Below the pieces are notes generated by a model. The model was not told the DNA's origin. It worked only from the letters and a program-made list of their open reading frames with translations, and did not search any database. From an uncultured Burkholderiales bacterium (lineage in GTDB: Bacteria; Pseudomonadota; Gammaproteobacteria; Burkholderiales; Eutrophovitaceae), in assembly GCA_951812315.1 (NCBI GenBank), contig CATOSA010000035.1, positions 60,660 to 124,659 of the forward strand: DNA of 64,000 bases, written 5' to 3'. The position numbers and the translations under genes were made by a program. The first letter of the stretch is position 1. Each line of letters opens with the position of its first letter. Below, in pieces: positions 1 through 64,000 of this stretch.

Positions 1-2
1 TT

Positions 3-905
3 CGCACCGAGTCGAGCACGCTCGACAAGTTTCAGATCACGCCTGATTTCGCGGTTTTTCTGAATGATCCGAGCGGGGCATTTCGCTTTACCCTGGCATT
101 GCGCGCACGTTACGACCGCAAGATCGCCAAGAAAACATTCTTCACTGGCGCCGTAGGTGTTGCCTTGTACGAGAACATCAGCGATGTGACACAGCCATCA
201 AACAGCCAGCTGCCGCACGTGCGCACTGACGTCGCCAAATACTTCCAGGAGGACGGGCTGAAGCTGACCAAGTTGGTGTTGAGCCGATTTTTCAACCCGC
301 GCAAACGCGTATACGCCCGTGCGCAGGCCGGAATTTATGAATTGATGTTTAGCGGCGTCGGCGGACAGGTTATGTACATTCCACAGCGGCGACCCTGGGC
401 CGTGGATATGTCGGTCGACTGGGTGCGCCAGCGCGATTACGAGGGCGGTTTCGGCCATCTGGATTACAACACTGTGACCGCGCTGGGTTCCGTGCATTAC
501 CGCTTTCCCACTTACGCGATTACCACAACAGTGCGCGCCGGGCGTTTTCTGGCCAAGGACAACGGCGCGCGCTTCGAGGTCAAGCGCCGATTCAGGACTG
601 GATGGGAGTTTGGCGCCTGGTATACGATCACCGACGGAAATGACATCACTTCGCCGGGCTCACCTTCGGACCCTTATCATGACAAAGGTGTATTTGTCGT
701 TATTCCGCTCAACACGCTGCTGACACGTGACACGCAAGCCAAGTCGCGAGGATCGATCAGACCATGGACGCGTGATGTCGGACAGATGGTGGTGTATCCG
801 AATGATCTGTACCGGATGTTTGAGGACTCGCTGCTGGATATCAACGATCAGGACGGGTTGGCGCGCTTTGGTGACCTTAACGATGATCCCTACGTTTCGC
901 CGTAA
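3..905 (+). CDS. YjbH-like outer-membrane exopolysaccharide protein, C-terminal part
   Basis: The reading frame is already open at the first complete codon (base 3) and runs to TAA at 903-905, so the gene starts before the window. The sequence shows alternating aromatic and polar beta-strand-like segments with motifs such as RFFNPRKRVYARAQAG, GVGGQVMY and WEFGAWYTITDGND. These are typical of the C-terminal beta-barrel-like half of YjbH/DUF940 proteins, which are linked to exopolysaccharide export at the outer membrane. The closing segment around LFRDT-type residues and the MVVYPNDLYRMFEDSL region matches the family end, so the C-terminus looks complete. Whether yjbE/F/G partners lie upstream cannot be seen. 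Family assignment is by recognition only. Confidence 0.75.
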   Translation, partial: RTESSTLDKFQITPDFAVFLNDPSGAFRFTLALRARYDRKIAKKTFFTGAVGVALYENISDVTQPSNSQLPHVRTDVAKYFQEDGLKLTKLVLSRFFNPRKRVYARAQAGIYELMFSGVGGQVMYIPQRRPWAVDMSVDWVRQRDYEGGFGHLDYNTVTALGSVHYRFPTYAITTTVRAGRFLAKDNGARFEVKRRFRTGWEFGAWYTITDGNDITSPGSPSDPYHDKGVFVVIPLNTLLTRDTQAKSRGSIRPWTRDVGQMVVYPNDLYRMFEDSLLDINDQDGLARFGDLNDDPYVSP

Positions 906-1219
906 TCGGGTCCGCTGCGTTGCAATGGAATGTGATTCGGAAGGCAGCGCATCCAGGAGGGTGCTGGTGCCATTGGTGTCGGCGCCAGCGGGCGGGCTGC
1001 CGGCCGCCATTGTGAGAGAATGGCCGGCGTTTTTGAACGGCGCCAGAGGCATCGGTCGAACTCGTTTGCCGGCGTCACTCGACATTGGATGTTGAGGACG
1101 ATTGGCACAGTCGCCGTGTTTGCGCCGGATCAAACTATGCGAGCCCGGCTTGTGTATTCTTGCCGGGAACGAGAGGCGTCAGCCATAAACAGGCGCCAAT
1201 ACCTGAAACAATCTGGACC
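906..1219. other. Intergenic region, no gene seen
   Basis: No convincing coding frame, RNA or strong terminator was seen between the yjbH-like gene and the FAH-family gene. The open frames here lack ribosome binding sites and recognisable protein. The promoter of the downstream catabolic cluster probably lies here. Confidence 0.4.
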
Positions 1220-1921
1220 ATGAACCCAGATAATTTGTATGCGTTCGAAGCAGCAGAAATTCCCTCGATTCCTGTCGCCGGACAGGAGTCCCGTTTTCCG
1301 GTACGGCGCATTTATTGTGTCGGGCGCAACTACGCTGCCCATACCCGTGAAATGGGGCGCGATCCGGACAAAGAGCCGCCGTTTTTCTTCATGAAGCCTG
1401 CGGATGCCATCGTGCCCGAAGGCGGGCTGGTCAAGTATCCCGCTGGCACGAGTGATCTGCACCATGAAATCGAACTCGTCGTAGCGCTCCATCGCGGTGG
1501 GCATGACATTGCGGTTGGCAGGGCGCTGGAGCACGTCTACGGGTATGCAATCGGCTTGGACATGACGCGCCGTGATCTGCAGTCCGAAGCGAAGAAGCTT
1601 GGGCGTCCGTGGGACTTTGGCAAATCATTTGATCAATCGGCGCCGATCAGCGCTGTTTACCCTGTGGCCAGCCATGGTCACCATTCTTCGGGCGCCATTA
1701 CGCTGGCGGTCAATGGAACGATTCGTCAGAAAGGTGATCTTTCAGACATGATATGGAACGTACCTGAAACCATCGCGTTTCTGTCGCAATACTACGACCT
1801 GGCGCCTGGTGACCTGATTTATACCGGGACACCGGCGGGTGTCGGTGCCGTCGTGCCTGGAGATCGATTGCTGGGCCGTATCGAGGGACTGGCTGAGCTC
1901 GATGTGGAAATCGTTTCCTAG
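1220..1921 (+). CDS. Fumarylacetoacetate hydrolase (FAH) family protein
   Basis: A 233-residue protein starting at ATG 1220; the frame is open further upstream, but the upstream residues do not resemble the family. It has the core FAH-fold signatures: IYCVGRNYAAHTREMG near the N-terminus, FFMKPADA, the acidic metal-site segment HHEIELVV, GYAIGLDMTRRD, and YTGTPAGVG near the C-terminus. Members such as fumarylpyruvate hydrolase or acylpyruvate hydrolase cleave a C-C bond in 2,4-diketo acids using Mg2+. The length fits the short single-domain fumarylpyruvate hydrolase subgroup of the gentisate pathway. It lies 109 bp before a BKACE gene on the same strand, pointing to a catabolic unit. The exact substrate is not determined by the sequence. 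Confidence 0.88.
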   Translation: MNPDNLYAFEAAEIPSIPVAGQESRFPVRRIYCVGRNYAAHTREMGRDPDKEPPFFFMKPADAIVPEGGLVKYPAGTSDLHHEIELVVALHRGGHDIAVGRALEHVYGYAIGLDMTRRDLQSEAKKLGRPWDFGKSFDQSAPISAVYPVASHGHHSSGAITLAVNGTIRQKGDLSDMIWNVPETIAFLSQYYDLAPGDLIYTGTPAGVGAVVPGDRLLGRIEGLAELDVEIVS

Positions 1922-2030
1922 TGGCAGTCGTTGCGTTAGGACGACGCTTGTAGAATGGCTCGCCGCTTAGGCGGCTCGCTGCACCAGTTCCGCGGGTTAC
2001 ACTGTTTGGCTAAAGATTTTAGAGGACGAA

Positions 2031-2936
2031 ATGCACGAAGCACTTGGCAAGAATTGGCTGGAAGTGGCCCTTAACGGGCCGTGGACGAAGAAACGCCAAC
2101 CGGGTATTCCGGTCAGCGTTGACGAGATCGTCGAGCAGGGGATTGCCTGCGTGAATGCAGGCGCATCCATCGTTCATGTGCACGCCTACGACGAAAAGTC
2201 CGGTCAGCAAAAAGACGATCCGGAGATTTACGCGAAAATCATCGAGGGAATCCGTTCCAAAGTCGACGCGATCGTTTATCCGACCATGCCTGCGGCTGGT
2301 GGAAATGGTAAGGACGGCGGTCTGACCGCGAAGCAGCGCTATGCACACGTTGACGCGCTGGCTGCCAAAGGCATGCTTGAGTGGATGGCGATCGATCCGG
2401 GATCGATCAACTTTGCACACTACGACGACCTGAAGGAGGACCGGCCCGGATTCGTCTATACCAATTCCGAGGAAGACATTCGCCATGGACTTGAGGTAGC
2501 ACGGCATTACAGCCTGCATCCGAGCTTTGCCGTTTACGAGCCGGGTTTTGCGCGCCTGGGTGCGAACCTTCGGTGGCGAGAGAGTTGTTCGGACCCGGTT
2601 TACCGATTCATGTTCACACGGGGATTCACATTCGGTTTTCCTCCTGAAGACTACGGTATGACGGCCTATCTCAACTTGATTGATCAGGTCGCTCCCGGTT
2701 CGAACTGGATGATTGCCGGCCTTGATGTTGACATTCTGCCGCTGGTGACACGCGCGGTGATGGAGCGCGGCCACGTACGCGTTGGGCTTGAGGACGCGCC
2801 GTTCGGTTGTGAGCAGAGTAATGTTGAGTTGGTCGAGGCGGCCGCGAAACATATTGAGAGCGCCGGTGGCGCTGTTGCGACTACGGCCGAAGTGCGCATT
2901 GCAACAGCGCCGGAGACGGTCGAATCGCCGTCATGA
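2031..2936 (+). CDS. BKACE family (DUF849) beta-keto acid cleavage enzyme
   Basis: 301 residues from ATG 2031, preceded by AGAGGA at about 2020. DUF849/BKACE enzymes condense a beta-keto acid with acetyl-CoA and release acetoacetate plus a new CoA ester, using a Zn2+ ion in a TIM barrel. The metal-binding HVHAYD motif is at residues 49-54, and YPTMPAAGGNGKDGG, ARLGANLRWRES and VRVGLEDAPFG are seen in the expected order. Known substrates across the family include 3-keto-5-aminohexanoate and dehydrocarnitine. The neighbouring OpuAC-type binding protein makes a betaine- or carnitine-like substrate plausible, but that is inference. Confidence 0.9.
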   Translation: MHEALGKNWLEVALNGPWTKKRQPGIPVSVDEIVEQGIACVNAGASIVHVHAYDEKSGQQKDDPEIYAKIIEGIRSKVDAIVYPTMPAAGGNGKDGGLTAKQRYAHVDALAAKGMLEWMAIDPGSINFAHYDDLKEDRPGFVYTNSEEDIRHGLEVARHYSLHPSFAVYEPGFARLGANLRWRESCSDPVYRFMFTRGFTFGFPPEDYGMTAYLNLIDQVAPGSNWMIAGLDVDILPLVTRAVMERGHVRVGLEDAPFGCEQSNVELVEAAAKHIESAGGAVATTAEVRIATAPETVESPS

Positions 2937-3071
2937 CGAATTCCCGCGCGATGAATGATCGTAAGCCCGTGGCCAATGTGGATCGTGTATCGAAATTGGC
3001 AGGAGATATATAACGCGCGGAACAAGAGTCCGCTTTAACCAACGCCAGCATTGTCCGGATACAGAGGTTTC

Positions 3072-4088
3072 ATGACAGCGCAAGACCAGGCAGCACACAG
3101 CAGAACAGGCACTTCCAGAATAGGTTTGACAATGGGCGATCCATCGGGCATCGGCCCGGAAATCATCGTCGCGACCTTGGTCGAGATGGCGCCGGAAGCG
3201 CGCAGCAACTCGGTCGTCATTGGCAATATTGACCTGCTGCGCCGCGCCGACAAATTGCGCGCAAGCGGGCTGACGTTTGTTGACGGCATCGACGCAAGCG
3301 ATGGTGACGTTCCCGTTGTCCACGTACCGACCAAGGGCCAGGAGCAGATTGCAGACGGGAAGGAAACGCCGGCTGGCGGCGAGGCAGCCTATCGCTTCGT
3401 GGAAAAAGCAGTCGAACTTTCTCTTGCGGGCGATATATCGGTGATTGTGACGGCACCGTTGAACAAGGCGGCAATGCATTCGGCAGGGCATCATTTCGAC
3501 GGTCATACTGAACTGCTGGCCCACCTGACGGGTGCGACGTCATCATTCATGCTGCTCGCCGGCGACAAGCTTAATGCGATTCACGTCACGACGCACATGT
3601 CGCTGCGTAACGCAGCCGAGAAGCCAAGTGTCGAACGTGTACTGGATACGATACGCGCCGGTCACGCACACTTTCGCGAACTGGGCATCGAACGGCCACG
3701 CATTGCAGTGGCAGGACTGAATCCACACTGCGGGGAGGGTGGAATTTTCGGGACCGAGGAGGCAGAGCGCATCACGCCCGCGGTCAATGCCGCAAAAGAG
3801 GAAGGCATCGATGTTCAGGGACCGATATCGGGCGATACCGTGTTCTACCGGGCACTAAAAGGTGAGTTCGATCTTGTTGTCGCGCAGTACCACGATCAAG
3901 GCCACATCCCGACAAAGCTCATCGCGTTTGACGAGACGGTAAACGTCAGTCTAGGACTACCGATTCGCCGCACTTCGGTCGATCACGGCACGGCATTCGA
4001 CATTGCCTGGAAAGGCGTTGCCGATAACACCAATATGAAATCGGCCATCGCGTACGCGCTACGTATGGCAGATGGTCATGGCGCATGA
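3072..4088 (+). CDS. pdxA: PdxA-like 4-phospho-threonate/erythronate dehydrogenase (PdxA2 type)
   Basis: The start is taken as ATG 3072, with AGAGGT about 5 bases upstream, rather than the in-frame TTG at 3051. The protein has the PdxA signature TMGDPSGIGPEI near residue 20, then FDGHTELLAHL, HVTTHMSLR, and the metal-binding YHDQGHIPTKLIAFD. PdxA proteins oxidise and decarboxylate 4-phosphohydroxy-L-threonine. The PdxA2 branch acts on 4-phospho-D-threonate or 4-phosphoerythronate after a DUF1537 kinase. Here the DUF1537 gene overlaps it by 17 bases, so a catabolic acid-sugar role is more likely than vitamin B6 synthesis. No other pyridoxal synthesis gene is nearby. Confidence 0.9.
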   Translation: MTAQDQAAHSRTGTSRIGLTMGDPSGIGPEIIVATLVEMAPEARSNSVVIGNIDLLRRADKLRASGLTFVDGIDASDGDVPVVHVPTKGQEQIADGKETPAGGEAAYRFVEKAVELSLAGDISVIVTAPLNKAAMHSAGHHFDGHTELLAHLTGATSSFMLLAGDKLNAIHVTTHMSLRNAAEKPSVERVLDTIRAGHAHFRELGIERPRIAVAGLNPHCGEGGIFGTEEAERITPAVNAAKEEGIDVQGPISGDTVFYRALKGEFDLVVAQYHDQGHIPTKLIAFDETVNVSLGLPIRRTSVDHGTAFDIAWKGVADNTNMKSAIAYALRMADGHGA

Positions 4089-5349
4089 GAGGCTAGCGCG
4101 CGTCCTGATCGTCGCCGACGATCTGACCGGGTCGTTTGATACTGCCGGCCCGTTCGCCGAGCAGGGTTTGCCAACAATGGTTGTCGCGCAGCCGCTCGAA
4201 TGTGAAGCGGACGATCTACGTGATGCGCAAGTCGTCGCGATTAACACCGATTCGCGTCACCTTGAGCCTGTCGCTGCAGCCGAGCAAGTCGAGCGCTGCG
4301 TACGCCGTTTCGCCGGACAGCGTTTCGACATCATTTTTAAAAAGATTGACTCCACGCTGCGCGGCAACGTCGTAACCGAAACCACGGTTCTCATGAGCGT
4401 GTGCGGCCGGAAACGGGCATTGATCGCGCCGGCCTTCCCGGCGCAGGGTAGAACGGTCGTGAACGGCCTTGTACATGTCGACGGCGTGCCTCTGGCACAG
4501 ACCGGATTCGCCAACGATGCGTTGTCGCCACCGCCGGTGAAGCCACTTACCGAATTGTTCGCCGAGTCTGTTGGTCCAGGTCGCGTTTCACATTGGCGTC
4601 CAGGTGAACAGCCGCAGGTTCCGGACGATGGCGTCATCGTTGCGGATGCTGGCAGTGACGGCGATATGTCAGAAGTTTTTGCGAACGTATCGGCGCATCT
4701 GGCGCAAACCCTGCTCGTCGGTTCGGCGGGTCTCGGACTGATTCTGGCGCAAAGTCTCTCTTCCGCCTCAGGCGCTGCGCAATTTTCTCCCGCAGCGTCC
4801 GACGCTGCGAAAACGCCTGAAACAGATTCTGTGATCGAACCAGCAACGACCGACCCGATTGTATTCGTGGTGGGTTCGCGTGCAACGCGTAGCCGTGAAC
4901 AGGTGGAACAGCTTCGCGCCTGTGCGGACACGATCGTCCTTGACGCACCGAACGGTCGGTTGATGGCAAGTCCGGGTAGCAGCGATGCGAAGCAGGTGGT
5001 CCTGCTTGCGGTGGAGGATCCGGAAGCTGGCGCTGCCGATGCCGCCGAGGTCGCCAGGCAGTTTGCGCAAGCCGGCCTTGGCGTTGCAGATGATATTGGG
5101 GCAGGTGCCATCGTCGTCACCGGTGGTGATACTGCGATCGCGGTACTCCAGGCATCGAAGTGCGTGGAGATTCAAGTCGGCGGGAATCTGATGCCCGGAA
5201 TTCCGTATGCCCGCTTCGGCCGAAACGGGCGTCAGGTCTTGCTGGTAACCAAAGCAGGCGGATTCGGTACGCCCGATACCATGGTGGATATCGTTCGGCG
5301 GTTGCGCGGTCAGGCCGCCCGTACTTCCCCGAAGAGTTCCGCAACGTGA
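4072..5349 (+). CDS. Four-carbon acid sugar kinase family (DUF1537) protein
   Basis: 425 residues; ATG 4072 lies inside the end of the pdxA-like gene, giving a translationally coupled pair (ATG 4078 is an alternative). The N-terminal domain shows VLIVADDLTGSFDTAGPFA and later FDIIFKKIDSTLRGNV. The C-terminal nucleotide-binding domain has VVTGGDTAIAVL and KAGGFGTPDTM. Characterised members (DtnK, DenK, OtnK) phosphorylate D-threonate, D-erythronate or 3-oxo-tetronate at O4, giving the substrate for PdxA2 or class II aldolases. Pairing with the adjacent PdxA favours threonate or erythronate. The mid-region at about residues 230-270 is Ala/Ser rich and probably a linker. Confidence 0.9.
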   Translation: MVMAHERLARVLIVADDLTGSFDTAGPFAEQGLPTMVVAQPLECEADDLRDAQVVAINTDSRHLEPVAAAEQVERCVRRFAGQRFDIIFKKIDSTLRGNVVTETTVLMSVCGRKRALIAPAFPAQGRTVVNGLVHVDGVPLAQTGFANDALSPPPVKPLTELFAESVGPGRVSHWRPGEQPQVPDDGVIVADAGSDGDMSEVFANVSAHLAQTLLVGSAGLGLILAQSLSSASGAAQFSPAASDAAKTPETDSVIEPATTDPIVFVVGSRATRSREQVEQLRACADTIVLDAPNGRLMASPGSSDAKQVVLLAVEDPEAGAADAAEVARQFAQAGLGVADDIGAGAIVVTGGDTAIAVLQASKCVEIQVGGNLMPGIPYARFGRNGRQVLLVTKAGGFGTPDTMVDIVRRLRGQAARTSPKSSAT

Positions 5350-5359
5350 GGATGAAATC

Positions 5360-6253
5360 GTGAAACGCTACATCCGGTCGATGGTGGTCGCGGTAGCGCT
5401 CACCGTAATGTCAATGTGTGCGCTGACCGGAGCATCGGTAGCCGGCGCTGACAACACGGTCAGACTCGGCCAGATCAGCATCTCGTTTTATGCGGTGACC
5501 GGTCAGGTCGTGCAATCGGTTCTGGAGCGACTCGGCCATTCCGTCGAACTGACGACAGGAAGTCACAAGCAGATTTTTCCGTCAATCGGCGACGGATCCG
5601 TTGATCTGTTGGTGGCGGCGTGGTTGCCCTACGCGCATGCGAAGTACTGGCGCGAATATGGCAGTGATGCGGTCGAACTTGCCGTTCTGTATCGTGGGGC
5701 TCAGTTGTTCTGGGCAGTACCGCACTATGTGCCGAGAGCAGACGTGGCGAGTGTTGCGGATTTGAAGAAGCCGGACGTGCGCAGCCGTATGGAAAAACAC
5801 ATCCGGGCCACCAAACCTGATTCGGGCCTGTCGATGGGTTCGCAACGAATCATGCAGGCCTACGATCTGGAGCGGTACGGCTATCGACTGCGAACGGATG
5901 GCCATCGTGAATGGCAGCGATACTTCGAGGAAAACTATCAAAGCGAGTCTTGGTTTGTGATGCCGTATTTCCGGCCAAATTTCCTCAACCGCATGGCGCA
6001 GATGCGCAAACTGGATGAGCCTGACGAGTTGCTTGGCCGCGAGAACAATGCGGTGCTGGTGGCGCACCGCGATTTTGTCGAGCGTGCACCAAGCAAGACA
6101 CTACGCGTACTGCGTCGTATCGAGCTAGATCTTGACGCGGTCGCCGAGATGGATTTTATGGTTCGTATCGAAGGCATGAATCCGCAAGGCGCGGCACGCA
6201 AATGGATGTCTGCAAACGCCGCTCGTGTCAACGGGTGGTTCGATACGGACTGA
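5360..6253 (+). CDS. OpuAC-type (glycine betaine/choline) substrate-binding protein
   Basis: 297 residues from ATG 5360, 10 bases after the DUF1537 gene with GAGGATG just upstream. Residues 1-30 form a classical signal peptide (basic MKRYIRS, hydrophobic core, cleavage near ASVAGA). The mature part carries the OpuAC pattern: VRLGQISISFYAVTGQVVQSVLERLGH, WLPYAHAKYW and AAWLPY-type ligand box, and WFVMPYFRPNFLN. Such proteins deliver betaines, carnitine or choline to an ABC permease. No permease or ATPase gene follows, so it either uses a transporter encoded elsewhere or acts as an orphan receptor. It is likely the last gene of the 1.2-6.2 kb cluster. Confidence 0.85.
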   Translation: MKRYIRSMVVAVALTVMSMCALTGASVAGADNTVRLGQISISFYAVTGQVVQSVLERLGHSVELTTGSHKQIFPSIGDGSVDLLVAAWLPYAHAKYWREYGSDAVELAVLYRGAQLFWAVPHYVPRADVASVADLKKPDVRSRMEKHIRATKPDSGLSMGSQRIMQAYDLERYGYRLRTDGHREWQRYFEENYQSESWFVMPYFRPNFLNRMAQMRKLDEPDELLGRENNAVLVAHRDFVERAPSKTLRVLRRIELDLDAVAEMDFMVRIEGMNPQGAARKWMSANAARVNGWFDTD

Positions 6254-6404
6254 TTTTCTGCCGCCCGGATCGCGGCGCATTGCGCCGTATGATTGCAGAC
6301 GGAACCGGACCTGGCTGGAAGCACGCGCGCTGATTACGTCATGAAAGCGTTAGTCGTGTTTGCTCTTCCAGTCCGCAAATTGTCAGCGCGCTATAAGCTC
6401 ATAC

Positions 6405-8486
6405 TCAACTCAATCGGTTCTTGCCCTGCTGCAATTCCTCGAGAGGGCGCAAGCTCTGTGTACCTGATCCGAACTGCGGCGCGTTGAGCACATCCTGCGC
6501 GGCCGTCGCACCGATACCCGCGAGCGTGCCGTTGACCGCGTACTGATAAGCCAGATCCCCACCCAGCGCCTCGCTGTCGCTGGCCGCCAGATGCGCATCG
6601 AGCAAGGCGTCGGTTAGCGACCATTTGTTGATCTGCCTTGCTGCATCAAACGCATTGACAACGGCGGCAAAGTCAAAGGTCTGTACTTTGCCACTCAGTA
6701 GCGACTCACCGGAACTGGCTTCGAAGTCGGCCATGGCTTCGGCAATGATCTGCAGGTTGACCACACTGTTGCCTGATTTCGAGTACCAGTCGTCGAAGCG
6801 AATCGCATCGTCCTCGCCGACGTTCAGTACCAGATCTTTCTTGTGCCTACTCAGGCTCAGGTCGTCATACTCAACGCCGCCCAACGACAAGGTATTCTCG
6901 CTGCCGTGTTTTGACTTGACCTCGTCGTGGCCATCGCCTTTGTTAAACGCAATGATGTCCGCACCGGAATAAGTCGAGACGTCATCGTCGCCGGTACCGC
7001 CAATAAATAATTCGTTGCCCTTCTTGCCTTCGAGCTTGTCCTCGCCTGCACCAGCGTCGAGTAATGCATTACCGGATTTGTTCTTCAGCTTGTCCTTGCC
7101 GCCGAGACCTTGCAAGATGTCAGTCCCGGATTCGCCCGAGAGTGTGTTGCCAGCATCATTGCCAACCAGCAGGTTATCGAGCGCGTTGCCCTTGCCGTCA
7201 ATCGCGTCCTCACCAACGAGTCGCAAATTCTCCACGTTGTCACCCAACGTCCATTTGACGCTGGATTGGACTGTGTCCGTACCTTTGTGAGCTCTTTCGC
7301 TGATCTTGTCGTTCTTGTCGTCAACGATGTAGGTATCGTCGCCCGCGCCGCCGTATAGCTGGTCTTTGCCGCCGGCTCCGTCGAGCCAGTCATCGCCTCC
7401 AAGACCGACGAGCGTGTTGTCCTCGTTGTTGCCGGTGAGCACGTTGTGTGATTTGTTGCCAATGGCGATGACTTTTTGCCTGTTGCCGACGATGGTGAGG
7501 TTCTCCAGATTAGCGCCGAGCCGGTAGGAGAAGGGCGAATGCACCGTGTCGTTACCCTGGCCAGGGTGCTCGATAATCACGTCCCGGTATCGGTCAATGA
7601 CATAGGTGTCGTCACCGTGCGCGCCGATCATGGTGTCGGTACCGCGTCCGCCGTCAAGGTAGTCGTTGCCGGAGTGGCCGATTAATGTGTCGTTACCCGG
7701 GCCGCCGATCAATTCGAGATCGGGATAGAGATTAACGGTCAGGCCAAATTCGGTGGATGCTTTCAGGCCGGCATTGTCGGTTGCGGTGACATTCAGGGTG
7801 ATGGTGCCGGCATCGGGATAGGTCGGCATGCCGTTGAATGTTAGCGTCGTCGCATCAAATGTCAGCCACGCTGGCAGCGCTGAACCATCAGACAGACGCG
7901 CGTCGTAGGTGAGCACATCGCCGGCGTCGACGTCGGTAAATGTATCGATCGGTAGTTGCAACGAAAACGGGTTGTCTTCAAGCGCTGTCTGATCAGATAT
8001 TGCACCGTTCAGTACCGGTGCGTCGTTCACGCCGTCTACGGTGACGGCCTGGGCGAGGCTGTGGCGCAGTCTGGCGATCGCCCCAATAGTGTTGGTGCGC
8101 GGCCGCAAATGAGACACCTCGCGAAGATGCTCGAACGTGTGCCGTTTAGCAGCAACCGGGTACGATTCCGGGTCGTCGACCCAGCCGACGACTTCAATGT
8201 TCTTCGCTTGCACCTCAACTCGTTGGCCTTTTCCCTGGGAGGCCACCAGTTCGCCGGAAACAATGATGGAACAGCCCGTTGTCAGGTGCCGGATCTCGTT
8301 CTCGTAGTTGGGCAGCGCCTTGTCCGCGACGACCTGTATTGCATCAAAACAGGACCCATCATGCAGGTTGATGAATGAGAATCCATGCTTGGAATCACGG
8401 CGCGTTCGTACCCATCCTTTCAGCGTTACCTCGCTGCCTACCGGGACAGTTCCGGCAAACAGATTGCGAATGCTCGCAGTTGGCAT
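6405..8486 (-). CDS. Chimeric gene: AsnRS N-terminal domain fused in frame to an RTX protein C-terminus
   Basis: Start is ATG 8486 with AGAGGA upstream. Residues 1-147 are clearly the anticodon-binding OB-fold of asparaginyl-tRNA synthetase: GWVRTRRDSKHGFSFIN, YDGSCF-type LHDGSCFDAIQ, RLTTGCS-type HLTTGCSIIVSGE, PVAAKRHTFEHLREVSHLRP and RLRHSLAQA. At about base 8045 it changes to TVDGVNDAPVL, the end of a VCBS/cadherin-like repeat. There follow an Ig/He_PIG-like domain (about 150-260), many RTX GGxGxDxxx calcium-binding repeats (about 270-560) such as GGAGDDTYIVD, and a typical RTX C-terminus. The catalytic domain of AsnRS is absent, so the product cannot be a synthetase. It may be a real fusion after recombination or a mis-join in assembly. 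In either case the RTX part has lost its own N-terminus. Confidence 0.8.
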   Translation of the reverse strand: MPTASIRNLFAGTVPVGSEVTLKGWVRTRRDSKHGFSFINLHDGSCFDAIQVVADKALPNYENEIRHLTTGCSIIVSGELVASQGKGQRVEVQAKNIEVVGWVDDPESYPVAAKRHTFEHLREVSHLRPRTNTIGAIARLRHSLAQAVTVDGVNDAPVLNGAISDQTALEDNPFSLQLPIDTFTDVDAGDVLTYDARLSDGSALPAWLTFDATTLTFNGMPTYPDAGTITLNVTATDNAGLKASTEFGLTVNLYPDLELIGGPGNDTLIGHSGNDYLDGGRGTDTMIGAHGDDTYVIDRYRDVIIEHPGQGNDTVHSPFSYRLGANLENLTIVGNRQKVIAIGNKSHNVLTGNNEDNTLVGLGGDDWLDGAGGKDQLYGGAGDDTYIVDDKNDKISERAHKGTDTVQSSVKWTLGDNVENLRLVGEDAIDGKGNALDNLLVGNDAGNTLSGESGTDILQGLGGKDKLKNKSGNALLDAGAGEDKLEGKKGNELFIGGTGDDDVSTYSGADIIAFNKGDGHDEVKSKHGSENTLSLGGVEYDDLSLSRHKKDLVLNVGEDDAIRFDDWYSKSGNSVVNLQIIAEAMADFEASSGESLLSGKVQTFDFAAVVNAFDAARQINKWSLTDALLDAHLAASDSEALGGDLAYQYAVNGTLAGIGATAAQDVLNAPQFGSGTQSLRPLEELQQGKNRLS

Positions 8487-8900
8487 TTTGCAGTCCTCTG
8501 AATTTATTCGATTGGGGCCGTCTTTTGGTTTTCGAACCCATGAACGGCACACCGTGGCAGGCAGCCACTCTATCGGCAAGTATACGGGGCCCGAACTGTG
8601 CCCGTGAACCAGCGCGCTGCTGTGTTACTTTATCTCTCCCTGCCAGTGGGAACGGGTCATGGCTTTTGCTTGCAATCGTGTCGCAGAACAACGGGAAAAG
8701 CGCATTGCTGCTGCGTTTGTGCCTCGGAAATCGAGAGCTAAGTGTCTGGATGAGGAGAAAAGCAATTTGGATTCCTGTGCTCGGCGCAAGTTGGCTTTGC
8801 CGGAAGGGCTTTGCAGTTGACGCATACTGACGTAACGGTAGATCGGTCGGCGGACGGCCTTTGCGCGGCCGGTCCCGGAATGGCTGCCGAAAATTAGCCG
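8487..8900. other. Intergenic region with presumed asnS-type promoter
   Basis: This region separates the divergent AsnRS-RTX chimera and the cyclase gene. No protein-like frame is convincing. The leader and promoter of the asnS fragment probably lie immediately above 8486; no RNA gene was recognised. Confidence 0.35.
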
Positions 8901-10700
8901 ATGAATTCCGCGAAAACCACACGCCGGCTCACGGCCATACTGGCAGCCGATGCCGTCGGCTATTCCCGCCTGATGGGTGATGACGACGAAGCTACCGTCG
9001 AAGCAATCACAATGGCGCGGGCCTTATTTACGCGTCAGGTCGAAGCTCAACATGGGCGAGTCGTCAATGCGCCAGGGGATTCCATCCTTGCAGAGTTCGC
9101 ATCGGTGGTAGAAGCGGTCAAAGCCGCAGTCGATATTCAGGCGGAACTCGCGTCGAGCAACAAAGCCTTGCCCGAGCACCGCAGAATGCAGTTTCGGATT
9201 GGGGTGAATCTCGGAGACGTCGTCGTGCGCGATGGCGCGCTTTATGGCGACGGGGTGAATATCGCCGCAAGGTTGGAAGCGCTGGCAGACGCCGGCGGAA
9301 TATGCATCTAACGAACGGTTTACGAGAACGTAAACGGACGGCTCCCGATTGGTTTTGAAGATCTTGGAGAACATCAGGTCAAGAACATCGCCGAGCCGGT
9401 TCGGGCGTTTCGGGTCGATCCGGAAGCGGACGGTGCCGTTCCGTTGCCGCCGAATCAAGGGGCACCGAAGGCAGAGGCGGCGGCTGCCAGTCCACCAATG
9501 GTGGCCGTATTGCCTTTTGACAACCTGAGCAATGATCCTGAACAGGAATACTTCGCGGACGGAATCGCCGAAGAGCTGATTACGATATTGGCGCACATTT
9601 CGCGCGTCTCCGTTATTGCACGAAACTCTACGTTCACCTACAAGGGAAAGGCCGTCGACGTGCGCACCGTCGGTAAAGAAATGGGCGCCGAGTACGTATT
9701 GGAGGGAAGCGTACGGCGTTCGGCAGATCGCGTTCGGGTGACAGCGCAGTTGCTGTCCTCGCGAGATGGCTCTCACCTCTGGTCCGAAAAATACGAGTCC
9801 GACCTCAACGCCGCAGACTTGTTCGAGCTTCAGGACGAGATCGCGAACAAAGTCGCGACCGCGGTAGGTGGCAGTCACGGCGTCATAGTCTTGTCAAAGA
9901 CGCGGGAAATCTCGCGCAAACCGCCAGAGTTGCTTCGTTCCTATGACTGTGTGCTAAAGGCACTTGAGTTTGCCCGAACGCTATCTTCAGAATCCTACGA
10001 CGCTGCGCGCGATTGCCTTGAGCGAACGGTGGCCGAGGATCCGGAGTATTCGGAAGGATGGGCACGCCTGGTCAACATCTACCTGAACGAATATGCCCTC
10101 GGCTTTAACCCAAAGCCAGAGCCGTTGGCGCGTGCGGAGCGCGCACTACGCAAGGCGCTCGCACTTGATCCATCCAGTGCATTAGCCCGAAGCCAAGAAG
10201 CATTTCTACTGTACTTGCGCAAGGACCCGCTATTTATCAGCAAGGCTTTACGGTGGGCAGAAACGTATCCTAACGACGGTCACGGACTAATGAGCCTCGG
10301 GTCGTGGTTGTGTTGGGCAGAGCGGTGGGAAGATGGGTTTCGTTTGCTGGAAAGGTCAAAACGATTCAACCTGGTGCTTCCCGGCTGGGCGCACTTCCCT
10401 GTCGCCGACTGGCACATGCGCAATCGTGAATTTGAGAAAGCGCTGGAGTCGATACTCAGGTCCGAGATGCATGGCCTGTTTTGGTACCACTCCCGGCTGG
10501 CTCGAGCCTACGCGCACTTGGGTCGCATGAAAGAAGCTCACGAGCAAGTTGCCATCCTGCGCAAGATTCGGCCGGATTACGAGCGCTTTGCCGCTGCTGA
10601 ATCGCGCAAATGGATGTGGAATAATGATGCCATTGACGTTCAGATGACGGGCTTGCGCAAAGCAGGTTTGAACATTCCGAGTGATTCCGGAGAGTCGTGA
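8901..10700 (+). pseudogene. Class III adenylate cyclase with TolB-like and TPR domains, interrupted by one TAA
   Basis: One frame runs from ATG 8901 to TGA 10700 with a single internal TAA at 9309-9311 (codon 137). The first part (136 residues) is a class III nucleotidyl cyclase domain with ILAADAVGYSRLMGDDDE, NAPGDSILAEFASV and YGDGVNIAARLEALADAGGICI. The metal-binding Asp residues are present. The frame resumes directly with RTVYENVNGRLPIGFEDLG, the normal family continuation, so Ser is expected at the stop (TCA to TAA). Then follow VAVLPFDNLSNDPEQEYFADG (TolB/PBP-like, about residue 200) and C-terminal TPR helices. Family members make cAMP and sense signals through the C-terminal part. 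Without readthrough the product lacks the end of the cyclase fold and is probably inactive. The second part may be translated from about 9444. Confidence 0.85.
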
Positions 10701-10895
10701 GAAACGCTGAACCGCGCGATCGCAGATGATGATGCCTGACATGTTAGGAGTGGCGGCTAGTTGCCCTATGCTTGTTTCCTGTCGAAATTCATTCGCGCCG
10801 GGTTTTCACAGGAGGCGGGACAAAGGGGGGGGGCGGTTCTTGCTGCCTCGCCGGCTGTCACTGATAATGACTTCGACTACTTCGGAGATTCATGC

Positions 10896-11792
10896 ATGAA
10901 ACCTGAAGATATTCTCAAGTTCGAGCCCAAAGTGCTGAGCCAGGAGCAGCGCGAGTTCTATTTCGAGAACGGCTACTTGCTGCTTGAGAACTTTATCGAT
11001 AACGCATGGCTGGACCGCCTGTGGCAGGTGACCAACAGCTTTATTGAGAAAAGCCGCGAACTGAGCAAGTCAGATCAGGTCTTCGATCTCGATCCAAGTC
11101 ACAGCGCAGACAATCCGCGCTTACGCCGTATCACCTACCCGGCCGCCCAGGATCCGGTCTACGAGGAATTCGCCTTTCGAGGCCCGATTGTCGACCTTGC
11201 TGAAGACCTTGTCGGCCCGAGCGTAAAATACCATCACTCAAAGCTCAACTTCAAATGGGCTGATGGTGGCGAAGAGGTGAAGTGGCATCAGGACATTCAG
11301 TTCTGGCCGCACACAAACTATTCTCCGTTGACAATCGGTCTTTACCTCGACGATGTAGACGACGAGATGGGTCCGATGGGTGTAGTACCAGGCAGCCATC
11401 GCGGAGAGATTTTCGATCTGTACGGTGATAAAGGCGATTGGGTCGGGGCGATCAAGGACCGCGACATTGCAAGGGTCGACCTTGACAAGGTCGTCTGGCT
11501 AAAAGGACCCAAAGGGTCTGTAACAATCCACAACTGTCGCATGGTGCATGGCTCCATGATCAACTCTTCGCCGAGGTCGCGGCCACTCTTGTTGCATACC
11601 TATTCATCCGGCGATGCACTGCCGCTCAGGGGAGTGGGCACGACTGACCCTCGCTGTAGCGAACTCATTCGCGGGGAACCAGCGCGTTGGGTGCATTTTG
11701 ATGAGGAGCCTTGCTTGATACCGCCTGACTGGTCGAAAGGCTACACCTCGATTTTTGCGCTTCAGCAGGAAGAGGAGGCAGCGGCCCGATAG
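10896..11792 (+). CDS. Phytanoyl-CoA dioxygenase (PhyH) family Fe(II)/2-oxoglutarate oxygenase
   Basis: 298 residues from ATG 10896, preceded by TTCGGAG at 10881-10887; the in-frame upstream extension is not protein-like. The iron-binding triad is visible: HQD at residues 131-133 and the distal His in IHNCRMVHGSM, followed by an Arg in SPRSRPLLLHTYS that would bind 2-oxoglutarate. GPMGVVPGSHRGEIFD is the usual PhyH segment. Such enzymes hydroxylate acyl-CoAs or a wide range of small molecules. There is no operon partner, so the substrate is unknown. A run of nine G residues at about 10826 precedes the gene. Confidence 0.88.
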   Translation: MKPEDILKFEPKVLSQEQREFYFENGYLLLENFIDNAWLDRLWQVTNSFIEKSRELSKSDQVFDLDPSHSADNPRLRRITYPAAQDPVYEEFAFRGPIVDLAEDLVGPSVKYHHSKLNFKWADGGEEVKWHQDIQFWPHTNYSPLTIGLYLDDVDDEMGPMGVVPGSHRGEIFDLYGDKGDWVGAIKDRDIARVDLDKVVWLKGPKGSVTIHNCRMVHGSMINSSPRSRPLLLHTYSSGDALPLRGVGTTDPRCSELIRGEPARWVHFDEEPCLIPPDWSKGYTSIFALQQEEEAAAR

Positions 11793-11964
11793 GCGCAACG
11801 GGCGACACGTATTTGGAGCTTTCCTTTGTAACGGAAGTTCGCGTGAGCATCGCGACAGCGACTTATGTGCGGCACTTGGTCGATTCAGCGCTTGCGTTCT
11901 TTCAAGACAGAACACACCGCGTTGTTCAAGATTCTGTCGCGGCAAACTCAGTTCGAGATACTCA

Positions 11965-12840
11965 TCAAAAATGAGGAACGTGATTCTGGCTGCAGGGCGT
12001 ATTTTGAGAACTTGCATTCTCAATCATTGTCTTCTCGCGTATTCGCAACACTTCCTCCACATTGAATTGTGGAACGAATAACGAAGCAGCTGAATATTCT
12101 CCCGAATATCCTGTCATTTTAGATTCTCCCAACTGTTCAACAGCTTTCCTGATCCAAAGCAAAGTAGTTGTGTCACAGAAGAGGCTTCCAGCTTCGCAGG
12201 TGCAACTGGGTTTGCCGCCATGCGATCCAATTCGTCGTCGAGACGGAAGCAATAGGGTTGACGAGCTCAGGTCCCCGGAAATGGTGGTACATGGACTATA
12301 CGAAGCATAGACAACTGCTCGAATTTCGGTCATGTAAGGATTAGAAATTCGCCAATTTATTGCCTCGTATGAACTCAGAACCAGTACGATGGGTTTCGAA
12401 AGCTTGTCGATATTGAGGACAACGGCCATATCCTTGCTTGAGCTTCTATAGACCCCGGCGAAATTGAAACTGTATTGGCCCGAAATGCCGCCCTCGAGGC
12501 GAGAGATTATTTGATCGATCGAAAGTTTCTCAAGGTTATTATCCAAACTGACCAGAAACTTCGTGGTATGCCAGTTATTAGTGAATTCAACTTCGACCAG
12601 ATGATCGCCTTTGTCGAGAGCAAGTGGAAACTCCTTGTCGGAACGACCATCGTAAACGACATGTCCATCAATGATAAGTCGGGTCTTTGCCCAACTTTGG
12701 CCAATTACTATTGATCTGATTTCATCTTCGGGAAGTTCGATAGTTCCAACCCAATAGGCGCCGAAATGTTCCGACTCAATGCTGTGAAATTGATCATGGC
12801 TATAGTTAATGCGAATGTCATAGACTGTTTCCTCAGCCAT
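11965..12840 (-). CDS. Hypothetical protein with PA14-like N-terminal domain
   Basis: 291 residues from ATG 12840. No family is recognised with confidence. The N-terminal 110 residues read like a PA14-type beta-sandwich: FGAYWVGTIELPEDEIRS, TRLIIDGHVVYDGRSD, and DKGDHLVEVEFTNNW. The middle part has VVLNIDKLSKPIVLVLSSYE followed by NWRISNP, which resembles a second beta domain. The last 90 residues are Ser/Cys rich and less ordered. No signal peptide is evident. Base composition is noticeably AT-richer than the neighbouring catabolic genes, suggesting acquisition. It stands alone between two intergenic stretches. Confidence 0.55.
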   Translation of the reverse strand: MAEETVYDIRINYSHDQFHSIESEHFGAYWVGTIELPEDEIRSIVIGQSWAKTRLIIDGHVVYDGRSDKEFPLALDKGDHLVEVEFTNNWHTTKFLVSLDNNLEKLSIDQIISRLEGGISGQYSFNFAGVYRSSSKDMAVVLNIDKLSKPIVLVLSSYEAINWRISNPYMTEIRAVVYASYSPCTTISGDLSSSTLLLPSRRRIGSHGGKPSCTCEAGSLFCDTTTLLWIRKAVEQLGESKMTGYSGEYSAASLFVPQFNVEEVLRIREKTMIENASSQNTPCSQNHVPHF

Positions 12841-13057
12841 TACATGGGTCGGGTTATTCGTGTTTATGTAGAATGCGTGAAAACACTTCCTCTGGCGTTG
12901 TGCCGGACGGGTTGAGCGTGTCTCCTCACGTGGTTTCCGACTTGGGAAAATCCTCCGGGCTGCGAGGCCTCTTGTCGCTGTCTGCTAGAGCCTGATTGCG
13001 GTTTCTTGCGATTAAGTCCTTTTCGTAAGCTGTATCTGCTTGCCTGCAGTCCAGTTT

Positions 13058-13447
13058 TTAGCCATAGTCAAACAACGCCCTGTATTCACATAGCAAATAG
13101 TATTTGGTAGTAGCAGCGACGGCGGAAAGATCGTCAGGAAATCTTTGGTAGTAGCGGTAGTAAGCGTCTATCGCTTTGACCATTTGCGATGAATAGGGTC
13201 CCCGATTGTCGCGTTCGGCATGTTTCAAGGAATATTTCTCCTGGTAGTCTTCCTTAAGTGAGGCCCTCTCCCGGAAAGAATCTGCTGCGGCGACAGTGTG
13301 TTCGTAGTTCTTCTCGATAAGACCGAATTTTTCCTCGGCCGATTCAATACGGCCAGATTCCCAGTCGGTGATTGCCTGATTTTCGGGAGTCGCGCACGAA
13401 GCCAGAAACAGGCAGCAAGCAAGGAAGAGGAATGCCTTGTTAAACAT
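13058..13447 (-). CDS. Small predicted lipoprotein, function unknown
   Basis: 129 residues from ATG 13447. The N-terminus is a lipoprotein signal: MFNKAFLFLACCLFLASC with lipobox LASC, so Cys18 would be lipidated and Ala19 does not favour inner-membrane retention. The mature part is a charged helical domain (GRIESAEEKFGLIEKNYEH, AIDAYYRYYQRFPDD) that resembles a short TPR-like bundle. No family was recognised. It shares the AT-rich composition and minus orientation of the gene at 11965-12840, but about 220 bases separate them. Confidence 0.6.
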   Translation of the reverse strand: MFNKAFLFLACCLFLASCATPENQAITDWESGRIESAEEKFGLIEKNYEHTVAAADSFRERASLKEDYQEKYSLKHAERDNRGPYSSQMVKAIDAYYRYYQRFPDDLSAVAATTKYYLLCEYRALFDYG

Positions 13448-14006
13448 ACTGTCCAGACTCGATCAGGTTGATAATTGTGTTGAAGGCCTTGTATCCCGCT
13501 CAATCAAGTATGTGCGCCACAACACGGTCATTGTGAAATTGGGATGACGCGGGTATCAGGAAAACCGAGGGTTTCCTGACCGGTACCCTGCTGCAAAATT
13601 GTAAAGTGCAGTCAAAGCCTGAAACCAGGCGTCTTCCATGTTCGCGAAAATCGTGCCTGTCTCGACCGACTGGCAGAAGCGATCGCAACTTTCGGATACG
13701 CGGTCGGTGATTGATAAGAAATCACTGCTCGAACTCTCTTCGACGGCATGCTATTTCTGCTGGCTTTGCCAGGATAAGGGTTGCTTTAGCGAACTCACTT
13801 TGGATCGTCCGAAATAGCGCGGTGTAATGCCGGCTATGCGGTTCTTAGACCTTGATGCTTTTGCGAGGTCAAAACACTACTGTCTAAGCTTCGACCGCGT
13901 ATCTCGCGGACCGTGACGGGGTCAGCAACCGGTTCGTTCGGAAATTCCGATTATCATGGTTGCTCCAGCAAACTCGCCGTGCTCAAGACGCGGCGTAGTC
14001 CCGAGA
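13448..14006. other. Intergenic region, no gene seen
   Basis: About 560 bases between the divergent lipoprotein and phosphatase genes. Only short overlapping frames without ribosome sites occur; no RNA, repeat or terminator was recognised. Confidence 0.35.
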
Positions 14007-14588
14007 ATGCCCAGACTCTATTTGATCCGACATGCGCGTCCTTCTGCAAACTGGAGTGAAGCGCTCGACGCGGGTCTCGATGTGACCGGCGAGCAACAGG
14101 CGCAAGAAGTGGCACAGACGCTCGGAAATTCGCTGGCTCGCATGCCAATCTATACGAGTCCGTTGCGACGCTGCTGCGAAACGGCAAATCCTCTGGCCCA
14201 GCTTTGGAAACATCCGGCAGAGATTCTCGAGCCTGTCGCCGAGATTCCTTCGCCCGCTAACGATCCTCTGGACAAGCAAGGTTGGCTCAGGCGAGCAATG
14301 GGTGGCGCATGGCAGCAACTATACGAATCTGCACCCTCGGGTTCGCCGGACTATTTTGCGTGGCGCGCGAACCTGTTGAATACGCTAAACGACATCGATC
14401 AAGACAGCGTAATTTTTACTCACTATATTGCGATCAATGCGATCGTTGGCGCTGCGCAGTCTAAAGCAAAGGTCGTTTGCTTCCGGCCGGATCACGTTTC
14501 AGTTACCTGTGTTGACGTCACCGTGAACGGCGTGCAGTTGGTCACGCTTGGCCGCGAAATAGATACGGGCGAACTGACGAAGCGGTAA
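14007..14588 (+). CDS. Histidine phosphatase superfamily protein
   Basis: 193 residues, start placed at ATG 14007 because the family begins directly with RLYLIRHARPSANW; a 17-residue upstream extension is possible. The catalytic RHA (a variant of RHG) is at residues 8-10, PIYTSPLRRCCETA supplies the second Arg, and the C-terminal catalytic His lies in VIFTHYIAINAIVG. These enzymes transfer or hydrolyse phosphate through phospho-His; substrates range from sugar phosphates to nucleotides. Its isolated position gives no further clue. Confidence 0.8.
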   Translation: MPRLYLIRHARPSANWSEALDAGLDVTGEQQAQEVAQTLGNSLARMPIYTSPLRRCCETANPLAQLWKHPAEILEPVAEIPSPANDPLDKQGWLRRAMGGAWQQLYESAPSGSPDYFAWRANLLNTLNDIDQDSVIFTHYIAINAIVGAAQSKAKVVCFRPDHVSVTCVDVTVNGVQLVTLGREIDTGELTKR

Positions 14589-14759
14589 TGGGCAGACAAG
14601 CTTCGTATGGCATTTGGCGGCCAAAACCTGTTCGCTTGCAGGAATATCCTCATGCTGACAAGATTCGTATTGCGTCTTTTGTATCAATGCCGGGGCGTCA
14701 GATGAGAGGTAACCAAGACTGACACGATGTCAGCGCAGGTATCTTTAGGGGGGAATGCC

Positions 14760-15780
14760 ATGAAGCCAAAACTCGAGATGGTCCGTGAGGAAAAACTCTA
14801 CAAACTCCTGCCGGGCCGAAAGAAAAAGAGTCCGCTCGAAGCGAGTGGTGTGACAGTTGTTAACGGCGATGCCTATATCATTTTCGACAGCCTGAATCAG
14901 GTTGGTAAAGTTGATCCCGCGTTAAAGTCCAGCAAGTCAAACCGCTTGATACCGGCGCTCAGCCCGGGAACCGGATTTGAGGATATTACGTTCGATCCGA
15001 AAGCAAAGCGTTTCTATCTCATTATTGAGTCCGAAGAGGATACCGACGGAAAGTACCGTTCCTTCGTTTGCGAATACGACCAGGAGTTCAGATTCCAACG
15101 TTGTACGCGGCTGTCGAAAATTTTCGAGAGAAAGAACAAGGGTTTCGAAGGCCTGGCTCATCTATGGCGCGGCAGCTAAGGAATACCTGCTGGCTATGTG
15201 CGAAGGCAACCTGTGCATTGCAGCGACCGAGGGCGGTGGCCGCATACAGGCGTTCGTGCGTACAAAGGAAGAGACTTGGCAATGGAGCCACGAAATTGCG
15301 CTGCCGGAAGCCGCCGAGTTTGAGGATTATGCTGCCATCAGTTTCCATGGGGATCAGATTGCGGTGGTATCGCAGTCGTCGAGCCGCGTATGGATTGGCG
15401 GTATCGACAGGGATGCGCATGCGTTCTCCGATGATGGTGTCATTTACAAGTTTCCGGAGAAGAGCTACTGCAACGTGGAAGGCGTGGACTGGCTGTCCGA
15501 TGATCTGCTGGTAATGGTCTCGGACAGAATGAAAGCGGGCAAACAGGCGAAGCGTTGCGTCTGCAAGGATCAGTCGATTCATGTATTCCGGATTCCAGAG
15601 AGCAAGAAAGTCGCGGCGGGGAAGAAGAATCTTGCGAGAAAGAAATCTCCAGCAAGCACGCGAACCCCCGACGCGAAGACAAGTCCCGCGAGGAAGAAGG
15701 CGCCGGCCAAGCAAGCCTCAGTTGCCAGAAAGAAGTCACCCGCGGGGAAGAAACAGCGCAGTCAGGCTGCGGGCTCTTGA
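14760..15780 (+). pseudogene. Frameshifted beta-propeller-like protein with histone H1-like basic tail
   Basis: Two frames encode one protein. Frame A begins at ATG 14760 (AGGGGGG upstream; ATG 14727 is an alternative) and reads to FEGLAHLWRGS before TAA at 15179. Frame B continues from about 15172 with AAKEYLLAMCEGN and ends at TGA 15780. A one-base insertion near 15160-15180 explains the change. The folded part has GFEDITFDPKAKRFYLIIE, ISFHGDQIAVVSQSSSRVWIG and YCNVEGVDWLSDDLLVMVSD, which resemble propeller blades. The last 60 residues are built from repeated KKSPA, KKAPAK and KKSPAGKK units, like H1 or AlgP tails, suggesting nucleic-acid or polyanion binding. Function is unknown. Confidence 0.65.
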
Positions 15781-16118
15781 TGCCCTTGTGCAATGGATTC
15801 CACCGGTCTGCCAGGCACCGGATGTGCAATGGCAAAGCCGTTTGTCTGCACTCACCTGTCGCTAACAGATATTGTCGTTAGAGTGGCGGAGAGATGGCCT
15901 AAATGTTCGGCGGGCTGGCGCTGCGGAAGGTAAAATGGAAGTTGACGTGCACGAGAGCGACGCGGGCAGATACGGCCAGTACCAGCCATGATGCTAACCG
16001 TAGGCTAAAAGCAAAGTTTGAATCCGTTCGCGTTTCGAATTTCACGACTGATCCTGCATGAGCATCTACTCTCGGCACGCCCTCGAATTTGGCTATTAAT
16101 CACCCAGGAGACTCACAC
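15781..16118. other. Intergenic region, no gene seen
   Basis: About 340 bases. Nothing beyond the ribosome site of the EF-hand gene (CAGGAGA at 16105) was recognised. Confidence 0.35.
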
Positions 16119-16337
16119 GTGAGCGACATTTCTGACGAAGAACTCCAGGAGAACTTCGAACACTTCGACAAAAACGGCGATGGCAAGCTCACCCGCGCAG
16201 AGTTCGGTGAACTGATGAACGCCCTGGAAGCAACCGAGCCCGGCGAAGATCCGTCCCGTGGATTCAGTTCGATCGACAGCGACGAAAGTGGCGGAATCGA
16301 TTTCGAGGAGTTTGCCCGCTGGTTCCGCAGTAACTGA
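16119..16337 (+). CDS. Small EF-hand calcium-binding protein
   Basis: 72 residues from GTG 16119, chosen because CAGGAGA ends 7 bases upstream. Two EF-hand loops are seen: DKNGDGKLTRAEF near residue 20 with all canonical acidic positions and Gly6, and DSDESGGIDFEEF near residue 53. The linker is short and the protein is otherwise acidic, as in calmodulin-like single-pair proteins. No signal peptide is present, so it should be cytoplasmic and act as a Ca2+ buffer or sensor. There is no operon partner. Confidence 0.85.
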   Translation: MSDISDEELQENFEHFDKNGDGKLTRAEFGELMNALEATEPGEDPSRGFSSIDSDESGGIDFEEFARWFRSN

Positions 16338-16759
16338 CACCGCAACAACTCACTGTAGCAAGCGCATGTTTGATTGGAGTAGTCGCTAGACTCTCTGCGC
16401 GCGCTAGTCCATCGATAGTCATTCGCAAGCGCGGTCGCGCTAGCGTCCACGCCAGATAATTTTGGTCAAGGCCGCAATCCTGGCACCATTTTTTACGATT
16501 GCTATGCACCGCCCGGATCAATACGTGTGAGCTTTTGACGCTTCATATTCATTGCGAAATTACGAAGAATATTCTTGGAAACAAACTTGTACGGCCATAG
16601 ATGGTTCTGTGCTTCCGGGGCAATTATTCTCTCGAATGGTCTGAAATTTGCACGATCCCTCCCAGCGGATGGCCGGCCCAGTACGGTACTCCTCCGCAAT
16701 AACCGGTTTCTGGAACGAATAATCAGGAGCTGACATCCGCGCAGATTTTAGGAGTATCC
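16338..16759. other. Intergenic region, no gene seen
   Basis: About 420 bases with only short frames. The strong ribosome site TTAGGAG at about 16748 belongs to the following membrane gene. Confidence 0.35.
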
Positions 16760-17353
16760 ATGGAGGCAAACAGCAGTTCAACTGAATATCAGGAACGCGA
16801 TAGAAGAGGCCTGTCCGAACACAAGGTGCGTCATGTCAATGATCACCTGACGCCGCTTGCTGCGATCATTGTGGTACCGGGACTTCTGGTCGCGAACTTG
16901 CCGTTCCGTAACGCGGTAGTGGTAGCGGCTCTTATTACTCTTTCCGTAGTTGTCAACTACACCCTGTTTCTATTCATGACCGGCAACAGGGCCCGCTTTG
17001 TCGGCAATATCCGGGTTGCTTCAAATTACGCCGTCAAAGTCGTTTTGTGCTGGTTGCTCTACGCGGTCTGGGGTCCCGTATGGTTGCTTCTCTTGTTGAT
17101 GTCCATTGGTGTGGCTATTTACCAGAATCGCAGAGACTCATTATTGGCGGCCGTGGCTTTTGCAATCATGCTGATGGCCATCCACTGGAACTTTGGAGCG
17201 AACACGGTGTTTGCGTGGACCGAGGTTGGCGTCGAGGCTGCGATGATCGTTTTGCTGAATCAGTACGTGAATGGTCTGGTAAAGCGACCGGATCCTCAAG
17301 ATGCGAATCAAGGACAAAGTACTGATCCGCTACAAGCCACTAATCAGGTGTAA
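16760..17353 (+). CDS. Multi-pass membrane protein of unknown function (paralogue 1)
   Basis: 197 residues from ATG 16760 with TTAGGAG 7 bases upstream. The N-terminal soluble part (RRGLSEHKVRHVNDHLTPL) leads into about five hydrophobic segments, at roughly residues 35-52, 56-76, 92-112, 117-137 and 147-172. The C-terminal tail is rich in Gln, Asn and Asp. No family was recognised. The next gene downstream is a clear paralogue, so this is a tandem duplication in which this copy is intact. Confidence 0.65.
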   Translation: MEANSSSTEYQERDRRGLSEHKVRHVNDHLTPLAAIIVVPGLLVANLPFRNAVVVAALITLSVVVNYTLFLFMTGNRARFVGNIRVASNYAVKVVLCWLLYAVWGPVWLLLLLMSIGVAIYQNRRDSLLAAVAFAIMLMAIHWNFGANTVFAWTEVGVEAAMIVLLNQYVNGLVKRPDPQDANQGQSTDPLQATNQV

Positions 17354-17760
17354 GGCGGTAATCGATAGGTGTTCTGGTGAAGGTATTGCTGAGCATATAT
17401 CGGTAGGGAAGAGAAACAGGCTCAGCTCAGTCTGCTCCCCAGTTGTTTTGCAAGGCCGGCCTGGATATTTCCGACGGCTACCGAGCTGATTTGGGCTCGC
17501 CGCGGCACGGGTGCGTGGCCGCGAAATAGTGACGTGGCTGGATAGTCTGACGTGGGAGTGTCGTCCGCGAGCGACAGGTATTATCGCCCGTCTTCGAAAT
17601 AAGTCTATAAGTGTCAGTTACTTATCGTCATAACCTTCCTCAAATGGCCTGATACTTGCAGCGTGACGTAAAAGAGTGGCGAGGTAGTTTGTTTCTCTGT
17701 CACATACGTCCAGTACGGCTTATTGGGAATCGGCAATTGCCCTGGTTCCAGGAGGTTTTT
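17354..17760. other. Intergenic region between the two membrane paralogues
   Basis: About 400 bases without a convincing gene. CCAGGAGG at 17748 is the ribosome site for the second paralogue. Confidence 0.35.
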
Positions 17761-18052
17761 ATGCACGAACACGTAGATACCCCGGGTTACAAGGGATACG
17801 AACGAAGAGGCTTGTCCGAGAAGAAACAGCGCCACGTACATGACCACCTGACGCCGCTGGCTGCGATCATTGTGGTGCCGGGACTTTTTGTGGCGAACCG
17901 GCCAAGACTCGAGACGATATTGGCCGGTTGCCTCATTGCCTTTTCGGTCATCATCAACTACACGTTGATGCACCTGGGCAAGGCGGAAAAGGCGCGCTTC
18001 AGAAGTGGCCCCCGAAACTTGGACCCCCGCTTAAGTGAAATCTCCATGGGAT

Positions 18053-18898
18053 TCAGGCCGCGCTCTTCAACGCCGTTTGTTCGAAGTACACCGCATCGGG
18101 GGTACGCCGGTCAAGCCCAGTGTGACGACGCCGGGTATTGTAAAAACGAAAGTATTTGTCCAGTCCGGCGCGTAATGCCGCCAGCGTTTCATACGCGCGC
18201 AGATACACGTCTTCGTACTTCACACTGCGCCACAACCGTTCGACGAACACGTTGTCGATCCAGCGAGCCTTGCCGTCCATGCTGATCGTCACTTCGTGCT
18301 CCTTGAGAACGCGGGTGAACGCATCGGCCGTGAACTGCGTGCCCTGATCGGTGTTGAATATCTCGGGTGTACCGTAGCCACGCAATGCCTCTTCGAGCGC
18401 CTCGACGCAAAAGTCGCTGTCCATCGTGTTCGGCGCCCGCCACGAAAGCACCTTGCGCGTATGCCAGTGCATAATCGCCACGAGCTACATGAACCCCTTG
18501 GCCATCGGTAGATAACACATATCGCTCGCCCACACCTGGTTGGCCCGCGTGATTGTCATGTCCCTGAGCAAGTAAGGATAGATCTTGTGTCCCTTGTCTG
18601 GCGTGCTGGTGCGCCGCTTCGGCTACAGCGCCCTGATCTGCATCTGACGCATCAGCCGCTGTACGCGCTTACGATTGACCTGCAGCCCGCGTGTATCGAG
18701 TTCGTTGCGAATACGACGGCTTCCGTAGAACGGCAGCTCAAGGTGGATCTCGTCGATCAGGCGCATCAGCTCAAGGTCTTCGGCTGACACCTGTGCGCCG
18801 CGATAGTACGCTGTGCAGCGTGCCACTCCGAGTAACTCGCAGCGGCGTGCCCTGGACAGTTCGTGAGCGCTTTGAATCTGTGCTCGGCGCTCGCTCAC
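18053..18898 (-). pseudogene. IS3-family transposase OrfB (copy 1), two in-frame stops
   Basis: One frame from GTG 18898 to 18053 carries TAG at 18623-18625 and TAG at 18485-18487. The domain order is normal: HTH_21-like LPFYGSRRIRNELDTRGLQV, then the DDE integrase core. The three catalytic acids are present: Asp in VWASDM, Asp in FNTDQGTQF and Glu in VFVERLW. Related OrfB proteins have Tyr at both stop positions (RALYPKRRT and GFMYLVAI type contexts), so each is probably a Tyr codon changed to a stop. The usually conserved MDWHSR is MHWHTR here. Confidence 0.9.
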
Positions 18899-19185
18899 CA
18901 GTCGCGCCCGAGAAACTTTGACAGAAAATCTTTCTCCATCGTCAGTTGCCCGACCTTGGCGTGCAGCTTCTCGATTTCGCGTTCGGTGTGTTGCGCCTCA
19001 ACTGCGTTGCCACCGAACACGTCCTCGGCACTATCGACCAGACGTTTCTTCCAGTCCTGGATCTGATTCGGGTGAACGTCGAACTGTTCAGCCAGCTCGG
19101 CCAGTGTGTGCTCGCCACGCACTGCGCCCAGTGCTACTTTGGCCTTGAAGCTCGCCGTGTGATTTCTTCTCTTTCTACGTGTCAT
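18895..19185 (-). CDS. IS3-family transposase OrfA (copy 1)
   Basis: 96 residues from ATG 19185. The helix-turn-helix of IS3 OrfA is visible in FKAKVALGAVRGEHTLAELA and FDVHPNQIQDWKKRL, followed by the leucine-zipper-like region HTEREIEKLHAKVGQLTMEK. It binds the element ends. Its stop overlaps the GTG start of orfB by four bases (GTGA), allowing coupling or frameshifting to make the OrfAB transposase. Confidence 0.92.
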   Translation of the reverse strand: MTRRKRRNHTASFKAKVALGAVRGEHTLAELAEQFDVHPNQIQDWKKRLVDSAEDVFGGNAVEAQHTEREIEKLHAKVGQLTMEKDFLSKFLGRDW

Positions 19186-19764
19186 CTTCGGATCCTCTCT
19201 GTGTCGTAAAAGAATAATCCATAAGATTTCACTTATCAGCTATATTTTGGTGTCCAGCCGTTGGGGTCCACCTCTTTCTTTGGCAGCATCAAGGTGCCCA
19301 CAAATTATGTCGTGAATATTTTGCTGATGTGGCTTCTTTATGCCGCGTGGCCTTCGGTTTGGTTGTTGCTGCTCTTGTCGTCAATAGGGGTGGCCATTTA
19401 TCAGCCGCGTAAGGATTCATTTCGCGCCTCTATCGCATTTGCTCTCATGCTGATTGTCATACACTGGATGTTCGGAGAGCAGTCCGTATGGGCGTGGACT
19501 GAGGCAGGTGTGATGGCGTCCATGCTGATATTGCTCAACATGTACGTAAACGGACTGGTAAAGCGGCCAGGATTACAAAACGTCGACCAGTTACAAACCG
19601 CAGAGCAAACACAAGGCATCAGCCAGGTACAAGGCCAAGGCGCCAACCAGTAAGCGTCAACTGATATCGTCGCCGCCGGTGCACGTGCGACTGGCGAGCG
19701 ACCGACGCAGGTGACATCGTCGCTGGTCAGCGAACTCCGACGCTGCGCCTCAGGACGCCAGCTA

Positions 19765-20155
19765 TCAGGAGCCTAGCCACTGCAGCGCATCTTGTCTCGT
19801 TCCAAAGTAGGCCGTAGGGAAATTCGCAGGGCCTTCTTTGGTGGGTGATGATCCAATCGCCGGCATCCCGGCGGGCATGACAAACGCAAACTTTCTGACA
19901 TTCGCTGCGTTGTAGCGAGGTATGATATTGGCATCGCGCCAGCCGTTGTTCATTTTGCCCATATCCATGCGAAATTGAACCGCGTCTACGAGGCATCCTG
20001 ACTGGCCGCAGGCCTCAACCTGTTCCGCAAACCGGGGTCAGGAAGTTGTTGAAGTCGTCACCATCCATTTGCGACGTGGTATCAAACCAGCGAATCTCCA
20101 CGCAATTGTCATCGGGACGATCAAGAATATCTCCTCACTTGTCCGAATATTTCAT
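19765..20155 (-). pseudogene. Remnant of a small cytoplasmic (STAS/SpoIIAA-like?) gene, stop and frameshift
   Basis: From ATG 20155 (MKYSDK) the frame meets TGA at 20135-20137, then continues GDILDRPDDNCVEIRWFDT and FNNFLTP. It must shift one frame near 20040 to continue RFAEQVEACGQ and VRKFAFVMPAGMPA up to the stop at 19765. The C-terminal YFGTRQDALQWLGS is typical of small proteins with a SpoIIAA-like fold that end in a helix after a TRxxALxWL motif. Both lesions make a functional product unlikely. The family assignment is a weak inference. Confidence 0.4.
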
Positions 20156-20246
20156 GGCAGTTCCCCAATAGTCGATTGATCAGTGCAGCGCTTGCGGGAA
20201 GAGTATATGTACTTTGCTATACTTTGAGAACCAGGCACTTTTTATA

Positions 20247-20260
20247 TACTAACTATAGTA
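20247..20260. promoter_or_regulatory. Inverted repeat abutting the HxlR gene start
   Basis: TACTA-ACTA-TAGTA lies directly before ATG 20261, within an AT-rich tract (20200-20260) that also has TATACTTTG. No Shine-Dalgarno sequence is visible, so the repeat may be an autoregulatory operator and the transcript nearly leaderless. This is inferred from position only. Confidence 0.3.
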
Positions 20261-20611
20261 ATGAATACTGATGACCGGCGCTTGATTGACGACGTCTCCG
20301 GGGTAATGAAAATAATCGGGGCAAAGTGGAAGCCCGAAATTCTCTACACCCTGGTATTCGATGGCCGGCAGCGATTTTCCGAAATGCAGCGCCAGATCCC
20401 GGAAATTACCCAGCGAATTCTTACCGCGCGTTTACGAGAGCTTGAACGTGACGGGTTGATTGAACGGACCATTTACCCCGAGGTGCCGGTAAGAGTCGAA
20501 TATGACGTTACTGAACTGGGCAAGTCTGTCGACCCGTGCTTTCGCGCGATGAGTGAATGGATTTCGCGTAACAAATCGAAGATCGCAAAGGCCAACAAGG
20601 CGTTCGACTAA
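20261..20611 (+). CDS. HxlR-family winged-helix transcriptional regulator
   Basis: 116 residues from ATG 20261. The HxlR/DUF24 winged helix is complete: IIGAKWKPEILYTLVFDGRQRF, EMQRQIPEITQRILTARLRELERDGLI and YPEVPVRVEYDVTELG. HxlR proteins act as dimers sensing aldehydes, quinones or oxidants, and usually control an adjacent enzyme or exporter. Its stop overlaps the stop of the convergent MFS gene by two bases, so the likely target is itself or that exporter, though convergent orientation makes the latter less direct. Confidence 0.92.
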   Translation: MNTDDRRLIDDVSGVMKIIGAKWKPEILYTLVFDGRQRFSEMQRQIPEITQRILTARLRELERDGLIERTIYPEVPVRVEYDVTELGKSVDPCFRAMSEWISRNKSKIAKANKAFD

Positions 20612-21816
20612 TGTGGAGTTTTCGGCGACGCGCGAACCCGTTGCGCATTCAGTGGTGACTGCTGGCAATGGCGATCGACTGACCGCCATTGCCAGAGGGA
20701 AATCTGGAACACAACCAGTGTGACCAGCGCGACCCCCGCGCCGCCCCAGCCGAGACCGTCCACTCCGTATCCGGACAGGATCGCCGCGCCCAGTGTCGCC
20801 CCCATGGCCTGACCGACGTAAAGTGATGAGGCGTGCACGCTGAGCACCGCGCCGCGAATACCGGGCGCAAGGGCGACAAGGCGTGCTTGCTGGGGGGCTG
20901 CGAAAGCGAATCCGGCCATGCCCCAGAGCGAGAGAATCGCGACAGCGGCTATGAAACCGAAGTCCAGGAGACTGAGCGCTGCGAGGACGACGGGAAGTGC
21001 GATTACGACGGCCAGCATTGTCGCCGTCGGCCCATATTTGTCCGACGCGCGCCCGCTGAGTATGTTGCCCAGTAAACTGAAAATGCCGAACAGCAGAAAA
21101 ATGAGTGCAATTTCGTCAGTATCAACGCCGGCCTTTTGCTGCAGCAACAGCGCGATGAAGGTGAAAGGGATGAACTGGCTGGCCATCTGGGTCGCGCCCA
21201 TTGACAGGGCCAGCATCAGGCGGTGATTGGCGAGAACGGTACCGAGCGCGCGAAAACTTGCGCCCTGGGCTTTCAGTCCGCCCGGTATGACAAGCACGAT
21301 AGCAAGCGCCGCGATTGCGGATATTGCAGCCACAAACCAGTAACTGCCGGCCCAACCGACCTGCCCGCCGATCCAGACGCCGATCGGGACACCAAGTACC
21401 GACGAAACTACAAATCCGCCAAACACCAACGCAATGGCTCTGGCCATGCGCTCGGGCGGCACCAGGCCAGTTGCGGTTGCAACTGCTGAAGGCGAGAAGA
21501 CTGCGGCCCCGAGCGCTGCCGCAATCCGCGCACCGAGCAACCAGTCGAATGTTGTCGACATCGCAGCCACGGCATTTGCTGCGGCAATTGTCAACGCGGC
21601 CAGGACCAGCAGGAAGCGGCGATCCATGCGCCCGGTCAGCGACCCGAGCACCGGCGCGGCAATGGCGTAGGTCACCGCGTAAATTGTGATCAGTAGCCCG
21701 GAGTCCGCATCGGACACACCGGTATCGCGTGCGATTTCCGGCAGCACGCCGGCAACTACCAGTGCGCCTGTGCCAACTGCAAAGTTGCCGAGCGCGAGGC
21801 CCCAGAGTGCTTTCAT
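20608..21816 (-). CDS. MFS transporter, drug/arabinose-efflux type (DHA1)
   Basis: 402 residues when started at ATG 21816 (MKALWGLALGNF), where the first membrane helix begins; a 40-residue upstream extension is polar and unlikely. Twelve membrane segments can be counted. The DHA1 motifs are present, with GSLTGRMDRR between helices 2 and 3, GARIAAALGAAVFSP in helix 4-5 and GVPIGVWIGGQVGW (motif C-like) in helix 5. Such proteins export drugs, sugars or purines with protons. The end overlaps the convergent hxlR gene. Confidence 0.9.
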   Translation of the reverse strand: MKALWGLALGNFAVGTGALVVAGVLPEIARDTGVSDADSGLLITIYAVTYAIAAPVLGSLTGRMDRRFLLVLAALTIAAANAVAAMSTTFDWLLGARIAAALGAAVFSPSAVATATGLVPPERMARAIALVFGGFVVSSVLGVPIGVWIGGQVGWAGSYWFVAAISAIAALAIVLVIPGGLKAQGASFRALGTVLANHRLMLALSMGATQMASQFIPFTFIALLLQQKAGVDTDEIALIFLLFGIFSLLGNILSGRASDKYGPTATMLAVVIALPVVLAALSLLDFGFIAAVAILSLWGMAGFAFAAPQQARLVALAPGIRGAVLSVHASSLYVGQAMGATLGAAILSGYGVDGLGWGGAGVALVTLVVFQISLWQWRSVDRHCQQSPLNAQRVRASPKTPH

Positions 21817-22450
21817 GCAATTGACATAAGTTGCTTGCCTGGAGTCACTTCGGGATCCTGTGCGGCTTCCGGAAGAAGGCGATGTTGACACGAGGGGCGT
21901 TGACGGGCCAGCGGGTGACTGCCGCCCCGAACGCAATATTCGCCTGAATCATGCTTCCGACAATGAAAACGTCTGACAGGGCGCGGGCGCACACGCACAC
22001 GACTCCGCGTGCGCGCATCCGATTACCGGGTCCGGCATCGGATTGGCAGTCATTCCAGCGGAATGCTTCATTGTGGTCACACCTTTTGCCTGGTAATTCA
22101 TCATTGTATCCAAGACACGCGGGTATGCGGATTGCGTCAAGCCGGTATCAACATGCGGATTGTCGGTGGAGGCAACTGGCGAATCCCTGGTGAAGTGTGC
22201 AGATTAGTGCGCCACCGCTTTGTACGGCCAGAGAGTTCATTGCGAATCATGAAAAGCGTTGCTGAAATTGCCATTCCCGACGAAATTCCTATACCCTCTG
22301 GCACTTCCCGGCGACCGGGCTTGTCTGTTGATTGCAGCCCGGGGGTGCAATGAAACAGATTCACCCTGCGCCGCTTGCACTGGAGATGAACTGGGGTAGC
22401 GGTATTCGGCAGGGACCGAAGCCGTACTCCTTATTGAAAGGGATAACAGG
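21817..22450. other. Intergenic region, no gene seen
   Basis: About 630 bases between the divergent MFS and YqaA-like genes. Frames on both strands look like random translations. A pyrimidine/purine alternating tract GCGCACACGCACACG is present near 21984. The promoters of both genes should lie here. Confidence 0.35.
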
Positions 22451-23032
22451 TTGAAAATTTTCTCGGCACTGTACGACCGGGTCCTGCGATGGGCGGCACA
22501 TCCATACGCGGAACGCTATCTCGCCGGCCTGAGTTTCGCTGAGTCGTCATTCTTTCCGATACCCCCGGACGTCATGCTGGCGCCGATGACGCTCGCCAAG
22601 CCAAAGCGCGGCTGGCGTTTTGCAACAGTCACAACAGTTGCCTCAGTCGCCGGTGGGCTGGCTGGTTATCTGATCGGCTGGCTGGCGCTCGATGCAATTG
22701 AACCGTTGCTTCAGTCTACTGGCAAGTGGGACGGCTACGTTCGTGCCACCGAATGGTTCGTCGCCTGGGGATTCTGGGCCGTGCTCGCCGCGGGTTTTTC
22801 CCCGATCCCTTACAAGGTTTTCACGATCGCAGCGGGTGCGATGCACATGTTTTTGCCCGCATTTGTACTGGCGTCGCTGATAGGACGAGGTGGTAGATTC
22901 TTCCTGGTTGCCGGCCTGATCGTCCTGGGCGGTGAACCGATGGAGCGTCGCCTGCGGACCCACGTGGATATGTTGGGCTGGATAGTTGTTGTGCTCGGCG
23001 TCATCGGTGTTGTTATCTGGCAAATGCGCTAG
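22451..23032 (+). CDS. YqaA-like VTT/DedA-superfamily membrane protein
   Basis: 193 residues from TTG 22451 (AACAGG upstream). The sequence has FAESSFFPIPPDVMLAPMTLA near residue 30, the re-entrant proline motif of DedA/SNARE-associated (VTT) proteins, and FSPIPYKVFTIAAGA as the second half-repeat, followed by GRGGRFFLVAGLI. This is the YqaA subgroup, inner-membrane proteins probably involved in lipid scrambling or transport. About five hydrophobic segments are present. A monocistronic position gives no functional partner. Confidence 0.88.
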   Translation: MKIFSALYDRVLRWAAHPYAERYLAGLSFAESSFFPIPPDVMLAPMTLAKPKRGWRFATVTTVASVAGGLAGYLIGWLALDAIEPLLQSTGKWDGYVRATEWFVAWGFWAVLAAGFSPIPYKVFTIAAGAMHMFLPAFVLASLIGRGGRFFLVAGLIVLGGEPMERRLRTHVDMLGWIVVVLGVIGVVIWQMR

Positions 23033-23277
23033 TGAAACACTACGCTAGCTTCACAACGCGTGAAGTGAATTCGCATTCGGCGCGCGCCACTGGAAGGCAG
23101 ACCAGGGAATTCCATCGCCTGACATTTCCAACATAAGCGCTTGTGATTGACGCCTTGCTGATGGCGGGATAGTGTTGTTGGCGGCGCATTACAGAATTGA
23201 ATTTTCCGTCCCGGTGCTATGCAACGAGGCTGACATGGATATCTTGCCTTTCGGTCAGCAATGATTCAGGAGGATGT

Positions 23278-24141
23278 GTGAGCGAACTCCGATTCGAACC
23301 ACTGCATGAATTGTTTGGTGCGCGGGTGACCGGCATCGACCTGTCATCCGAACTCACTGATGAAGATATTGCGGCAATTCACGATGCGATGGATGAATAC
23401 TCGCTATTGTGTTTCCCGGGTCAGAACATGAGCGATGCGGCCCAGCTCACGCTCACCCAGCGCCTTGGTGAGCCCGAGCCCAATCACGTCACGTTCGGAG
23501 CGTCCGGAAAGGTCGATTACTTCGCGACGATCGGCAATGTCCTCGACGCGAAAAACAAGAAAGGTAACGACGACGCGCACACGCGTTATCAGCGCGGTAA
23601 CAATCTGTGGCATTCCGACTCGTCGTTTCGCCTGGTGCCGACCAGATACTCGATAAACCACGCCTACGAAGTTCCGGGCGATGGCGGCGTGACCGAGTTC
23701 GCCAGTCAACGCATTGCTTATGCGCGATTGCCGAAGCCGACAAAAGAGACAATCGATCCGCTCCATGTGTTGCACGATTATGTTTTTTCGCGCAGCCAGA
23801 CCGCTCCAGTGGACCCGAATCACGCGGCGTCGCTACCGCCAATCGAGCACAAGCTGGTCAGGACGAATCCGGCGAACGGCCGCAAGAACTACTACGTCGG
23901 ATCACATGCCCGATCGATCATCGGATTGTCCGGCATCGAAAGCCGCAAGTTGATCGACAACCTTGTGGATCAGGCCACCATCGCCGATGACGTGTACGGA
24001 CACCAGTGGCAAGTTGGCGATACGGTGATGTGGGACAACCGTTGCCTCTTGCATAGAGGTCTTGGGTACGACGCAGACCGCTGGCGGCGGTTGATGCGGC
24101 AAACCAGGGTGAGTGGAGCCGGTCCGACTTTGGGCGAGTAA
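23278..24141 (+). CDS. TauD/TfdA-family Fe(II)/2-oxoglutarate dioxygenase
   Basis: 287 residues from GTG 23278 with CAGGAGG 4-5 bases upstream. It has the family N-terminus FGARVTGIDLSSELTDED, the facial triad HSD at residues 112-114 (LWHSDSSF) and the distal His in DNRCLLHRG, with the 2-oxoglutarate Arg in RRLMRQTRV. It resembles TfdA/alpha-ketoglutarate 2,4-D dioxygenase-type proteins more than TauD itself. These cleave ether or sulfonate bonds or hydroxylate small acids. No transport genes are adjacent, so the substrate is unknown. Confidence 0.9.
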   Translation: MSELRFEPLHELFGARVTGIDLSSELTDEDIAAIHDAMDEYSLLCFPGQNMSDAAQLTLTQRLGEPEPNHVTFGASGKVDYFATIGNVLDAKNKKGNDDAHTRYQRGNNLWHSDSSFRLVPTRYSINHAYEVPGDGGVTEFASQRIAYARLPKPTKETIDPLHVLHDYVFSRSQTAPVDPNHAASLPPIEHKLVRTNPANGRKNYYVGSHARSIIGLSGIESRKLIDNLVDQATIADDVYGHQWQVGDTVMWDNRCLLHRGLGYDADRWRRLMRQTRVSGAGPTLGE

Positions 24142-24281
24142 GTTCTGACGGCAGCATAAAGTTCTTCGGAATTGGATCGGCAAGGGACACCAGCAATGCC
24201 GGGTAATCCGGAATATGTGCCGGTCGCGGCCAATGCAAAGCCTTGATCGCAAGAGGGCGGACGTTGGCGACGATCCTTTCG

Positions 24282-25361
24282 CTACCAGCCAAGCTCCCTG
24301 CGAATTTCCTGCACCGCTGATCGCGTTGTTACAAGGTGATTGAACGGCCTTCGCGCACTCGCGCAGCGCATTAGCGGAACGATGGCTTCGTACTTTGGCT
24401 CCTTACACACCGAGCATGGGCCGGAGATGCAGACGACGTGTTTGCCTGGCGTGGTGGATAGACGAACGAGGTCGTCGAATCCAACTACGCTCACGGCGCG
24501 AACATCGCAACCGATGGGTTCGCCCCTGGCGGAGAAGGGCTACCACAGGATGTCGCCGGCCCAGTCGCTTTTCGAAAGCAGGTCATCGATACGCGATTGC
24601 GCCAATTCCGGGTTCTCCTTCTGAATCGCGAGTTGAAACAAACTGTGTGAGTGGTTGGCGACTGACACTGAGGTCACAACAATATCGATCTCCTTGGCCT
24701 TTTCGAAGGCCTCGCGGGTGAATGGGCGCTTGCGAAGCGCCTTCTCTTCCTGCGCCGATACCACCGGCACGGAATGTAGTACCACGTACTCCGGTGTCGG
24801 CTTGACATCCCTGAACAATCCCAGCGAAACAATCGGTGCGCTGTCCGGGTTGTCGATAAAGAAGCCGCTCGTCAGCATGTGTAACCAGATCTGCGGCAGG
24901 TTCTTCGCCCACTTGAGTTTGTTTGCGAGATGGTTCGCAAATGCCCGGCTGGTGCCGCCGGCAGCCAGACCGATGTGTACCTCGTTGCGGGGCGGTGCGA
25001 TGCTTTTGCCGTTCGCCTGAACCTGGCGAACCAGATCCATTACCTGATCGGCGGCGAGTTCTGCAATGTTTTCAAAGGCCATTTCGCCGTTGTCCCCTGC
25101 CGCGGAAATCCGGCACTGCACGCCGCTTTTTCTGGAGACCAGCATTGAAAGTTCAAGGTCCTCGCGCGCCGGGAAAATAATAATCCCCCTTTCGAACGCC
25201 CATTTGAGAATCTTGTTCGGCGTTTCGCGGCTGGCAGTCGGATAACCATTTTCTTTAAGCCAGTCCCGAACATCAGTGCTCAATTGCTTTCTCTTAAGCA
25301 ACAGCGTGGCAACGTGGTAGACCACGTCGTCGGGCAGTTCAGTAACGTCCAGTTGTGCCAT
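24282..25361 (-). pseudogene. Sugar-binding-domain transcriptional regulator (SorC/DeoR-like), interrupted by TAG
   Basis: One frame from ATG 25361 (AAGGA upstream) to 24282 has a single TAG at 24540-24542 (codon 274). The N-terminal 75 residues look like a helix-turn-helix or winged-helix region (LLKRKQLSTDVRDWLKENGY, NKILKWAFERG). The remainder is like the SorC sugar-binding domain: VHIGLAAGGTSRAFANHLA, IVSLGLFRD, DIVVTSVSVANHSH, SKSDWAGDILW, stop, QPFSARGEPIGCD, DLVRLSTTPGKHVVCISGP. The position of AGDIL followed by PF and an effector-binding tail is what this domain normally shows, so the stop lies within the domain. The gene diverges from the Pup-like gene and may have controlled it. Confidence 0.65.
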
Positions 25362-25417
25362 CGGCGATCCTTTCCCCTTAACGATATCGGGCTTATGCAC
25401 CGAAGTCGATAAAGTCT

Positions 25418-25462
25418 TGCAGTTTCACCTATTGACGAAAACTGCATCGCTGCAACTGCAGC
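25418..25462. promoter_or_regulatory. Candidate operator/promoter between the regulator and the Pup-like gene
   Basis: The divergent region holds an 8-bp inverted repeat, TGCAGTTT (25418-25425) and AAACTGCA (25439-25446), and next to it GCTGCA-AC-TGCAGC (25449-25462). A possible -35 element TTGACG lies between the first arms at about 25432. The location suits a binding site for the neighbouring regulator. This is inferred from symmetry only. Confidence 0.3.
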
Positions 25463-25620
25463 GCACGCAAATTACCGGTTTGTGCTGTCGCCATGGCGTG
25501 ACATTGTCCCGCTTGCTGCGTTGGTGACTGGCAACAGGAAAAGCAGATCGGACGCGGCACTTCGGAGTTCGCATGTCGGGCTCGTCGACTCGATCCACAA
25601 TTACATTGAGGAGTTATCGC

Positions 25621-25818
25621 ATGTACTTCATCCCCCAATTTGTACACACCACATCCCGTACTTCAACCTCCGACCAGGCTTTGCCGTCGCATGCGGCAAA
25701 CGCGGGCGGAGACAAGGCCACTGCTCTTGCCGATCGCGCGGCAGCGTTGATCGCCGGCAACCTGTCGGGAGGCAGCCGGACATTTATCAAGTCCAATCTT
25801 CAGACCGGCGGCGAATAA
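25621..25818 (+). CDS. Pup-like protein modifier ending in Gly-Gly-Glu
   Basis: 65 residues from ATG 25621; TGAGGAG ends 7 bases upstream, which favours this start over ATG 25573. The C-terminus is FIKSNLQTGGE, matching the end of actinobacterial Pup (FVRAYVQKGGQ in mycobacteria) at the aromatic, aliphatic, basic, Gln and Gly-Gly positions. The terminal residue is already Glu, so no deamidation would be needed before ligation through its side-chain carboxylate. Residues 1-35 are polar, Ser/Thr/Ala rich and probably disordered; ATALADRAAALIAG is a likely helix. Length equals that of known Pup. The PafA/Dop-like gene starts 11 bases downstream, the usual genetic neighbour. The first residues (MYFIPQF) are more hydrophobic than in known Pup. 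Confidence 0.88.
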   Translation: MYFIPQFVHTTSRTSTSDQALPSHAANAGGDKATALADRAAALIAGNLSGGSRTFIKSNLQTGGE

Positions 25819-25829
25819 GCTGCCAGGCA

Positions 25830-27644
25830 GTGGCGGCCAAAAGTCTTCACGATGCCCGGGTGCTCGGCTGGCCCTCGCTCTTCGGTCTGGAGAGCGAGTA
25901 CCAGATTACGTTCTTTGACGGAAATGGCGAAACGCTTTTCAGGGAGTCGTGCGCGGGCGAACTGGTAAGCGGTGCCGGGAGCAGAACGGTTTTCTTGCCG
26001 GGCCGGGACGAGTTTGACCTTTTCCTGTCCAATGGCGGCCGTTTCTACCGGGACTCTTGCATTGGCCTGTGTAACCTTGAATACGCAACACCCGAGTGCA
26101 CGACGCCTGACGAATTGATCGCCCACATCCAGGCTGGCGACGCCATCATGGCAGAAGCGGCCCGCGAATTTGTCGCATCCCATGGCGACGTTGACTCGGC
26201 CCTGGTATCCCGGTGCAATTTCGATTACCACGGCCATACCAGCGGTTCTCACGAGAATCATCTGCATACGATGTCGCCGCAACGACTGGCGCCGTAACTC
26301 ATACCATTACTTGCGAGCCGCAGCATTGTCAGTGGTGGTGGAGGGTTTGACGACGCGTCACCGGGCCTCGATTTCATGTGTTCACCCAGGGTTCGTCATC
26401 TCGAGTACGTGATTTCGCGTGGTGCGCAGGATTCTCGCGCAATATTTACGGTCAAGGAAGAAAGTCTCGCCAGGCTTGGCTTCCACCGGCTTCAATTGTT
26501 AAGTAGCGAAAGCGTGCGTTGTGAAACGAGCGAACGCTTGCGTTTTGCACCGGTCGCGATGCACTTGCGCATAGCGGCCGCCGGACTCGATCCAGGCGAG
26601 GCGATGAGGCTCGCTCACCCGATGTCAGCAATCAACGCGTTCGCGCGCGACCCGACTGGTAAGGCTACGGCCGAACTTGAATCCGGCCGCAAGGCCACCG
26701 CGCTCGAGATTCAACGTCACTATCTCGAGATTGCTGAATCCTGCCTGTCCGAGCGGTGGATGCCAGCGTGGGCCGAAGCCGAATGTGCGCGATGGCGTTG
26801 GGTCCTCGACGCTCTTTCTGACAATGCGCAAAGTCTTGTCGGGCGTCTTGACTGGCCAACCAAGCGTTTCTTGTACAGCGCCTATTGCGAGAGGCATGGA
26901 ATCCGCTGGGAAAGTTTGCCACGCTGGAGCAGCGCGCTGCGTGAGTTGTTTCCTCGTGCGCGAGCCAGCAAGGGAAACAAATTCAAGTCCGCACGCACGA
27001 CACCGCGTATCGAATCCATGCTGGCGAAACGCGGTGGTAATCGTTCGCGCGTGGCTGAAGTGCTGCATCGTCACGACCTGAACCGTTCCGATCTGCCGAG
27101 TTTCATCGACCTACGCGACAAGTTGTTCGAAACTGACATCCGTTTTGGCGAGATTGGTCCCGACAGTCTCTTCGCGCGCCTTCAGAACGAGGGCCTGATC
27201 GCAGCGGGAAAGATTGGAACAGACGAGGTCGAATATGCTCGCAACAATGCCCCGCCGGACACGCGCGCGCAGGTACGCGCGACCTGGATCCGAAAACAAC
27301 ATACGAAACTCGCGCAGCAAAAGGTAGATTCAACAAAGACCAGGCGTGTGCCACGGCTTGTTTCATCTCGCAGGCGTTTGTCCCGCATGAGCCGCTTCGT
27401 AAGCAGGACAAGCAGCACGGAGTGCAACTGGGATCGTATTCGTGACCACGAGCGCAACATGGAAGTTCGAATCGATGACCCCTTTCAGGCCGAGTGCGGA
27501 GATTGGGAGCCAATGAAGCGTGTCCGGGAACGGTCCATCGTCGACAGGGAGCCGGCGCTGGGCGCAATCGTCCAGGCCATTGATGCCGGGCGTCCACGTC
27601 AGGCGCTCGCACGAATTCTGTCGCTGATCACGGAGCAGGATTGA
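25830..27644 (+). pseudogene. Pup ligase family protein (PafA/Dop-like), interrupted by one in-frame TAA
   Basis: The start is uncertain; GTG 25830 is used here, as the homology begins at FGLESEY (residues 18-24). The glutamine-synthetase-like Pup ligase/deamidase core is evident: SNGGRFYRD with the candidate catalytic Asp75, NLEYATPECTTPDELIAH (84-101), NFDYHGHTSGSHENHL (130-145), then after the stop the TTRSRP-like GAQDSRAIFTVKEES, GRKATALEIQRHYLE, and PPDTRAQVRATWIRK with DPFQAECGDW at the C-terminus. TAA at 26295-26297 (codon 156) sits between QRLAP and LIPLL in the same frame. Open parts are 25830-26297 and about 26376-27644. EYATPEC is closer to PafA than to Dop. At about 600 codons it is longer than typical PafA, with an Arg/Ser-rich insertion near the C-terminus. 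It is probably co-transcribed with the Pup-like gene. Confidence 0.88.
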
Positions 27645-27671
27645 TTATCCCCGCTTGTATGCCACTACTGC

Positions 27672-28328
27672 TTGAACGTAATCAAGTCGTTCGTTCCAGG
27701 CATTCCGGTTCCTGTCCTGCGACACGGAGGTGCTACAGCGGGTCCGGCATTGAAAGCGCTATTCGAAAATGAAACTTGTCAAAGCAGCACTGGGATGTTT
27801 GAGAGTGCCGGGCTGATGCTATATCGATTTTATGAAGCAGGGGGTCAATACGATCGTGCGGCCCGGGTTATTGAACGTTTGCTTGCACGCGCACGGGAAA
27901 AGGGCGACGTGTACGACATTGCCATGTTGACCAACAATCTTGGCTACGAATACTTGCTAGTTGGGCATTGGCCGACGGCCGAGCAACATTTCCAAGACGC
28001 ACTCGCACGCTTCAAGCAAATCGATGCGCGCACAGACATCCTGAACTGCCATGCCAATATACTTGAATGCCGCTTTTCCCGATTACGGCCCGAGAAATGG
28101 GATGCGCTGTTGCCGATGCTGAAAACCATAAATCGCGCGCTGGTAAACAGCAGCGATTGGCGGGCGCGCAAAACACTGCGGCTGCTCGCGCGCTATGCGC
28201 AACATCGTGGCCATATGCGCGCCGCGCGCGGCTGGATTCGCCGGGCGATTGCCGCTGCGAAATACCAGCCAACCAGGCTGCGAGAATGGGACGAGGCGTA
28301 CCTCGAGCGACTTGAAGCGCTGCGCTAG
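27672..28328 (+). CDS. TPR-like helical repeat protein downstream of the Pup ligase
   Basis: Up to 218 residues; TTG 27672 is the first possible start, but ATG 27795 (MFESAGLMLYRFYEAGG) is where homology to repeats begins. Helical pairs look like tetratricopeptide repeats: GQYDRAARVIERLLARAREKG, MLTNNLGYEYLLVGHWPTAE with AEQHFQDALARFKQIDA, and GHMRAARGWIRRAIAAAK. It has no signal peptide. Starting 27 bases after the ligase on the same strand, it is probably in the same transcript and could recruit targets or partners, which is inference from position. Confidence 0.7.
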   Translation: MNVIKSFVPGIPVPVLRHGGATAGPALKALFENETCQSSTGMFESAGLMLYRFYEAGGQYDRAARVIERLLARAREKGDVYDIAMLTNNLGYEYLLVGHWPTAEQHFQDALARFKQIDARTDILNCHANILECRFSRLRPEKWDALLPMLKTINRALVNSSDWRARKTLRLLARYAQHRGHMRAARGWIRRAIAAAKYQPTRLREWDEAYLERLEALR

Positions 28329-28348
28329 TTGTCGCAGCCCGCGCTGCG

Positions 28349-30016
28349 CTAATTATTGCGGCCCGCGGCGCCGCGCAGGGTGTTCAGCAACCCGTAGACG
28401 TCATCGGGTAGCTTGTCCCCACGCCAGGCCATCATCAAGTCGGGACGAACGATAGCCAGTTTGCATTGATAAAGCTCCTGCAGTTCGGCGCTGGGCAGAA
28501 GCAGGTGCGTCAGCGGCATGCCTGATTCTTTTGCAGCGCTTAACAGAGGTCCGATATCGCAGTCGCGATCAAATTGGAGGATGGTGTATTCGGTACCAAA
28601 CCGGTGGTCGTAGAGAGCAAGACCTTCCGCGAGCCAGTAGTGAGGTGCACGGTGTCCCGGACGCGCTGTTGGCTCGTAGACGCGCGCATCATCCGGTGTT
28701 TCGGTTGAACCGTCATCAATGATCAACGGCGAATCGTTGTATCGATAACCGAGTAATGTTCCTGCCGATGCAATCAGTTTTTCCTGTTTCTTGAGCTCGA
28801 CCCCCAGTTCTGCCCTGAGTGTTTTGCCTTCGTGCCCATCGTCATCCAGTTCGTCCGCGTACTGCATCGTTGCGTAGAGCTGCTCAAAGCAATCGGCGGC
28901 TTCCGCGGTATTGCGCAAGCCGATTGGGCGACGCTCGGTGTCGTAGCTGTCGAGCAGATCGTCGCCACCCCAACCTGACAGGCAGGCTTTCAGCTTCCAG
29001 GCCAGGTCGATTGCATCTGAAACGCCGGTATTCATTCCAAACCCGCCGGTCGGCGTAAACAGGTGCGCCGCATCGCCGCAAAGAAATACGCGTCCGTCGC
29101 GATACCTGTCTGCGACCAAAGCGTGGGCAGTCCATGGTTGTACGTCTATCACATTGACCGGGATCGGATGGCCAAGCACCGCACGTATTGCGGCAACCGG
29201 GTCGATATCTTCCGGGGAAACGCCGTCAGGAAGAATCAGGTGATAAGTAAACTCCTCGCCGCCATCCCAGTTGAGAATGAAGCCGCGGTAGTCGCGGTGC
29301 AACGGGAAGTAGATGTTCGCGTGTCCGTAGCGGCATTGCTTCGGCAACTCGGCGGCGCGAAAATAAATTGATACAAATCGTGCCAGGCCGGCACGGCCAC
29401 TCAAACCGATGCCAAGTGCTTCGCGAACGGTTGAGCGGCCGCCCTCGCATGCAACCAGGTAACTGCTTCTGATGCGGGTAGCTTTGCCGCTGCGGCGATC
29501 AACAATCTCGGCTTCGACTGCGTTCGTGTCTTGTTTGAACGATTGAAGTTCGCAGTTGAAATGTGTACTTACACCGGGTTGTGCCAACACGAAGTCGAGC
29601 ATGGCCTGTTCAACATGGTTTTGCCCGGTGGTTGTCTTGAGATAAGGCGACCAGTTCTGCGGTGCGCGCGCATCGCTGCCGGGTTGCTGGCCCTGCAAGA
29701 GCTGCTTGTGTCCCGGCAACTCGATGCGGTGCAATTCCCGGCCATTGAGTGACGAGACCCACAAACAGCGGGCTGGCAGATCCGGACCAATGCCGGATTC
29801 AGTAACCTGCCGGTCGATTCCCCAACGCCGAAAGTATTCCATGGTCCGATTGGCAACCGCGTTGGCCCGCGGGTGCGGATTGAGTCCTTCATTGCGCTCG
29901 ACAATGGCGCAATCGATGCCACGCCAACCCAGTTCGGCGGCCAGCGCCAGGCCGACAGAGCCGGCACCGATTATCAGTACCGGAACTTCTGTGGGCATGC
30001 GTGCGTCATCGCGCAT
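28349..30016 (-). CDS. FAD-dependent aromatic monooxygenase (PheA/TfdB/MhpA type)
   Basis: 555 residues from ATG 30016; ATG 29998 (MPTEVPVLIIG) is an equally good start. The Rossmann motif VLIIGAGSVGLALAAELGWRG, the middle DG-like VACEGGRSTVREALGI, and the GD motif VFLCGDAAHLFTPTGGFGMNTG identify a group A flavoprotein hydroxylase. The C-terminal 150 residues form the thioredoxin-like domain of the phenol/resorcinol hydroxylase subgroup. It would hydroxylate a ring substrate with NAD(P)H and O2. The start lies inside the end of the upstream hydrolase gene (11-base overlap), and a NicX-like dioxygenase precedes both, suggesting one ring-degradation operon. Confidence 0.93.
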   Translation of the reverse strand: MRDDARMPTEVPVLIIGAGSVGLALAAELGWRGIDCAIVERNEGLNPHPRANAVANRTMEYFRRWGIDRQVTESGIGPDLPARCLWVSSLNGRELHRIELPGHKQLLQGQQPGSDARAPQNWSPYLKTTTGQNHVEQAMLDFVLAQPGVSTHFNCELQSFKQDTNAVEAEIVDRRSGKATRIRSSYLVACEGGRSTVREALGIGLSGRAGLARFVSIYFRAAELPKQCRYGHANIYFPLHRDYRGFILNWDGGEEFTYHLILPDGVSPEDIDPVAAIRAVLGHPIPVNVIDVQPWTAHALVADRYRDGRVFLCGDAAHLFTPTGGFGMNTGVSDAIDLAWKLKACLSGWGGDDLLDSYDTERRPIGLRNTAEAADCFEQLYATMQYADELDDDGHEGKTLRAELGVELKKQEKLIASAGTLLGYRYNDSPLIIDDGSTETPDDARVYEPTARPGHRAPHYWLAEGLALYDHRFGTEYTILQFDRDCDIGPLLSAAKESGMPLTHLLLPSAELQELYQCKLAIVRPDLMMAWRGDKLPDDVYGLLNTLRGAAGRNN

Positions 30017-30833
30017 CTTGTTCTACATCTCCAAGAAAATCTGCCATTACCTGGTTGAATTGTTCGGGTTGTTCCATATTGCTCAGATGCCCGGCCCGCG
30101 CAATGACGGCCAGTCGCGCGTGTGCAATCCTGGCTTGCATTTCCTCGCCAATTGACACAGGGGTGAGACGGTCATCGGCGCCAAATATCAACTGAACCGG
30201 CACGCGGATTGAATCAAGCGCGGCAGTCCGGTTGTAGCCAATGCTTGCTGCCAGTGTTTTCAGGTACGACTCGACATGTAAGGCTTTAATGCTGGCTCGC
30301 AGTTGGTCGCGAACCTCGGGGGAACAGTCCGGGCTGACCAGGGAACTGATCAGGGCCGGCGCGAGTTCGGCCAGCGTTTTGCCCTCTAGCAGCGGGCGTT
30401 GCCGCAACTCGATGAATTCGGCTTGTTTTTGGGGAGTCAAAGAATGGTCAAATGCGTAGAAGCAATCGCACAGGATCAGGCTGGCAACACGCTGCGGATA
30501 ACGTGCGACGAAATCCAGCAGTATTCGAGCGCCCATGGACAGTCCGACCAGATGTGCCCGTTCAATCTTCTCGTGGTCCATCAAGCGAATCAGGTCATCG
30601 GCGAAGAACTCGAACTCAAGTGCTTCCGGATAGTCTTCAGACTCGCCATAGCCGCGCGCATCCCAGGCAAAACATTGGTAGTCATCCTGAAATCTCACAA
30701 GCTGCGCCATCCAGCTACTGTGATTGCCGCCGATGCCATGCAGGAACATGAGCGGCTTACCCTCGCCGCAGCGCACGTAGGCGATTGCTGGCGGACCGGG
30801 CAGTCTGTATTGAGGCCTTGGGACGCCGTGCAT
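30006..30833 (-). CDS. Alpha/beta hydrolase (possible NicD- or MhpC-like)
   Basis: 275 residues from ATG 30833. The fold signatures are clear: FLHGIGGNHSSWMAQL (oxyanion region), CFAWDARGYGESEDY, the nucleophile elbow GLSMGAR, an acidic residue in IFGADDRLTP, and the catalytic His in ARAGHLSNMEQP. It lies between a NicX-like dioxygenase gene (5 bases upstream) and a flavin monooxygenase (overlapping). N-formylmaleamate deformylase NicD of nicotinate catabolism is such a hydrolase, so a similar ring-fission product hydrolase is a reasonable inference, but C-C hydrolases of meta-cleavage pathways look alike. Confidence 0.9.
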   Translation of the reverse strand: MHGVPRPQYRLPGPPAIAYVRCGEGKPLMFLHGIGGNHSSWMAQLVRFQDDYQCFAWDARGYGESEDYPEALEFEFFADDLIRLMDHEKIERAHLVGLSMGARILLDFVARYPQRVASLILCDCFYAFDHSLTPQKQAEFIELRQRPLLEGKTLAELAPALISSLVSPDCSPEVRDQLRASIKALHVESYLKTLAASIGYNRTAALDSIRVPVQLIFGADDRLTPVSIGEEMQARIAHARLAVIARAGHLSNMEQPEQFNQVMADFLGDVEQDAR

Positions 30834-30838
30834 GCTGG

Positions 30839-31876
30839 CTAGCGGTAGCGCTCCTGCAGACGCCTGTCGAGCAGCACCGGGTCCTCGTCAATCGTGATGC
30901 TGCAATTTCGCATCGGGATGTCGAAATGGCAATTGGTAAAGCGCTCTGCAAACTCGTTCGCGCCGGTGGAAACCATGAAACTTCCCTCAACTGCGCGCAG
31001 TTCAGTACCGTTGCATTGTGACTTGTCGTAGAGGTTCAACGCTTCCCAGGTGGCGTGCGGGTTCAGTCCCCAGCCGACATGAGAAATGGCCGTGGCGAGC
31101 GGATCATTCCAGGCGTCGTAGTAGCTGCGCAACATGCGCGCATCCAGTCCATCGCCGGCAATGTCGACCACCCGATCGTTTTCGATGGTCAACGTGACCT
31201 GGCTTTCAAAGTAGCGTTTGAACGTCAGGTTCACGTCACCGACATCGATGACGACGGTTCCGTTGACGGTATTGGTTAGCGGAAAGCACAGGCACAAACC
31301 TGCCGGCCAGTATGCGACCTTCTCGTCGCCGGTAAGAAATCCGGCGCCACCGCGACACGGTGCGCCGTCGACATTGACAGTAAGATTCGTCCCGGCACGC
31401 GAGCGAACCTGCATGGTGCTGGCAGCTTCCAGACGTTTCAGGGAGTAATCAACCCGCGCACGCAAACCTACGTCAGGCAAGCATCGCTCAAGTATCTCGG
31501 GATGTTCATTGGAGATCATCAGCAAGCGCCCGCCAGCGGCCAGAAATTTCTGCCTTGCGCGGCTATGAAGCAACCCTTCAACAGTGCAGTCGACCAGCAG
31601 GTTGCAATCGCCCAGAGCTGTCATAAGCTCCGGGTAAGCGTCGAAAGCCGTGCTTGCCCCGGTAGATCTTATGGGAACAGTGTTGTTCACAGCGGGGGAG
31701 GGTACGCGCACCAGTGTCGCCCGCGCACCGATGCGCTGCAGCGCAAGTTCGGACAACTCGACAAGATCGGGATTGGAGTCAGTCTCTGCCGCGACAACGC
31801 CCCACTGATCTGCAGAAACGCCGCTGGCCTGAAACGCATGCGCGAAATTCTCGATCCATTTATGCTGTACGGCCAT
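30839..31876 (-). CDS. NicX-like 2,5-dihydroxypyridine 5,6-dioxygenase / M29-type fold protein
   Basis: 345 residues from ATG 31876. It belongs to the small family around NicX, an extradiol-like iron dioxygenase related in fold to M29 aminopeptidases. The C-terminal region has ISHVGWGLNPHATW and CHFDIPMRNCSITID, where His and the HxD pair would be the Fe(II) ligands. The N-terminal part carries AETDSNPDLVELSELAL and LGDCNLLVDCTVEGL. NicX opens the ring of 2,5-dihydroxypyridine to N-formylmaleamate. The adjacent hydrolase and flavin monooxygenase fit this chemistry. An aminopeptidase role is the alternative. Confidence 0.75.
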   Translation of the reverse strand: MAVQHKWIENFAHAFQASGVSADQWGVVAAETDSNPDLVELSELALQRIGARATLVRVPSPAVNNTVPIRSTGASTAFDAYPELMTALGDCNLLVDCTVEGLLHSRARQKFLAAGGRLLMISNEHPEILERCLPDVGLRARVDYSLKRLEAASTMQVRSRAGTNLTVNVDGAPCRGGAGFLTGDEKVAYWPAGLCLCFPLTNTVNGTVVIDVGDVNLTFKRYFESQVTLTIENDRVVDIAGDGLDARMLRSYYDAWNDPLATAISHVGWGLNPHATWEALNLYDKSQCNGTELRAVEGSFMVSTGANEFAERFTNCHFDIPMRNCSITIDEDPVLLDRRLQERYR

Positions 31877-32399
31877 GTCTGTGTGATCCCTCGAGATTAG
31901 CTGTCGATTTCCAAGTGCAAACGGTGGCGACGATTTCGTGCAGGAGTATGTTCAGCGTGAAATCGCGGCTATCTTCAATAACGAGTTCAGGATCCCGCAG
32001 AAATCATCATTAAGGCTTCAGGCAACCCCATTGGCCTCTGCGTTTCCTATCGCTCCCTGACTCAGCCGCCTGTGTTGCGCCGGGCGGTCTGAACCCTAAA
32101 TCAAGAAGCGTTCGGTAGCAAGATCAGCACGACGGTGCGGCACGCAATCGTGCGGGTATTCAGCAAACGTCAGGAAAGGCTCGAGTGACCCGATCCGGCG
32201 TTTGCATAGTCGATGCGCGAGCAAAATGTGCTTGGCAGCACGATGATCTGGAAACAGCACCATGATCGGGAAACAGCGCCAGTAATCGTCCGCGCTATAA
32301 TCAGAACGAAGAATAATCACGCGGCCGTATTTCAATAAACCGGTATCTCAATAAGCCGGTGCTGCATAAACGAACTCGTTACGGGAGGTTACAAAGGTC
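31877..32399. other. Intergenic region, divergent promoters presumed
   Basis: About 520 bases between the NicX-like and dehydrogenase genes. A small imperfect direct repeat (AAACCGGTATCTCAATAAGCCGG) occurs around 32337-32360. No gene or RNA was recognised; GGGAGG at about 32382 is the ribosome site for the next gene. Confidence 0.35.
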
Positions 32400-33452
32400 A
32401 TGCATTGCCATCAGATCGTTGAGTGGGGCAAACCGCTAGAGGTACGCGACTATCCGAACCCCAAGCCCGAGGGAACCGAGGTTCTGGTCAAGGTCGAAGC
32501 GGCTGGTGTGTGTCACAGCGACATTCATATTCGGCAAGGTTTTTTTGACCTTGGCGATGGCGAACGCTCGGTGCTGGAGGAGCGTGGCGCCAAGCTGCCG
32601 ATGACGCTTGGCCACGAGACTGTGGGTGAGGTCGCCGAACTCGGTCCGAAAGCCGATGGTGTAGCTGTAGGTGACAAGCGAATTGTCTTTCCATGGATCG
32701 GCTGCGGCAATTGCGGCTGGTGTAATGCGGGAACCGAGTATTTGTGCAATACACCGAAATTCATCGGCGCCCGGGTCAATGGCGGCTACAGCGACTACGT
32801 CGTCGTGCCGCATCCGCGTTATCTGATTCCCTATGACGGAATCGAGACTAACCTGGCGTGTACTTACGCGTGTTCGGGTATTACTGCCTACTCGGCACTG
32901 CAGAAAATCGGCGACATCAGCGGGGACGACACCATTGTGGTGATCGGTGCCGGCGGTGTCGGCTTCAACGCAGTGCATATTGCGCGTGCGATGTTTGATG
33001 CAAATATCATCGTCGCCGATATTGATCCTGCCAAACGCGATGCGTTACGCGATATGGATCGTGTGACAGTGATTGACAACAGCAAAGCCGACGCTGTGAA
33101 AGAAGTGGTGAGTCTTACCAACGGTGGCGCCAAGGCAACGCTGGATTTTGTCGGTGCGCCGCAAACTTCACAGTTCGGGCTCAGCGTGATGAGCAAGGCT
33201 GGCACTCACGTCGTTATCGGGCTCTACGGCAAGAAACTGCCGATAGCCTTGCCGCTGTTCCCGAGCAAGGAAATCACCATGCGCGGCTCTTACGTCGGCA
33301 ATTTGCAACAGATGCATGAACTGATGGATCTGGTAGGTACCGGCAAGGTCCCTCAGTTGCCAGTCCATCCGCGGCCCCTGGACCAGGCGGAGCAGGCACT
33401 TCGGGATCTCGAAGCAGGAAAAGTCGTCGGCCGTATCGTGCTCAATCCGTAG
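32400..33452 (+). CDS. Zinc-dependent alcohol dehydrogenase (MDR family)
   Basis: 350 residues from ATG 32400 with GGGAGG upstream. Catalytic zinc ligands are seen in AAGVCHSDIHIRQG and TLGHETVGEV; the structural zinc site is complete in CGNCGWCNAGTEYLC. The NAD-binding motif is VIGAGGVGFNAVHIARA, followed by VADIDPAKRDA, where Asp favours NAD over NADP. The substrate is not evident; similarity to medium-chain alcohol and cyclohexenecarbonyl-CoA dehydrogenases is plausible. It is not clearly in an operon; the following region holds a dispersed repeat. Confidence 0.92.
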   Translation: MHCHQIVEWGKPLEVRDYPNPKPEGTEVLVKVEAAGVCHSDIHIRQGFFDLGDGERSVLEERGAKLPMTLGHETVGEVAELGPKADGVAVGDKRIVFPWIGCGNCGWCNAGTEYLCNTPKFIGARVNGGYSDYVVVPHPRYLIPYDGIETNLACTYACSGITAYSALQKIGDISGDDTIVVIGAGGVGFNAVHIARAMFDANIIVADIDPAKRDALRDMDRVTVIDNSKADAVKEVVSLTNGGAKATLDFVGAPQTSQFGLSVMSKAGTHVVIGLYGKKLPIALPLFPSKEITMRGSYVGNLQQMHELMDLVGTGKVPQLPVHPRPLDQAEQALRDLEAGKVVGRIVLNP

Positions 33453-33782
33453 CTGAGCTTGAAGGCATGCTGCGCGAACGTGTCCGCGTTCGCGGGCATG
33501 CCGGGGGTAGCCCGGCGGCTAGTTACTTTCTCTTGCGTGCCCAAGAGAAAGTAACCAAAGAGAAGGGCACCCCACTAAGCCGCCCCTTCGGGGTTCCCTG
33601 TGTTACTCGAAGCGGCAGGCGGCTGCGGAACTCGCGCGCAAAAACTTCGCGCTCAGACAGTCCTCGCCGAAATCCCCTGCCACTCCTGCGTTACTCGGCG
33701 GCTCAGAAGGGGGAAGTACTTCTTAAGTACGTAGGCCGACCTACGTACTGCATGTCTTTCTGTTTATCTGTCGCAGCAACCC
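33453..33782. other. Intergenic region with a dispersed-type hairpin repeat
   Basis: No gene is supported. A frame crossing it (AQEKVTKEKGT and RPFGVPCVTR) resembles spurious proteins often predicted over a repeated intergenic sequence in proteobacteria, so it is not called. Confidence 0.45.
33522..33555. repeat. Perfect 14-bp inverted repeat (intergenic hairpin)
   Basis: GTTACTTTCTCTTG (33522-33535) and CAAGAGAAAGTAAC (33542-33555) are separated by CGTGCC. The arms and the following AAAGAGAAGGGCACCCC stretch resemble a widespread proteobacterial intergenic repeat. There is no T-tract, so it is not a typical terminator. Confidence 0.7.
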
Positions 33783-34181
33783 TCAGGCCGGCGCGAACAT
33801 TGGTAGGGGCGTGCCATCCTCGGCGTTTTGGAACACCAGCTTGACCTTGTCGCCAAGCTTGATTGCATCGGCGTCGCAATCAACAATGTTGGTCATCATT
33901 GACACACCTTCATCGAGCGTGACGTAACCGATCGTATAAGGTACCGGCACACCGCGGCGCATGGTGCTGAAGGTGTAAATCACACCGGTGCCTTTTGCGG
34001 GTACCCAGTCGATCTGGTCTGAATTGCAGTGCGGGCATATCGTGCGCGGATAAAAATGAAATTCATTGCAATCCTTGCACTTGCCGACCAGCAACTTGCC
34101 TTCCTTGCATGCCTCAAAAAAGCGTTCGTTCTCGGGATTGAGAGCCGGCGCCTGGATGATTCGTTCTTGTGCTGTAGTCAT
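33783..34181 (-). CDS. DUF35 zinc-ribbon/OB-fold protein, partner of the thiolase-like protein
   Basis: 132 residues from ATG 34181. The N-terminal zinc ribbon has CKDCNEFHFYPRTICPHC (two CxxC pairs) and the C-terminal OB-fold has GTGVIYTFSTMRRG, PYTIGYVTLDEGVSMMTNI and LGDKVKLVF. DUF35 proteins bind acyl-CoA and form complexes with thiolase-fold partners; ChsH2 is the example in steroid side-chain breakdown. It lies 23 bases downstream of the thiolase-like gene on the same strand, so the pair almost certainly works together. Confidence 0.92.
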   Translation of the reverse strand: MTTAQERIIQAPALNPENERFFEACKEGKLLVGKCKDCNEFHFYPRTICPHCNSDQIDWVPAKGTGVIYTFSTMRRGVPVPYTIGYVTLDEGVSMMTNIVDCDADAIKLGDKVKLVFQNAEDGTPLPMFAPA

Positions 34182-34204
34182 GTCTATGCCTGTTTAGTTT
34201 GCAG

Positions 34205-35371
34205 CTATTCCCGTTCGAGGATTACCGTGCCGCTGGCGTGCCGCGAGCCCAGATTGCCGCCCATCCCTTGCGCCAGCGCCAGCTTGCAATCGGGGACTTG
34301 TACCTTTGGATGCGCTTCGCCGCGTAACTGGCGCACGGCTTCAATCACTTTGGTCATTCCGCCGCGATTGGCAGGGTGGTTATTGCACAGGCCGCCGCCG
34401 TCGGTATTGAACGGCAGTTTGCCCGTGCCGGATATCAAATTGCCATCGGCCACGAACTTGCCGCCTTCACCTTTCTTGCAAAAGCCAAGGTCTTCGAGCT
34501 GCATCAGTACTGTGATCGTGAAACTGTCGTAGATCGACACATACTGGATATCGGCCGGTTTGACGCCGGCTTCTGCAAATGCCGCGGGACCCGAGAATGC
34601 AGCCGCGCAGGTTGTAAGATCGACCTTGCCGCCATTCTGGCCCCTGGGGGCTTCGCCAGCACCCAGAACCTTGACCAGCGGCCGATTCAGTTGCTTCGCC
34701 ACTTCCGGGCGTGCCACGATCAATGCGCCGCCGCCATCGCTGACCACGCAACAATCCAGACGGTGCAGCGGATCAGCGATCATTGGTGAGTTAACCACAT
34801 CTTCAACTGTCACCACATTGCGAAGCATCGCATGCTCGTTGTACTGCGCGTGGTGGGACGCCGCGACCTTGATCCATGCGAGCTGTTCGCTGGTGGTGCC
34901 AAATTCGTGCATGTGGCGGCGCGCGACCATTGCATAGCCGTTGGCGGTGGCCATTCCGTAAGAAAATTCGTAGGCCACATCGGGCGCGGACGCACCGTAA
35001 TTGCGCGCCTGGGTGCCGGAAGAACCTTCCGAGCGCGGCCAGCCGGACAGCGTAATCAACGCAATATTGCATTTGCCAAGCGCAATCGCTTCAGCCGCGT
35101 GTGCCACGTGAACGACGTAAGACGAACCACCGGTTTCCGTAGTATCAACGTGGCGAACCTTGAGACCCATGTAATCCACCATGGATAGCGGTCCCAGGCC
35201 GGGCGCGTCAGTCGCGCAAAAATACCCGTCGATATCGTCTTTGGTCAGACCGGAATCAAGTATTGCACCGCGTGCGCATTCCGCATGGAGTTGCGCAACC
35301 GATTTGTCCGGTGCCTTGCGTGTCGGATGTTCATACGCACCGACGATGTAGGCTTTTCCCTTGATGCTCAT
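34205..35371 (-). CDS. Thiolase-like protein without the usual N-terminal Cys (SCP-x/Ltp2-like)
   Basis: 388 residues; start at ATG 35371 (MSIKGKAYIVGAYEHPTRK), which fits the family better than the 11-residue extension. The thiolase fold is visible, but where true thiolases have a nucleophilic Cys the sequence is ETGGSSYVVHVAHAAEAI. The C-terminal region contains NHPANRGGMTKVIEAV and SDGGGALIVARPE. Together with the adjacent DUF35 protein this resembles the Ltp2-ChsH2 aldolase, which cleaves hydroxyacyl-CoA by retro-aldol rather than thiolysis. The substrate is unknown. A degenerate thiolase with another role is the alternative. Confidence 0.85.
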   Translation of the reverse strand: MSIKGKAYIVGAYEHPTRKAPDKSVAQLHAECARGAILDSGLTKDDIDGYFCATDAPGLGPLSMVDYMGLKVRHVDTTETGGSSYVVHVAHAAEAIALGKCNIALITLSGWPRSEGSSGTQARNYGASAPDVAYEFSYGMATANGYAMVARRHMHEFGTTSEQLAWIKVAASHHAQYNEHAMLRNVVTVEDVVNSPMIADPLHRLDCCVVSDGGGALIVARPEVAKQLNRPLVKVLGAGEAPRGQNGGKVDLTTCAAAFSGPAAFAEAGVKPADIQYVSIYDSFTITVLMQLEDLGFCKKGEGGKFVADGNLISGTGKLPFNTDGGGLCNNHPANRGGMTKVIEAVRQLRGEAHPKVQVPDCKLALAQGMGGNLGSRHASGTVILERE

Positions 35372-35548
35372 GGTTTTTGTTCTCGCTGCTTTCGAATCGA
35401 CCAAGGCAGAACTATAGCAACACTAAGACATGTGTACTTGTGACCCGGCGAAACAGGGTTCTGGATACCGGGACTTTCAACGCGGGATGATTTTGTTTGC
35501 GCTGTTCGGCTTGTTGCCGGGTTGCGCGCAATCGGCTAGCGTGCGGTC

Positions 35549-35779
35549 ATGGCTCATGACACCTCAGTCAAGCCGCGCGTTGTGCACTCGGTAATTGCGC
35601 CGGGCGAATCCTTGTGTGTAGACGTGCTGTGCCACGAGAACGGGCAATACGAGTGGCGATTTTACCGGCGCGACGCTGAAGATCTTCGCGGATGGTTCGA
35701 AATGGAACGTTCGCCACAGTGTTACGCATCTGAGGACGAAGCTCTGGCAGCGGCGCGCGGGCATTTTCACTGGCTGTAG
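35549..35779 (+). CDS. Small conserved-looking hypothetical protein
   Basis: 76 residues from ATG 35549. The composition is protein-like (VCHENGQYEWRFYRRDAEDL, YASEDEALAAARGHFHWL) with a compact alpha/beta pattern, and resembles small DUF1508-type proteins that end in an exDEAlaAA helix. It has no signal peptide or membrane segment. A ribosome site is not obvious. It is transcribed divergently from the thiolase-like gene and precedes the crotonase-like gene by about 100 bases. Confidence 0.55.
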   Translation: MAHDTSVKPRVVHSVIAPGESLCVDVLCHENGQYEWRFYRRDAEDLRGWFEMERSPQCYASEDEALAAARGHFHWL

Positions 35780-35880
35780 GGGGACAGGGCAAGGGTTGCG
35801 CGGAACCAGCCGGACTGGCGTCCCGCCAGTTGTTGTAAAGTCCCGATCTCAATTCTTCTTCTCAGAATGCGAAATCAATA

Positions 35881-36987
35881 ATGGAAGAACTCGTTAAATT
35901 CAGACTGGCCGGTCCGCGGCAACAGGTTGCCATTGCAACCCTGGTCCGCGAGAAACCACTTAACAGCCTGTTGCTCGACACGATTGATCAACTGGCGGAG
36001 AACATTAACGCATGGCTCGCCGACGACAGCATTGCCTGTATCGTTATCGACAGCAGCAAGCGTGCATTCTGCGCCGGTGCTGACATTACCGTACTCTATC
36101 GCGCCGTCAAGGAGGCGAACGGAGGTGCCAATCCTTATGCGGAAGCGTTTTTCCTGAATGAGTACAAGCTAAACTACGCCTTGCACACTGCAACCAAACC
36201 TATTGTCGTTTGGGGTGAGGGAATTGTGATGGGCGGCGGCTGGGGTCTTCTCGGAGGCTGTTCGCATCGTATCGGCACGCCTTCCACGCGGCTTGCAATG
36301 CCCGAGATCAACATAGGTTTGTTTCCTGATGCCGGCGGCACAAAATTCCTGTCATCGCTGGGCGAAATCGGAATGTTTGCGGGTCTCACCGGATTTCAAA
36401 TGTCAGCGGGCGACTGTCTGGACCTGAAACTGCTCGACTTCGTCGTCGATCCCACATCGAAAGACGCGATTTTCGAAGGTCTGGAAGACATGCCGTGGGT
36501 ATCCGATGAAAAGGAAAACGGGCGCCTCATATCGGAACTGCTCGCGCAGTACCGCACAGCCGAGGAGTTGCCGGGAAAACTGCTTTCACATCGAGACAGC
36601 GTAACGAGCTTGATGAAAGCATGCCTCAGCGCCGACAATTTCTTCGAGGTGTTTGCGTCAGCACCTGCGTTCGGCGACGAAGCGCTGGATGCTGCAATGA
36701 CTGCTTACAGGAAGGGATCAGCGACGACCGCAAAAACTTTTGTTGAACAAATGCGCCGTGCAAAAGGGATGTCGCTGGCCGACATGTTCAGAATGGAACT
36801 GGTTGTCGCTTATCAGTGCATTCGTCATGGGGATTTTCCGGAAGGCGTGCGTGCGCTGCTCATCGACAAGGATAGAACCCCCCAGTGGGCATACAAGTCT
36901 GCATTGGACGTGCCCAACGCATACGTTGCGGCACACTTCGAGCCGTCATGGCCGGGAGAGCATCCGCTCGCCTCGCTCGGGCACTAA
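35881..36987 (+). CDS. 3-hydroxyisobutyryl-CoA hydrolase-like crotonase
   Basis: 368 residues from ATG 35881. The crotonase core is evident: REKPLNSLLLDTIDQL, SKRAFCAGADITVLY and GIVMGGGWGLLGGCSHRIG (oxyanion hole) and MPEINIGLFPDAGGTKFLS, with the acidic catalytic residues of hydrolases in the last motif. The long C-terminal part with DFPEGVRALLIDKDRTPQW is diagnostic for the 3-hydroxyisobutyryl-CoA hydrolase group rather than for hydratases of about 260 residues. The enzyme belongs to valine breakdown, but the local context (acyl-CoA synthetase, thiolase-like, DUF35) would allow a different branched hydroxyacyl-CoA. Confidence 0.92.
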   Translation: MEELVKFRLAGPRQQVAIATLVREKPLNSLLLDTIDQLAENINAWLADDSIACIVIDSSKRAFCAGADITVLYRAVKEANGGANPYAEAFFLNEYKLNYALHTATKPIVVWGEGIVMGGGWGLLGGCSHRIGTPSTRLAMPEINIGLFPDAGGTKFLSSLGEIGMFAGLTGFQMSAGDCLDLKLLDFVVDPTSKDAIFEGLEDMPWVSDEKENGRLISELLAQYRTAEELPGKLLSHRDSVTSLMKACLSADNFFEVFASAPAFGDEALDAAMTAYRKGSATTAKTFVEQMRRAKGMSLADMFRMELVVAYQCIRHGDFPEGVRALLIDKDRTPQWAYKSALDVPNAYVAAHFEPSWPGEHPLASLGH

Positions 36988-37163
36988 CGCGACAGTACAG
37001 CAAACGTGCGTCGCACTTGCACGCATGGAACAGCCTGTCGCGTACGAGGTGATGTCCCGCCGTTTCCTTCAGGTTGATGGCTGTGAGCGTTTGATCGGCA
37101 TTACCGGCACCGGGTCCAGGTACTATGCGCCTGGACCCGGCATCTGCATCGGCAACGGTAGTT

Positions 37164-37868
37164 TTAGTGACCCATTGCCTGAGCGCTGCAACGTGTAATC
37201 GTCAACTTGCTCAGCGCACTGTCGCGCAAGCTCGCAAGTTGTTCCACGCGAGCGTCGTCGCGGAAGCGATCATAGGTCTCCTTGTCCTGCCATTCGGTGA
37301 TGCGTACTTCGTTGGGCAAGAAATCACCCCAGGCCGATCGGACCCCGGCAAACTTCAACACGGTTCGTGCACCGAACTCGCTCAACAGTGAGGATAATTT
37401 CGCATAGTAATCGTCGAGTTTCTCGCGCCCGCCGTCGGGTCGTATCCAGAGTCCCGACAGTTCATATGCCTTGTCCGGATCAAAACTGACTGAAGCATCG
37501 TCAACCGCTTGCAGGTGCGTGACGATTAACCGGTCAAGTGCGGCGTCGCGCTGCGGATATAGCCTCCGGTAATCGTCATCCGCCATGAAGTTGTCGAAGC
37601 TTTCCAGTTTCGGCCACTCGACCAGTCCAATAACGTGAGGTTGGAGTTCTCCGACAATCGCTTCTTCCGGCACCAGGCGCCCGAGTGCGCGGACCCCATA
37701 CTTTTCTGCGACCGGAAAAACTTGTTGAAAGTAGGCCATCAGGGATTGATCTGCTTCGGGTTTGACCCATTGCATGGACAATTCAGTGATGCGGGTACTG
37801 TTGAAGTCAAGTGCCGGGACCGGTGTGGCCGCTTCGGCTACCACTGCTTCTGCTGATGCTGTTGCCAT
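37164..37868 (-). CDS. Double DUF1330-type (dimeric alpha-beta barrel) protein
   Basis: 234 residues; start at ATG 37868 because AAGGAGG lies 8 bases upstream. Two similar halves of about 95 residues each carry a ferredoxin-like pattern with VIGLVEWPKLESFDNFMADDDYRRLYP in the first and VRITEWQDKETYDRFRDDARV in the second, the signature of DUF1330. Single-domain relatives form small barrel dimers of unclear catalytic function. It is divergent from a LysR gene, its likely regulator. Confidence 0.75.
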   Translation of the reverse strand: MATASAEAVVAEAATPVPALDFNSTRITELSMQWVKPEADQSLMAYFQQVFPVAEKYGVRALGRLVPEEAIVGELQPHVIGLVEWPKLESFDNFMADDDYRRLYPQRDAALDRLIVTHLQAVDDASVSFDPDKAYELSGLWIRPDGGREKLDDYYAKLSSLLSEFGARTVLKFAGVRSAWGDFLPNEVRITEWQDKETYDRFRDDARVEQLASLRDSALSKLTITRCSAQAMGH

Positions 37869-37999
37869 TTGTATTTCCTCCTTGGGGACTGTGATTTCAT
37901 CGGCCGCTTCGAAGCGATGCTCGCCCGAGCGGATGCGCACACTTTAGTTATGCGTATATATGAATACAATAGAGTTTTTCGCAACAGAGACCTGCAAAA
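37869..37999. promoter_or_regulatory. Divergent promoter region of the DUF1330-type gene and lysR
   Basis: 130 bases between divergent starts. The AT-rich TATGCGTATATATGAATAC at about 37949 shows partial dyad symmetry with a T-N11-A spacing, compatible with a LysR-type site. It is inferred from location. Confidence 0.35.
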
Positions 38000-38932
38000 A
38001 TGCAGAACCTTAATTGGGACGATTTACGCGTATTCCTTGCAATCATCCGGTCGGAAACCCTGAGTGGCGCGGCGTGTGAGCTGGGAGTGAATCAAACGAC
38101 TGTTACGCGACGGCTGGAGGTGCTCGAAGCAAGGCTGGGTGCGCGTTTGTTCGATCGCTCGCCATCAGGAATCAATCCCACAAGCGCAGCCACCGAGGTG
38201 TTACAAGTGGCAGAGCGCGTGGAAGACAACGTCGCAACTATCGAGCGCCAGTTGATAGGGCAAGACGCGCGATTGACCGGCGAACTACGTGTGACCACAA
38301 TTGATATGTGCGCCCACAACGACGCTGAATTGTTTCGAAGCTTTAGCCTGCGCTATCCAGAGATTGAGCTCGAACTGTCAGTCGGCTATGTCTATCGAAA
38401 TCTCACTCGCCGTGAGGCCGACGTCGCCATTCGCTGGACCAATAATCCGCCCGAGCATCTGGTCGGCCAGCGTGTTGCTTCGGCCGAGTACGCGTTATAC
38501 GGTGCGAACTCGCTGCTCGACCAGTTTCCCCGCAATGCGACACCAGGTGACTATCCATGGGTCGACTGGGACATCGCCAACAACGCACGTGTCACCGCAA
38601 ACTGGATGCGAAAACATGTTCCCGGCGCGCGTATCGTCTGCCGTTGCGACATGGCGCTTGCGTTGCACGCAGCAGTCCGATCCGGACTGGGCCTTGGGTT
38701 CATGCCGTGCGCGTACGGAGACAACGACCCGGCATTGCAAAGAATAAGGTCGCCGGAAGTCGGGTTCGGTATTGGAATATGGCTACTGACCCATCCAGAC
38801 CTGCGCAACACTGCCCGTGTTCGCGCATTCATGCAACATGCGGCGGCCTACTTTGAATCGCACAGTGATTTGTTCTCAGGTACCAGGGCTTCGAAGAACT
38901 GGAAAGTGGGCAAGAGGCGAAGACGGCAATGA
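38000..38932 (+). CDS. LysR-family transcriptional regulator
   Basis: 310 residues from ATG 38000. The N-terminal winged helix is typical: WDDLRVFLAIIRSETLSGAA, LGVNQTTVTRRLEVLEARLG, LFDRSPSGINPTSA. The effector domain begins near residue 95 (GELRVTTIDMCAHNDAE) and contains VAIRWTNNPPEHLVGQRVA and SGLGLGFMPCAYGD. The HTH-plus-VAIR pattern resembles the subgroup regulating oxidoreductase genes next door. It diverges from the DUF1330-type gene, which is its most likely target. The C-terminal tail (KNWKVGKRRRRQ) is unusually basic. Confidence 0.92.
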   Translation: MQNLNWDDLRVFLAIIRSETLSGAACELGVNQTTVTRRLEVLEARLGARLFDRSPSGINPTSAATEVLQVAERVEDNVATIERQLIGQDARLTGELRVTTIDMCAHNDAELFRSFSLRYPEIELELSVGYVYRNLTRREADVAIRWTNNPPEHLVGQRVASAEYALYGANSLLDQFPRNATPGDYPWVDWDIANNARVTANWMRKHVPGARIVCRCDMALALHAAVRSGLGLGFMPCAYGDNDPALQRIRSPEVGFGIGIWLLTHPDLRNTARVRAFMQHAAAYFESHSDLFSGTRASKNWKVGKRRRRQ

Positions 38933-39021
38933 GCTTGCTTTAGGCACGGCCGTGTTGTGGCATGGGCAAGTCCAGCGTGTTTCAATCGGCCAATTGAGAA
39001 TGGGAGATAACTGACCATCAA

Positions 39022-40722
39022 CTACATTAGTTTCTCGAGTTCGCCCTTCTTGACCTTGCCGGTGGCAGTCATCGGCAGCGCATCGACAATGCGAATTTCG
39101 GGAATCTTGTAAGTCGCCATTGCGGACTTGCACCACGTTCGCAGTTCTTCGGCACCGATCTTCTTGCCGTTATCCGGATCGACCAGCACGAAAGCAACCG
39201 GTACCTGACCGCGTTCTTCGTCCGGGCGGCCAATGACGCCGGAACCGATAATCGCCTGGTGGCGTCCGAGCAGCGCTTCAATTTCTGCCGGAAATACGGA
39301 CATGCCCTTGACCTTGAGCATCTCCTTGCGCCGGCCATAGAAATGCAACAAGCCCATTTCGTCAATCGCACCGATGTCGCCGGTATGCAACCAGCCTTGC
39401 CGCAAGGCCTCGGCGCTCGCTTCGGGTTTGTTCCAGTAACTTTTTAGATTGGAAGGCGACCGCACGCAAATCTCGCCTTCGGTGCCGAGCGCTACCAGTT
39501 CGCCGGTCTCGAAATCGCAGACCTTGAACTCCGTTCCCGCAACCGGAAAGCCGACAAAGATAGGTTGTTGATCCAGGTCGAATTCACTGTCCTGCAGTCC
39601 GCGCGTGAAGCTGTCGCAAGTATGTGTCTCGGTCATGCCGTATGACAACTCGATCATGATCGACCCGGTCAATGCCTTCCAGCGCTCCCGGTATTCGCGG
39701 TTGAGCTTTTTCACAAATGAAGACACGCCGCTGCTTTCAATACAACTCAGGTCAAACTCGCCAACCCTCGGATGGTCCATCACCTCGACAATGTTGTCGA
39801 CCAGAAACGCGGTGCGATTGGGCCGGTAACGGTCAGCAGCAGTCAGAAAGCTCAGCGGATCCCATCTCGCCAGCAGGATGCAGGTTGCCCCGGTGAACAT
39901 CGGGAAGATCAACCCGAGATCCTCACCAGCAATCCAGAACATTGGATGGAAGTTGACGCAGATGTCGTCGCGTTCGAGCATGCAATTGGTTCGGCACGAG
40001 GTCGCTGCGGTATATATCATGTCGCGCTGCGTATGCACGCATCCCTTTGGCATGCCGGTCGTGCCGCCAGTATAATTGAGCGCGGCCACTGCGTCAAGAT
40101 CTTCTACGTCGAGATCCTCAACGCGTGCTTGCGGTTTGCCGGCGTGTTCAAGAGCGCCAAGAAAGCTCTCGGCGTCAGAGCTTGTCGCCGATTTCAAGAC
40201 ACCGTCAGGAACATGAAAACCCGGTGGTTCCGGGATCATGCCAGCAAGCCCGGTGGCGTAGACCTCACGCAACGACGTTTTATCCTGCACCTTTCGAACC
40301 AGCGGAACCAGCGCGTGATCCGCAACCACCAGCGTCGCCTTTGAATCATTCAGTTCGTACAGCAACTCGTGTTCGCGAAACATCGGATTGACAGGTACGT
40401 GCACCGCGCCAGCTTTGAGAATTCCAAGAAACGCGATGGCGAATTGTGGGCAACTGCCCAGGAATACCGCTACGCTGTCGCCTGGCCCGATGCCCTGTGA
40501 TTGCAGCAAGGCCGCGAACCGGTCGACCTCCCCGAAAGTAACCAGGCCGCCATAGAAGTTGTACAAGGGTTTGTCCGGTGCTTCTGCCGCCCAGCGCCTG
40601 ACGTGTTCCGGAAGCGATACTTCTCCGAACGGATAGTACGGCTCGCGCGGTACTTCTTGCGGCCAGTGTTGGTCCCGGCGCTTGCGCAAGTCGTCCAGAT
40701 ATTCCTGTTCACTGCTCCACAT
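39022..40722 (-). CDS. AMP-dependent acyl-CoA synthetase/ligase
   Basis: 566 residues from ATG 40722. The ANL motifs are present: ALNYTGGTTGMPKGCVHTQRD (P-loop-like A3), SYGMTETHTC (A5), QGWLHTGDIG and FYGRRKEMLKVKGMSVFPAE, and the catalytic lysine near the end in MTATGKVKKGEL. It would convert a carboxylic acid to its CoA ester with ATP. The next genes on the same strand encode a TRAP transporter (dctM 17 bases upstream), suggesting uptake of an organic acid followed by CoA activation. Confidence 0.93.
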   Translation of the reverse strand: MWSSEQEYLDDLRKRRDQHWPQEVPREPYYPFGEVSLPEHVRRWAAEAPDKPLYNFYGGLVTFGEVDRFAALLQSQGIGPGDSVAVFLGSCPQFAIAFLGILKAGAVHVPVNPMFREHELLYELNDSKATLVVADHALVPLVRKVQDKTSLREVYATGLAGMIPEPPGFHVPDGVLKSATSSDAESFLGALEHAGKPQARVEDLDVEDLDAVAALNYTGGTTGMPKGCVHTQRDMIYTAATSCRTNCMLERDDICVNFHPMFWIAGEDLGLIFPMFTGATCILLARWDPLSFLTAADRYRPNRTAFLVDNIVEVMDHPRVGEFDLSCIESSGVSSFVKKLNREYRERWKALTGSIMIELSYGMTETHTCDSFTRGLQDSEFDLDQQPIFVGFPVAGTEFKVCDFETGELVALGTEGEICVRSPSNLKSYWNKPEASAEALRQGWLHTGDIGAIDEMGLLHFYGRRKEMLKVKGMSVFPAEIEALLGRHQAIIGSGVIGRPDEERGQVPVAFVLVDPDNGKKIGAEELRTWCKSAMATYKIPEIRIVDALPMTATGKVKKGELEKLM

Positions 40723-40739
40723 TTGTTCGTACCCGGATG

Positions 40740-42047
40740 CTAATCAAGCAGATTCGGCAGGTACATGATGATCTCGGGGAAGATCATCAGTAGTGCAACT
40801 ACTATCAGGTCGGCGACCAGAAAATAGAGAATGCCTTTGAAGATCTGCGTCGTCGTGGCGAGGTTGCCGACGACACCCTTGATGACGAACACATTCAGTC
40901 CGATCGGCGGCGTAATCATTCCGATTTCGAGGAATTTTATCAACACCACGCCAAACCAGATCAGGTCGATCCCGGTTTGTTGCAGTATCGGCAACAGAAC
41001 CGGGATCGTCAGCAGCATCGCGCCAAGCGGTTCGAGAAACATGCCCAGCACCAGATACATCACGGCGATGCCAAGCAACAACGTAATCTGGTCAGCACCG
41101 AGTTCGATAACCGTCTGCGAAATAAACTGCGACGCGCCGGACAAAGCCAGGAATCGGGTCAGCAGGTTTGCCCCGATCGCTATAACAAAAATTGCCGCCG
41201 TGGTCTGCACCGTCTCGAGCAAGGCCTCCTTGCTCATTTTCCAGTTCAGCGCGCCTTTCGCGCCGGAAATTACGAACGCTAGGAAGGCGCCCACTGCGCC
41301 GGCCTCGGTTGGCGTGAACACACCGGAGAACAATCCACCGAAAACGCCGATTACGAGCAGCATTACCGGCCAGGTATCACCAAGCGCGGCCAGCTTTTCG
41401 TGCATCGAACTGACTTCCTGAACCGGTGGTGCCAACGCGGGATTCAATTTGGCACGGATGGTGACGACCAGAATGTAGGCCGCGGCCGTCACCACTCCGG
41501 CACCAACACCGCCGAGAAACAGTTTGGAGACTGGCACCTGCACAAAAATTCCATACAGAATCAGCAAAATCGACGGCGGGATCAGTGCACCGATCGTACC
41601 GGCGGCAGCGACCGTACCGGTAGCCAGGGTTGCGTCATAACGGTTACGCAGCATCTCGGGAACCGCAATCCGGCCCATCGCAGCAGCACATGCAACCGAA
41701 GAACCGGTCACTGCCGAAAAGCCTGCCGCGCCCATGACGGTTGCAACCGCAAGTCCGCCCGGCAGGCCGGACAACCATTTTCGGGCGGCTTCGAACAACC
41801 CGCGGGTGAGCCCTGCGTGGTAACAGCAAAACCCCATTAACAGGAACATCGGTACCGAAGTCAGCGACCACTTTGCGCCGAAGTCGTAGGGAACGGCGGT
41901 GAGGATGCCCCACGCCGGTGTGAGTCCCACGAGAGCCCAGATGCCGCCGAACGATACCGCTACCAGCGCAATACCGATCGGCATTCGCAGCAGAATAAGG
42001 ATCAACAGTACGACGACGCCCAGAAGGCCGATTTCGGTTCTGTCCAT
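40740..42047 (-). CDS. dctM: TRAP transporter large permease (DctM-like)
   Basis: 435 residues from ATG 42047. About 12 hydrophobic segments with TRAP DctM motifs: SVPMFLLMGFCCYHAGLTRG, AGFSAVTGSSVACAAAMGRIAVPEM, GTIGALIPPSILLILYG and FTPTEAGAVGAFLA. It forms the Na+-coupled translocation subunit with DctQ (38 bases upstream) and takes ligand from the DctP protein. The acyl-CoA synthetase follows it by 17 bases. Confidence 0.95.
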   Translation of the reverse strand: MDRTEIGLLGVVVLLILILLRMPIGIALVAVSFGGIWALVGLTPAWGILTAVPYDFGAKWSLTSVPMFLLMGFCCYHAGLTRGLFEAARKWLSGLPGGLAVATVMGAAGFSAVTGSSVACAAAMGRIAVPEMLRNRYDATLATGTVAAAGTIGALIPPSILLILYGIFVQVPVSKLFLGGVGAGVVTAAAYILVVTIRAKLNPALAPPVQEVSSMHEKLAALGDTWPVMLLVIGVFGGLFSGVFTPTEAGAVGAFLAFVISGAKGALNWKMSKEALLETVQTTAAIFVIAIGANLLTRFLALSGASQFISQTVIELGADQITLLLGIAVMYLVLGMFLEPLGAMLLTIPVLLPILQQTGIDLIWFGVVLIKFLEIGMITPPIGLNVFVIKGVVGNLATTTQIFKGILYFLVADLIVVALLMIFPEIIMYLPNLLD

Positions 42048-42085
42048 TGCGTTATTGTTTTAGGTGCACGATGTTCACCGGATGA

Positions 42086-42625
42086 CTAGTCGGCCGCATG
42101 GTCCTGAAACGCCTGATGTTGTGTTTCGCCCAGACCGCTCTTGCGTCGGGTGACGACTACTACGATGCGATAGATCAGAACAAGAATGGCCAGCCCGAAA
42201 CCGACAGGCAGGAAGAAGTAGGAAGCCCAGATGGGAATTTTCCAGTCGACTTCCATCATGAATGTACCGATGCGCATTTTGTCGAGCGCGTCTAGCCAGG
42301 TTTGATAGAACAAAATGCCAAACACGGCTACGGACACAAGCCAGATCAACACGGCCAGGATGCGCTGCCAGGACTTGCCCAGCCACTGAACAAGAATCTC
42401 AACAGTAATGTGTGCGTCGTTGCGCTCAGTGAGTGCCAGCGGAAAGAAGATGATCGGCAGCATGTAGTAGTGCGGCACGATGGTTACCGTGGCCGGAATC
42501 GGGTGGCCGATCCAGCGCAGCGCGACATCCACAGTGATGTGCAGCATCATCAGCACCACTGCGACGCAGCCTGCAAACGCAAGTGCGTCGGTCAACCAGC
42601 CCAGAATACGTCCGATACGAAACAC
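42086..42625 (-). CDS. dctQ: TRAP transporter small permease (DctQ-like)
   Basis: 179 residues from ATG 42625. Four membrane segments (about residues 10-32, 47-65, 86-108 and 132-152), with the conserved V-DV-LRWIGHPI and NDAHITVEIL elements of DctQ. It pairs with the large permease. A 158-base gap separates it from the binding protein gene upstream on the same strand. Confidence 0.92.
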   Translation of the reverse strand: MFRIGRILGWLTDALAFAGCVAVVLMMLHITVDVALRWIGHPIPATVTIVPHYYMLPIIFFPLALTERNDAHITVEILVQWLGKSWQRILAVLIWLVSVAVFGILFYQTWLDALDKMRIGTFMMEVDWKIPIWASYFFLPVGFGLAILVLIYRIVVVVTRRKSGLGETQHQAFQDHAAD

Positions 42626-42783
42626 GATATGTTCCTTTGTACCGCGAAGTTAACGAATAGCGAAGCTAACGAATGGCGGGTTTCTCTTCACAAGCCGCCT
42701 CCCTACAACTGCTCCGGGAACGAGCGTTGCACAGACACCATTCGCTACCACGGATTCGACATGTTCAGGCGAGCGCGAACCCG

Positions 42784-43905
42784 TTACATGCCGTGTGTCG
42801 AAGCGTCTACCTTGTCCCAGATTTCTTTCTTGTACAGCGCGGTCACCTGATCGACATCAGTCGCATCAATCTTCGCGAGCAGCCCACGCCACTTTTCGAT
42901 CAGCCCTTCGAACCGGGCGATTCGGGCCGGCGCGTCCTTGATGTTGTAATTTTTCCTGGCCATTGCATCCATGTTCTTCATGTCCTGCGCAATGAATGCG
43001 TTGGTCTTGGCGACCAGATCGGGGCTCGGATCAACGACCTTGATCCCATCAGCCGCGGCCTTGCTCGTGATTATTTCGTCGTTGAAAGTCTGAAACTGCA
43101 CCGTTGTCAGCGCAGCACTTTCGGCGAACATGTCCAGCATCAGGCGCCGCTCTGCTGTAGTCATCGAACGCCACGACCGGGTATTGAAATTGAACTGATT
43201 GCCGTTGTACGTGCCAAGGGGCAGTTTGGTTACATACTTGGCCACATCCTTGAAGTTGAGGTTGTACAACTCGGTGGCCGGGTGCAAGTTGGCGTCCAGC
43301 GTGCCGCGGCTGAGCGCGTCATAAATACCATTGGCCGACAACGACATCTTGATGCCGCCCATGTACTCCACCCAGCGCCCGAACGCGGAGAAGCTGCGGA
43401 TTTTCTTTCCTTTGAGCGATTCCGGCGTTGTCATCGGCTTGGTGGTCAGCAGCATGTAAGGCGCATTGGCGGTCATCGAGACGAATACCGAGCCGTTGGC
43501 TTCGCTTTCCTTCAGACACTCCGGACAACTGAATATGTACTCACTGACCGCAGCCGAAAGCACGGTGGCGTTGTGGCCGAGCATGGCCAGATCAATAATC
43601 AGATTCGTTTTGGGAAGTTCTGCCGGGTGGTAGCCGGGAACCAGCATGGCCGAATCAGCGATACCGTCACGCAACCCGGTGAGGCTTTGTTTCAGGTTCA
43701 GCAGCGAGCCGTAGTACACCTCGGATTCGAGCTTGCCGCCCGAACGTTTCTCAAGGTGTTTGTCCACATACTCGTAGTTCTTTGACCAGGTATGAATCGG
43801 CGGCAGGCCGATTGCAAAGGTGAGCTTCCTGTCCGCCGCGATGGCCGTGGACAAACCACAAATCATGAGTGCCGTCGTCACGGCGCTGATCACAAGCTTG
43901 TTCAT
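42784..43905 (-). CDS. dctP: TRAP transporter substrate-binding protein (DctP-like)
   Basis: 373 residues from ATG 43905, with GGGGGAG just upstream. Residues 1-22 are a signal peptide (MNKLVISAVTTALMICGLST, cleavage near AIAA). The DctP pattern is visible with FAIGLPPIHTWSKNYEYVDKH at the mature N-terminus, SLTGLRDGIADSAMLVPGYHPAE, and KGKKIRSFSAFGRWVEYMGG, where the Arg that binds a carboxylate is expected. The ligand is probably an organic acid; the adjacent CoA ligase supports this. Confidence 0.93.
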   Translation of the reverse strand: MNKLVISAVTTALMICGLSTAIAADRKLTFAIGLPPIHTWSKNYEYVDKHLEKRSGGKLESEVYYGSLLNLKQSLTGLRDGIADSAMLVPGYHPAELPKTNLIIDLAMLGHNATVLSAAVSEYIFSCPECLKESEANGSVFVSMTANAPYMLLTTKPMTTPESLKGKKIRSFSAFGRWVEYMGGIKMSLSANGIYDALSRGTLDANLHPATELYNLNFKDVAKYVTKLPLGTYNGNQFNFNTRSWRSMTTAERRLMLDMFAESAALTTVQFQTFNDEIITSKAAADGIKVVDPSPDLVAKTNAFIAQDMKNMDAMARKNYNIKDAPARIARFEGLIEKWRGLLAKIDATDVDQVTALYKKEIWDKVDASTHGM

Positions 43906-44039
43906 CTTCTCCCCCTATTTTTGTATTAATTCTAGCAGGTGATCCGAGCGGCCCAATTCTGGTTTGAATACCCTTTACAGAACAATACGGGTTGCAGCAG
44001 GGCAGCGCGAGGCCGCGTTTGCTGTCAAGCCGCTCGTGG

Positions 44040-44360
44040 TCAGGCGATTCGACGTTTGATCACTGACAGAAATTCGTCATGGGTGATGGCGGGTAAATCT
44101 GGAAAAGGCAGCCGAACCCTCTTTCCAGTATTCAACACCAGATCGAAATAGGTTCTGGTTCCGGAATCTTCGGCTCCCCTCTCTTCAATTTCGATCATTA
44201 CGAAATCCGCGATCAGGGAAAAGGACACGGTTTTACGATTGAAGAGACGGTGCAGCACCACTGCATATTTTGTCAGTTCCAGCGAAATCGGGATGAACGT
44301 GATCACAGCGCCACCGGTTAGGCAAATGCCCGCAAATGCGATTCGTAACCATCCATTCAT
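44040..44360 (-). CDS. Small membrane-anchored protein, function unknown
   Basis: 106 residues from ATG 44360. A hydrophobic segment (about residues 8-25, FAGICLTGGAVITFIPISLE) is followed by a soluble beta-rich part (KTVSFSLIADFVMIEIEERG, YFDLVLNTGKRVRLP) resembling a small PH-like domain. It lies 12 bases after the small membrane gene 44373-44693 on the same strand, so the two form a little operon. No family was recognised. Confidence 0.55.
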   Translation of the reverse strand: MNGWLRIAFAGICLTGGAVITFIPISLELTKYAVVLHRLFNRKTVSFSLIADFVMIEIEERGAEDSGTRTYFDLVLNTGKRVRLPFPDLPAITHDEFLSVIKRRIA

Positions 44361-44372
44361 CGCGGTGACACC

Positions 44373-44693
44373 CTACGCACCCCAGACAATCAGGCCAAAT
44401 GCAATGATCGTCAACAATAGATTGTAGAAACCCGTATAGAAGTATCGATCGGGCCAGCGCGCGGGCGCGCGCGTCAGATAAGAATGGAACCATGTCGTTG
44501 AAATTGCTGCGAGTAGAAATGGAATCGCGGCAATGACGGAAATCTGGAACAATATGGCGCTGATGATGAGCGTGAAGGCCCAGGTCACATACAGAAAAGT
44601 GGCAGGAGGTTTTTCAAAGGAAGGGACGAGGCCACGTTTGCGGCGAGTCCGCCGAATGGAATTGTCGTTACGCGCTTTGGCCACTTTCGTCAT
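44373..44693 (-). CDS. Small membrane protein, function unknown
   Basis: 106 residues from ATG 44693 (MTKVAKARNDNSIRRTRRKRG); a longer upstream start is possible but reads like noise. A basic N-terminus precedes about three membrane segments (residues 32-52, 52-68, 88-106). No family was recognised. It is divergent from the gene at 44717, and the next gene downstream is probably coupled. Confidence 0.5.
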   Translation of the reverse strand: MTKVAKARNDNSIRRTRRKRGLVPSFEKPPATFLYVTWAFTLIISAILFQISVIAAIPFLLAAISTTWFHSYLTRAPARWPDRYFYTGFYNLLLTIIAFGLIVWGA

Positions 44694-44716
44694 CGGAACT
44701 TGAGGCGATAAAAACG

Positions 44717-45121
44717 ATGTTCTACAGGTCCGGGACAAAGCACAAGCATTTTGTGTTTGAAATGCTGGAATCTGATTACAGGAAAGCCCGAGAGATGAGC
44801 ATGGATGAGATACATGATGCGATATGCAGCGGAGATCGCTACGAACGAAAACCCGCTTATCTGAAAGAGCGGGAAAAACGCGACGAGAGTGCACTATTCA
44901 AACTGATCGATAGCCACGATAACAAGATGCGAGATGCGTTCCTGACGGGCGGGCCAGCCCGGTTGCTCAATACGAAGACTGGAGAATATTGCGCCTTGCA
45001 GGAATTGACGGTGAAAAACCGGGTTGATGACGGCTGGGACGGACCGATCAAACTGGGTTATGACGACTATTACTTCAAGCGACAGAAAGTTTTCGATGTT
45101 CTCATCGATTACATGCAGTAA
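44717..45121 (+). CDS. Hypothetical soluble protein
   Basis: 134 residues from ATG 44717. It is charged and helical in the first half (MSMDEIHDAICSGDRYERK, REKRDESALFKLIDSH) and has an alpha/beta second half (YCALQELTVKNRVDDGWDG). No signal peptide, membrane segment or familiar motif is present. The gene is divergent from the small membrane gene and lies 30 bases before the phosphotransferase gene. Coding quality looks moderate; function unknown. Confidence 0.5.
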   Translation: MFYRSGTKHKHFVFEMLESDYRKAREMSMDEIHDAICSGDRYERKPAYLKEREKRDESALFKLIDSHDNKMRDAFLTGGPARLLNTKTGEYCALQELTVKNRVDDGWDGPIKLGYDDYYFKRQKVFDVLIDYMQ

Positions 45122-45151
45122 TCCCTGATTCAATCTTGAGTGCGCACAACC

Positions 45152-46234
45152 ATGGCAATCAATCCTGACCTACCTATCAACGAAGAAAGTGTTACGCGCT
45201 GGATTCAGGAACGCACTGAAGCTGACGCCCCGCTGTGCTTCGACCTCATCGCCGGCGGCCGCTCGAACATGACTTACACCGTGACCGACGCAGCCGGTCG
45301 CAAGTTCGTTCTTCGCCGGCCACCAATGGGACCGTTACTGCCCAGCGCCCATGACATGGCGCGCGAGCACCGCCTCATGCATTCCCTGCGCGACAGTCCA
45401 GTACCTGTGCCGCGCATGGTTGGTCTGTGTCAGGACGAGACCGTCAACGGGCGCGACTTCTTCGTAATGCACTTCCTCGATGGTGTTGTCGTTCGGGACA
45501 TCGAAATCGGTAGAACATTCGCTCCAGAGATTCGAACCAGAATGTGTCATGAACTCATCGATACCCTTTGCGCACTTCATCGGGTCGACATCGATGCTGT
45601 CGGACTGGGCGATCTGGCCAGGCGAAGCGGCTACATCGAGCGTCAACTCAAACGATGGTCGGGCCAGTGGGAGAAGTCAAAGACCCGCGAGATTCCGCTG
45701 ATCGACCGGGTCAAGGACACTCTGGCTGAGCGCCTTCCCGGGGATGCCGTCACCACCATTGCCCACGGCGATTACCGCCTTTCGAACTGCATCATGGCGC
45801 TCGACGGATCGGTGGCAGGCGTACTCGACTGGGAACTGTGCACTCTGGGCGACCCGATGGCTGACCTTGCCGGCTTGATGGGGTACTGGTATCGCGAAGG
45901 CGATTCCGATCCGAAAGTCGACGCCGCCACCACCACTCTCGATGGATTCATTTCCCAGGAAGAACTCGCCGGCCTGTACGCCGAGGAGATGGACGTTTCT
46001 CTGGACAAGGTTGCCTACTACCAGGCGTTCGCGTCCTGGCGACTGGCCTGTATTGGCGAAGGTGTTTACGCGCGGTATCTACACGGTCAACAAGGTGAGC
46101 AGGACGAAGAATTCGATCTCGGCGAGTACAAGAAGTCAGTAGAAGATCGGGTTGATCTTGCGGCGGAGTATTTGGGGGTTAGGACTAGTAGAGCCAAGAC
46201 CCTTGCGAAGCTCGCCGTAACGGCAGACTATTAG
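45152..46234 (+). CDS. Phosphotransferase family protein (APH/ACAD10-like kinase fold)
   Basis: 360 residues from ATG 45152. Kinase-fold motifs are present: LIAGGRSNMTYTVTDAAGRKFVLRRPP (N-lobe), the catalytic loop TTIAHGDYRLSNCIM and the metal site VLDWELCTLGDPMADLAGL. Relatives in ACAD10/ACAD11 phosphorylate 4-hydroxyacyl-CoAs, allowing their rearrangement to beta-oxidation substrates. An acyl-CoA dehydrogenase gene lies about 6 kb downstream, so a similar pathway is possible. Other members act on choline, aminoglycosides or homoserine. Confidence 0.9.
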   Translation: MAINPDLPINEESVTRWIQERTEADAPLCFDLIAGGRSNMTYTVTDAAGRKFVLRRPPMGPLLPSAHDMAREHRLMHSLRDSPVPVPRMVGLCQDETVNGRDFFVMHFLDGVVVRDIEIGRTFAPEIRTRMCHELIDTLCALHRVDIDAVGLGDLARRSGYIERQLKRWSGQWEKSKTREIPLIDRVKDTLAERLPGDAVTTIAHGDYRLSNCIMALDGSVAGVLDWELCTLGDPMADLAGLMGYWYREGDSDPKVDAATTTLDGFISQEELAGLYAEEMDVSLDKVAYYQAFASWRLACIGEGVYARYLHGQQGEQDEEFDLGEYKKSVEDRVDLAAEYLGVRTSRAKTLAKLAVTADY

Positions 46235-46257
46235 AGTGGTAATGCAGAGATCGGACG

Positions 46258-46345
46258 GCTATGCTCAACGGATCGAGCGGCGGAGTAGAGCGAACCGACA
46301 ACTTGTCCTGTATGGCCTTTTCGTTATATTTGTGTGTACATCCAG
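46258..46345 (+). repeat. Diverged intergenic repeat, copy A
   Basis: The stretch with GGATCGAGCGGCGGAG and CAACTTGTCCTGTATGG resembles 48377-48460 over about 85 bases. A translation across both gives IERR and NRQLVL in common, suggesting remnants of a shared sequence. Its origin is unknown. Confidence 0.4.
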
Positions 46346-46460
46346 TAAATTGAAGAAAGATACTGATAGCATGAAGATTACAGATGTTAACAACATCATG
46401 TTATCCGGCACGTTCGCCGTATAAATCACGCTCGGCCGCATAAATCGTGAAGGGGATTTG

Positions 46461-47036
46461 ATGGCTGATACTTCCTACTACGTGTATGCGCTCAAAGACC
46501 CCCGCACGTCGCCCGCGATGCCGTTCTATATCGGCAAAGGAACGGGCACTAGATCCTACGATCACCTTGCGCGCCCTGAGGATTCATTGCAGGGCCAACG
46601 CATCAAAGACATAACTGCAAGCGGCAACAAAGTCCTAGTAACTCGGCTAGTGGACTCGTTGAGTGAAGGGCAAGCGTTGAAATTGGAAGCAGAGCTTATT
46701 TCCGCGTTTGGCACAGTTGAAACTGGCGGTATTCTAACCAACGCAGTCATGCCATCCGGCTTGGGTAAGAAGTCTCGTCCTACGCTCACTGTACCGCATG
46801 GCGCGAAGGAGAAAGCACAGCTTGGTCTATCCCTTCTAAAAGAGGCTGTGCTTGAGTTTGCGAAGGTGAATCCAAAAGGTACCAACTCGGATACAGCCAG
46901 TCTGCTTGGGCTGCGCAGCGACTACGGCGGTGGGTCAAAGGACTATCTCTCTTACAGTGTTCTTGGGTTGTTAATGCGCGAAGGAAAGTTGGCACGCGAA
47001 GGCAGTTCAAAACGCCATGTTGCCCAGGTCAACTAA
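46461..47036 (+). CDS. GIY-YIG-type nuclease-like protein with C-terminal winged-helix-like region
   Basis: 191 residues from ATG 46461 (AAGGGGA upstream; TTG 46458 is an alternative). The N-terminus has the two-part motif YYVYALKDPR and PFYIGKGTGTRSYDHL, as in LEM3-type GIY-YIG domains, with RLVDSLSEGQALKLEAELI following and the catalytic-type Glu in it. The C-terminal part (NSDTASLLGLRSDYGGG and SYSVLGLLMREGKL) may bind DNA. A long imperfect hairpin like an integron attC site begins at its stop codon, so it might be a captured cassette. Confidence 0.75.
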   Translation: MADTSYYVYALKDPRTSPAMPFYIGKGTGTRSYDHLARPEDSLQGQRIKDITASGNKVLVTRLVDSLSEGQALKLEAELISAFGTVETGGILTNAVMPSGLGKKSRPTLTVPHGAKEKAQLGLSLLKEAVLEFAKVNPKGTNSDTASLLGLRSDYGGGSKDYLSYSVLGLLMREGKLAREGSSKRHVAQVN

Positions 47037-47099
47037 GTGGCCTGATAAGGCGCTACAGGCAACGCCAAAGAGCGGCGCGCCTGGCCTTTAGCGTTAGAC
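47028..47099 (+). repeat. attC-like imperfect hairpin at the end of the GIY-YIG gene
   Basis: The 72 bases end with GTTAGAC, which fits the GTTRRRY core, and begin with GTCAAC, a core-like sequence one base short. The arms pair imperfectly with unpaired bases (GGCC/GGCC, AGGCGC/GCGCCT and GCC/GGC around a short loop), as in integron recombination sites. The gene stop TAA lies within it. No second site or integrase is visible in the window. Confidence 0.4.
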
Positions 47100-47356
47100 G
47101 CTTTCTACGATGGTAGGGCCCACCAAATCGGCAGCACCCATTATCGATCTCGCATCCCGTGGTCGTACCGCGCTGGTGGAACAGAGAGTCCGCACAGTGC
47201 GTCGTGAGGGACAGGTCTAGATTCGTAGCTAAGCGAAGCTGCCCAGTTGTGGGGCCGACGCTCTTTACTACGGCTGAACCTGGCAAACTCCGCACGGCAA
47301 AGACGTGGCGCAGAAGCGGATCCTGAGCCGCTCGCCACGGAAGAATGCGCGGTGTT
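47100..47356. other. Intergenic region, no gene seen
   Basis: No supported gene or RNA lies between the attC-like site and the minus-strand gene. Short frames here look random. Confidence 0.3.
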
Positions 47357-48148
47357 CTACCCGGCGCGTGCTTTCACCCGCGCGACATAACTGTCCGCAA
47401 GCGGGGCCCGGGCCAATACAGTTGCGCGCGCCTTGTTGGCGACTTCTTCAAGGTGCAGGTGAATGACGTGCACGCCGCTCATCACCATCATCTTCATGTA
47501 CTTTACGCCGGGGTCGCGGCTGGCGAAGCGCATGGCGTCGGGATAGTGGGTCAGGTCGTAGATTGGCTCGAAGTGACTCTGGATTTCATAGGTGGTGACC
47601 TGCAGGTCGCGCATTTCCTGCTCGGAGCCGGGTACGCCGTATTTGAGCCGGTCGGTGAAGGTGTAGTACTGCAAGGTGAGCTCGCCAGCGAACCACTCGA
47701 TGATGCGCCGCTGCTGCGCGCCGCCTTCAGTGCGAAAGTGCACCGCGATTTCGTCGGCTTCTTCGGCACCGAGTAACTCCGAGCTGAGTTCGCTCCAGGC
47801 GGTCTCCAGCCATTGCGGATTGGCGACTTCGAGGCGGATCAACTTATCCAGTCCAGCAGTTAGTTTGCCCTCGGCTTCCTGCCACTCCGGGGAGTCGAGA
47901 TTCCACTGCTCGTTGGTGAGTCCGGCATCGCGGCCCTTGCGCCAGAGCAGATCGCGTGCAGCAATCAAGGCTGCCTGTTTAACGTAGACACGACCGATGT
48001 TTATCGACAGCGACGTGTCGTGCTCCGCCACCAAGCGCTCAACCGCGTCCTTCTTGAGGGCTTCAATACTTTCCTCTTGCGCCTGAACCTGCACTGTGGC
48101 CAGCATCAATGCCGCCATCAAGCCTGTAATCCATCGGTATCGCTTCAC
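47357..48148 (-). CDS. Exported hypothetical protein
   Basis: 263 residues; start chosen at GTG 48148, which has AAGGA 9 bases upstream and begins MKRYRWITGLMAALMLATV with cleavage after VQA-type residues, a good signal peptide (GTG 48166 is the alternative). The mature protein is helical and acidic, with YYTFTDRLKYGVPGSEQEM and GVHVIHLHLEEVA. No family was recognised. It is presumably periplasmic and is transcribed alone, convergent to the GIY-YIG gene. Confidence 0.6.
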   Translation of the reverse strand: MKRYRWITGLMAALMLATVQVQAQEESIEALKKDAVERLVAEHDTSLSINIGRVYVKQAALIAARDLLWRKGRDAGLTNEQWNLDSPEWQEAEGKLTAGLDKLIRLEVANPQWLETAWSELSSELLGAEEADEIAVHFRTEGGAQQRRIIEWFAGELTLQYYTFTDRLKYGVPGSEQEMRDLQVTTYEIQSHFEPIYDLTHYPDAMRFASRDPGVKYMKMMVMSGVHVIHLHLEEVANKARATVLARAPLADSYVARVKARAG

Positions 48149-48673
48149 TATCAATATTCCTTTCACTGATTACTCACTGCGTGGTTTGTCCAGAACCAGG
48201 CGAAAACCACCGGTCGCGGCATTTGACCGGCTGTTGCTCAATCGTTCCCATTCAATGAGATTTAAGCATGCCTGATACCGTCCCGCGTTGACATGCGTCA
48301 AGCAGCAGAACGGCGATCGGAATGCGGGAGCGAGAGCAGCTTCTGACAAACCATTAAAATGCCGTTCATCACGCGGGGATGCGTACCGGATCGAGCGACG
48401 TCGGGGAACGAATCGGCAGCTTGTCTTGTCTGCTTCTATTCTTGTAAATCTGCGTACAATCAATACATCGACGCCGAATCTGATCGGAGTCGCTCCGACA
48501 CAACCCACTATTCAGGAACAAAGTCGTCATATGAGAAAGACCACGTTTTGTCGCGAGTTCACGTTCGAATCCGCGCAACCCGGGAAAGTGCCTGCGCCTC
48601 GCCAGGACACGGGCTATTGCGAGGACGCTGAACGATCGCCGTTTGGGCAGACTGTTCTAATGGACCAGACGTC
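48149..48673. other. Intergenic region with repeat copy B
   Basis: About 520 bases. A frame at 48288-48677 exists but its only recognisable part is the repeat-derived IERRRGTNRQLV segment, so it is not called a gene. Confidence 0.35.
48377..48460 (+). repeat. Diverged intergenic repeat, copy B
   Basis: The stretch with GGATCGAGCGACGTCG and CAGCTTGTCTTGTCTGC is the counterpart of 46258-46345, roughly two thirds identical by eye. Confidence 0.4.
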
Positions 48674-49420
48674 ATGAGGCATTGTGTCTGGCTGTTACTA
48701 GTGATCTCGGCCGGCGTCAGCAACGCGGCGGGGTATGGAACGGACCGCATCGAACTTGCGAAATTCTCCGATATGCAACCCGGCGGTAGCCTGCCACCGG
48801 AATGGCAAACAATCTCGATTGCACGTATCGCACGGCAAACGCAATACTCGCTGATATCACTGGATGGATCGACTGCGCTGCAGGCAGAGGCCGACAGTTC
48901 AATGTCCAGCCTGGTGCGAGAGGCTGACATTGATCCGAATGACACTCCGTGGCTGCAGTGGCGCTGGCGAATCTCCGAGTTGAACGACAAATCCGACCTC
49001 AAGCTCAAGAATGGCGACGATTTTCCGACCCGGCTCTACGTTTTCTTTGATTACGACATTATGCAAATGTCGTTTTTCGACCGAACAATGATTCGTATCG
49101 CGCGGGCGATCTACGGCGACCGCGTGCCACTTGCCGCACTTTGTTACGTCTGGGCCAAAGACGATCCCGCGGGCACCACCGCGTGGAACGCGTACACCGA
49201 TCGAGTACGAATGGTAGTTGCCACCGGTGGTGCTGATCAGATCGACCAGTGGGTCGATGTTGAGCGCAATGTCATCAACGATTACAAAATGGCATTCGGC
49301 GAACCGGTGCCGCGTATTACCGGAATTGCACTGGCCACCGATACCGACAACACCGGGCAACGCAGCGTCTCGTGGTATGGAGATATACATTTTGCCGCGC
49401 GGGCGCAAGTGCGCCCATAA
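48674..49420 (+). CDS. DUF3047 family exported protein
   Basis: 248 residues from ATG 48674. Residues 1-18 form a signal peptide (MRHCVWLLLVISAGVSNA). The DUF3047 pattern is clear: DTPWLQWRWRISELND, KNGDDFPTRLYVFFDYD, LAALCYVWAKDDPAG, ERNVINDYKMAFGEPVPRI and GIALATDTDNTGQRSVSWYG. The family is periplasmic with a jelly-roll-like fold and unknown function. It follows a 500-base region with no partner gene. Confidence 0.88.
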   Translation: MRHCVWLLLVISAGVSNAAGYGTDRIELAKFSDMQPGGSLPPEWQTISIARIARQTQYSLISLDGSTALQAEADSSMSSLVREADIDPNDTPWLQWRWRISELNDKSDLKLKNGDDFPTRLYVFFDYDIMQMSFFDRTMIRIARAIYGDRVPLAALCYVWAKDDPAGTTAWNAYTDRVRMVVATGGADQIDQWVDVERNVINDYKMAFGEPVPRITGIALATDTDNTGQRSVSWYGDIHFAARAQVRP

Positions 49421-49809
49421 GGATTGCACTTGCTGTCCAAGCTGCCAGGAATTCGGGCGTACGCTTGTGGTTGACATGCGCACGTAATCGGGGCGGATCG
49501 ACGCAAGCCATTGTTTACGAACAGTGACGGTGCAATATTGGATCGGGAAACAGCCTTGGACATCGATTCTTGGAATCGAAACGGAAGGTCCAGTGGCATT
49601 CGTCGCGCTGGCGCACTATGGGTAAGCCTCGGTTAATCAAAGCTCTCACTCGCCGAGGGAATCGCCTTCCCAAGGTGGCAGATTCAACTTTGAAAACCCC
49701 GCTATAACCGTTGATAATACGTTTTGCCTGCGCACAAGTTGAATCGTCATGGTGGTGCGCTTGGTCTGACGCAAACATTCGTCTCAGCTAACAAACTGGG
49801 AGGCCTGAT
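49421..49809. other. Intergenic region, no gene seen
   Basis: About 390 bases; only GGGAGG at 49798, the ribosome site of the methyltransferase, was recognised. Confidence 0.35.
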
Positions 49810-50433
49810 ATGTCTTTTCTGAATGCCTATTTCTATGACAAGTTCATGGCCAGGACGGAACAGGCATGCCTGAAGGAATGGAGGCATGGACTTCTCGAAC
49901 AAGTCAGCGGTGATGTGTTGGAAATTGGAGCTGGTACCGGAGCAAATATCGAGCTCTATTCGGACGGCGTGACCAGGCTCGTTCTTGCTGAACCTGACAA
50001 ACATATGCGCAAGCTTTTGACGGAGCACGCAGCAAGTCGGCAGCTGGAAAATGTCAGTGTTATCGGCGGGTCAGCTGAACAAATCGACGCGGATGATGGA
50101 TCATTTGACTACGTCGTGTCATCGTTGGTTTGCTGCTCGGTGACAGACCTCAAGATCTGTTTAAGTGAAATCAAGCGGGTATTGAAGCCAGGAGGTAGCC
50201 TGGTTTTTCTTGAGCATGTTGCAGCTGAAAGCGGAACCTCAAGAAGGCGGTGGCAGAACCTTATTACCCCAGCCTGGAAAACGTTCATGGGGAATTGTCA
50301 TCTGAACAGGGAAACAGAACAGGCAATACTCACCGAAGGATTTGACATTACTAAGATAGAGCGGGAAAGCATGCGAAAAGCCCTGCCAATTGTTCGCCCT
50401 ACGATACGAGGACTTGCCAGGAAGCCTGCCTAG
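49810..50433 (+). CDS. Class I SAM-dependent methyltransferase (UbiE-like)
   Basis: 207 residues from ATG 49810 with GGGAGG upstream. SAM motif I is VLEIGAGTGANIELY (about residues 37-51), motif II LVLAEPDKHMRK and motif III/post-I FDYVVSSLVCCSV, followed by LKPGGSLVFLEHV. This is the UbiE/METTL7-like group of small methyltransferases acting on lipids or small molecules. The thioesterase gene follows 79 bases later, but a functional link is not evident. Confidence 0.9.
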   Translation: MSFLNAYFYDKFMARTEQACLKEWRHGLLEQVSGDVLEIGAGTGANIELYSDGVTRLVLAEPDKHMRKLLTEHAASRQLENVSVIGGSAEQIDADDGSFDYVVSSLVCCSVTDLKICLSEIKRVLKPGGSLVFLEHVAAESGTSRRRWQNLITPAWKTFMGNCHLNRETEQAILTEGFDITKIERESMRKALPIVRPTIRGLARKPA

Positions 50434-50512
50434 CGCATGCAGCCGGTCGTGGCAGTGCCGCTCCGTTGGTGCGCGGCGTTAGCTGGCCGGACATTGGAAA
50501 GCATAGACGTTC

Positions 50513-51010
50513 ATGCCCGAAAGCGTACCGACACCCCTGGAACTGTACCAATGCCCTGTGAAACCCGAGTGGGTGGATCACAACGGGCATATGAAATTCG
50601 GGTGCTATTCAATAGCGTTTTTTGAGGCAACCAATGCGCTTTCCGAATACCTTGGGTTCACTCGAACGCACAAAGACGCAACGAACACGGCCAATTTTGC
50701 CGCGAACATGCATCTCTCCTTCAGAAAAGAAGTTAAGGAGAACGATCCGTTAACATTTCGAACGTTAATTATCGGGTGTGACTCGAAGCGTGTTCATGTG
50801 TGGCACGAAATGTGGCACGTTCAGGAGGAATATCTGGCAGCGACATGCGAAATTCTTTCGCTGCATATCGACAAATCAATCCGCCGTGTTGCCCCAATGG
50901 CGGAAGAAATTTTCACCCGGATTGAAAAGGTACGTTCAGCGCACGCCGATTTGCCCCGGCCCAAAGGGCTGGGCTTTGTAATGGAAATAACGTCAACAGA
51001 TGCGACATGA
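50513..51010 (+). CDS. Hotdog-fold acyl-CoA thioesterase (4HBT-like)
   Basis: 165 residues from ATG 50513. The active-site region KPEWVDHNGHMKFGCY near residue 20 is the 4-hydroxybenzoyl-CoA/betainyl-CoA thioesterase signature with the catalytic Asp; LSFRKEVKENDPLTF follows. The pattern PEWVDHNGHMN is especially like the carnitine-pathway betainyl-CoA thioesterases, and a BKACE gene with an OpuAC protein is at 2-6 kb. The MaoC-like gene next to it is convergent. Confidence 0.85.
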   Translation: MPESVPTPLELYQCPVKPEWVDHNGHMKFGCYSIAFFEATNALSEYLGFTRTHKDATNTANFAANMHLSFRKEVKENDPLTFRTLIIGCDSKRVHVWHEMWHVQEEYLAATCEILSLHIDKSIRRVAPMAEEIFTRIEKVRSAHADLPRPKGLGFVMEITSTDAT

Positions 51011-51029
51011 AGCGGGTCGTCGAAACGAC

Positions 51030-51959
51030 TCAGGGCGATATGTCTTTGCCCAGCTTCTTCGCCTCCGCTTCATAGTTGGCATACGAACCCTTCATCGTCG
51101 CAGAATTCAATATCGTTTCTGCGACCAGTTCGTCCGTTTGCGCTTCGAAGATACTGGTTTTGATCCACATTGATTCAGTGCGCCGGCTTTCGCTTAGTGC
51201 AATGATCTCGCGTTCGAGCTTGTAGGCATGGCCGACGTACAGCGGGCCTTTGACAAGCCGGATTTCCTGCCCTGCGAATAATCCGAGCGCTGGTCCTTTT
51301 GTTCTAAATCCGGACTGATTGCTTGTGTACTGGGTCATAACGCTGATCATTTCGAGCGGAATGACCGCCTTCGTCCAGCGCGATTGTTCTGGTTGGTAGT
51401 ACGGATGCGGTTCGGTAATGACCGCGAGTTTCTGGTTCAGCGTGAACGGGTACAGGTCGCCCATGTGTTGATCGAAATCCATGATGGCGTGTTCGGGGTT
51501 GCCTGCGCCTTTTTGACCTACGCTTAGCTCACTCAGGATCACCAGTTGATCCGCTGGTCGCAGACGCGCAATGCGCTGACTGATTTCGGTGTCGCCGTAA
51601 TCGGGGCCGGCTGACGCCGTGCCAGTCAGTACCGGTGTACCGTCACGTTTCTCTGCACCAATGCGGATAAGCGTTTCATTGTGATCTCGCCGTTCAACGA
51701 ACGCGCGCACTTCTTCGCCTTCCACGACCATGTTCTGGTAATGAGCGCTGATGCAACCGCGTTCAAACCAGGCGTCGCCAAACTGTTCGTGCAGCATGGG
51801 TACAAATTGGCTGAAATGCGTCGGGCCTTCGATTGGCGCACCGGAAAATCCCAGTTCTGCGGCCATATTGCCATCATGGATCGACAGATGACCGTCGTAT
51901 TCCTGTGAAGCCAGCATTTGGCGTGGTGACCTGAATTCTCCATATATTGTTTCCGGCAC
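51030..51959 (-). CDS. MaoC/hotdog-fold dehydratase-like protein
   Basis: 309 residues from GTG 51959 with AGGAGG 5 bases upstream. Two hotdog-like halves are suggested by FSGAPIEGPTHFSQFVPML near residue 38 and SAHYQNMVVEGEEVRAFVERR, typical of MaoC-type or double-hotdog hydratases. A clean MaoC catalytic D-x-N-x-x-H is not obvious, so the catalytic role is uncertain. It is divergent from the acyl-CoA dehydrogenase gene. Confidence 0.7.
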   Translation of the reverse strand: MPETIYGEFRSPRQMLASQEYDGHLSIHDGNMAAELGFSGAPIEGPTHFSQFVPMLHEQFGDAWFERGCISAHYQNMVVEGEEVRAFVERRDHNETLIRIGAEKRDGTPVLTGTASAGPDYGDTEISQRIARLRPADQLVILSELSVGQKGAGNPEHAIMDFDQHMGDLYPFTLNQKLAVITEPHPYYQPEQSRWTKAVIPLEMISVMTQYTSNQSGFRTKGPALGLFAGQEIRLVKGPLYVGHAYKLEREIIALSESRRTESMWIKTSIFEAQTDELVAETILNSATMKGSYANYEAEAKKLGKDISP

Positions 51960-52123
51960 ATTCGCCTCCTGAATTGGTTACCTTCTTCCCGATAGTTTGG
52001 CCGGGATCAAGACTTCAGTCCCGCTGATCGGGTAGAGTTTTGCTGTGGCGGCAGCAAATGACCGCCATTTGAACCCAATTTGATCTTATAGAACAACGAC
52101 TATCAACCACAAGGAAGTCAATC

Positions 52124-53377
52124 ATGTCCAAGGCCCAAGCAGATGTAGACCTGTTCAATCTTACGATGTCGCGGGATGCCCAGCCGCTGCTGGAGGCTGT
52201 GAAAAAGCATATTGCTGATAACGTCGAGCCCATCACCGAGGAGTTCAATGCGCTTGACAAGGAAAAGACAGATCGTTGGTCGTGGCATCCGCGCCAGCTG
52301 GAACTGCTCGATGGTGCCAAGAAGAAGGCCAAGGCGAATGGACTGTGGAATTTCTTTCTGCCCGATGCTGATACCGGCCAAGGCCTGAGCAACATGGATT
52401 ACGCGTATATCGCGGCCGAACTGGGCAAATACGAACTGGCCTCGGAAACCCTGAATTGCAGTGCGCCCGACACCGGCAACATGGAAGTACTCGAACGGGT
52501 GGGTACGCCTAAACAGAAGAAAGAGTGGCTGGAACCATTGCTCAATGGCGAGATTCGCTCGGCATACGCGATGACCGAACCGGGTTTGCCCTCGTCGGAT
52601 GCGCGCAACATCTCAACCAGTTGCGTGCTCGAAGGCGACGAGTATGTGATCAACGGCGAGAAATACTACATTTCCGGCGCTGGTGACCCGCGTTGCAAGA
52701 TCCTGATTACGATGGTCAAGACCGATCCTGACGCGGCTCCGCACAAACAGCAGTCGATGATTCTGGTGCCGAAGGAAGCGCCGGGCGTAGAAATACTCGA
52801 AGGCATGGAGGTGTTCGGAAATGACCACGCGCCCCGGGGCCATGTGCACATGAAGTTCAATAACGTGCGCGTGCCGAAGGAAAACATGCTGCTCGGCGAA
52901 GGCCGCGGATTCGAGATTTCCCAACTACGCCTGGGTCCGGGCCGCATCCATCATTGCATGCGATCCCTGGGTAAGGCCGAGAAAGCACTGGAACTGATGG
53001 TCAAGCGCGCCGGCACCCGGGAAGCATTCGGCAAACCTATCGTCAAACTCGGCAAGAACCTCGAAGTCATTTCCCGTTCGCGCATCGAGATCAACGCCAT
53101 GCGTCTCGCCGTGTTGCAGGCGGCCAAAGCCATGGACGTGCTGGGCAACAAGGAAGCGCGCGTTTATGTCAGCGCGGTGAAAGCGATGGTGCCGGAGAAA
53201 GTCTGCGAGATTATCGACGCGGCGATCCAGATGCACGGCGCGACTGGTGTTTCCCAGTGAACGCCGCTGGCCGACCTGTATGCCGACATGCGTCACTTGC
53301 GATTTGCCGATGGGCCTGATGAGGTGCATCACATGGTGGTCGGCCGGGCGGAGGTGCAGAAGCACGGACTTTGGTAG
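52124..53377 (+). pseudogene. Acyl-CoA dehydrogenase, TGA near the C-terminus at a probable Trp codon
   Basis: ATG 52124 with AAGGAA upstream. The frame runs to TGA at 53258-53260 and then continues TPLADLYADMRHLRFADG and EVHHMVVGRAEVQKHG to TAG 53377. Relatives have GVSQWTPLADLYAD at this place, so a TGG-to-TGA change is likely. The FAD and acyl-CoA binding regions are normal: YAMTEPGLPSSDARNIST, ITEDEYVINGEK-like VINGEKYYISGA, and GRIHHCMRSLGKAEKALELM, with the C-terminal helix region absent from the short product. These enzymes oxidise acyl-CoA thioesters. The truncated form (378 residues) lacks the last 38 residues, including the FAD-contacting tail. Confidence 0.88.
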
Positions 53378-53521
53378 CACGTTTGCGTATCCGGAGCAGA
53401 GTGCGTGTTGGGGTATTGACGTCGGCCTTGTGCGATCCTTTCGAATGTCTGTTCAAGCGAGGTCGTTCATACTTCGTCTGGTGAAACCTTGATCGCGCTA
53501 TATCTGCTGGAGGCAAACGCT

Positions 53522-54007
53522 GTGTCGGAGAAAGAAAAAGAGGGCGGAGCGGCGGTAAAGTTTCCACCGCCATTCATGCCGCTGCTAACAATAGTTGTCG
53601 GGCATTTACTTGGCCGATTCGTACCAATCTTTGACCAGTTCGACCTGGCGACTCCAGGACGTTACTGGGTCGGAGGGCTTATCGCGGTGGCTGCCGTTGC
53701 GATCTTTATCGCATGGCCTTTTGCGCAGTTCAAGAGATCGAAACAGGACCCTGCACCGTGGACGCCGACACCAGAAATCGTGGTTGAAGGCCCGTACAAA
53801 TTTACGCGCAATCCAATGTACGTCGGACTGATTTTGTTTTGCTTCGGAATCGGGATCGTATTGTCAGACATCTGGACTTTGATTCTTACACCGGTTTGCG
53901 CCTGGATGATCTACCTCATCGCGATCAGGCAGGAGGAGGTTTATCTCCAGGAGAAGTTCGGCGACTCGTATCGCGCGTACAAGAAGCGCGTGCGGCGCTG
54001 GATTTGA
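53522..54007 (+). CDS. Isoprenylcysteine/phospholipid methyltransferase-like membrane protein
   Basis: 161 residues from GTG 53522 with GGAGG 8 bases upstream. Four membrane segments and the ICMT/PEMT signature EGPYKFTRNPMYVGLILFC near residue 88, then RQEEVYLQEKFGDSYRAYKKRVRRW, as in bacterial isoprenylcysteine carboxyl-methyltransferase-like proteins (PF04191/PF06966). Bacterial members usually methylate lipids or unknown small molecules. It follows the acyl-CoA dehydrogenase by about 140 bases on the same strand. Confidence 0.88.
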   Translation: MSEKEKEGGAAVKFPPPFMPLLTIVVGHLLGRFVPIFDQFDLATPGRYWVGGLIAVAAVAIFIAWPFAQFKRSKQDPAPWTPTPEIVVEGPYKFTRNPMYVGLILFCFGIGIVLSDIWTLILTPVCAWMIYLIAIRQEEVYLQEKFGDSYRAYKKRVRRWI

Positions 54008-54801
54008 ACAGTCCCGCAGACCGATTGTTTAGCTGAACAAGCGTGTTGAGTTGGAATTGGCCTGGCAGGAACAGAAAATGCACTAGTGTCCTGCAACATG
54101 TGGAGAGTAATTGCTGGCGTCGCCCTGACTATGTTGTGCACTACCGTTGGAGCGGTCGGATACGCGCAGCCGGATATCAAGGTTGATAAATTCTGCAGTC
54201 GTGTGACGGTCGATGGCGTCGCGGGGCAGATCTGGCGCGTCACCGAGAATGGTGTAGCGACGTGGGTCATTCTTGACAGCGAACGGGATTTTCTCGCGAA
54301 AGCACCTGAGCGCTGTGTATTAATGCTGAGCGCGACGCTTGAGCGCCAGAAAAACCAGGCGCCACCGTCCATCCAATCGATTTCGTCGAGTCGAAGGCTG
54401 GCCCAGACGTCGATCGCGCCACTTGACTCCGATGAGGACCAACGTGCTGGTATTGTCGCTGCCCACAACGACGTACGAAGATCGGTCGGAATCAAGGAAG
54501 ACATGCAATGGTCTGCCCGGCTGGCGGCCTATGCACAGGAATGGGCTGACGTTCTAAAAAACGAGCGCAGTTGCGCAATCGCGCACAGACCTCTTAAAGG
54601 AAAGTACGCGCGGAAGTACGGCGAGAACCTTTCCTGGGTCAGGGGCCGGACGCAATCCGGGGCGCAAGCGGTGCAAGCATGGGCGTCCGAAAAAGGCGAC
54701 TACGACTACGCGACCGGAAACTGCGACAAAGTTTGCGGTCACTACACCCAGAAGTGGACCCCGAAACTTGGACCCCCGCTTAAGTGAAATCTCCATGGGG
54801 T

Positions 54802-55614
54802 TCAGGCCGCGCTCTTCAACGCCGTTTGTTCGAAGTACACCGCATCGGGGGTACGCCGGTCAAGCCCAGTGTGACGACGCCGGGTATTGTAAAAACGAAA
54901 GTATTTGTCCAGTCCGGCGCGTAATGCCGCCAGCGTTTCATACGCGCGCAGATACACGTCTTCGTACTTCACACTGCGCCACAACCGTTCGACGAACACG
55001 TTGTCGATCCAGCGAGCCTTGCCGTCCATGCTGATCGTCACTTCGTGGTCCTTGAGAACGCGGGTGAACGCATCGGCCGTGAACTGCGTGCCCTGATCGG
55101 TGTTGAATATCTCGGGTGTACCGTAGCCACGCAATGCCTCTTCGAGCGCCTCGACGCAAAAGTCGCTGTCCATCGTGTTCGACGCCCGCCACGAAAGCAC
55201 CTTGCGCGTATGCCAGTGCATAATCGCCACGAGCTACATGAACCCCTTGGCCATCGGTAGATAACAGATATCGCTCGCCCACACCTGGTTGGCCCGCGTG
55301 ATTGTCATGTCCCTGAGCAAGTAAGGATAGATCTTGTGTCCCTTGTCTGGCGTGCTGGTGCGCCGCTTCGGTTACAGCGCCCTGATCTGCATCTGACGCA
55401 TCAGCCGCTGTACGCGCTTACGATTGACCTGCAGCCCGCGTGTATCGAGTTCGTTGCGAATACGACGGCTTCCGTAGAACGGCAGCTCAAGGTCTTCGGC
55501 TGACACCTGTGCGCCGCGATAGTACGCTGTGCAGCGTGCCACTCCGAGTAACTCGCAGCGGCGTGCCCTGGACAGTTCGTGAGCGCTTTGAATCTGTGCT
55601 CGGCGCTCGCTCAC
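54802..55614 (-). pseudogene. IS3-family transposase OrfB (copy 2), two stops and an 11-codon deletion
   Basis: From GTG 55614 the frame meets TAA at 55372-55374 and TAG at 55234-55236, then reads to 54802. The catalytic residues are present (WASDI, NTDQG, VERLW). The deletion removes LMRLIDEIHLE relative to copy 1, shortening the N-terminal helical part. The lesions at the two Tyr-like positions are shared with copy 1, so they predate at least one transposition. Confidence 0.9.
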
Positions 55615-55901
55615 CGGTCGCGCCCAAGAAACTTTGACAGAAAATCTTTCTCCATCGTCAGTTGCCCGACCTTGGCGTGCAGCTTCTCGATTTCGCGTTC
55701 GGTGTGTTGCGCCTCAACTGCGTTGCCACCGAACACGTCCTCGGCACTATCGACCAGACGTTTCTTCCAGTCCTGGATCTGATTCGGGTGAACGTCGAAC
55801 TGTTCAGCCAGCTCGGCCAGTGTGTGCTCGCCACGCACTGCGCCCAGTGCTACTTTGGCCTTGAAGCTCGCCGTGTGATTTCTTCTCTTTCTACGTGTCA
55901 T
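55611..55901 (-). CDS. IS3-family transposase OrfA (copy 2)
   Basis: 96 residues from ATG 55901, identical to the copy 1 product except for the last residue (GRDR instead of GRDW). The HTH (TLAELAEQFDVHPNQIQDW) and coiled region (REIEKLHAKVGQLTMEK) are intact. The stop overlaps the orfB GTG in the same way. Confidence 0.92.
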   Translation of the reverse strand: MTRRKRRNHTASFKAKVALGAVRGEHTLAELAEQFDVHPNQIQDWKKRLVDSAEDVFGGNAVEAQHTEREIEKLHAKVGQLTMEKDFLSKFLGRDR

Positions 55902-56160
55902 CTTCGGATCCTCTCTGTGTCGTAAAAGAATAATCCATAAGATTTCACTTATCAGCTACATTTTGGTGTCCAGCCGTTGGGGTCCACCTCTCCCAGATCG
56001 TCTGGCGCACTAGCCGCTACGTCGGATGTGCAACTGCGACCTGTCCGGGCAGCACCAATTCGCAACTGTGGGTTTGTAACTATGCGCCGGCAGGAAATGT
56101 AGTCGGCGAAAAACCTTATTGACCCGGCCGCGCGCAATGCACCAGTGAAATCAGATTGCT

Positions 56161-57381
56161 TCAGGTCGTGTGTTTTTCGACTTCCTCAGCATCATACAGC
56201 CAGGCATTGCTTTCAAGATATTGTTCCGCTGTGCGTTCGGCAAGATAGGCGTTGCGCAAGTCGCGGGTCGCATCAGCCGCATGATAGGCGTGCCCATACA
56301 GTCTTGAAGTCAGTTGTACGCGCGTTGTACGCAGGTAGCGCGTTTCCTGATATCTGACGAACGCCTTCTCGAAATTACCGCCAGTTGCGGTCAGCATATT
56401 GGCCAGACACACGCCGTCCTCCATCGCCATGCACGCGCCCTGCGCCATGTATTGCAGTGTCGGGTGCGCCGCATCGCCCAGCAGGGTGACCCTTCCGCTG
56501 CTCCAGTTGCTGATCGGTTCGCGGTCACACAGCACCCACATGCGCCAGGATTCGATCATGGTCAACATGTCCTGAACCTGTTGGCATGTGCCGCGAAAGT
56601 GTGTTTCGAGTTCCTGCGGCTCGCCGTAAGTGCCCCAGCCTTCCTCATAGCGATCGCTGTGAAACACGGCGACGATGTTGAACAGCTCGCCGCGCCGTAA
56701 CGGATAGTGAACAAGATGTGTTTTCGGTCCCGCCCACAAGGTCAGGTCATCAGTGCGCGCGCTCTCAGGAACGGACGCGATCGGCAATGCGGCCCGATAG
56801 GCAATATGTCCCGAGACACGCGGCTTGCCGTCGCCGATCAGGCGTTCACGTATCGGAGACCATAGTCCGTCCGCTGCAATCAGCGCCGCGCCATCGTATG
56901 ACTCGCCGCCGTCGGTCTTCACCGAGACGTCTGTGCCACTGTCTTCAAAATCTGTGACTTTGGTCGATGCCGAGAGTGTGATTTGCGGCGACTGATCGCA
57001 CGCTTCCAGCAGCACGCCGTGTAAATCAGCCCTGTGTACCAGGCCATAGGGGTAGCCGAAATGTTTTCTTGCGGTTGCGCCGACAGGAACATTCATGATC
57101 GTCTCTGCCGAGAGGCTGTCTATTACGACGAGCGCGTCCGGATATGCGGCAACGGCGTTGATCTGATCGGCTATCCCCAGTTTATCGAAGATGTAGAACG
57201 CATTCGGCCCGATCTGGATTCCGGCTCCGATCTCGCCAAACGTGTCGGTCTGCTCGAGGACGCGAACCGACATGCCGATACGAGACAGCGCAAGCGCAGC
57301 CGCGAGACCGCCAATGCCGCCGCCGGACACAATGACGGGCAGCGAGGAATCGTTATTGTTTGGCACAGCTTCGATTAACAA
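56161..57381 (-). CDS. FAD-dependent monooxygenase (3-hydroxybenzoate 6-hydroxylase/NicC-like)
   Basis: 406 residues from TTG 57381; GTG 57366 or a start near VIVSGGGIGG are alternatives, since no ribosome site is evident. The FAD motif is PVIVSGGGIGGLAAALALS, the DG region LIAADGLWSPIRERLIG and the GD motif VTLLGDAAHPTLQYMAQGA. The domain arrangement and length match salicylate hydroxylase, 3-hydroxybenzoate 6-hydroxylase and 6-hydroxynicotinate 3-monooxygenase. The FAH-family hydrolase at 1.2 kb and NicX-like set at 30 kb each suggest one of these pathways, but neither is adjacent. Confidence 0.9.
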   Translation of the reverse strand: MLIEAVPNNNDSSLPVIVSGGGIGGLAAALALSRIGMSVRVLEQTDTFGEIGAGIQIGPNAFYIFDKLGIADQINAVAAYPDALVVIDSLSAETIMNVPVGATARKHFGYPYGLVHRADLHGVLLEACDQSPQITLSASTKVTDFEDSGTDVSVKTDGGESYDGAALIAADGLWSPIRERLIGDGKPRVSGHIAYRAALPIASVPESARTDDLTLWAGPKTHLVHYPLRRGELFNIVAVFHSDRYEEGWGTYGEPQELETHFRGTCQQVQDMLTMIESWRMWVLCDREPISNWSSGRVTLLGDAAHPTLQYMAQGACMAMEDGVCLANMLTATGGNFEKAFVRYQETRYLRTTRVQLTSRLYGHAYHAADATRDLRNAYLAERTAEQYLESNAWLYDAEEVEKHTT

Positions 57382-57634
57382 ACGGTGCGAAAAATATGAG
57401 AACCGCCATCTTAAATGGCGCTGGCAAGGTGGAGCAACATGATGTCGGTTCTTGCTGCCGATCCACTCCTATAGTGGAGGCTACGCGGCTTGCACACTCT
57501 TCGCAGGGGAGTACCCCGCTGGTAAAAATGTACATGCTCGTTAGGTCAAGTGCGGATTGGCCTCTTGCGTACGATCGATGTCGCATCGTTTGAGAACCGC
57601 AACGTCGTAGTCACGCCGGTTTGCAGGAAATCAG

Positions 57635-58078
57635 CTAGCTTCGGTTGGCTCTGTACCAGGCCACAACGCCGTCGAGTAAACGGTTTGCCTCGTCAATGCA
57701 GTGCTGTGCCGACGAATCGTCAATGTCATCACCAGTGTAATCGGCAACGTTGCGCTGGCGACGCAGGGTGTCCAACACGGCTACGCGCTTTGCCGCTATT
57801 CCGACCGTCAGCGGAACACTTTGAACAACAGTCATGTGGTGTCCGGGACGGTTTGTATCAGGGCGATACCCGTGCATCATCAGCGCGGCCAGCGCGCTCT
57901 GCACTATGGCTTTGTAGGCCGCATCAAACCGGGTTTCGGCGCTGATACTGGTGACGCGAGCGTCTCGCAGGTTGCGTCGCGCGGCATTCAATAGCCGCTC
58001 GATCTCTTCGGCGTTGAGAGGATGTGTCTTAAGTCGCCCGATTTTCAGCAAGTTTTCCACACTCACTTGCATCTCCAA
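57635..58078 (-). CDS. HEPN-domain protein, partner of the nucleotidyltransferase
   Basis: Up to 147 residues. GTG 58066 has GGAG six bases upstream and is the best start; ATG 58072 and TTG 58078 are alternatives. The helical HEPN-like pattern is NAEEIERLLNAARRNLRDAR, RFDAAYKAIVQSALAALMMHGYR and RPGHHMTVVQ, similar to SAV_6107-type HEPN proteins. A canonical RxxxxH ribonuclease motif is not obvious. It overlaps the nucleotidyltransferase gene by about 40 bases, the usual arrangement of a HEPN/MNT toxin-antitoxin-like pair. Confidence 0.8.
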   Translation of the reverse strand: MEMQVSVENLLKIGRLKTHPLNAEEIERLLNAARRNLRDARVTSISAETRFDAAYKAIVQSALAALMMHGYRPDTNRPGHHMTVVQSVPLTVGIAAKRVAVLDTLRRQRNVADYTGDDIDDSSAQHCIDEANRLLDGVVAWYRANRS

Positions 58079-58658
58079 TCAGGACAATTCCGGGTTCCCT
58101 GGCAATCCTGGATAAAAAGCGGTCGCCTTGCCGCTGCTTTTTCTGGAATGCGGCCTTTGTCATTACCACCGGATTGACTTCGCGGCTTAACTGCTGGCTT
58201 CCCGAATGGCAGGCTTCGACCACCGCTGCAAAGGGCACTGTTCCAATTACGAGGAGATCAATGTCACTGGTTGGGCCCGCCGTGCCATGCGCGACCGAAC
58301 CAAAAATCCATGCGAGGTCAATCTTGCGTTGCAGCGGTTCGAGTAATTCGCGCAAGACATCTGTCAAGCCGGTGGTCTTGCGAAAAATCCCGGTCAGTTC
58401 TTCGTAGATTGGACAATCGCGATTCGCCTGATAGCGCACCTGATTTCCTGCAGTAGTTCGCAACAGCAATCCGGCTTCCGTGAGCAGTTTGAGTTCCCGA
58501 TGCAACGAGCCCGCTGAAAGTCCAGTAAGCCGCGCGATCTCGCGGACGTAGAAGGTCTCGTCCGGGCGCAACAATAATAGGCCGAGAATCTTCCGGCGAT
58601 ATGCGCCGAACAGGATTTCCACCAATTGTGGCCGGGAGGATGGGGTGATCGATCTCAT
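58029..58658 (-). CDS. Winged-helix plus minimal nucleotidyltransferase (MNT) fusion
   Basis: 209 residues from ATG 58658. Residues 10-75 are a winged helix of ArsR/MarR type (FYVREIARLTGLSAGSLHRELKLL). Residues 110-200 form the nucleotidyltransferase with GSVAHGTAGPTSDIDLLVIG, giving the GS...D-x-D motif (Asp132 and Asp134). In MntA/HepT-type modules the MNT neutralises the HEPN toxin by AMPylation. The fused DNA-binding domain should allow autoregulation; two palindromes lie at its own start. Confidence 0.88.
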   Translation of the reverse strand: MRSITPSSRPQLVEILFGAYRRKILGLLLLRPDETFYVREIARLTGLSAGSLHRELKLLTEAGLLLRTTAGNQVRYQANRDCPIYEELTGIFRKTTGLTDVLRELLEPLQRKIDLAWIFGSVAHGTAGPTSDIDLLVIGTVPFAAVVEACHSGSQQLSREVNPVVMTKAAFQKKQRQGDRFLSRIAREPGIVLIGDASECGKLAENRAT

Positions 58659-58692
58659 ATTGAGAACAATTGTAGCTTATTTGAGAACAAAT
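58659..58692. promoter_or_regulatory. Twin palindromic operators at the start of the winged-helix/MNT gene
   Basis: ATTGAGAACAAT (58659-58670) and ATTTGAGAACAAAT (58679-58692) share the palindromic core TTGAGAACAA and are centred 21 bp apart, on one face of the helix. The first abuts the start codon, suggesting repression by the gene's own winged helix. Confidence 0.6.
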
Positions 58693-58868
58693 GTGCCAGA
58701 CCGGCAACAAGACAACAGGCGGCAATGTGAGCGATGCCGACCTTTCCCTTGATCGCCTCGCGGGTGAACTCCTGCGGCTTGCTTCGAATTAGCGGACTCT
58801 CAAATGGCGCAACGCGCCACGCTTGTAGCAACCAACGCTGATTTCACGGACGCAAGGGAACTAGTGTA

Positions 58869-59047
58869 GTGCTTCACTATTAACGGCACAAAAGACGGCG
58901 AGAATTCGCCTCATACCGCGTTACAAATCCTCGCGAGGTGGCCAACCTCGCTGTGGTTTGCGCCTTGTCTGAGACGAATTTCGCCGCTTTTGTTCAATTA
59001 AACGCTGTTTCTATAATCCAACCAAAGTGCCGAGAACAGTGAAGCAC
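58869..59047. mobile_element. MITE-like element with terminal inverted repeats (179 bp)
   Basis: The ends GTGCTTCACT (58869) and AGTGAAGCAC (59047) are perfect inverted repeats flanked by TA on both sides. Symmetry extends inward: CGGCACAAAAGACGGCGA on the left pairs imperfectly with GTGCCG and TCGCCGCTTTTG on the right. No open frame is present. The TA duplication resembles IS630/mariner-type elements, but no source transposase is visible. Confidence 0.5.
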
Positions 59048-59067
59048 TATACTAAGAACAAGCTCGC

Positions 59068-59090
59068 AAAAAAAGCCCGCTTGCGCGGGC
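59068..59090 (-). terminator. Rho-independent terminator of the MAPEG gene
   Basis: On the minus strand, GCCCGC-GCAA-GCGGGC is followed by seven T. It starts 7 bases after the stop of the MAPEG gene. Confidence 0.9.
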
Positions 59091-59096
59091 CGGTGT

Positions 59097-59489
59097 TTAC
59101 ATCACGATCTCGTAGAAAAGTCCCACGACAGCGACAAAGCCAACCGTGAAAATCAGGGTGCGCAGGAACGGGATTCCCAGAATGTAGATAACAGCGTGCG
59201 CAAGGCGTGCCCAGAAGAACAACGCTGCCCACATTGCGGTTGCTTTATTGGAAACGCCTCCGACATGTGCGACAAGTACCAGCGCAGCGAACGGTGCGAA
59301 TGATTCGACCGCATTGATATGCGCGCGGTTCGCGCGCTGGCCCCATAGCGGCACTTCCCTTGGTGTCGGATCCCGATAGTTACTGGGCGCCAGGAAACCA
59401 TTTGTCATAACCTGACCGCTGATGTAGGGAAGCCATAACATGGCTGTGAGCAGGGCGGTCCATGCGAGGTAAGTCAGATTCGGTGTCAT
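59097..59489 (-). CDS. MAPEG family membrane protein
   Basis: 130 residues from ATG 59489 with GGGAG upstream. Four hydrophobic segments and the MAPEG pattern RANRAHINAVESFAPFAALVL near residue 55, with RLAHAVIYILGIPFLRTLIF. Bacterial members relate to microsomal glutathione transferases and detoxify or modify lipophilic compounds. Its own terminator lies just after, and the DUF899 gene is 36 bases upstream on the same strand. Confidence 0.92.
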   Translation of the reverse strand: MTPNLTYLAWTALLTAMLWLPYISGQVMTNGFLAPSNYRDPTPREVPLWGQRANRAHINAVESFAPFAALVLVAHVGGVSNKATAMWAALFFWARLAHAVIYILGIPFLRTLIFTVGFVAVVGLFYEIVM

Positions 59490-59525
59490 CGTTTTCTCCC
59501 GTCAGAGTTAATACTGCGAAAGTCT

Positions 59526-60233
59526 CTAGTCCTTGTACTGATCCCGGCGACTGAGCCACGACATTGAATAAGGCAGGTCATCTTCGTCGCGGCCTTTCGG
59601 TGCCAGGTCCATGTAGTGGTAGGCGCCATTGAGCATATCAAGACCGCGCGAGAAACACGAGTAAGTGTGGAACACTTCGCCATTCCCGTTCTTGTAGAAC
59701 ACGCTGATGCCGGGCCCTTCGTCACTCGGAAATTTGCGTTTCTCGTAGTTGTAGTTCATCTCGCCTTTTTCCATTTCTTCAGGCGTGAACGAAACGTTGA
59801 AATCGAAATTGAATTCGGTGTCCAGCGACGACACCCATTTGAACGTCCAGCCCATACGTTTCTTGTAGGCATCCAGTGTCTCCAATGGCGCGCGTGACAC
59901 CGCAATCATCGAAATGTCCCGGTGGTTCAAGTGTACGTCTATGCCATTGAAATTATCGGCCCAGAACGAACAACTGGGACAACCTTCTTCCCAATCCGGC
60001 CCGTACATGAAGTGATACACGATGAGCTGGCTTTTCCCTTCGAACAAGTCGGCGAGTGTTTCCTTGCCGGCCGGACCTTCGAAGACATAGGCTTTATCGA
60101 CCTTTTCCCACGGCATTTCGCGTCGCGCCTGGCTCAACTGGTCGCGCAGGCGTGTGAATTCCTTTTCCTTTGCCAGCAGCTCTTTTCTGGCTTTCAGCCA
60201 GGCGTCACCCGACACCACTGTGTGGTCTTGCAT
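59526..60233 (-). CDS. DUF899 thioredoxin-like family protein
   Basis: 235 residues from ATG 60233 with GGGAG upstream. It has the DUF899 pattern: KEKEFTRLRDQLSQARREMPW, LIVYHFMYGPDWEEGCPSCSFWADN, ISMIAVSRAPLETLDAYKKRMGW and VFHTYSCFSRGLDMLNGAY. The CPSC pair sits where a thioredoxin fold would carry its active site. The function is unproven. It lies upstream of the MAPEG gene and downstream of a YCII gene on the same strand. Confidence 0.92.
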   Translation of the reverse strand: MQDHTVVSGDAWLKARKELLAKEKEFTRLRDQLSQARREMPWEKVDKAYVFEGPAGKETLADLFEGKSQLIVYHFMYGPDWEEGCPSCSFWADNFNGIDVHLNHRDISMIAVSRAPLETLDAYKKRMGWTFKWVSSLDTEFNFDFNVSFTPEEMEKGEMNYNYEKRKFPSDEGPGISVFYKNGNGEVFHTYSCFSRGLDMLNGAYHYMDLAPKGRDEDDLPYSMSWLSRRDQYKD

Positions 60234-60334
60234 GATGTGTCTCCCGTGTAGTGTTGACTATCAGAAAGCAAGCCCGGCGCGCGCCGCAAATGCCGGTTCG
60301 CGCAGATTGCTACGACGTGGCCGGGCCCGGCTCG

Positions 60335-60649
60335 TTACATATCAATTGCTTCTGCGACTTCGACCGATCCGCCTGCGGCCAGAATGGGGCAGCCTTTTGC
60401 CTTTGCCAGCGCCTCGTCGAGACTCGACGCTTCGACCAGGCTATAGCCGCTGGCCGGATTCGCGCCGCCATTCGAGGCGACCGAGCCGTCGCTCTTGACC
60501 GTTGAAGAAGTGCCGACCGGATTGCCGCCGTCAACGACTGCACTGCCCAAAGAGCCGAACCACTGACTCCAGGCATTCATAACCTGTTTTACTTCTTCTT
60601 CTGATTCGGGATGGCTGCCGCCGTGATACACGTAAAGATACTTTGCCAT
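60335..60649 (-). CDS. YCII-related (DGPF-like) small protein
   Basis: 104 residues from ATG 60649 with GGAG upstream. A dimeric alpha-beta barrel of YCII type is suggested by MAKYLYVYHGG, AWSQWFGSLGSAVVDGGNP, SGYSLVEASSLDEALAKAKGCPILAAGGSVEVAEA. Such proteins often sit next to sigma factors or hydrolases; here the companions are DUF899 and MAPEG. Their function is mostly unknown. Confidence 0.88.
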   Translation of the reverse strand: MAKYLYVYHGGSHPESEEEVKQVMNAWSQWFGSLGSAVVDGGNPVGTSSTVKSDGSVASNGGANPASGYSLVEASSLDEALAKAKGCPILAAGGSVEVAEAIDM

Positions 60650-60846
60650 TTTCAGATTCTCCTCTGATGCGATTGTCGGATGCGGGTTTGTCGCCGCGGC
60701 CTATGGTTCTACGCAGCTTTGCCGCAGATGGTCAGTTCCGAGCCGGCAACCCACGGACTGGAGATTATCACCAGCGCATCACGTAAACATCAGGCAGAAT
60801 ACTCATATCGACGCAATGAAATTGTGTAGACTGCACAATATCAATC

Positions 60847-62154
60847 ATGGCCAGCTATCCCACAAGTGCGTTGCAGGAAGCTCTGGATCGCCTTGGCGAC
60901 AGCACTTTTCTGCCGAAAGCGGCCGTCCGCCTGGATGAGTCTGCCGGAGCAGTCGATGTCGAGTTGAGCGAGACCGTGTTGGCCGAGATTCCCGCGTTCA
61001 GCGAATCGCGCAACCCGGATATCCTGCCCGAGCTGGCGTCGCACGGTCCTGAACACAGGCGTGAGCTGGTGCGATTGCTCAAAGGCGGCGAGGTCGGTGA
61101 CTTCGAGTTTGTGCGCAAGCACGCAAGGCGCCGGGCCGAACAGCGGTTTCCGCTTGAGGCGACATTGCACGCATATCGTTGCGGCCATAAGGTTTTCTCA
61201 CGTTGGGTACGCGACGCAATTCTCGACGTGGCATCGTCTAGAAAGGACGCGACCAAAATTGTTGCGGCCGCGGCCGATTTCGCCTTGGAATATACTGACG
61301 CAGTCAGCATGGTTGCGGCCAGCGCCTATGTGGCACAAACGCGCCTGCTCGCCGATGTCGCAGGTGACCATCGCGCCGAGTTGCTCAATATTTTACTCGG
61401 CGGCTATGACGAGTCGGATGGTCGCGTCGCGAAAATACTTCGCGACGCCGGCTATCTCGAAGGCCACCAGTCATTTTGTATCGTACTGGCGCAACCGGTT
61501 GACGTTGCCGAGATGCAGAATCCGGCATGCGCCCGGCGCCTCGCTGATTCGATCGACGGGCTCTTGCGAAACACCCTTGCGCGACGCCTGGTCGACATAC
61601 TGGATAACAAAGTCACTGCCGTGTTTTCCGATGCGCGCCGTGCTTCAGGGTGGACTGTCCCACGCGTCGCGCTGCCGAAACGCATTGCTGGCGCATCGGA
61701 GACAGTCGGTAACGCAGTCCTGATCGGCGTGAGCAATGATGTGCCGTCGACATCGCAAATTCCCAACGCGCACAGGGAAGCACAACTCGCGCTCGAACTT
61801 GCCAACGTTACCAATCGCGTCGTGCAGTTCTCCGAAATACCGGTTCGGCGTCTGCTCATGCGCCTTGCCGGAGAAGAATTCCAGCGCACGTTACCCGCAT
61901 GGGCCGACAAGTTCACTTTCGCCGACGCCAAGGCCGGCGGCATTCTTGTCGCGACTTTGCGCGCCTATGCAGACGCCAATATGAACGTGTTAAAGACCGC
62001 GGAGAATCTCTCGGTCCATCCCAATACGATTTATGCGCGCATGCAGAGAATCATGGACATTACCGATCTGGATGCGCGCTCTTATCATGCGCTGTCCGAT
62101 TTACTCATCGTCGCAGAGTGCAGTTCAGCGTCAATTACAGTGGACGGTGATTAA
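60847..62154 (+). CDS. PucR/CdaR-type transcriptional regulator
   Basis: 435 residues from ATG 60847. The C-terminal HTH_30 domain is clear: GGILVATLRAYADANMNVLKTAENLSVHPNTIYARMQRIMDI (residues about 375-415). The N-terminal 300 residues show the degenerate GGDEF-like/RsbRD-type helical region of PucR relatives (ERLVDVAGDHRAELLNILLGG). Such regulators activate purine, sugar-acid or other catabolic genes. It is divergent from the YCII-DUF899-MAPEG cluster, which may be its target. Confidence 0.9.
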   Translation: MASYPTSALQEALDRLGDSTFLPKAAVRLDESAGAVDVELSETVLAEIPAFSESRNPDILPELASHGPEHRRELVRLLKGGEVGDFEFVRKHARRRAEQRFPLEATLHAYRCGHKVFSRWVRDAILDVASSRKDATKIVAAAADFALEYTDAVSMVAASAYVAQTRLLADVAGDHRAELLNILLGGYDESDGRVAKILRDAGYLEGHQSFCIVLAQPVDVAEMQNPACARRLADSIDGLLRNTLARRLVDILDNKVTAVFSDARRASGWTVPRVALPKRIAGASETVGNAVLIGVSNDVPSTSQIPNAHREAQLALELANVTNRVVQFSEIPVRRLLMRLAGEEFQRTLPAWADKFTFADAKAGGILVATLRAYADANMNVLKTAENLSVHPNTIYARMQRIMDITDLDARSYHALSDLLIVAECSSASITVDGD

Positions 62155-62398
62155 GCGGCGAACAGACCAATTTGTCTGGTTCACTCGCGTTGGTTGTGTG
62201 TTGAACGGCGCGTATCGTTCGGGCTCGTTAAACGTGCGGGCTGCGATGAGATCAAACGTCAGCGGTAATTGATTGGCGCAGCAGTTTCGAGCATGACCTG
62301 TAGCGGCACGCTCGACTTTGGAAGACACCGTGATGGTTTCGACAAGGCTTGTTCCCGCGCTAGCATTAGCGAGTATGCGTCCGGCCCGATGCAATCCC

Positions 62399-62617
62399 TT
62401 AGGCCTGGCAGCAGTCACCTGGCTGGATTTGTGGACAAGGCGTATCACCGTAGGAGCAAAACACGCAGCAGTCACCTTTGACCGGTCGAAGCACGGCGCC
62501 GCAGCCCTTGCAGTCATAGAAATACTGGCAGGCGTCGGTCGGCATTTCTTCCTTTTCCACATGACCGCATTCGGGGCAGGTCAGCGTGGAGTGTAGTTCG
62601 ACGACCGGGTCACTCAC
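62399..62617 (-). CDS. GDCCVxC-type small zinc-ribbon protein, mercury-locus associated
   Basis: 72 residues from ATG 62617. It contains CPECGH, CKGCG and the signature GDCCVFCSYGDTPCPQIQ, then a second GDCC close to the C-terminus. The Cys pairs suggest metal binding. This small protein is frequently found with mercury resistance genes. It overlaps the end of merP by eight bases, so it is translationally coupled to that gene. Confidence 0.85.
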   Translation of the reverse strand: MSDPVVELHSTLTCPECGHVEKEEMPTDACQYFYDCKGCGAVLRPVKGDCCVFCSYGDTPCPQIQPGDCCQA

Positions 62618-62945
62618 CGCTGCGCTCCGTGTCGATCAACGTCGCTGGAAATCCAACGTCTGTCGATGCGGCTGCGATGTCTTGAGGCGTTGCGCGCGCC
62701 GGATCGTAGGTTGCCGTGGCTGTCTTTGTCTTGAAGTCAACCTCAATGTTGACGACGCCGTCGACGCGCGACATCACTTTCCTGACGGTGATCGGGCAGG
62801 CCGGGCAGGACATGTTTTCGACGGCAAAGGTACGGATTTCCTGGTTGCTCGCGCTCGCCGTGTCGGCGTGAACGTATTGGGATAGTGCGATGAATGCCGC
62901 CATCGACAAAGTGATTAGCATTGTCAAAACTGGTCTGTCAGTCAT
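62610..62945 (-). CDS. merP: Periplasmic mercuric ion-binding protein MerP
   Basis: 111 residues from ATG 62945 with GGAGG upstream. A signal peptide or anchor (LTMLITLSMAAFIALSQYVHA) precedes the heavy-metal-associated domain with TFAVENMSCPACPITVRKVM, the CxxC pair that binds Hg2+. It passes mercury to MerT. The gene is 9 bases downstream of merT. Confidence 0.92.
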   Translation of the reverse strand: MTDRPVLTMLITLSMAAFIALSQYVHADTASASNQEIRTFAVENMSCPACPITVRKVMSRVDGVVNIEVDFKTKTATATYDPARATPQDIAAASTDVGFPATLIDTERSGE

Positions 62946-62954
62946 ATTGCCTCC

Positions 62955-63329
62955 TTAGTAGAACAGCGGTGCCCACCAGTCGATTGTCAGCGCAGCGATC
63001 ACGAGCACGGTTGCAACGATTAGCGCCGACTTGGTAATCCGGCCTGATGTCGGGGTGGCGCAAAACGAACCGTCTTCACACTCGATCTCGCGTTTGCGGA
63101 AGACCTGCCAAAAGCCAAGGCCCAGGAAGATCAGGGTGATCGCCGAGAAATAGCCTTTGTAAGGGTCGAGCGCGCTCAAATTGCCGATCCATGCGCCGCT
63201 CGCGCCCAACGTCACCAATAGCAAAGGTGCCAGGCAGCACGAAGACGCCAGAACAGCACCGATAACGCTGCCAATGGCTGCGAGGTGCCCAACCTGAGTT
63301 CTGTCAACGCGAGCGAGTTGGTCAGGCAT
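62955..63329 (-). CDS. merT: Mercuric ion transporter MerT
   Basis: 124 residues from ATG 63329 (MPDQLARVDRTQ); a longer upstream frame overlaps merR and is unlikely. Three membrane segments and the vicinal Cys pair in VLASSCCLAPLLL (first helix), with further Cys in ECEDGSFC between helices 2 and 3, are the standard MerT cysteines. The gene is divergent from merR and led by the dyad at 63378-63396. No merA follows in the window. Confidence 0.92.
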   Translation of the reverse strand: MPDQLARVDRTQVGHLAAIGSVIGAVLASSCCLAPLLLVTLGASGAWIGNLSALDPYKGYFSAITLIFLGLGFWQVFRKREIECEDGSFCATPTSGRITKSALIVATVLVIAALTIDWWAPLFY

Positions 63330-63377
63330 GTTTAGCGGATTCTCTCTTGCGGATTGGGACGACGCGGCTATGCTATA

Positions 63378-63396
63378 ACCTGTAGTTACTACAGGT
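63378..63396. promoter_or_regulatory. MerR-type operator/promoter dyad
   Basis: The perfect palindrome ACCTGTAGTTACTACAGGT lies between divergent merT and merR. On the minus strand TTGTAC and TAGCAT flank it with a 19-bp spacer, the long spacing typical of MerR-controlled promoters. Confidence 0.8.
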
Positions 63397-63407
63397 ACAA
63401 GGTCAAT

Positions 63408-63815
63408 ATGAAACCTGATCGACGAAATATGACGCGCGGTGTTTTGGCCGAATGCAGTGGTGTGAATGCCGAGACCATCAGGTATTACGAATCCATCGCG
63501 TTGATTCCTGCACCGGCGCGCAGCAGCGGCGGTCACCGTGTCTATGAGGACAGTCATCTGCAACGCTTGTACTTCATTCGTTGCTGCCGCCAAATCGGGT
63601 TCTCTCTGGACGAAATTCGCGACCTGTTGTCGTTGGTCGACGGTGAGCAGGTATCGTGCGAGCGAGTCAAGCAGATCGCTGATGATCACCTGCGCGATAT
63701 ACGGGCAAAGATCGTGGATTTGCGCAAAATGGAACGAACGTTAGACGCGCTTTCGGCGCAGTGTTCCGGCGATGATGTGCCGGATTGCCCAATCATTGAG
63801 GCTCTGCAAGCTTAG
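63408..63815 (+). CDS. merR: Mercury-responsive regulator MerR
   Basis: 135 residues from ATG 63408. The N-terminal HTH is VLAECSGVNAETIRYYESIALIPAP, followed by the linker helix HLQRLYFIRCCRQIGFSLDEIRDLLSLVD. Cysteines in VSCERV (near residue 83) and in AQCSGDDVPDCPII near the C-terminus match the three Hg(II)-binding positions, although the C-terminal loop is one residue shorter than in classical Tn501 MerR. It represses and activates the divergent merT genes. Confidence 0.9.
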   Translation: MKPDRRNMTRGVLAECSGVNAETIRYYESIALIPAPARSSGGHRVYEDSHLQRLYFIRCCRQIGFSLDEIRDLLSLVDGEQVSCERVKQIADDHLRDIRAKIVDLRKMERTLDALSAQCSGDDVPDCPIIEALQA

Positions 63816-63895
63816 CCGCAATGGGAGTCCCCCGGTCTTGGAGGCCTGCATATGTGTCTATCGCTTTCGACTGATTAGCCATATACTGAAAACCC

Positions 63896-64000
63896 ATGTT
63901 GCGATTCAAGCGAACATTCTTCCGGCCGCTTCTGCTCGCATTGATGCTGGCGATCGGGCCTGTGAACGCGCAAGCTGTCTATGCGTGCGCGATGATGGAT
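63896..64000 (+). CDS. Exported protein, 5' end only
   Basis: 35 residues from ATG 63896, cut by the window end. The sequence MLRFKRTFFRPLLLALMLAI followed by GPVNAQA is a signal peptide, then VYACAMMD begins the mature part. The function cannot be told from this fragment. Proximity to the mer genes may be coincidental. Confidence 0.5.
   Translation, partial: MLRFKRTFFRPLLLALMLAIGPVNAQAVYACAMMD

Follow-up and report, generated by a model that had tools for sequence, protein, structure and literature searches.

A gene for a Pup-like protein beside a gene for a Pup ligase family enzyme, found within 64,000 nucleotides of an apparently Gram-negative genome (this whole stretch is called the window below), raises the question of whether a protein-tagging pathway resides there and, if so, whether it still works. 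Pupylation is best known from actinobacteria.

A small gene with a Pup-type tail

The modifier gene (25621–25818, plus strand) encodes 65 amino acids with the C-terminus FIKSNLQTGGE, as a sequence-only reading of the locus had described. Its likely ribosome-binding site, putatively GAGGAG at 25608–25613 (plus strand) when the sequence is read directly, lies seven bases ahead of the ATG. The stop codon is separated by the 11 bases claimed earlier from the GTG at 25830 that opens the ligase gene. A promoter search yielded nothing above chance (1 found, 1.1 expected). According to the accessible part of PMC2588565, Pup-type modifiers comprise 50–90 residues and have a G-[EQ] C-terminus; the window protein has 65 and ends in GGE. 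A PafA-family gene, the second hallmark considered, lies 11 bases away.

Among 831 window ORFs of at least 30 amino acids, a GG[EQ] ending occurs in two and a Pup-type tail in one. BLOSUM62 scores of the last 14 residues, taken against canonical Pup tails (11 distinct ones), were 39 for the modifier and 17 for the second-best window ORF. The same score was applied to 12,721 ORFs of fetched loci, a set without own-genome duplicates and without locus L007. Here 31 ORFs scored at least 34 and the next-best 22; these 31 are the same ORFs that carry the tail motif, and all except one, at 1345 bases, end at most 421 bases from a ligase-family ORF. Eight letters of the 11-residue window tail are common to the Pup of locus L031.

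The body of the protein was not recognised by Pup models. No match to PF05639 was obtained with the Pfam profile at E 0.1 or at E 1, and a canonical-Pup profile (25 Pups, 45 residues) did not single the modifier out (E 1.2, rank 2 of 831). Weak PF05639 matches were seen in three of the scanned planctomycete-like modifiers, P0117, P0151 and P0153 (E 0.01–0.02, below the cut-off). All 63 proteins matched in the modifier search end in GG[EQ] (36 in Q, 27 in E), which is partly by construction because candidates were picked via shared five-letter words. Only two of them resemble the window modifier: P0002, the one near homologue found, is 94% identical over 65 residues and keeps GGE, and P0171 shares the tail SRTFLKANRQTGGE (E 0.46).

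If the ORF arose by chance, or encodes a small protein of another kind that merely precedes the ligase, this could account for the missing Pup model match and for a weak match to PF23706 (Rv1893-like; E 0.0098, below the cut-off). However, the protein is conserved over all 65 residues in P0002, which has no Rv1893 match, the tail score stands far apart from that of any other window ORF, the gene order is that of other modifier-ligase loci, and an RBS-like GAGGAG and the 11-base spacing frame the gene. We therefore regard this explanation as very improbable.

A ligase gene interrupted by two in-frame stop codons

The motifs on which the sequence-only reading had based a PafA/Dop assignment are present in the frame that follows, which contains GLESE, SNGGRFYRD, EYATPEC and SGSHEN. 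The first piece of the gene (25830–26294, plus strand; GTG start, 155 codons) matches PF03136 with 66 bits and is 70% identical to P0004 without gaps. It contains, all on the plus strand, the ATP-binding GLESE (25884–25898), the catalytic-type Asp (26052–26054) and HEN (from 26250). An in-frame TAA (26295–26297, plus strand) follows, at a position where 22 of 22 relatives in alignment A2 have a sense residue. In the same frame, the second piece (26298–27641, plus strand; 448 codons) matches PF03136 with 149 bits and is 60% identical to P0004, again gap-free. A second in-frame stop, TGA at 27642–27644 (plus strand), placed by the reading frame and the P0004 alignment, separates it from a TPR domain (27645–28328, plus strand; PF13424, 34 bits, cut-off 30) with 64% gap-free identity to P0004 residues 606–829. 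Both ligase pieces exceed the PF03136 cut-off of 25 bits; the profile search of the genome gave 197 bits.

P0004 (jgi, 847 aa), the closest intact relative, reads through both stop positions, and its own TPR match reaches 20 bits, below the Pfam cut-off of 30. Since the window pieces are colinear with it in three gap-free alignments (155, 448 and 224 residues), the stop ending at 27644 lies within a gene that is undivided in P0004. The earlier description of the ligase as one gene ending at 27644 thus had to be given up: the frame is cut at 26295 and 27642, and the TPR domain runs on to 28328. Measured against the one intact frame of a PF03136 family gene, the window gene falls short at both stops.

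The sequence is otherwise well preserved. Residues G19, E21, E23, D75, H141 and E142, which represent the GhExE motif, the catalytic Asp and the HEN-type residues, are invariant (for the meaning of these motifs see the available portion of PMC7947786), and 65 of 66 family-invariant columns are kept. The 827 aligned codons contain two stops and no indel, and the sequence pieces flanking these stops show no faster divergence than the intact relative. From these three features it follows that either the loss was recent or the stops are not real. An insert of about 60 residues (26925–27113, plus strand; bounds approximate) is missing from canonical PafA and Dop rows and from P0013, P0015, P0018 and P0020; the P0004 model predicts it to be mostly helical. 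By our threshold, neither the window ligase nor P0004 has a hydrophobic stretch, and one to three are found in the ligase-family protein of locus L005 and in P0076, P0080, P0085, P0090 and P0094.

If the stops were assembly errors, which they could be, or a minority allele, or were read through, a ligase-TPR protein would be made and the module would work. The missing indels, the preserved invariant columns and a divergence resembling that of the intact relative all fit this explanation. Against it stand the use of two different stop codons in one gene, the lack of the gene in the other genomes of the genus (0 of 3) and a second interrupted gene in the window, a cyclase-TPR gene (8901–10697, plus strand), whose in-frame TAA at 9309 fits decay. 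In a frame-relative scan of stop candidates (n = 116), 9309 ranked first, 27642 fourth and 26295 eleventh; none of the three was among the stops listed by a codon-usage scan with fixed thresholds. The TAA in the cyclase-TPR gene favours decay, and a working module is considered unlikely. We prefer the reading of a Pup-like ligase-tag module whose ligase is broken by the two stops and which is likely non-working in the window genome, with a probability of roughly 70%. With its ligase gene cut twice, this copy is likely non-functional. Against this reading count the modifier body, which profile comparison fails to recognise, and three third-branch ligases, described below, that have no adjoining GG[EQ] ORF. 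The earlier proposal of a pupylation module accordingly holds for pairing, tail and family and fails for an intact working module, given the two stops and the severed TPR part.

In the cyclase-TPR gene itself, a PF00211 domain precedes a TPR part in the same frame, and the TAA (9309–9311) lies within the cyclase domain.

A third branch of the ligase family

In the careful tree described below, the window ligase falls outside both the PafA and the Dop clade, in a third branch. Its pieces also miss the equivalog cut-offs of PafA (TIGR03686, 551 bits; pieces 48 and 100 bits) and Dop (TIGR03688, 492 bits; pieces 44 and 91 bits). Both trees are unrooted and were built from rows hand-picked from found proteins and locus ORFs; they differ in the placement of a Dop-like group, which joins Dop (98/98) in the careful tree of 41 rows (members from L004, L009 and L052, L006 left out) and stands apart from Dop in the quick tree of 82 rows (L004, L006, L009 and L052).

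Loci of relatives were fetched by alignment, with 80 kept of 308, and further loci came from genome searches. Searches of genome_contigs and viral_contigs with the single protein returned no relative, nor did a search of viral_contigs with the alignment; plasmid records gave distant matches only, in Nonomuraea and Tsukamurella. The closest ligase relatives, P0004–P0012, are known as proteins alone, and the modifier-ligase pairing is read from the window and the other loci. Outside canonical Pup loci, a GG[EQ] modifier lies beside a ligase-family gene in four of them. In L009, from a Proteobacteria MAG, PF03136 genes flank the modifier (ending SQEFLKSSRQTGGQ) on both sides, and a third one lies on the opposite strand. 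L004, from the same class as the window genome, and L052, from a Gemmataceae MAG, have modifiers ending SMEFIRQSRQHGGQ and AEEYLQQNRQRGGE, respectively, each between two PF03136 genes. In L005, again from the class of the window genome, a modifier ending VEGGE accompanies one ligase-family gene, that with the hydrophobic stretch.

A third-branch ligase, a Dop-like gene and a GGE or GGQ modifier occur together in L004, L009 and L052. The Dop-like gene of L009 scores 264 bits with the Dop and 230 bits with the PafA model, both below cut-off. An ARC-like ATPase gene adjoins in L009 (216 bits) and L052 (274 bits), TIGR03689 being the best model in both and its cut-off of 505 bits not being reached. 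Both Gln-ended modifiers, in L004 and L009, occur with a Dop-like gene. The Glu-ended ones are found in the window genome and the L005 genome, each with a single PF03136 gene, and in L052 with a Dop-like gene. The endings fit the presence of Dop-like genes. No GG[EQ] ORF adjoins the third-branch ligases of L010, L011 or the plus-strand copy in L009, and the tail pattern is missing from all ORFs in 50 of the 80 genome_contigs loci (L009–L088), for which contig ends or other tails are possible causes; a Pup without GGE is described for Leptospirillum in the available text of PMC3511204.

These loci bear on whether the PF03136 protein is instead a Dop-like deamidase or depupylase, or a peptide ligase acting on a small metabolite rather than a protein tagger. 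Because L004, L009 and L052 already have a Dop-like gene, the pairing suggests that the third-branch member would be the ligase. NCBIfam models slightly prefer PafA over Dop for both window pieces. As in PafA, A-T follows the catalytic Asp, and the Dop-loop is absent, though L009 and L052 have Dop-like genes that are loop-less as well. Taken together, the deamidase or metabolite alternative appears improbable.

Two of these loci contain further features. L009 (3785–16776) comprises the three PF03136 genes, the GGQ modifier gene, the ARC-like ATPase gene and a weak JAB-domain match, as well as an AAA_5 ATPase with two neighbouring proteins that have no Pfam match; in its genome HslV is the sole PF00227 match, alongside the Pup-like system. 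In L004 (1420–4180) the GGQ modifier lies between the Dop-like gene, truncated by the contig end, and the third-branch ligase gene.

Partner genes and comparison with known systems

The window genome contains one PF03136 gene, and its one PF00227 match is HslV. PF16450 gave no match in this MAG, which is 89% complete; the ARC-like ATPase in the genome of L052 escaped this model too. The absence of a proteasome partner that had been noted for the window thereby extends to the whole genome, as a weak negative. With no second PF03136 gene, HslV as the only PF00227 match and no match to PF16450, a mark untied to a 20S proteasome is likely. The tagging module was probably proteasome-independent and probably was broken recently in this genome.

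The Pup-PafA-Dop systems of actinobacteria and Nitrospirota (PF05639, TIGR03686, TIGR03688) share with the window a F-[IV]-[KR]-x-x-x-Q-x-G-G-[EQ] tail encoded upstream of a PF03136 ligase and the same conserved active-site residues. In contrast to these systems, the modifier body is missed by the Pup model, the ligase lies outside the PafA and Dop clades, has a TPR domain and the insert of about 60 residues and is encoded by an interrupted gene, and the genome lacks a further PF03136 gene as well as any ARC-type or 20S match. The loci of Plesiocystis and Rhodopirellula, as portrayed in the accessible part of Iyer et al. 2008 (PMC2588565), resemble the window in a Pup-type gene beside a ligase gene, without proteasome genes and in Gram-negative bacteria, whereas their ligases have a four-TM insert where the window ligase and P0004 lack a hydrophobic stretch. 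In corynebacteria, pup directly precedes the ligase gene and 20S genes are missing, as in the window, but a proteasomal ATPase gene is kept and the ligase is named pafA (PMC3511204, available text). L004, L009 and L052 likewise combine a third-branch ligase and a GG[EQ] modifier; they differ in the Dop-like paralogue of all three and the ARC-like ATPase of L009 and L052, and the ligases of these loci are only remote relatives of the window ligase.

As proteasome-less Gram-negative pupylation was already published in 2008 (PMC2588565, in the part available), the window module is not a new kind in this respect. New here are the ligase branch, the TPR fusion and the host; in a literature search of mostly non-subscription sources without preprints, no third branch, TPR-fused Pup ligase or betaproteobacterial Pup was recognised.

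Proposed function of the intact system

Ligases of known systems use ATP to activate the terminal Glu of Pup, which is then linked to a lysine (PMC2588565, PMC3511204 and PMC7947786, each as far as available). By analogy, the fold, the conserved active-site residues and the GGE tail suggest that the ligase of the present family would activate the terminal Glu of the tag with ATP and join it to lysines of its protein targets. For intact clade members, such chemistry is the simplest reading, and conjugation is predicted. A Glu-ended tag would need no deamidase, in keeping with the single PF03136 gene; the TPR domain may pick the targets, and the signal would not be read by a 20S proteasome. In the window genome, two in-frame stops would then have inactivated the ligase gene, presumably recently given the ordinary divergence of the pieces around them.

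A broader and tentative proposal, to which we give well under even odds, is that Proteobacteria, Planctomycetota and relatives have a third kind of pupylation, with a ligase branch apart from PafA and Dop, some members TPR-fused, and divergent Pup-like tags, operating free of the proteasome. Glu-ended tags without a deamidase or depupylase would form an irreversible non-degradative mark, and the window would be a betaproteobacterial, probably decaying example. Loci like that of the window would show tag ligation uncoupled from both proteasome and deamidase in Gram-negative bacteria. The third branch would offer a handle on the origin of PafA and Dop, and the TPR domain one on its contribution to target choice. 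With its ligase broken, the window copy is worth less as a working system, while the branch stays of interest; P0004 and other intact relatives make the system testable in E. coli, and the broken copy suggests that gain and loss of the pathway are possible.

Host and genomic surroundings

The genome's own 16S gene (L099) is nearest to Niveibacterium and Cupriavidus, at 91% among plasmid-collection records, a biased sample, and all 25 listed matches are from betaproteobacteria. Judged by this gene, the host is close to betaproteobacteria. Together with the PF03136 matches, the tail score and the predicted fold of P0004, the 16S assignment upholds the central claim of the sequence-only reading, that in a Gram-negative genome a gene of the Pup ligase family neighbours that of a Pup-like modifier. 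The two findings named beforehand as speaking against it did not occur, PF03136 being matched by the ligase and GGE being kept in the one close homologue, P0002; of the two profile matches foreseen, that of the modifier to PF05639 failed to appear.

The 16S gene is on another contig than the window. Window positions 32373–36900 are syntenic with G003, and partly with G001, both of the same genus, at 72–83% DNA identity, and the proteins to the right of the module have counterparts at the corresponding place of G003, five at 71–92% and a sixth at 36%; contig C35 therefore belongs to the genome. Over 24137–32373 there is no same-genus DNA match among the matches listed (40 scored candidates per genome), which places the module in a genus-variable stretch. 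Searches for PF03136 among 150 relatives, 399 genomes of the order and 398 of the phylum each gave a single genome, that of the window itself, while 4 of 369 genomes of the class had a match; these sets overlap.

The modifier gene is adjoined by a divergent gene (24540–25400, minus strand; 286 aa) without a Pfam match at E 0.1; a search of 16 other family genomes did not find it. By eye its product looks regulator-like; its single-sequence fold (pLDDT 42) was too poor to serve as a search query. A repeat of about 250 bases (33486–33738) recurs at least 12 times elsewhere in the genome, on other contigs, and is also present in three same-genus genomes. A lone integrase core domain of 142 aa (54802–55230, minus strand) is probably the remnant of an insertion sequence.
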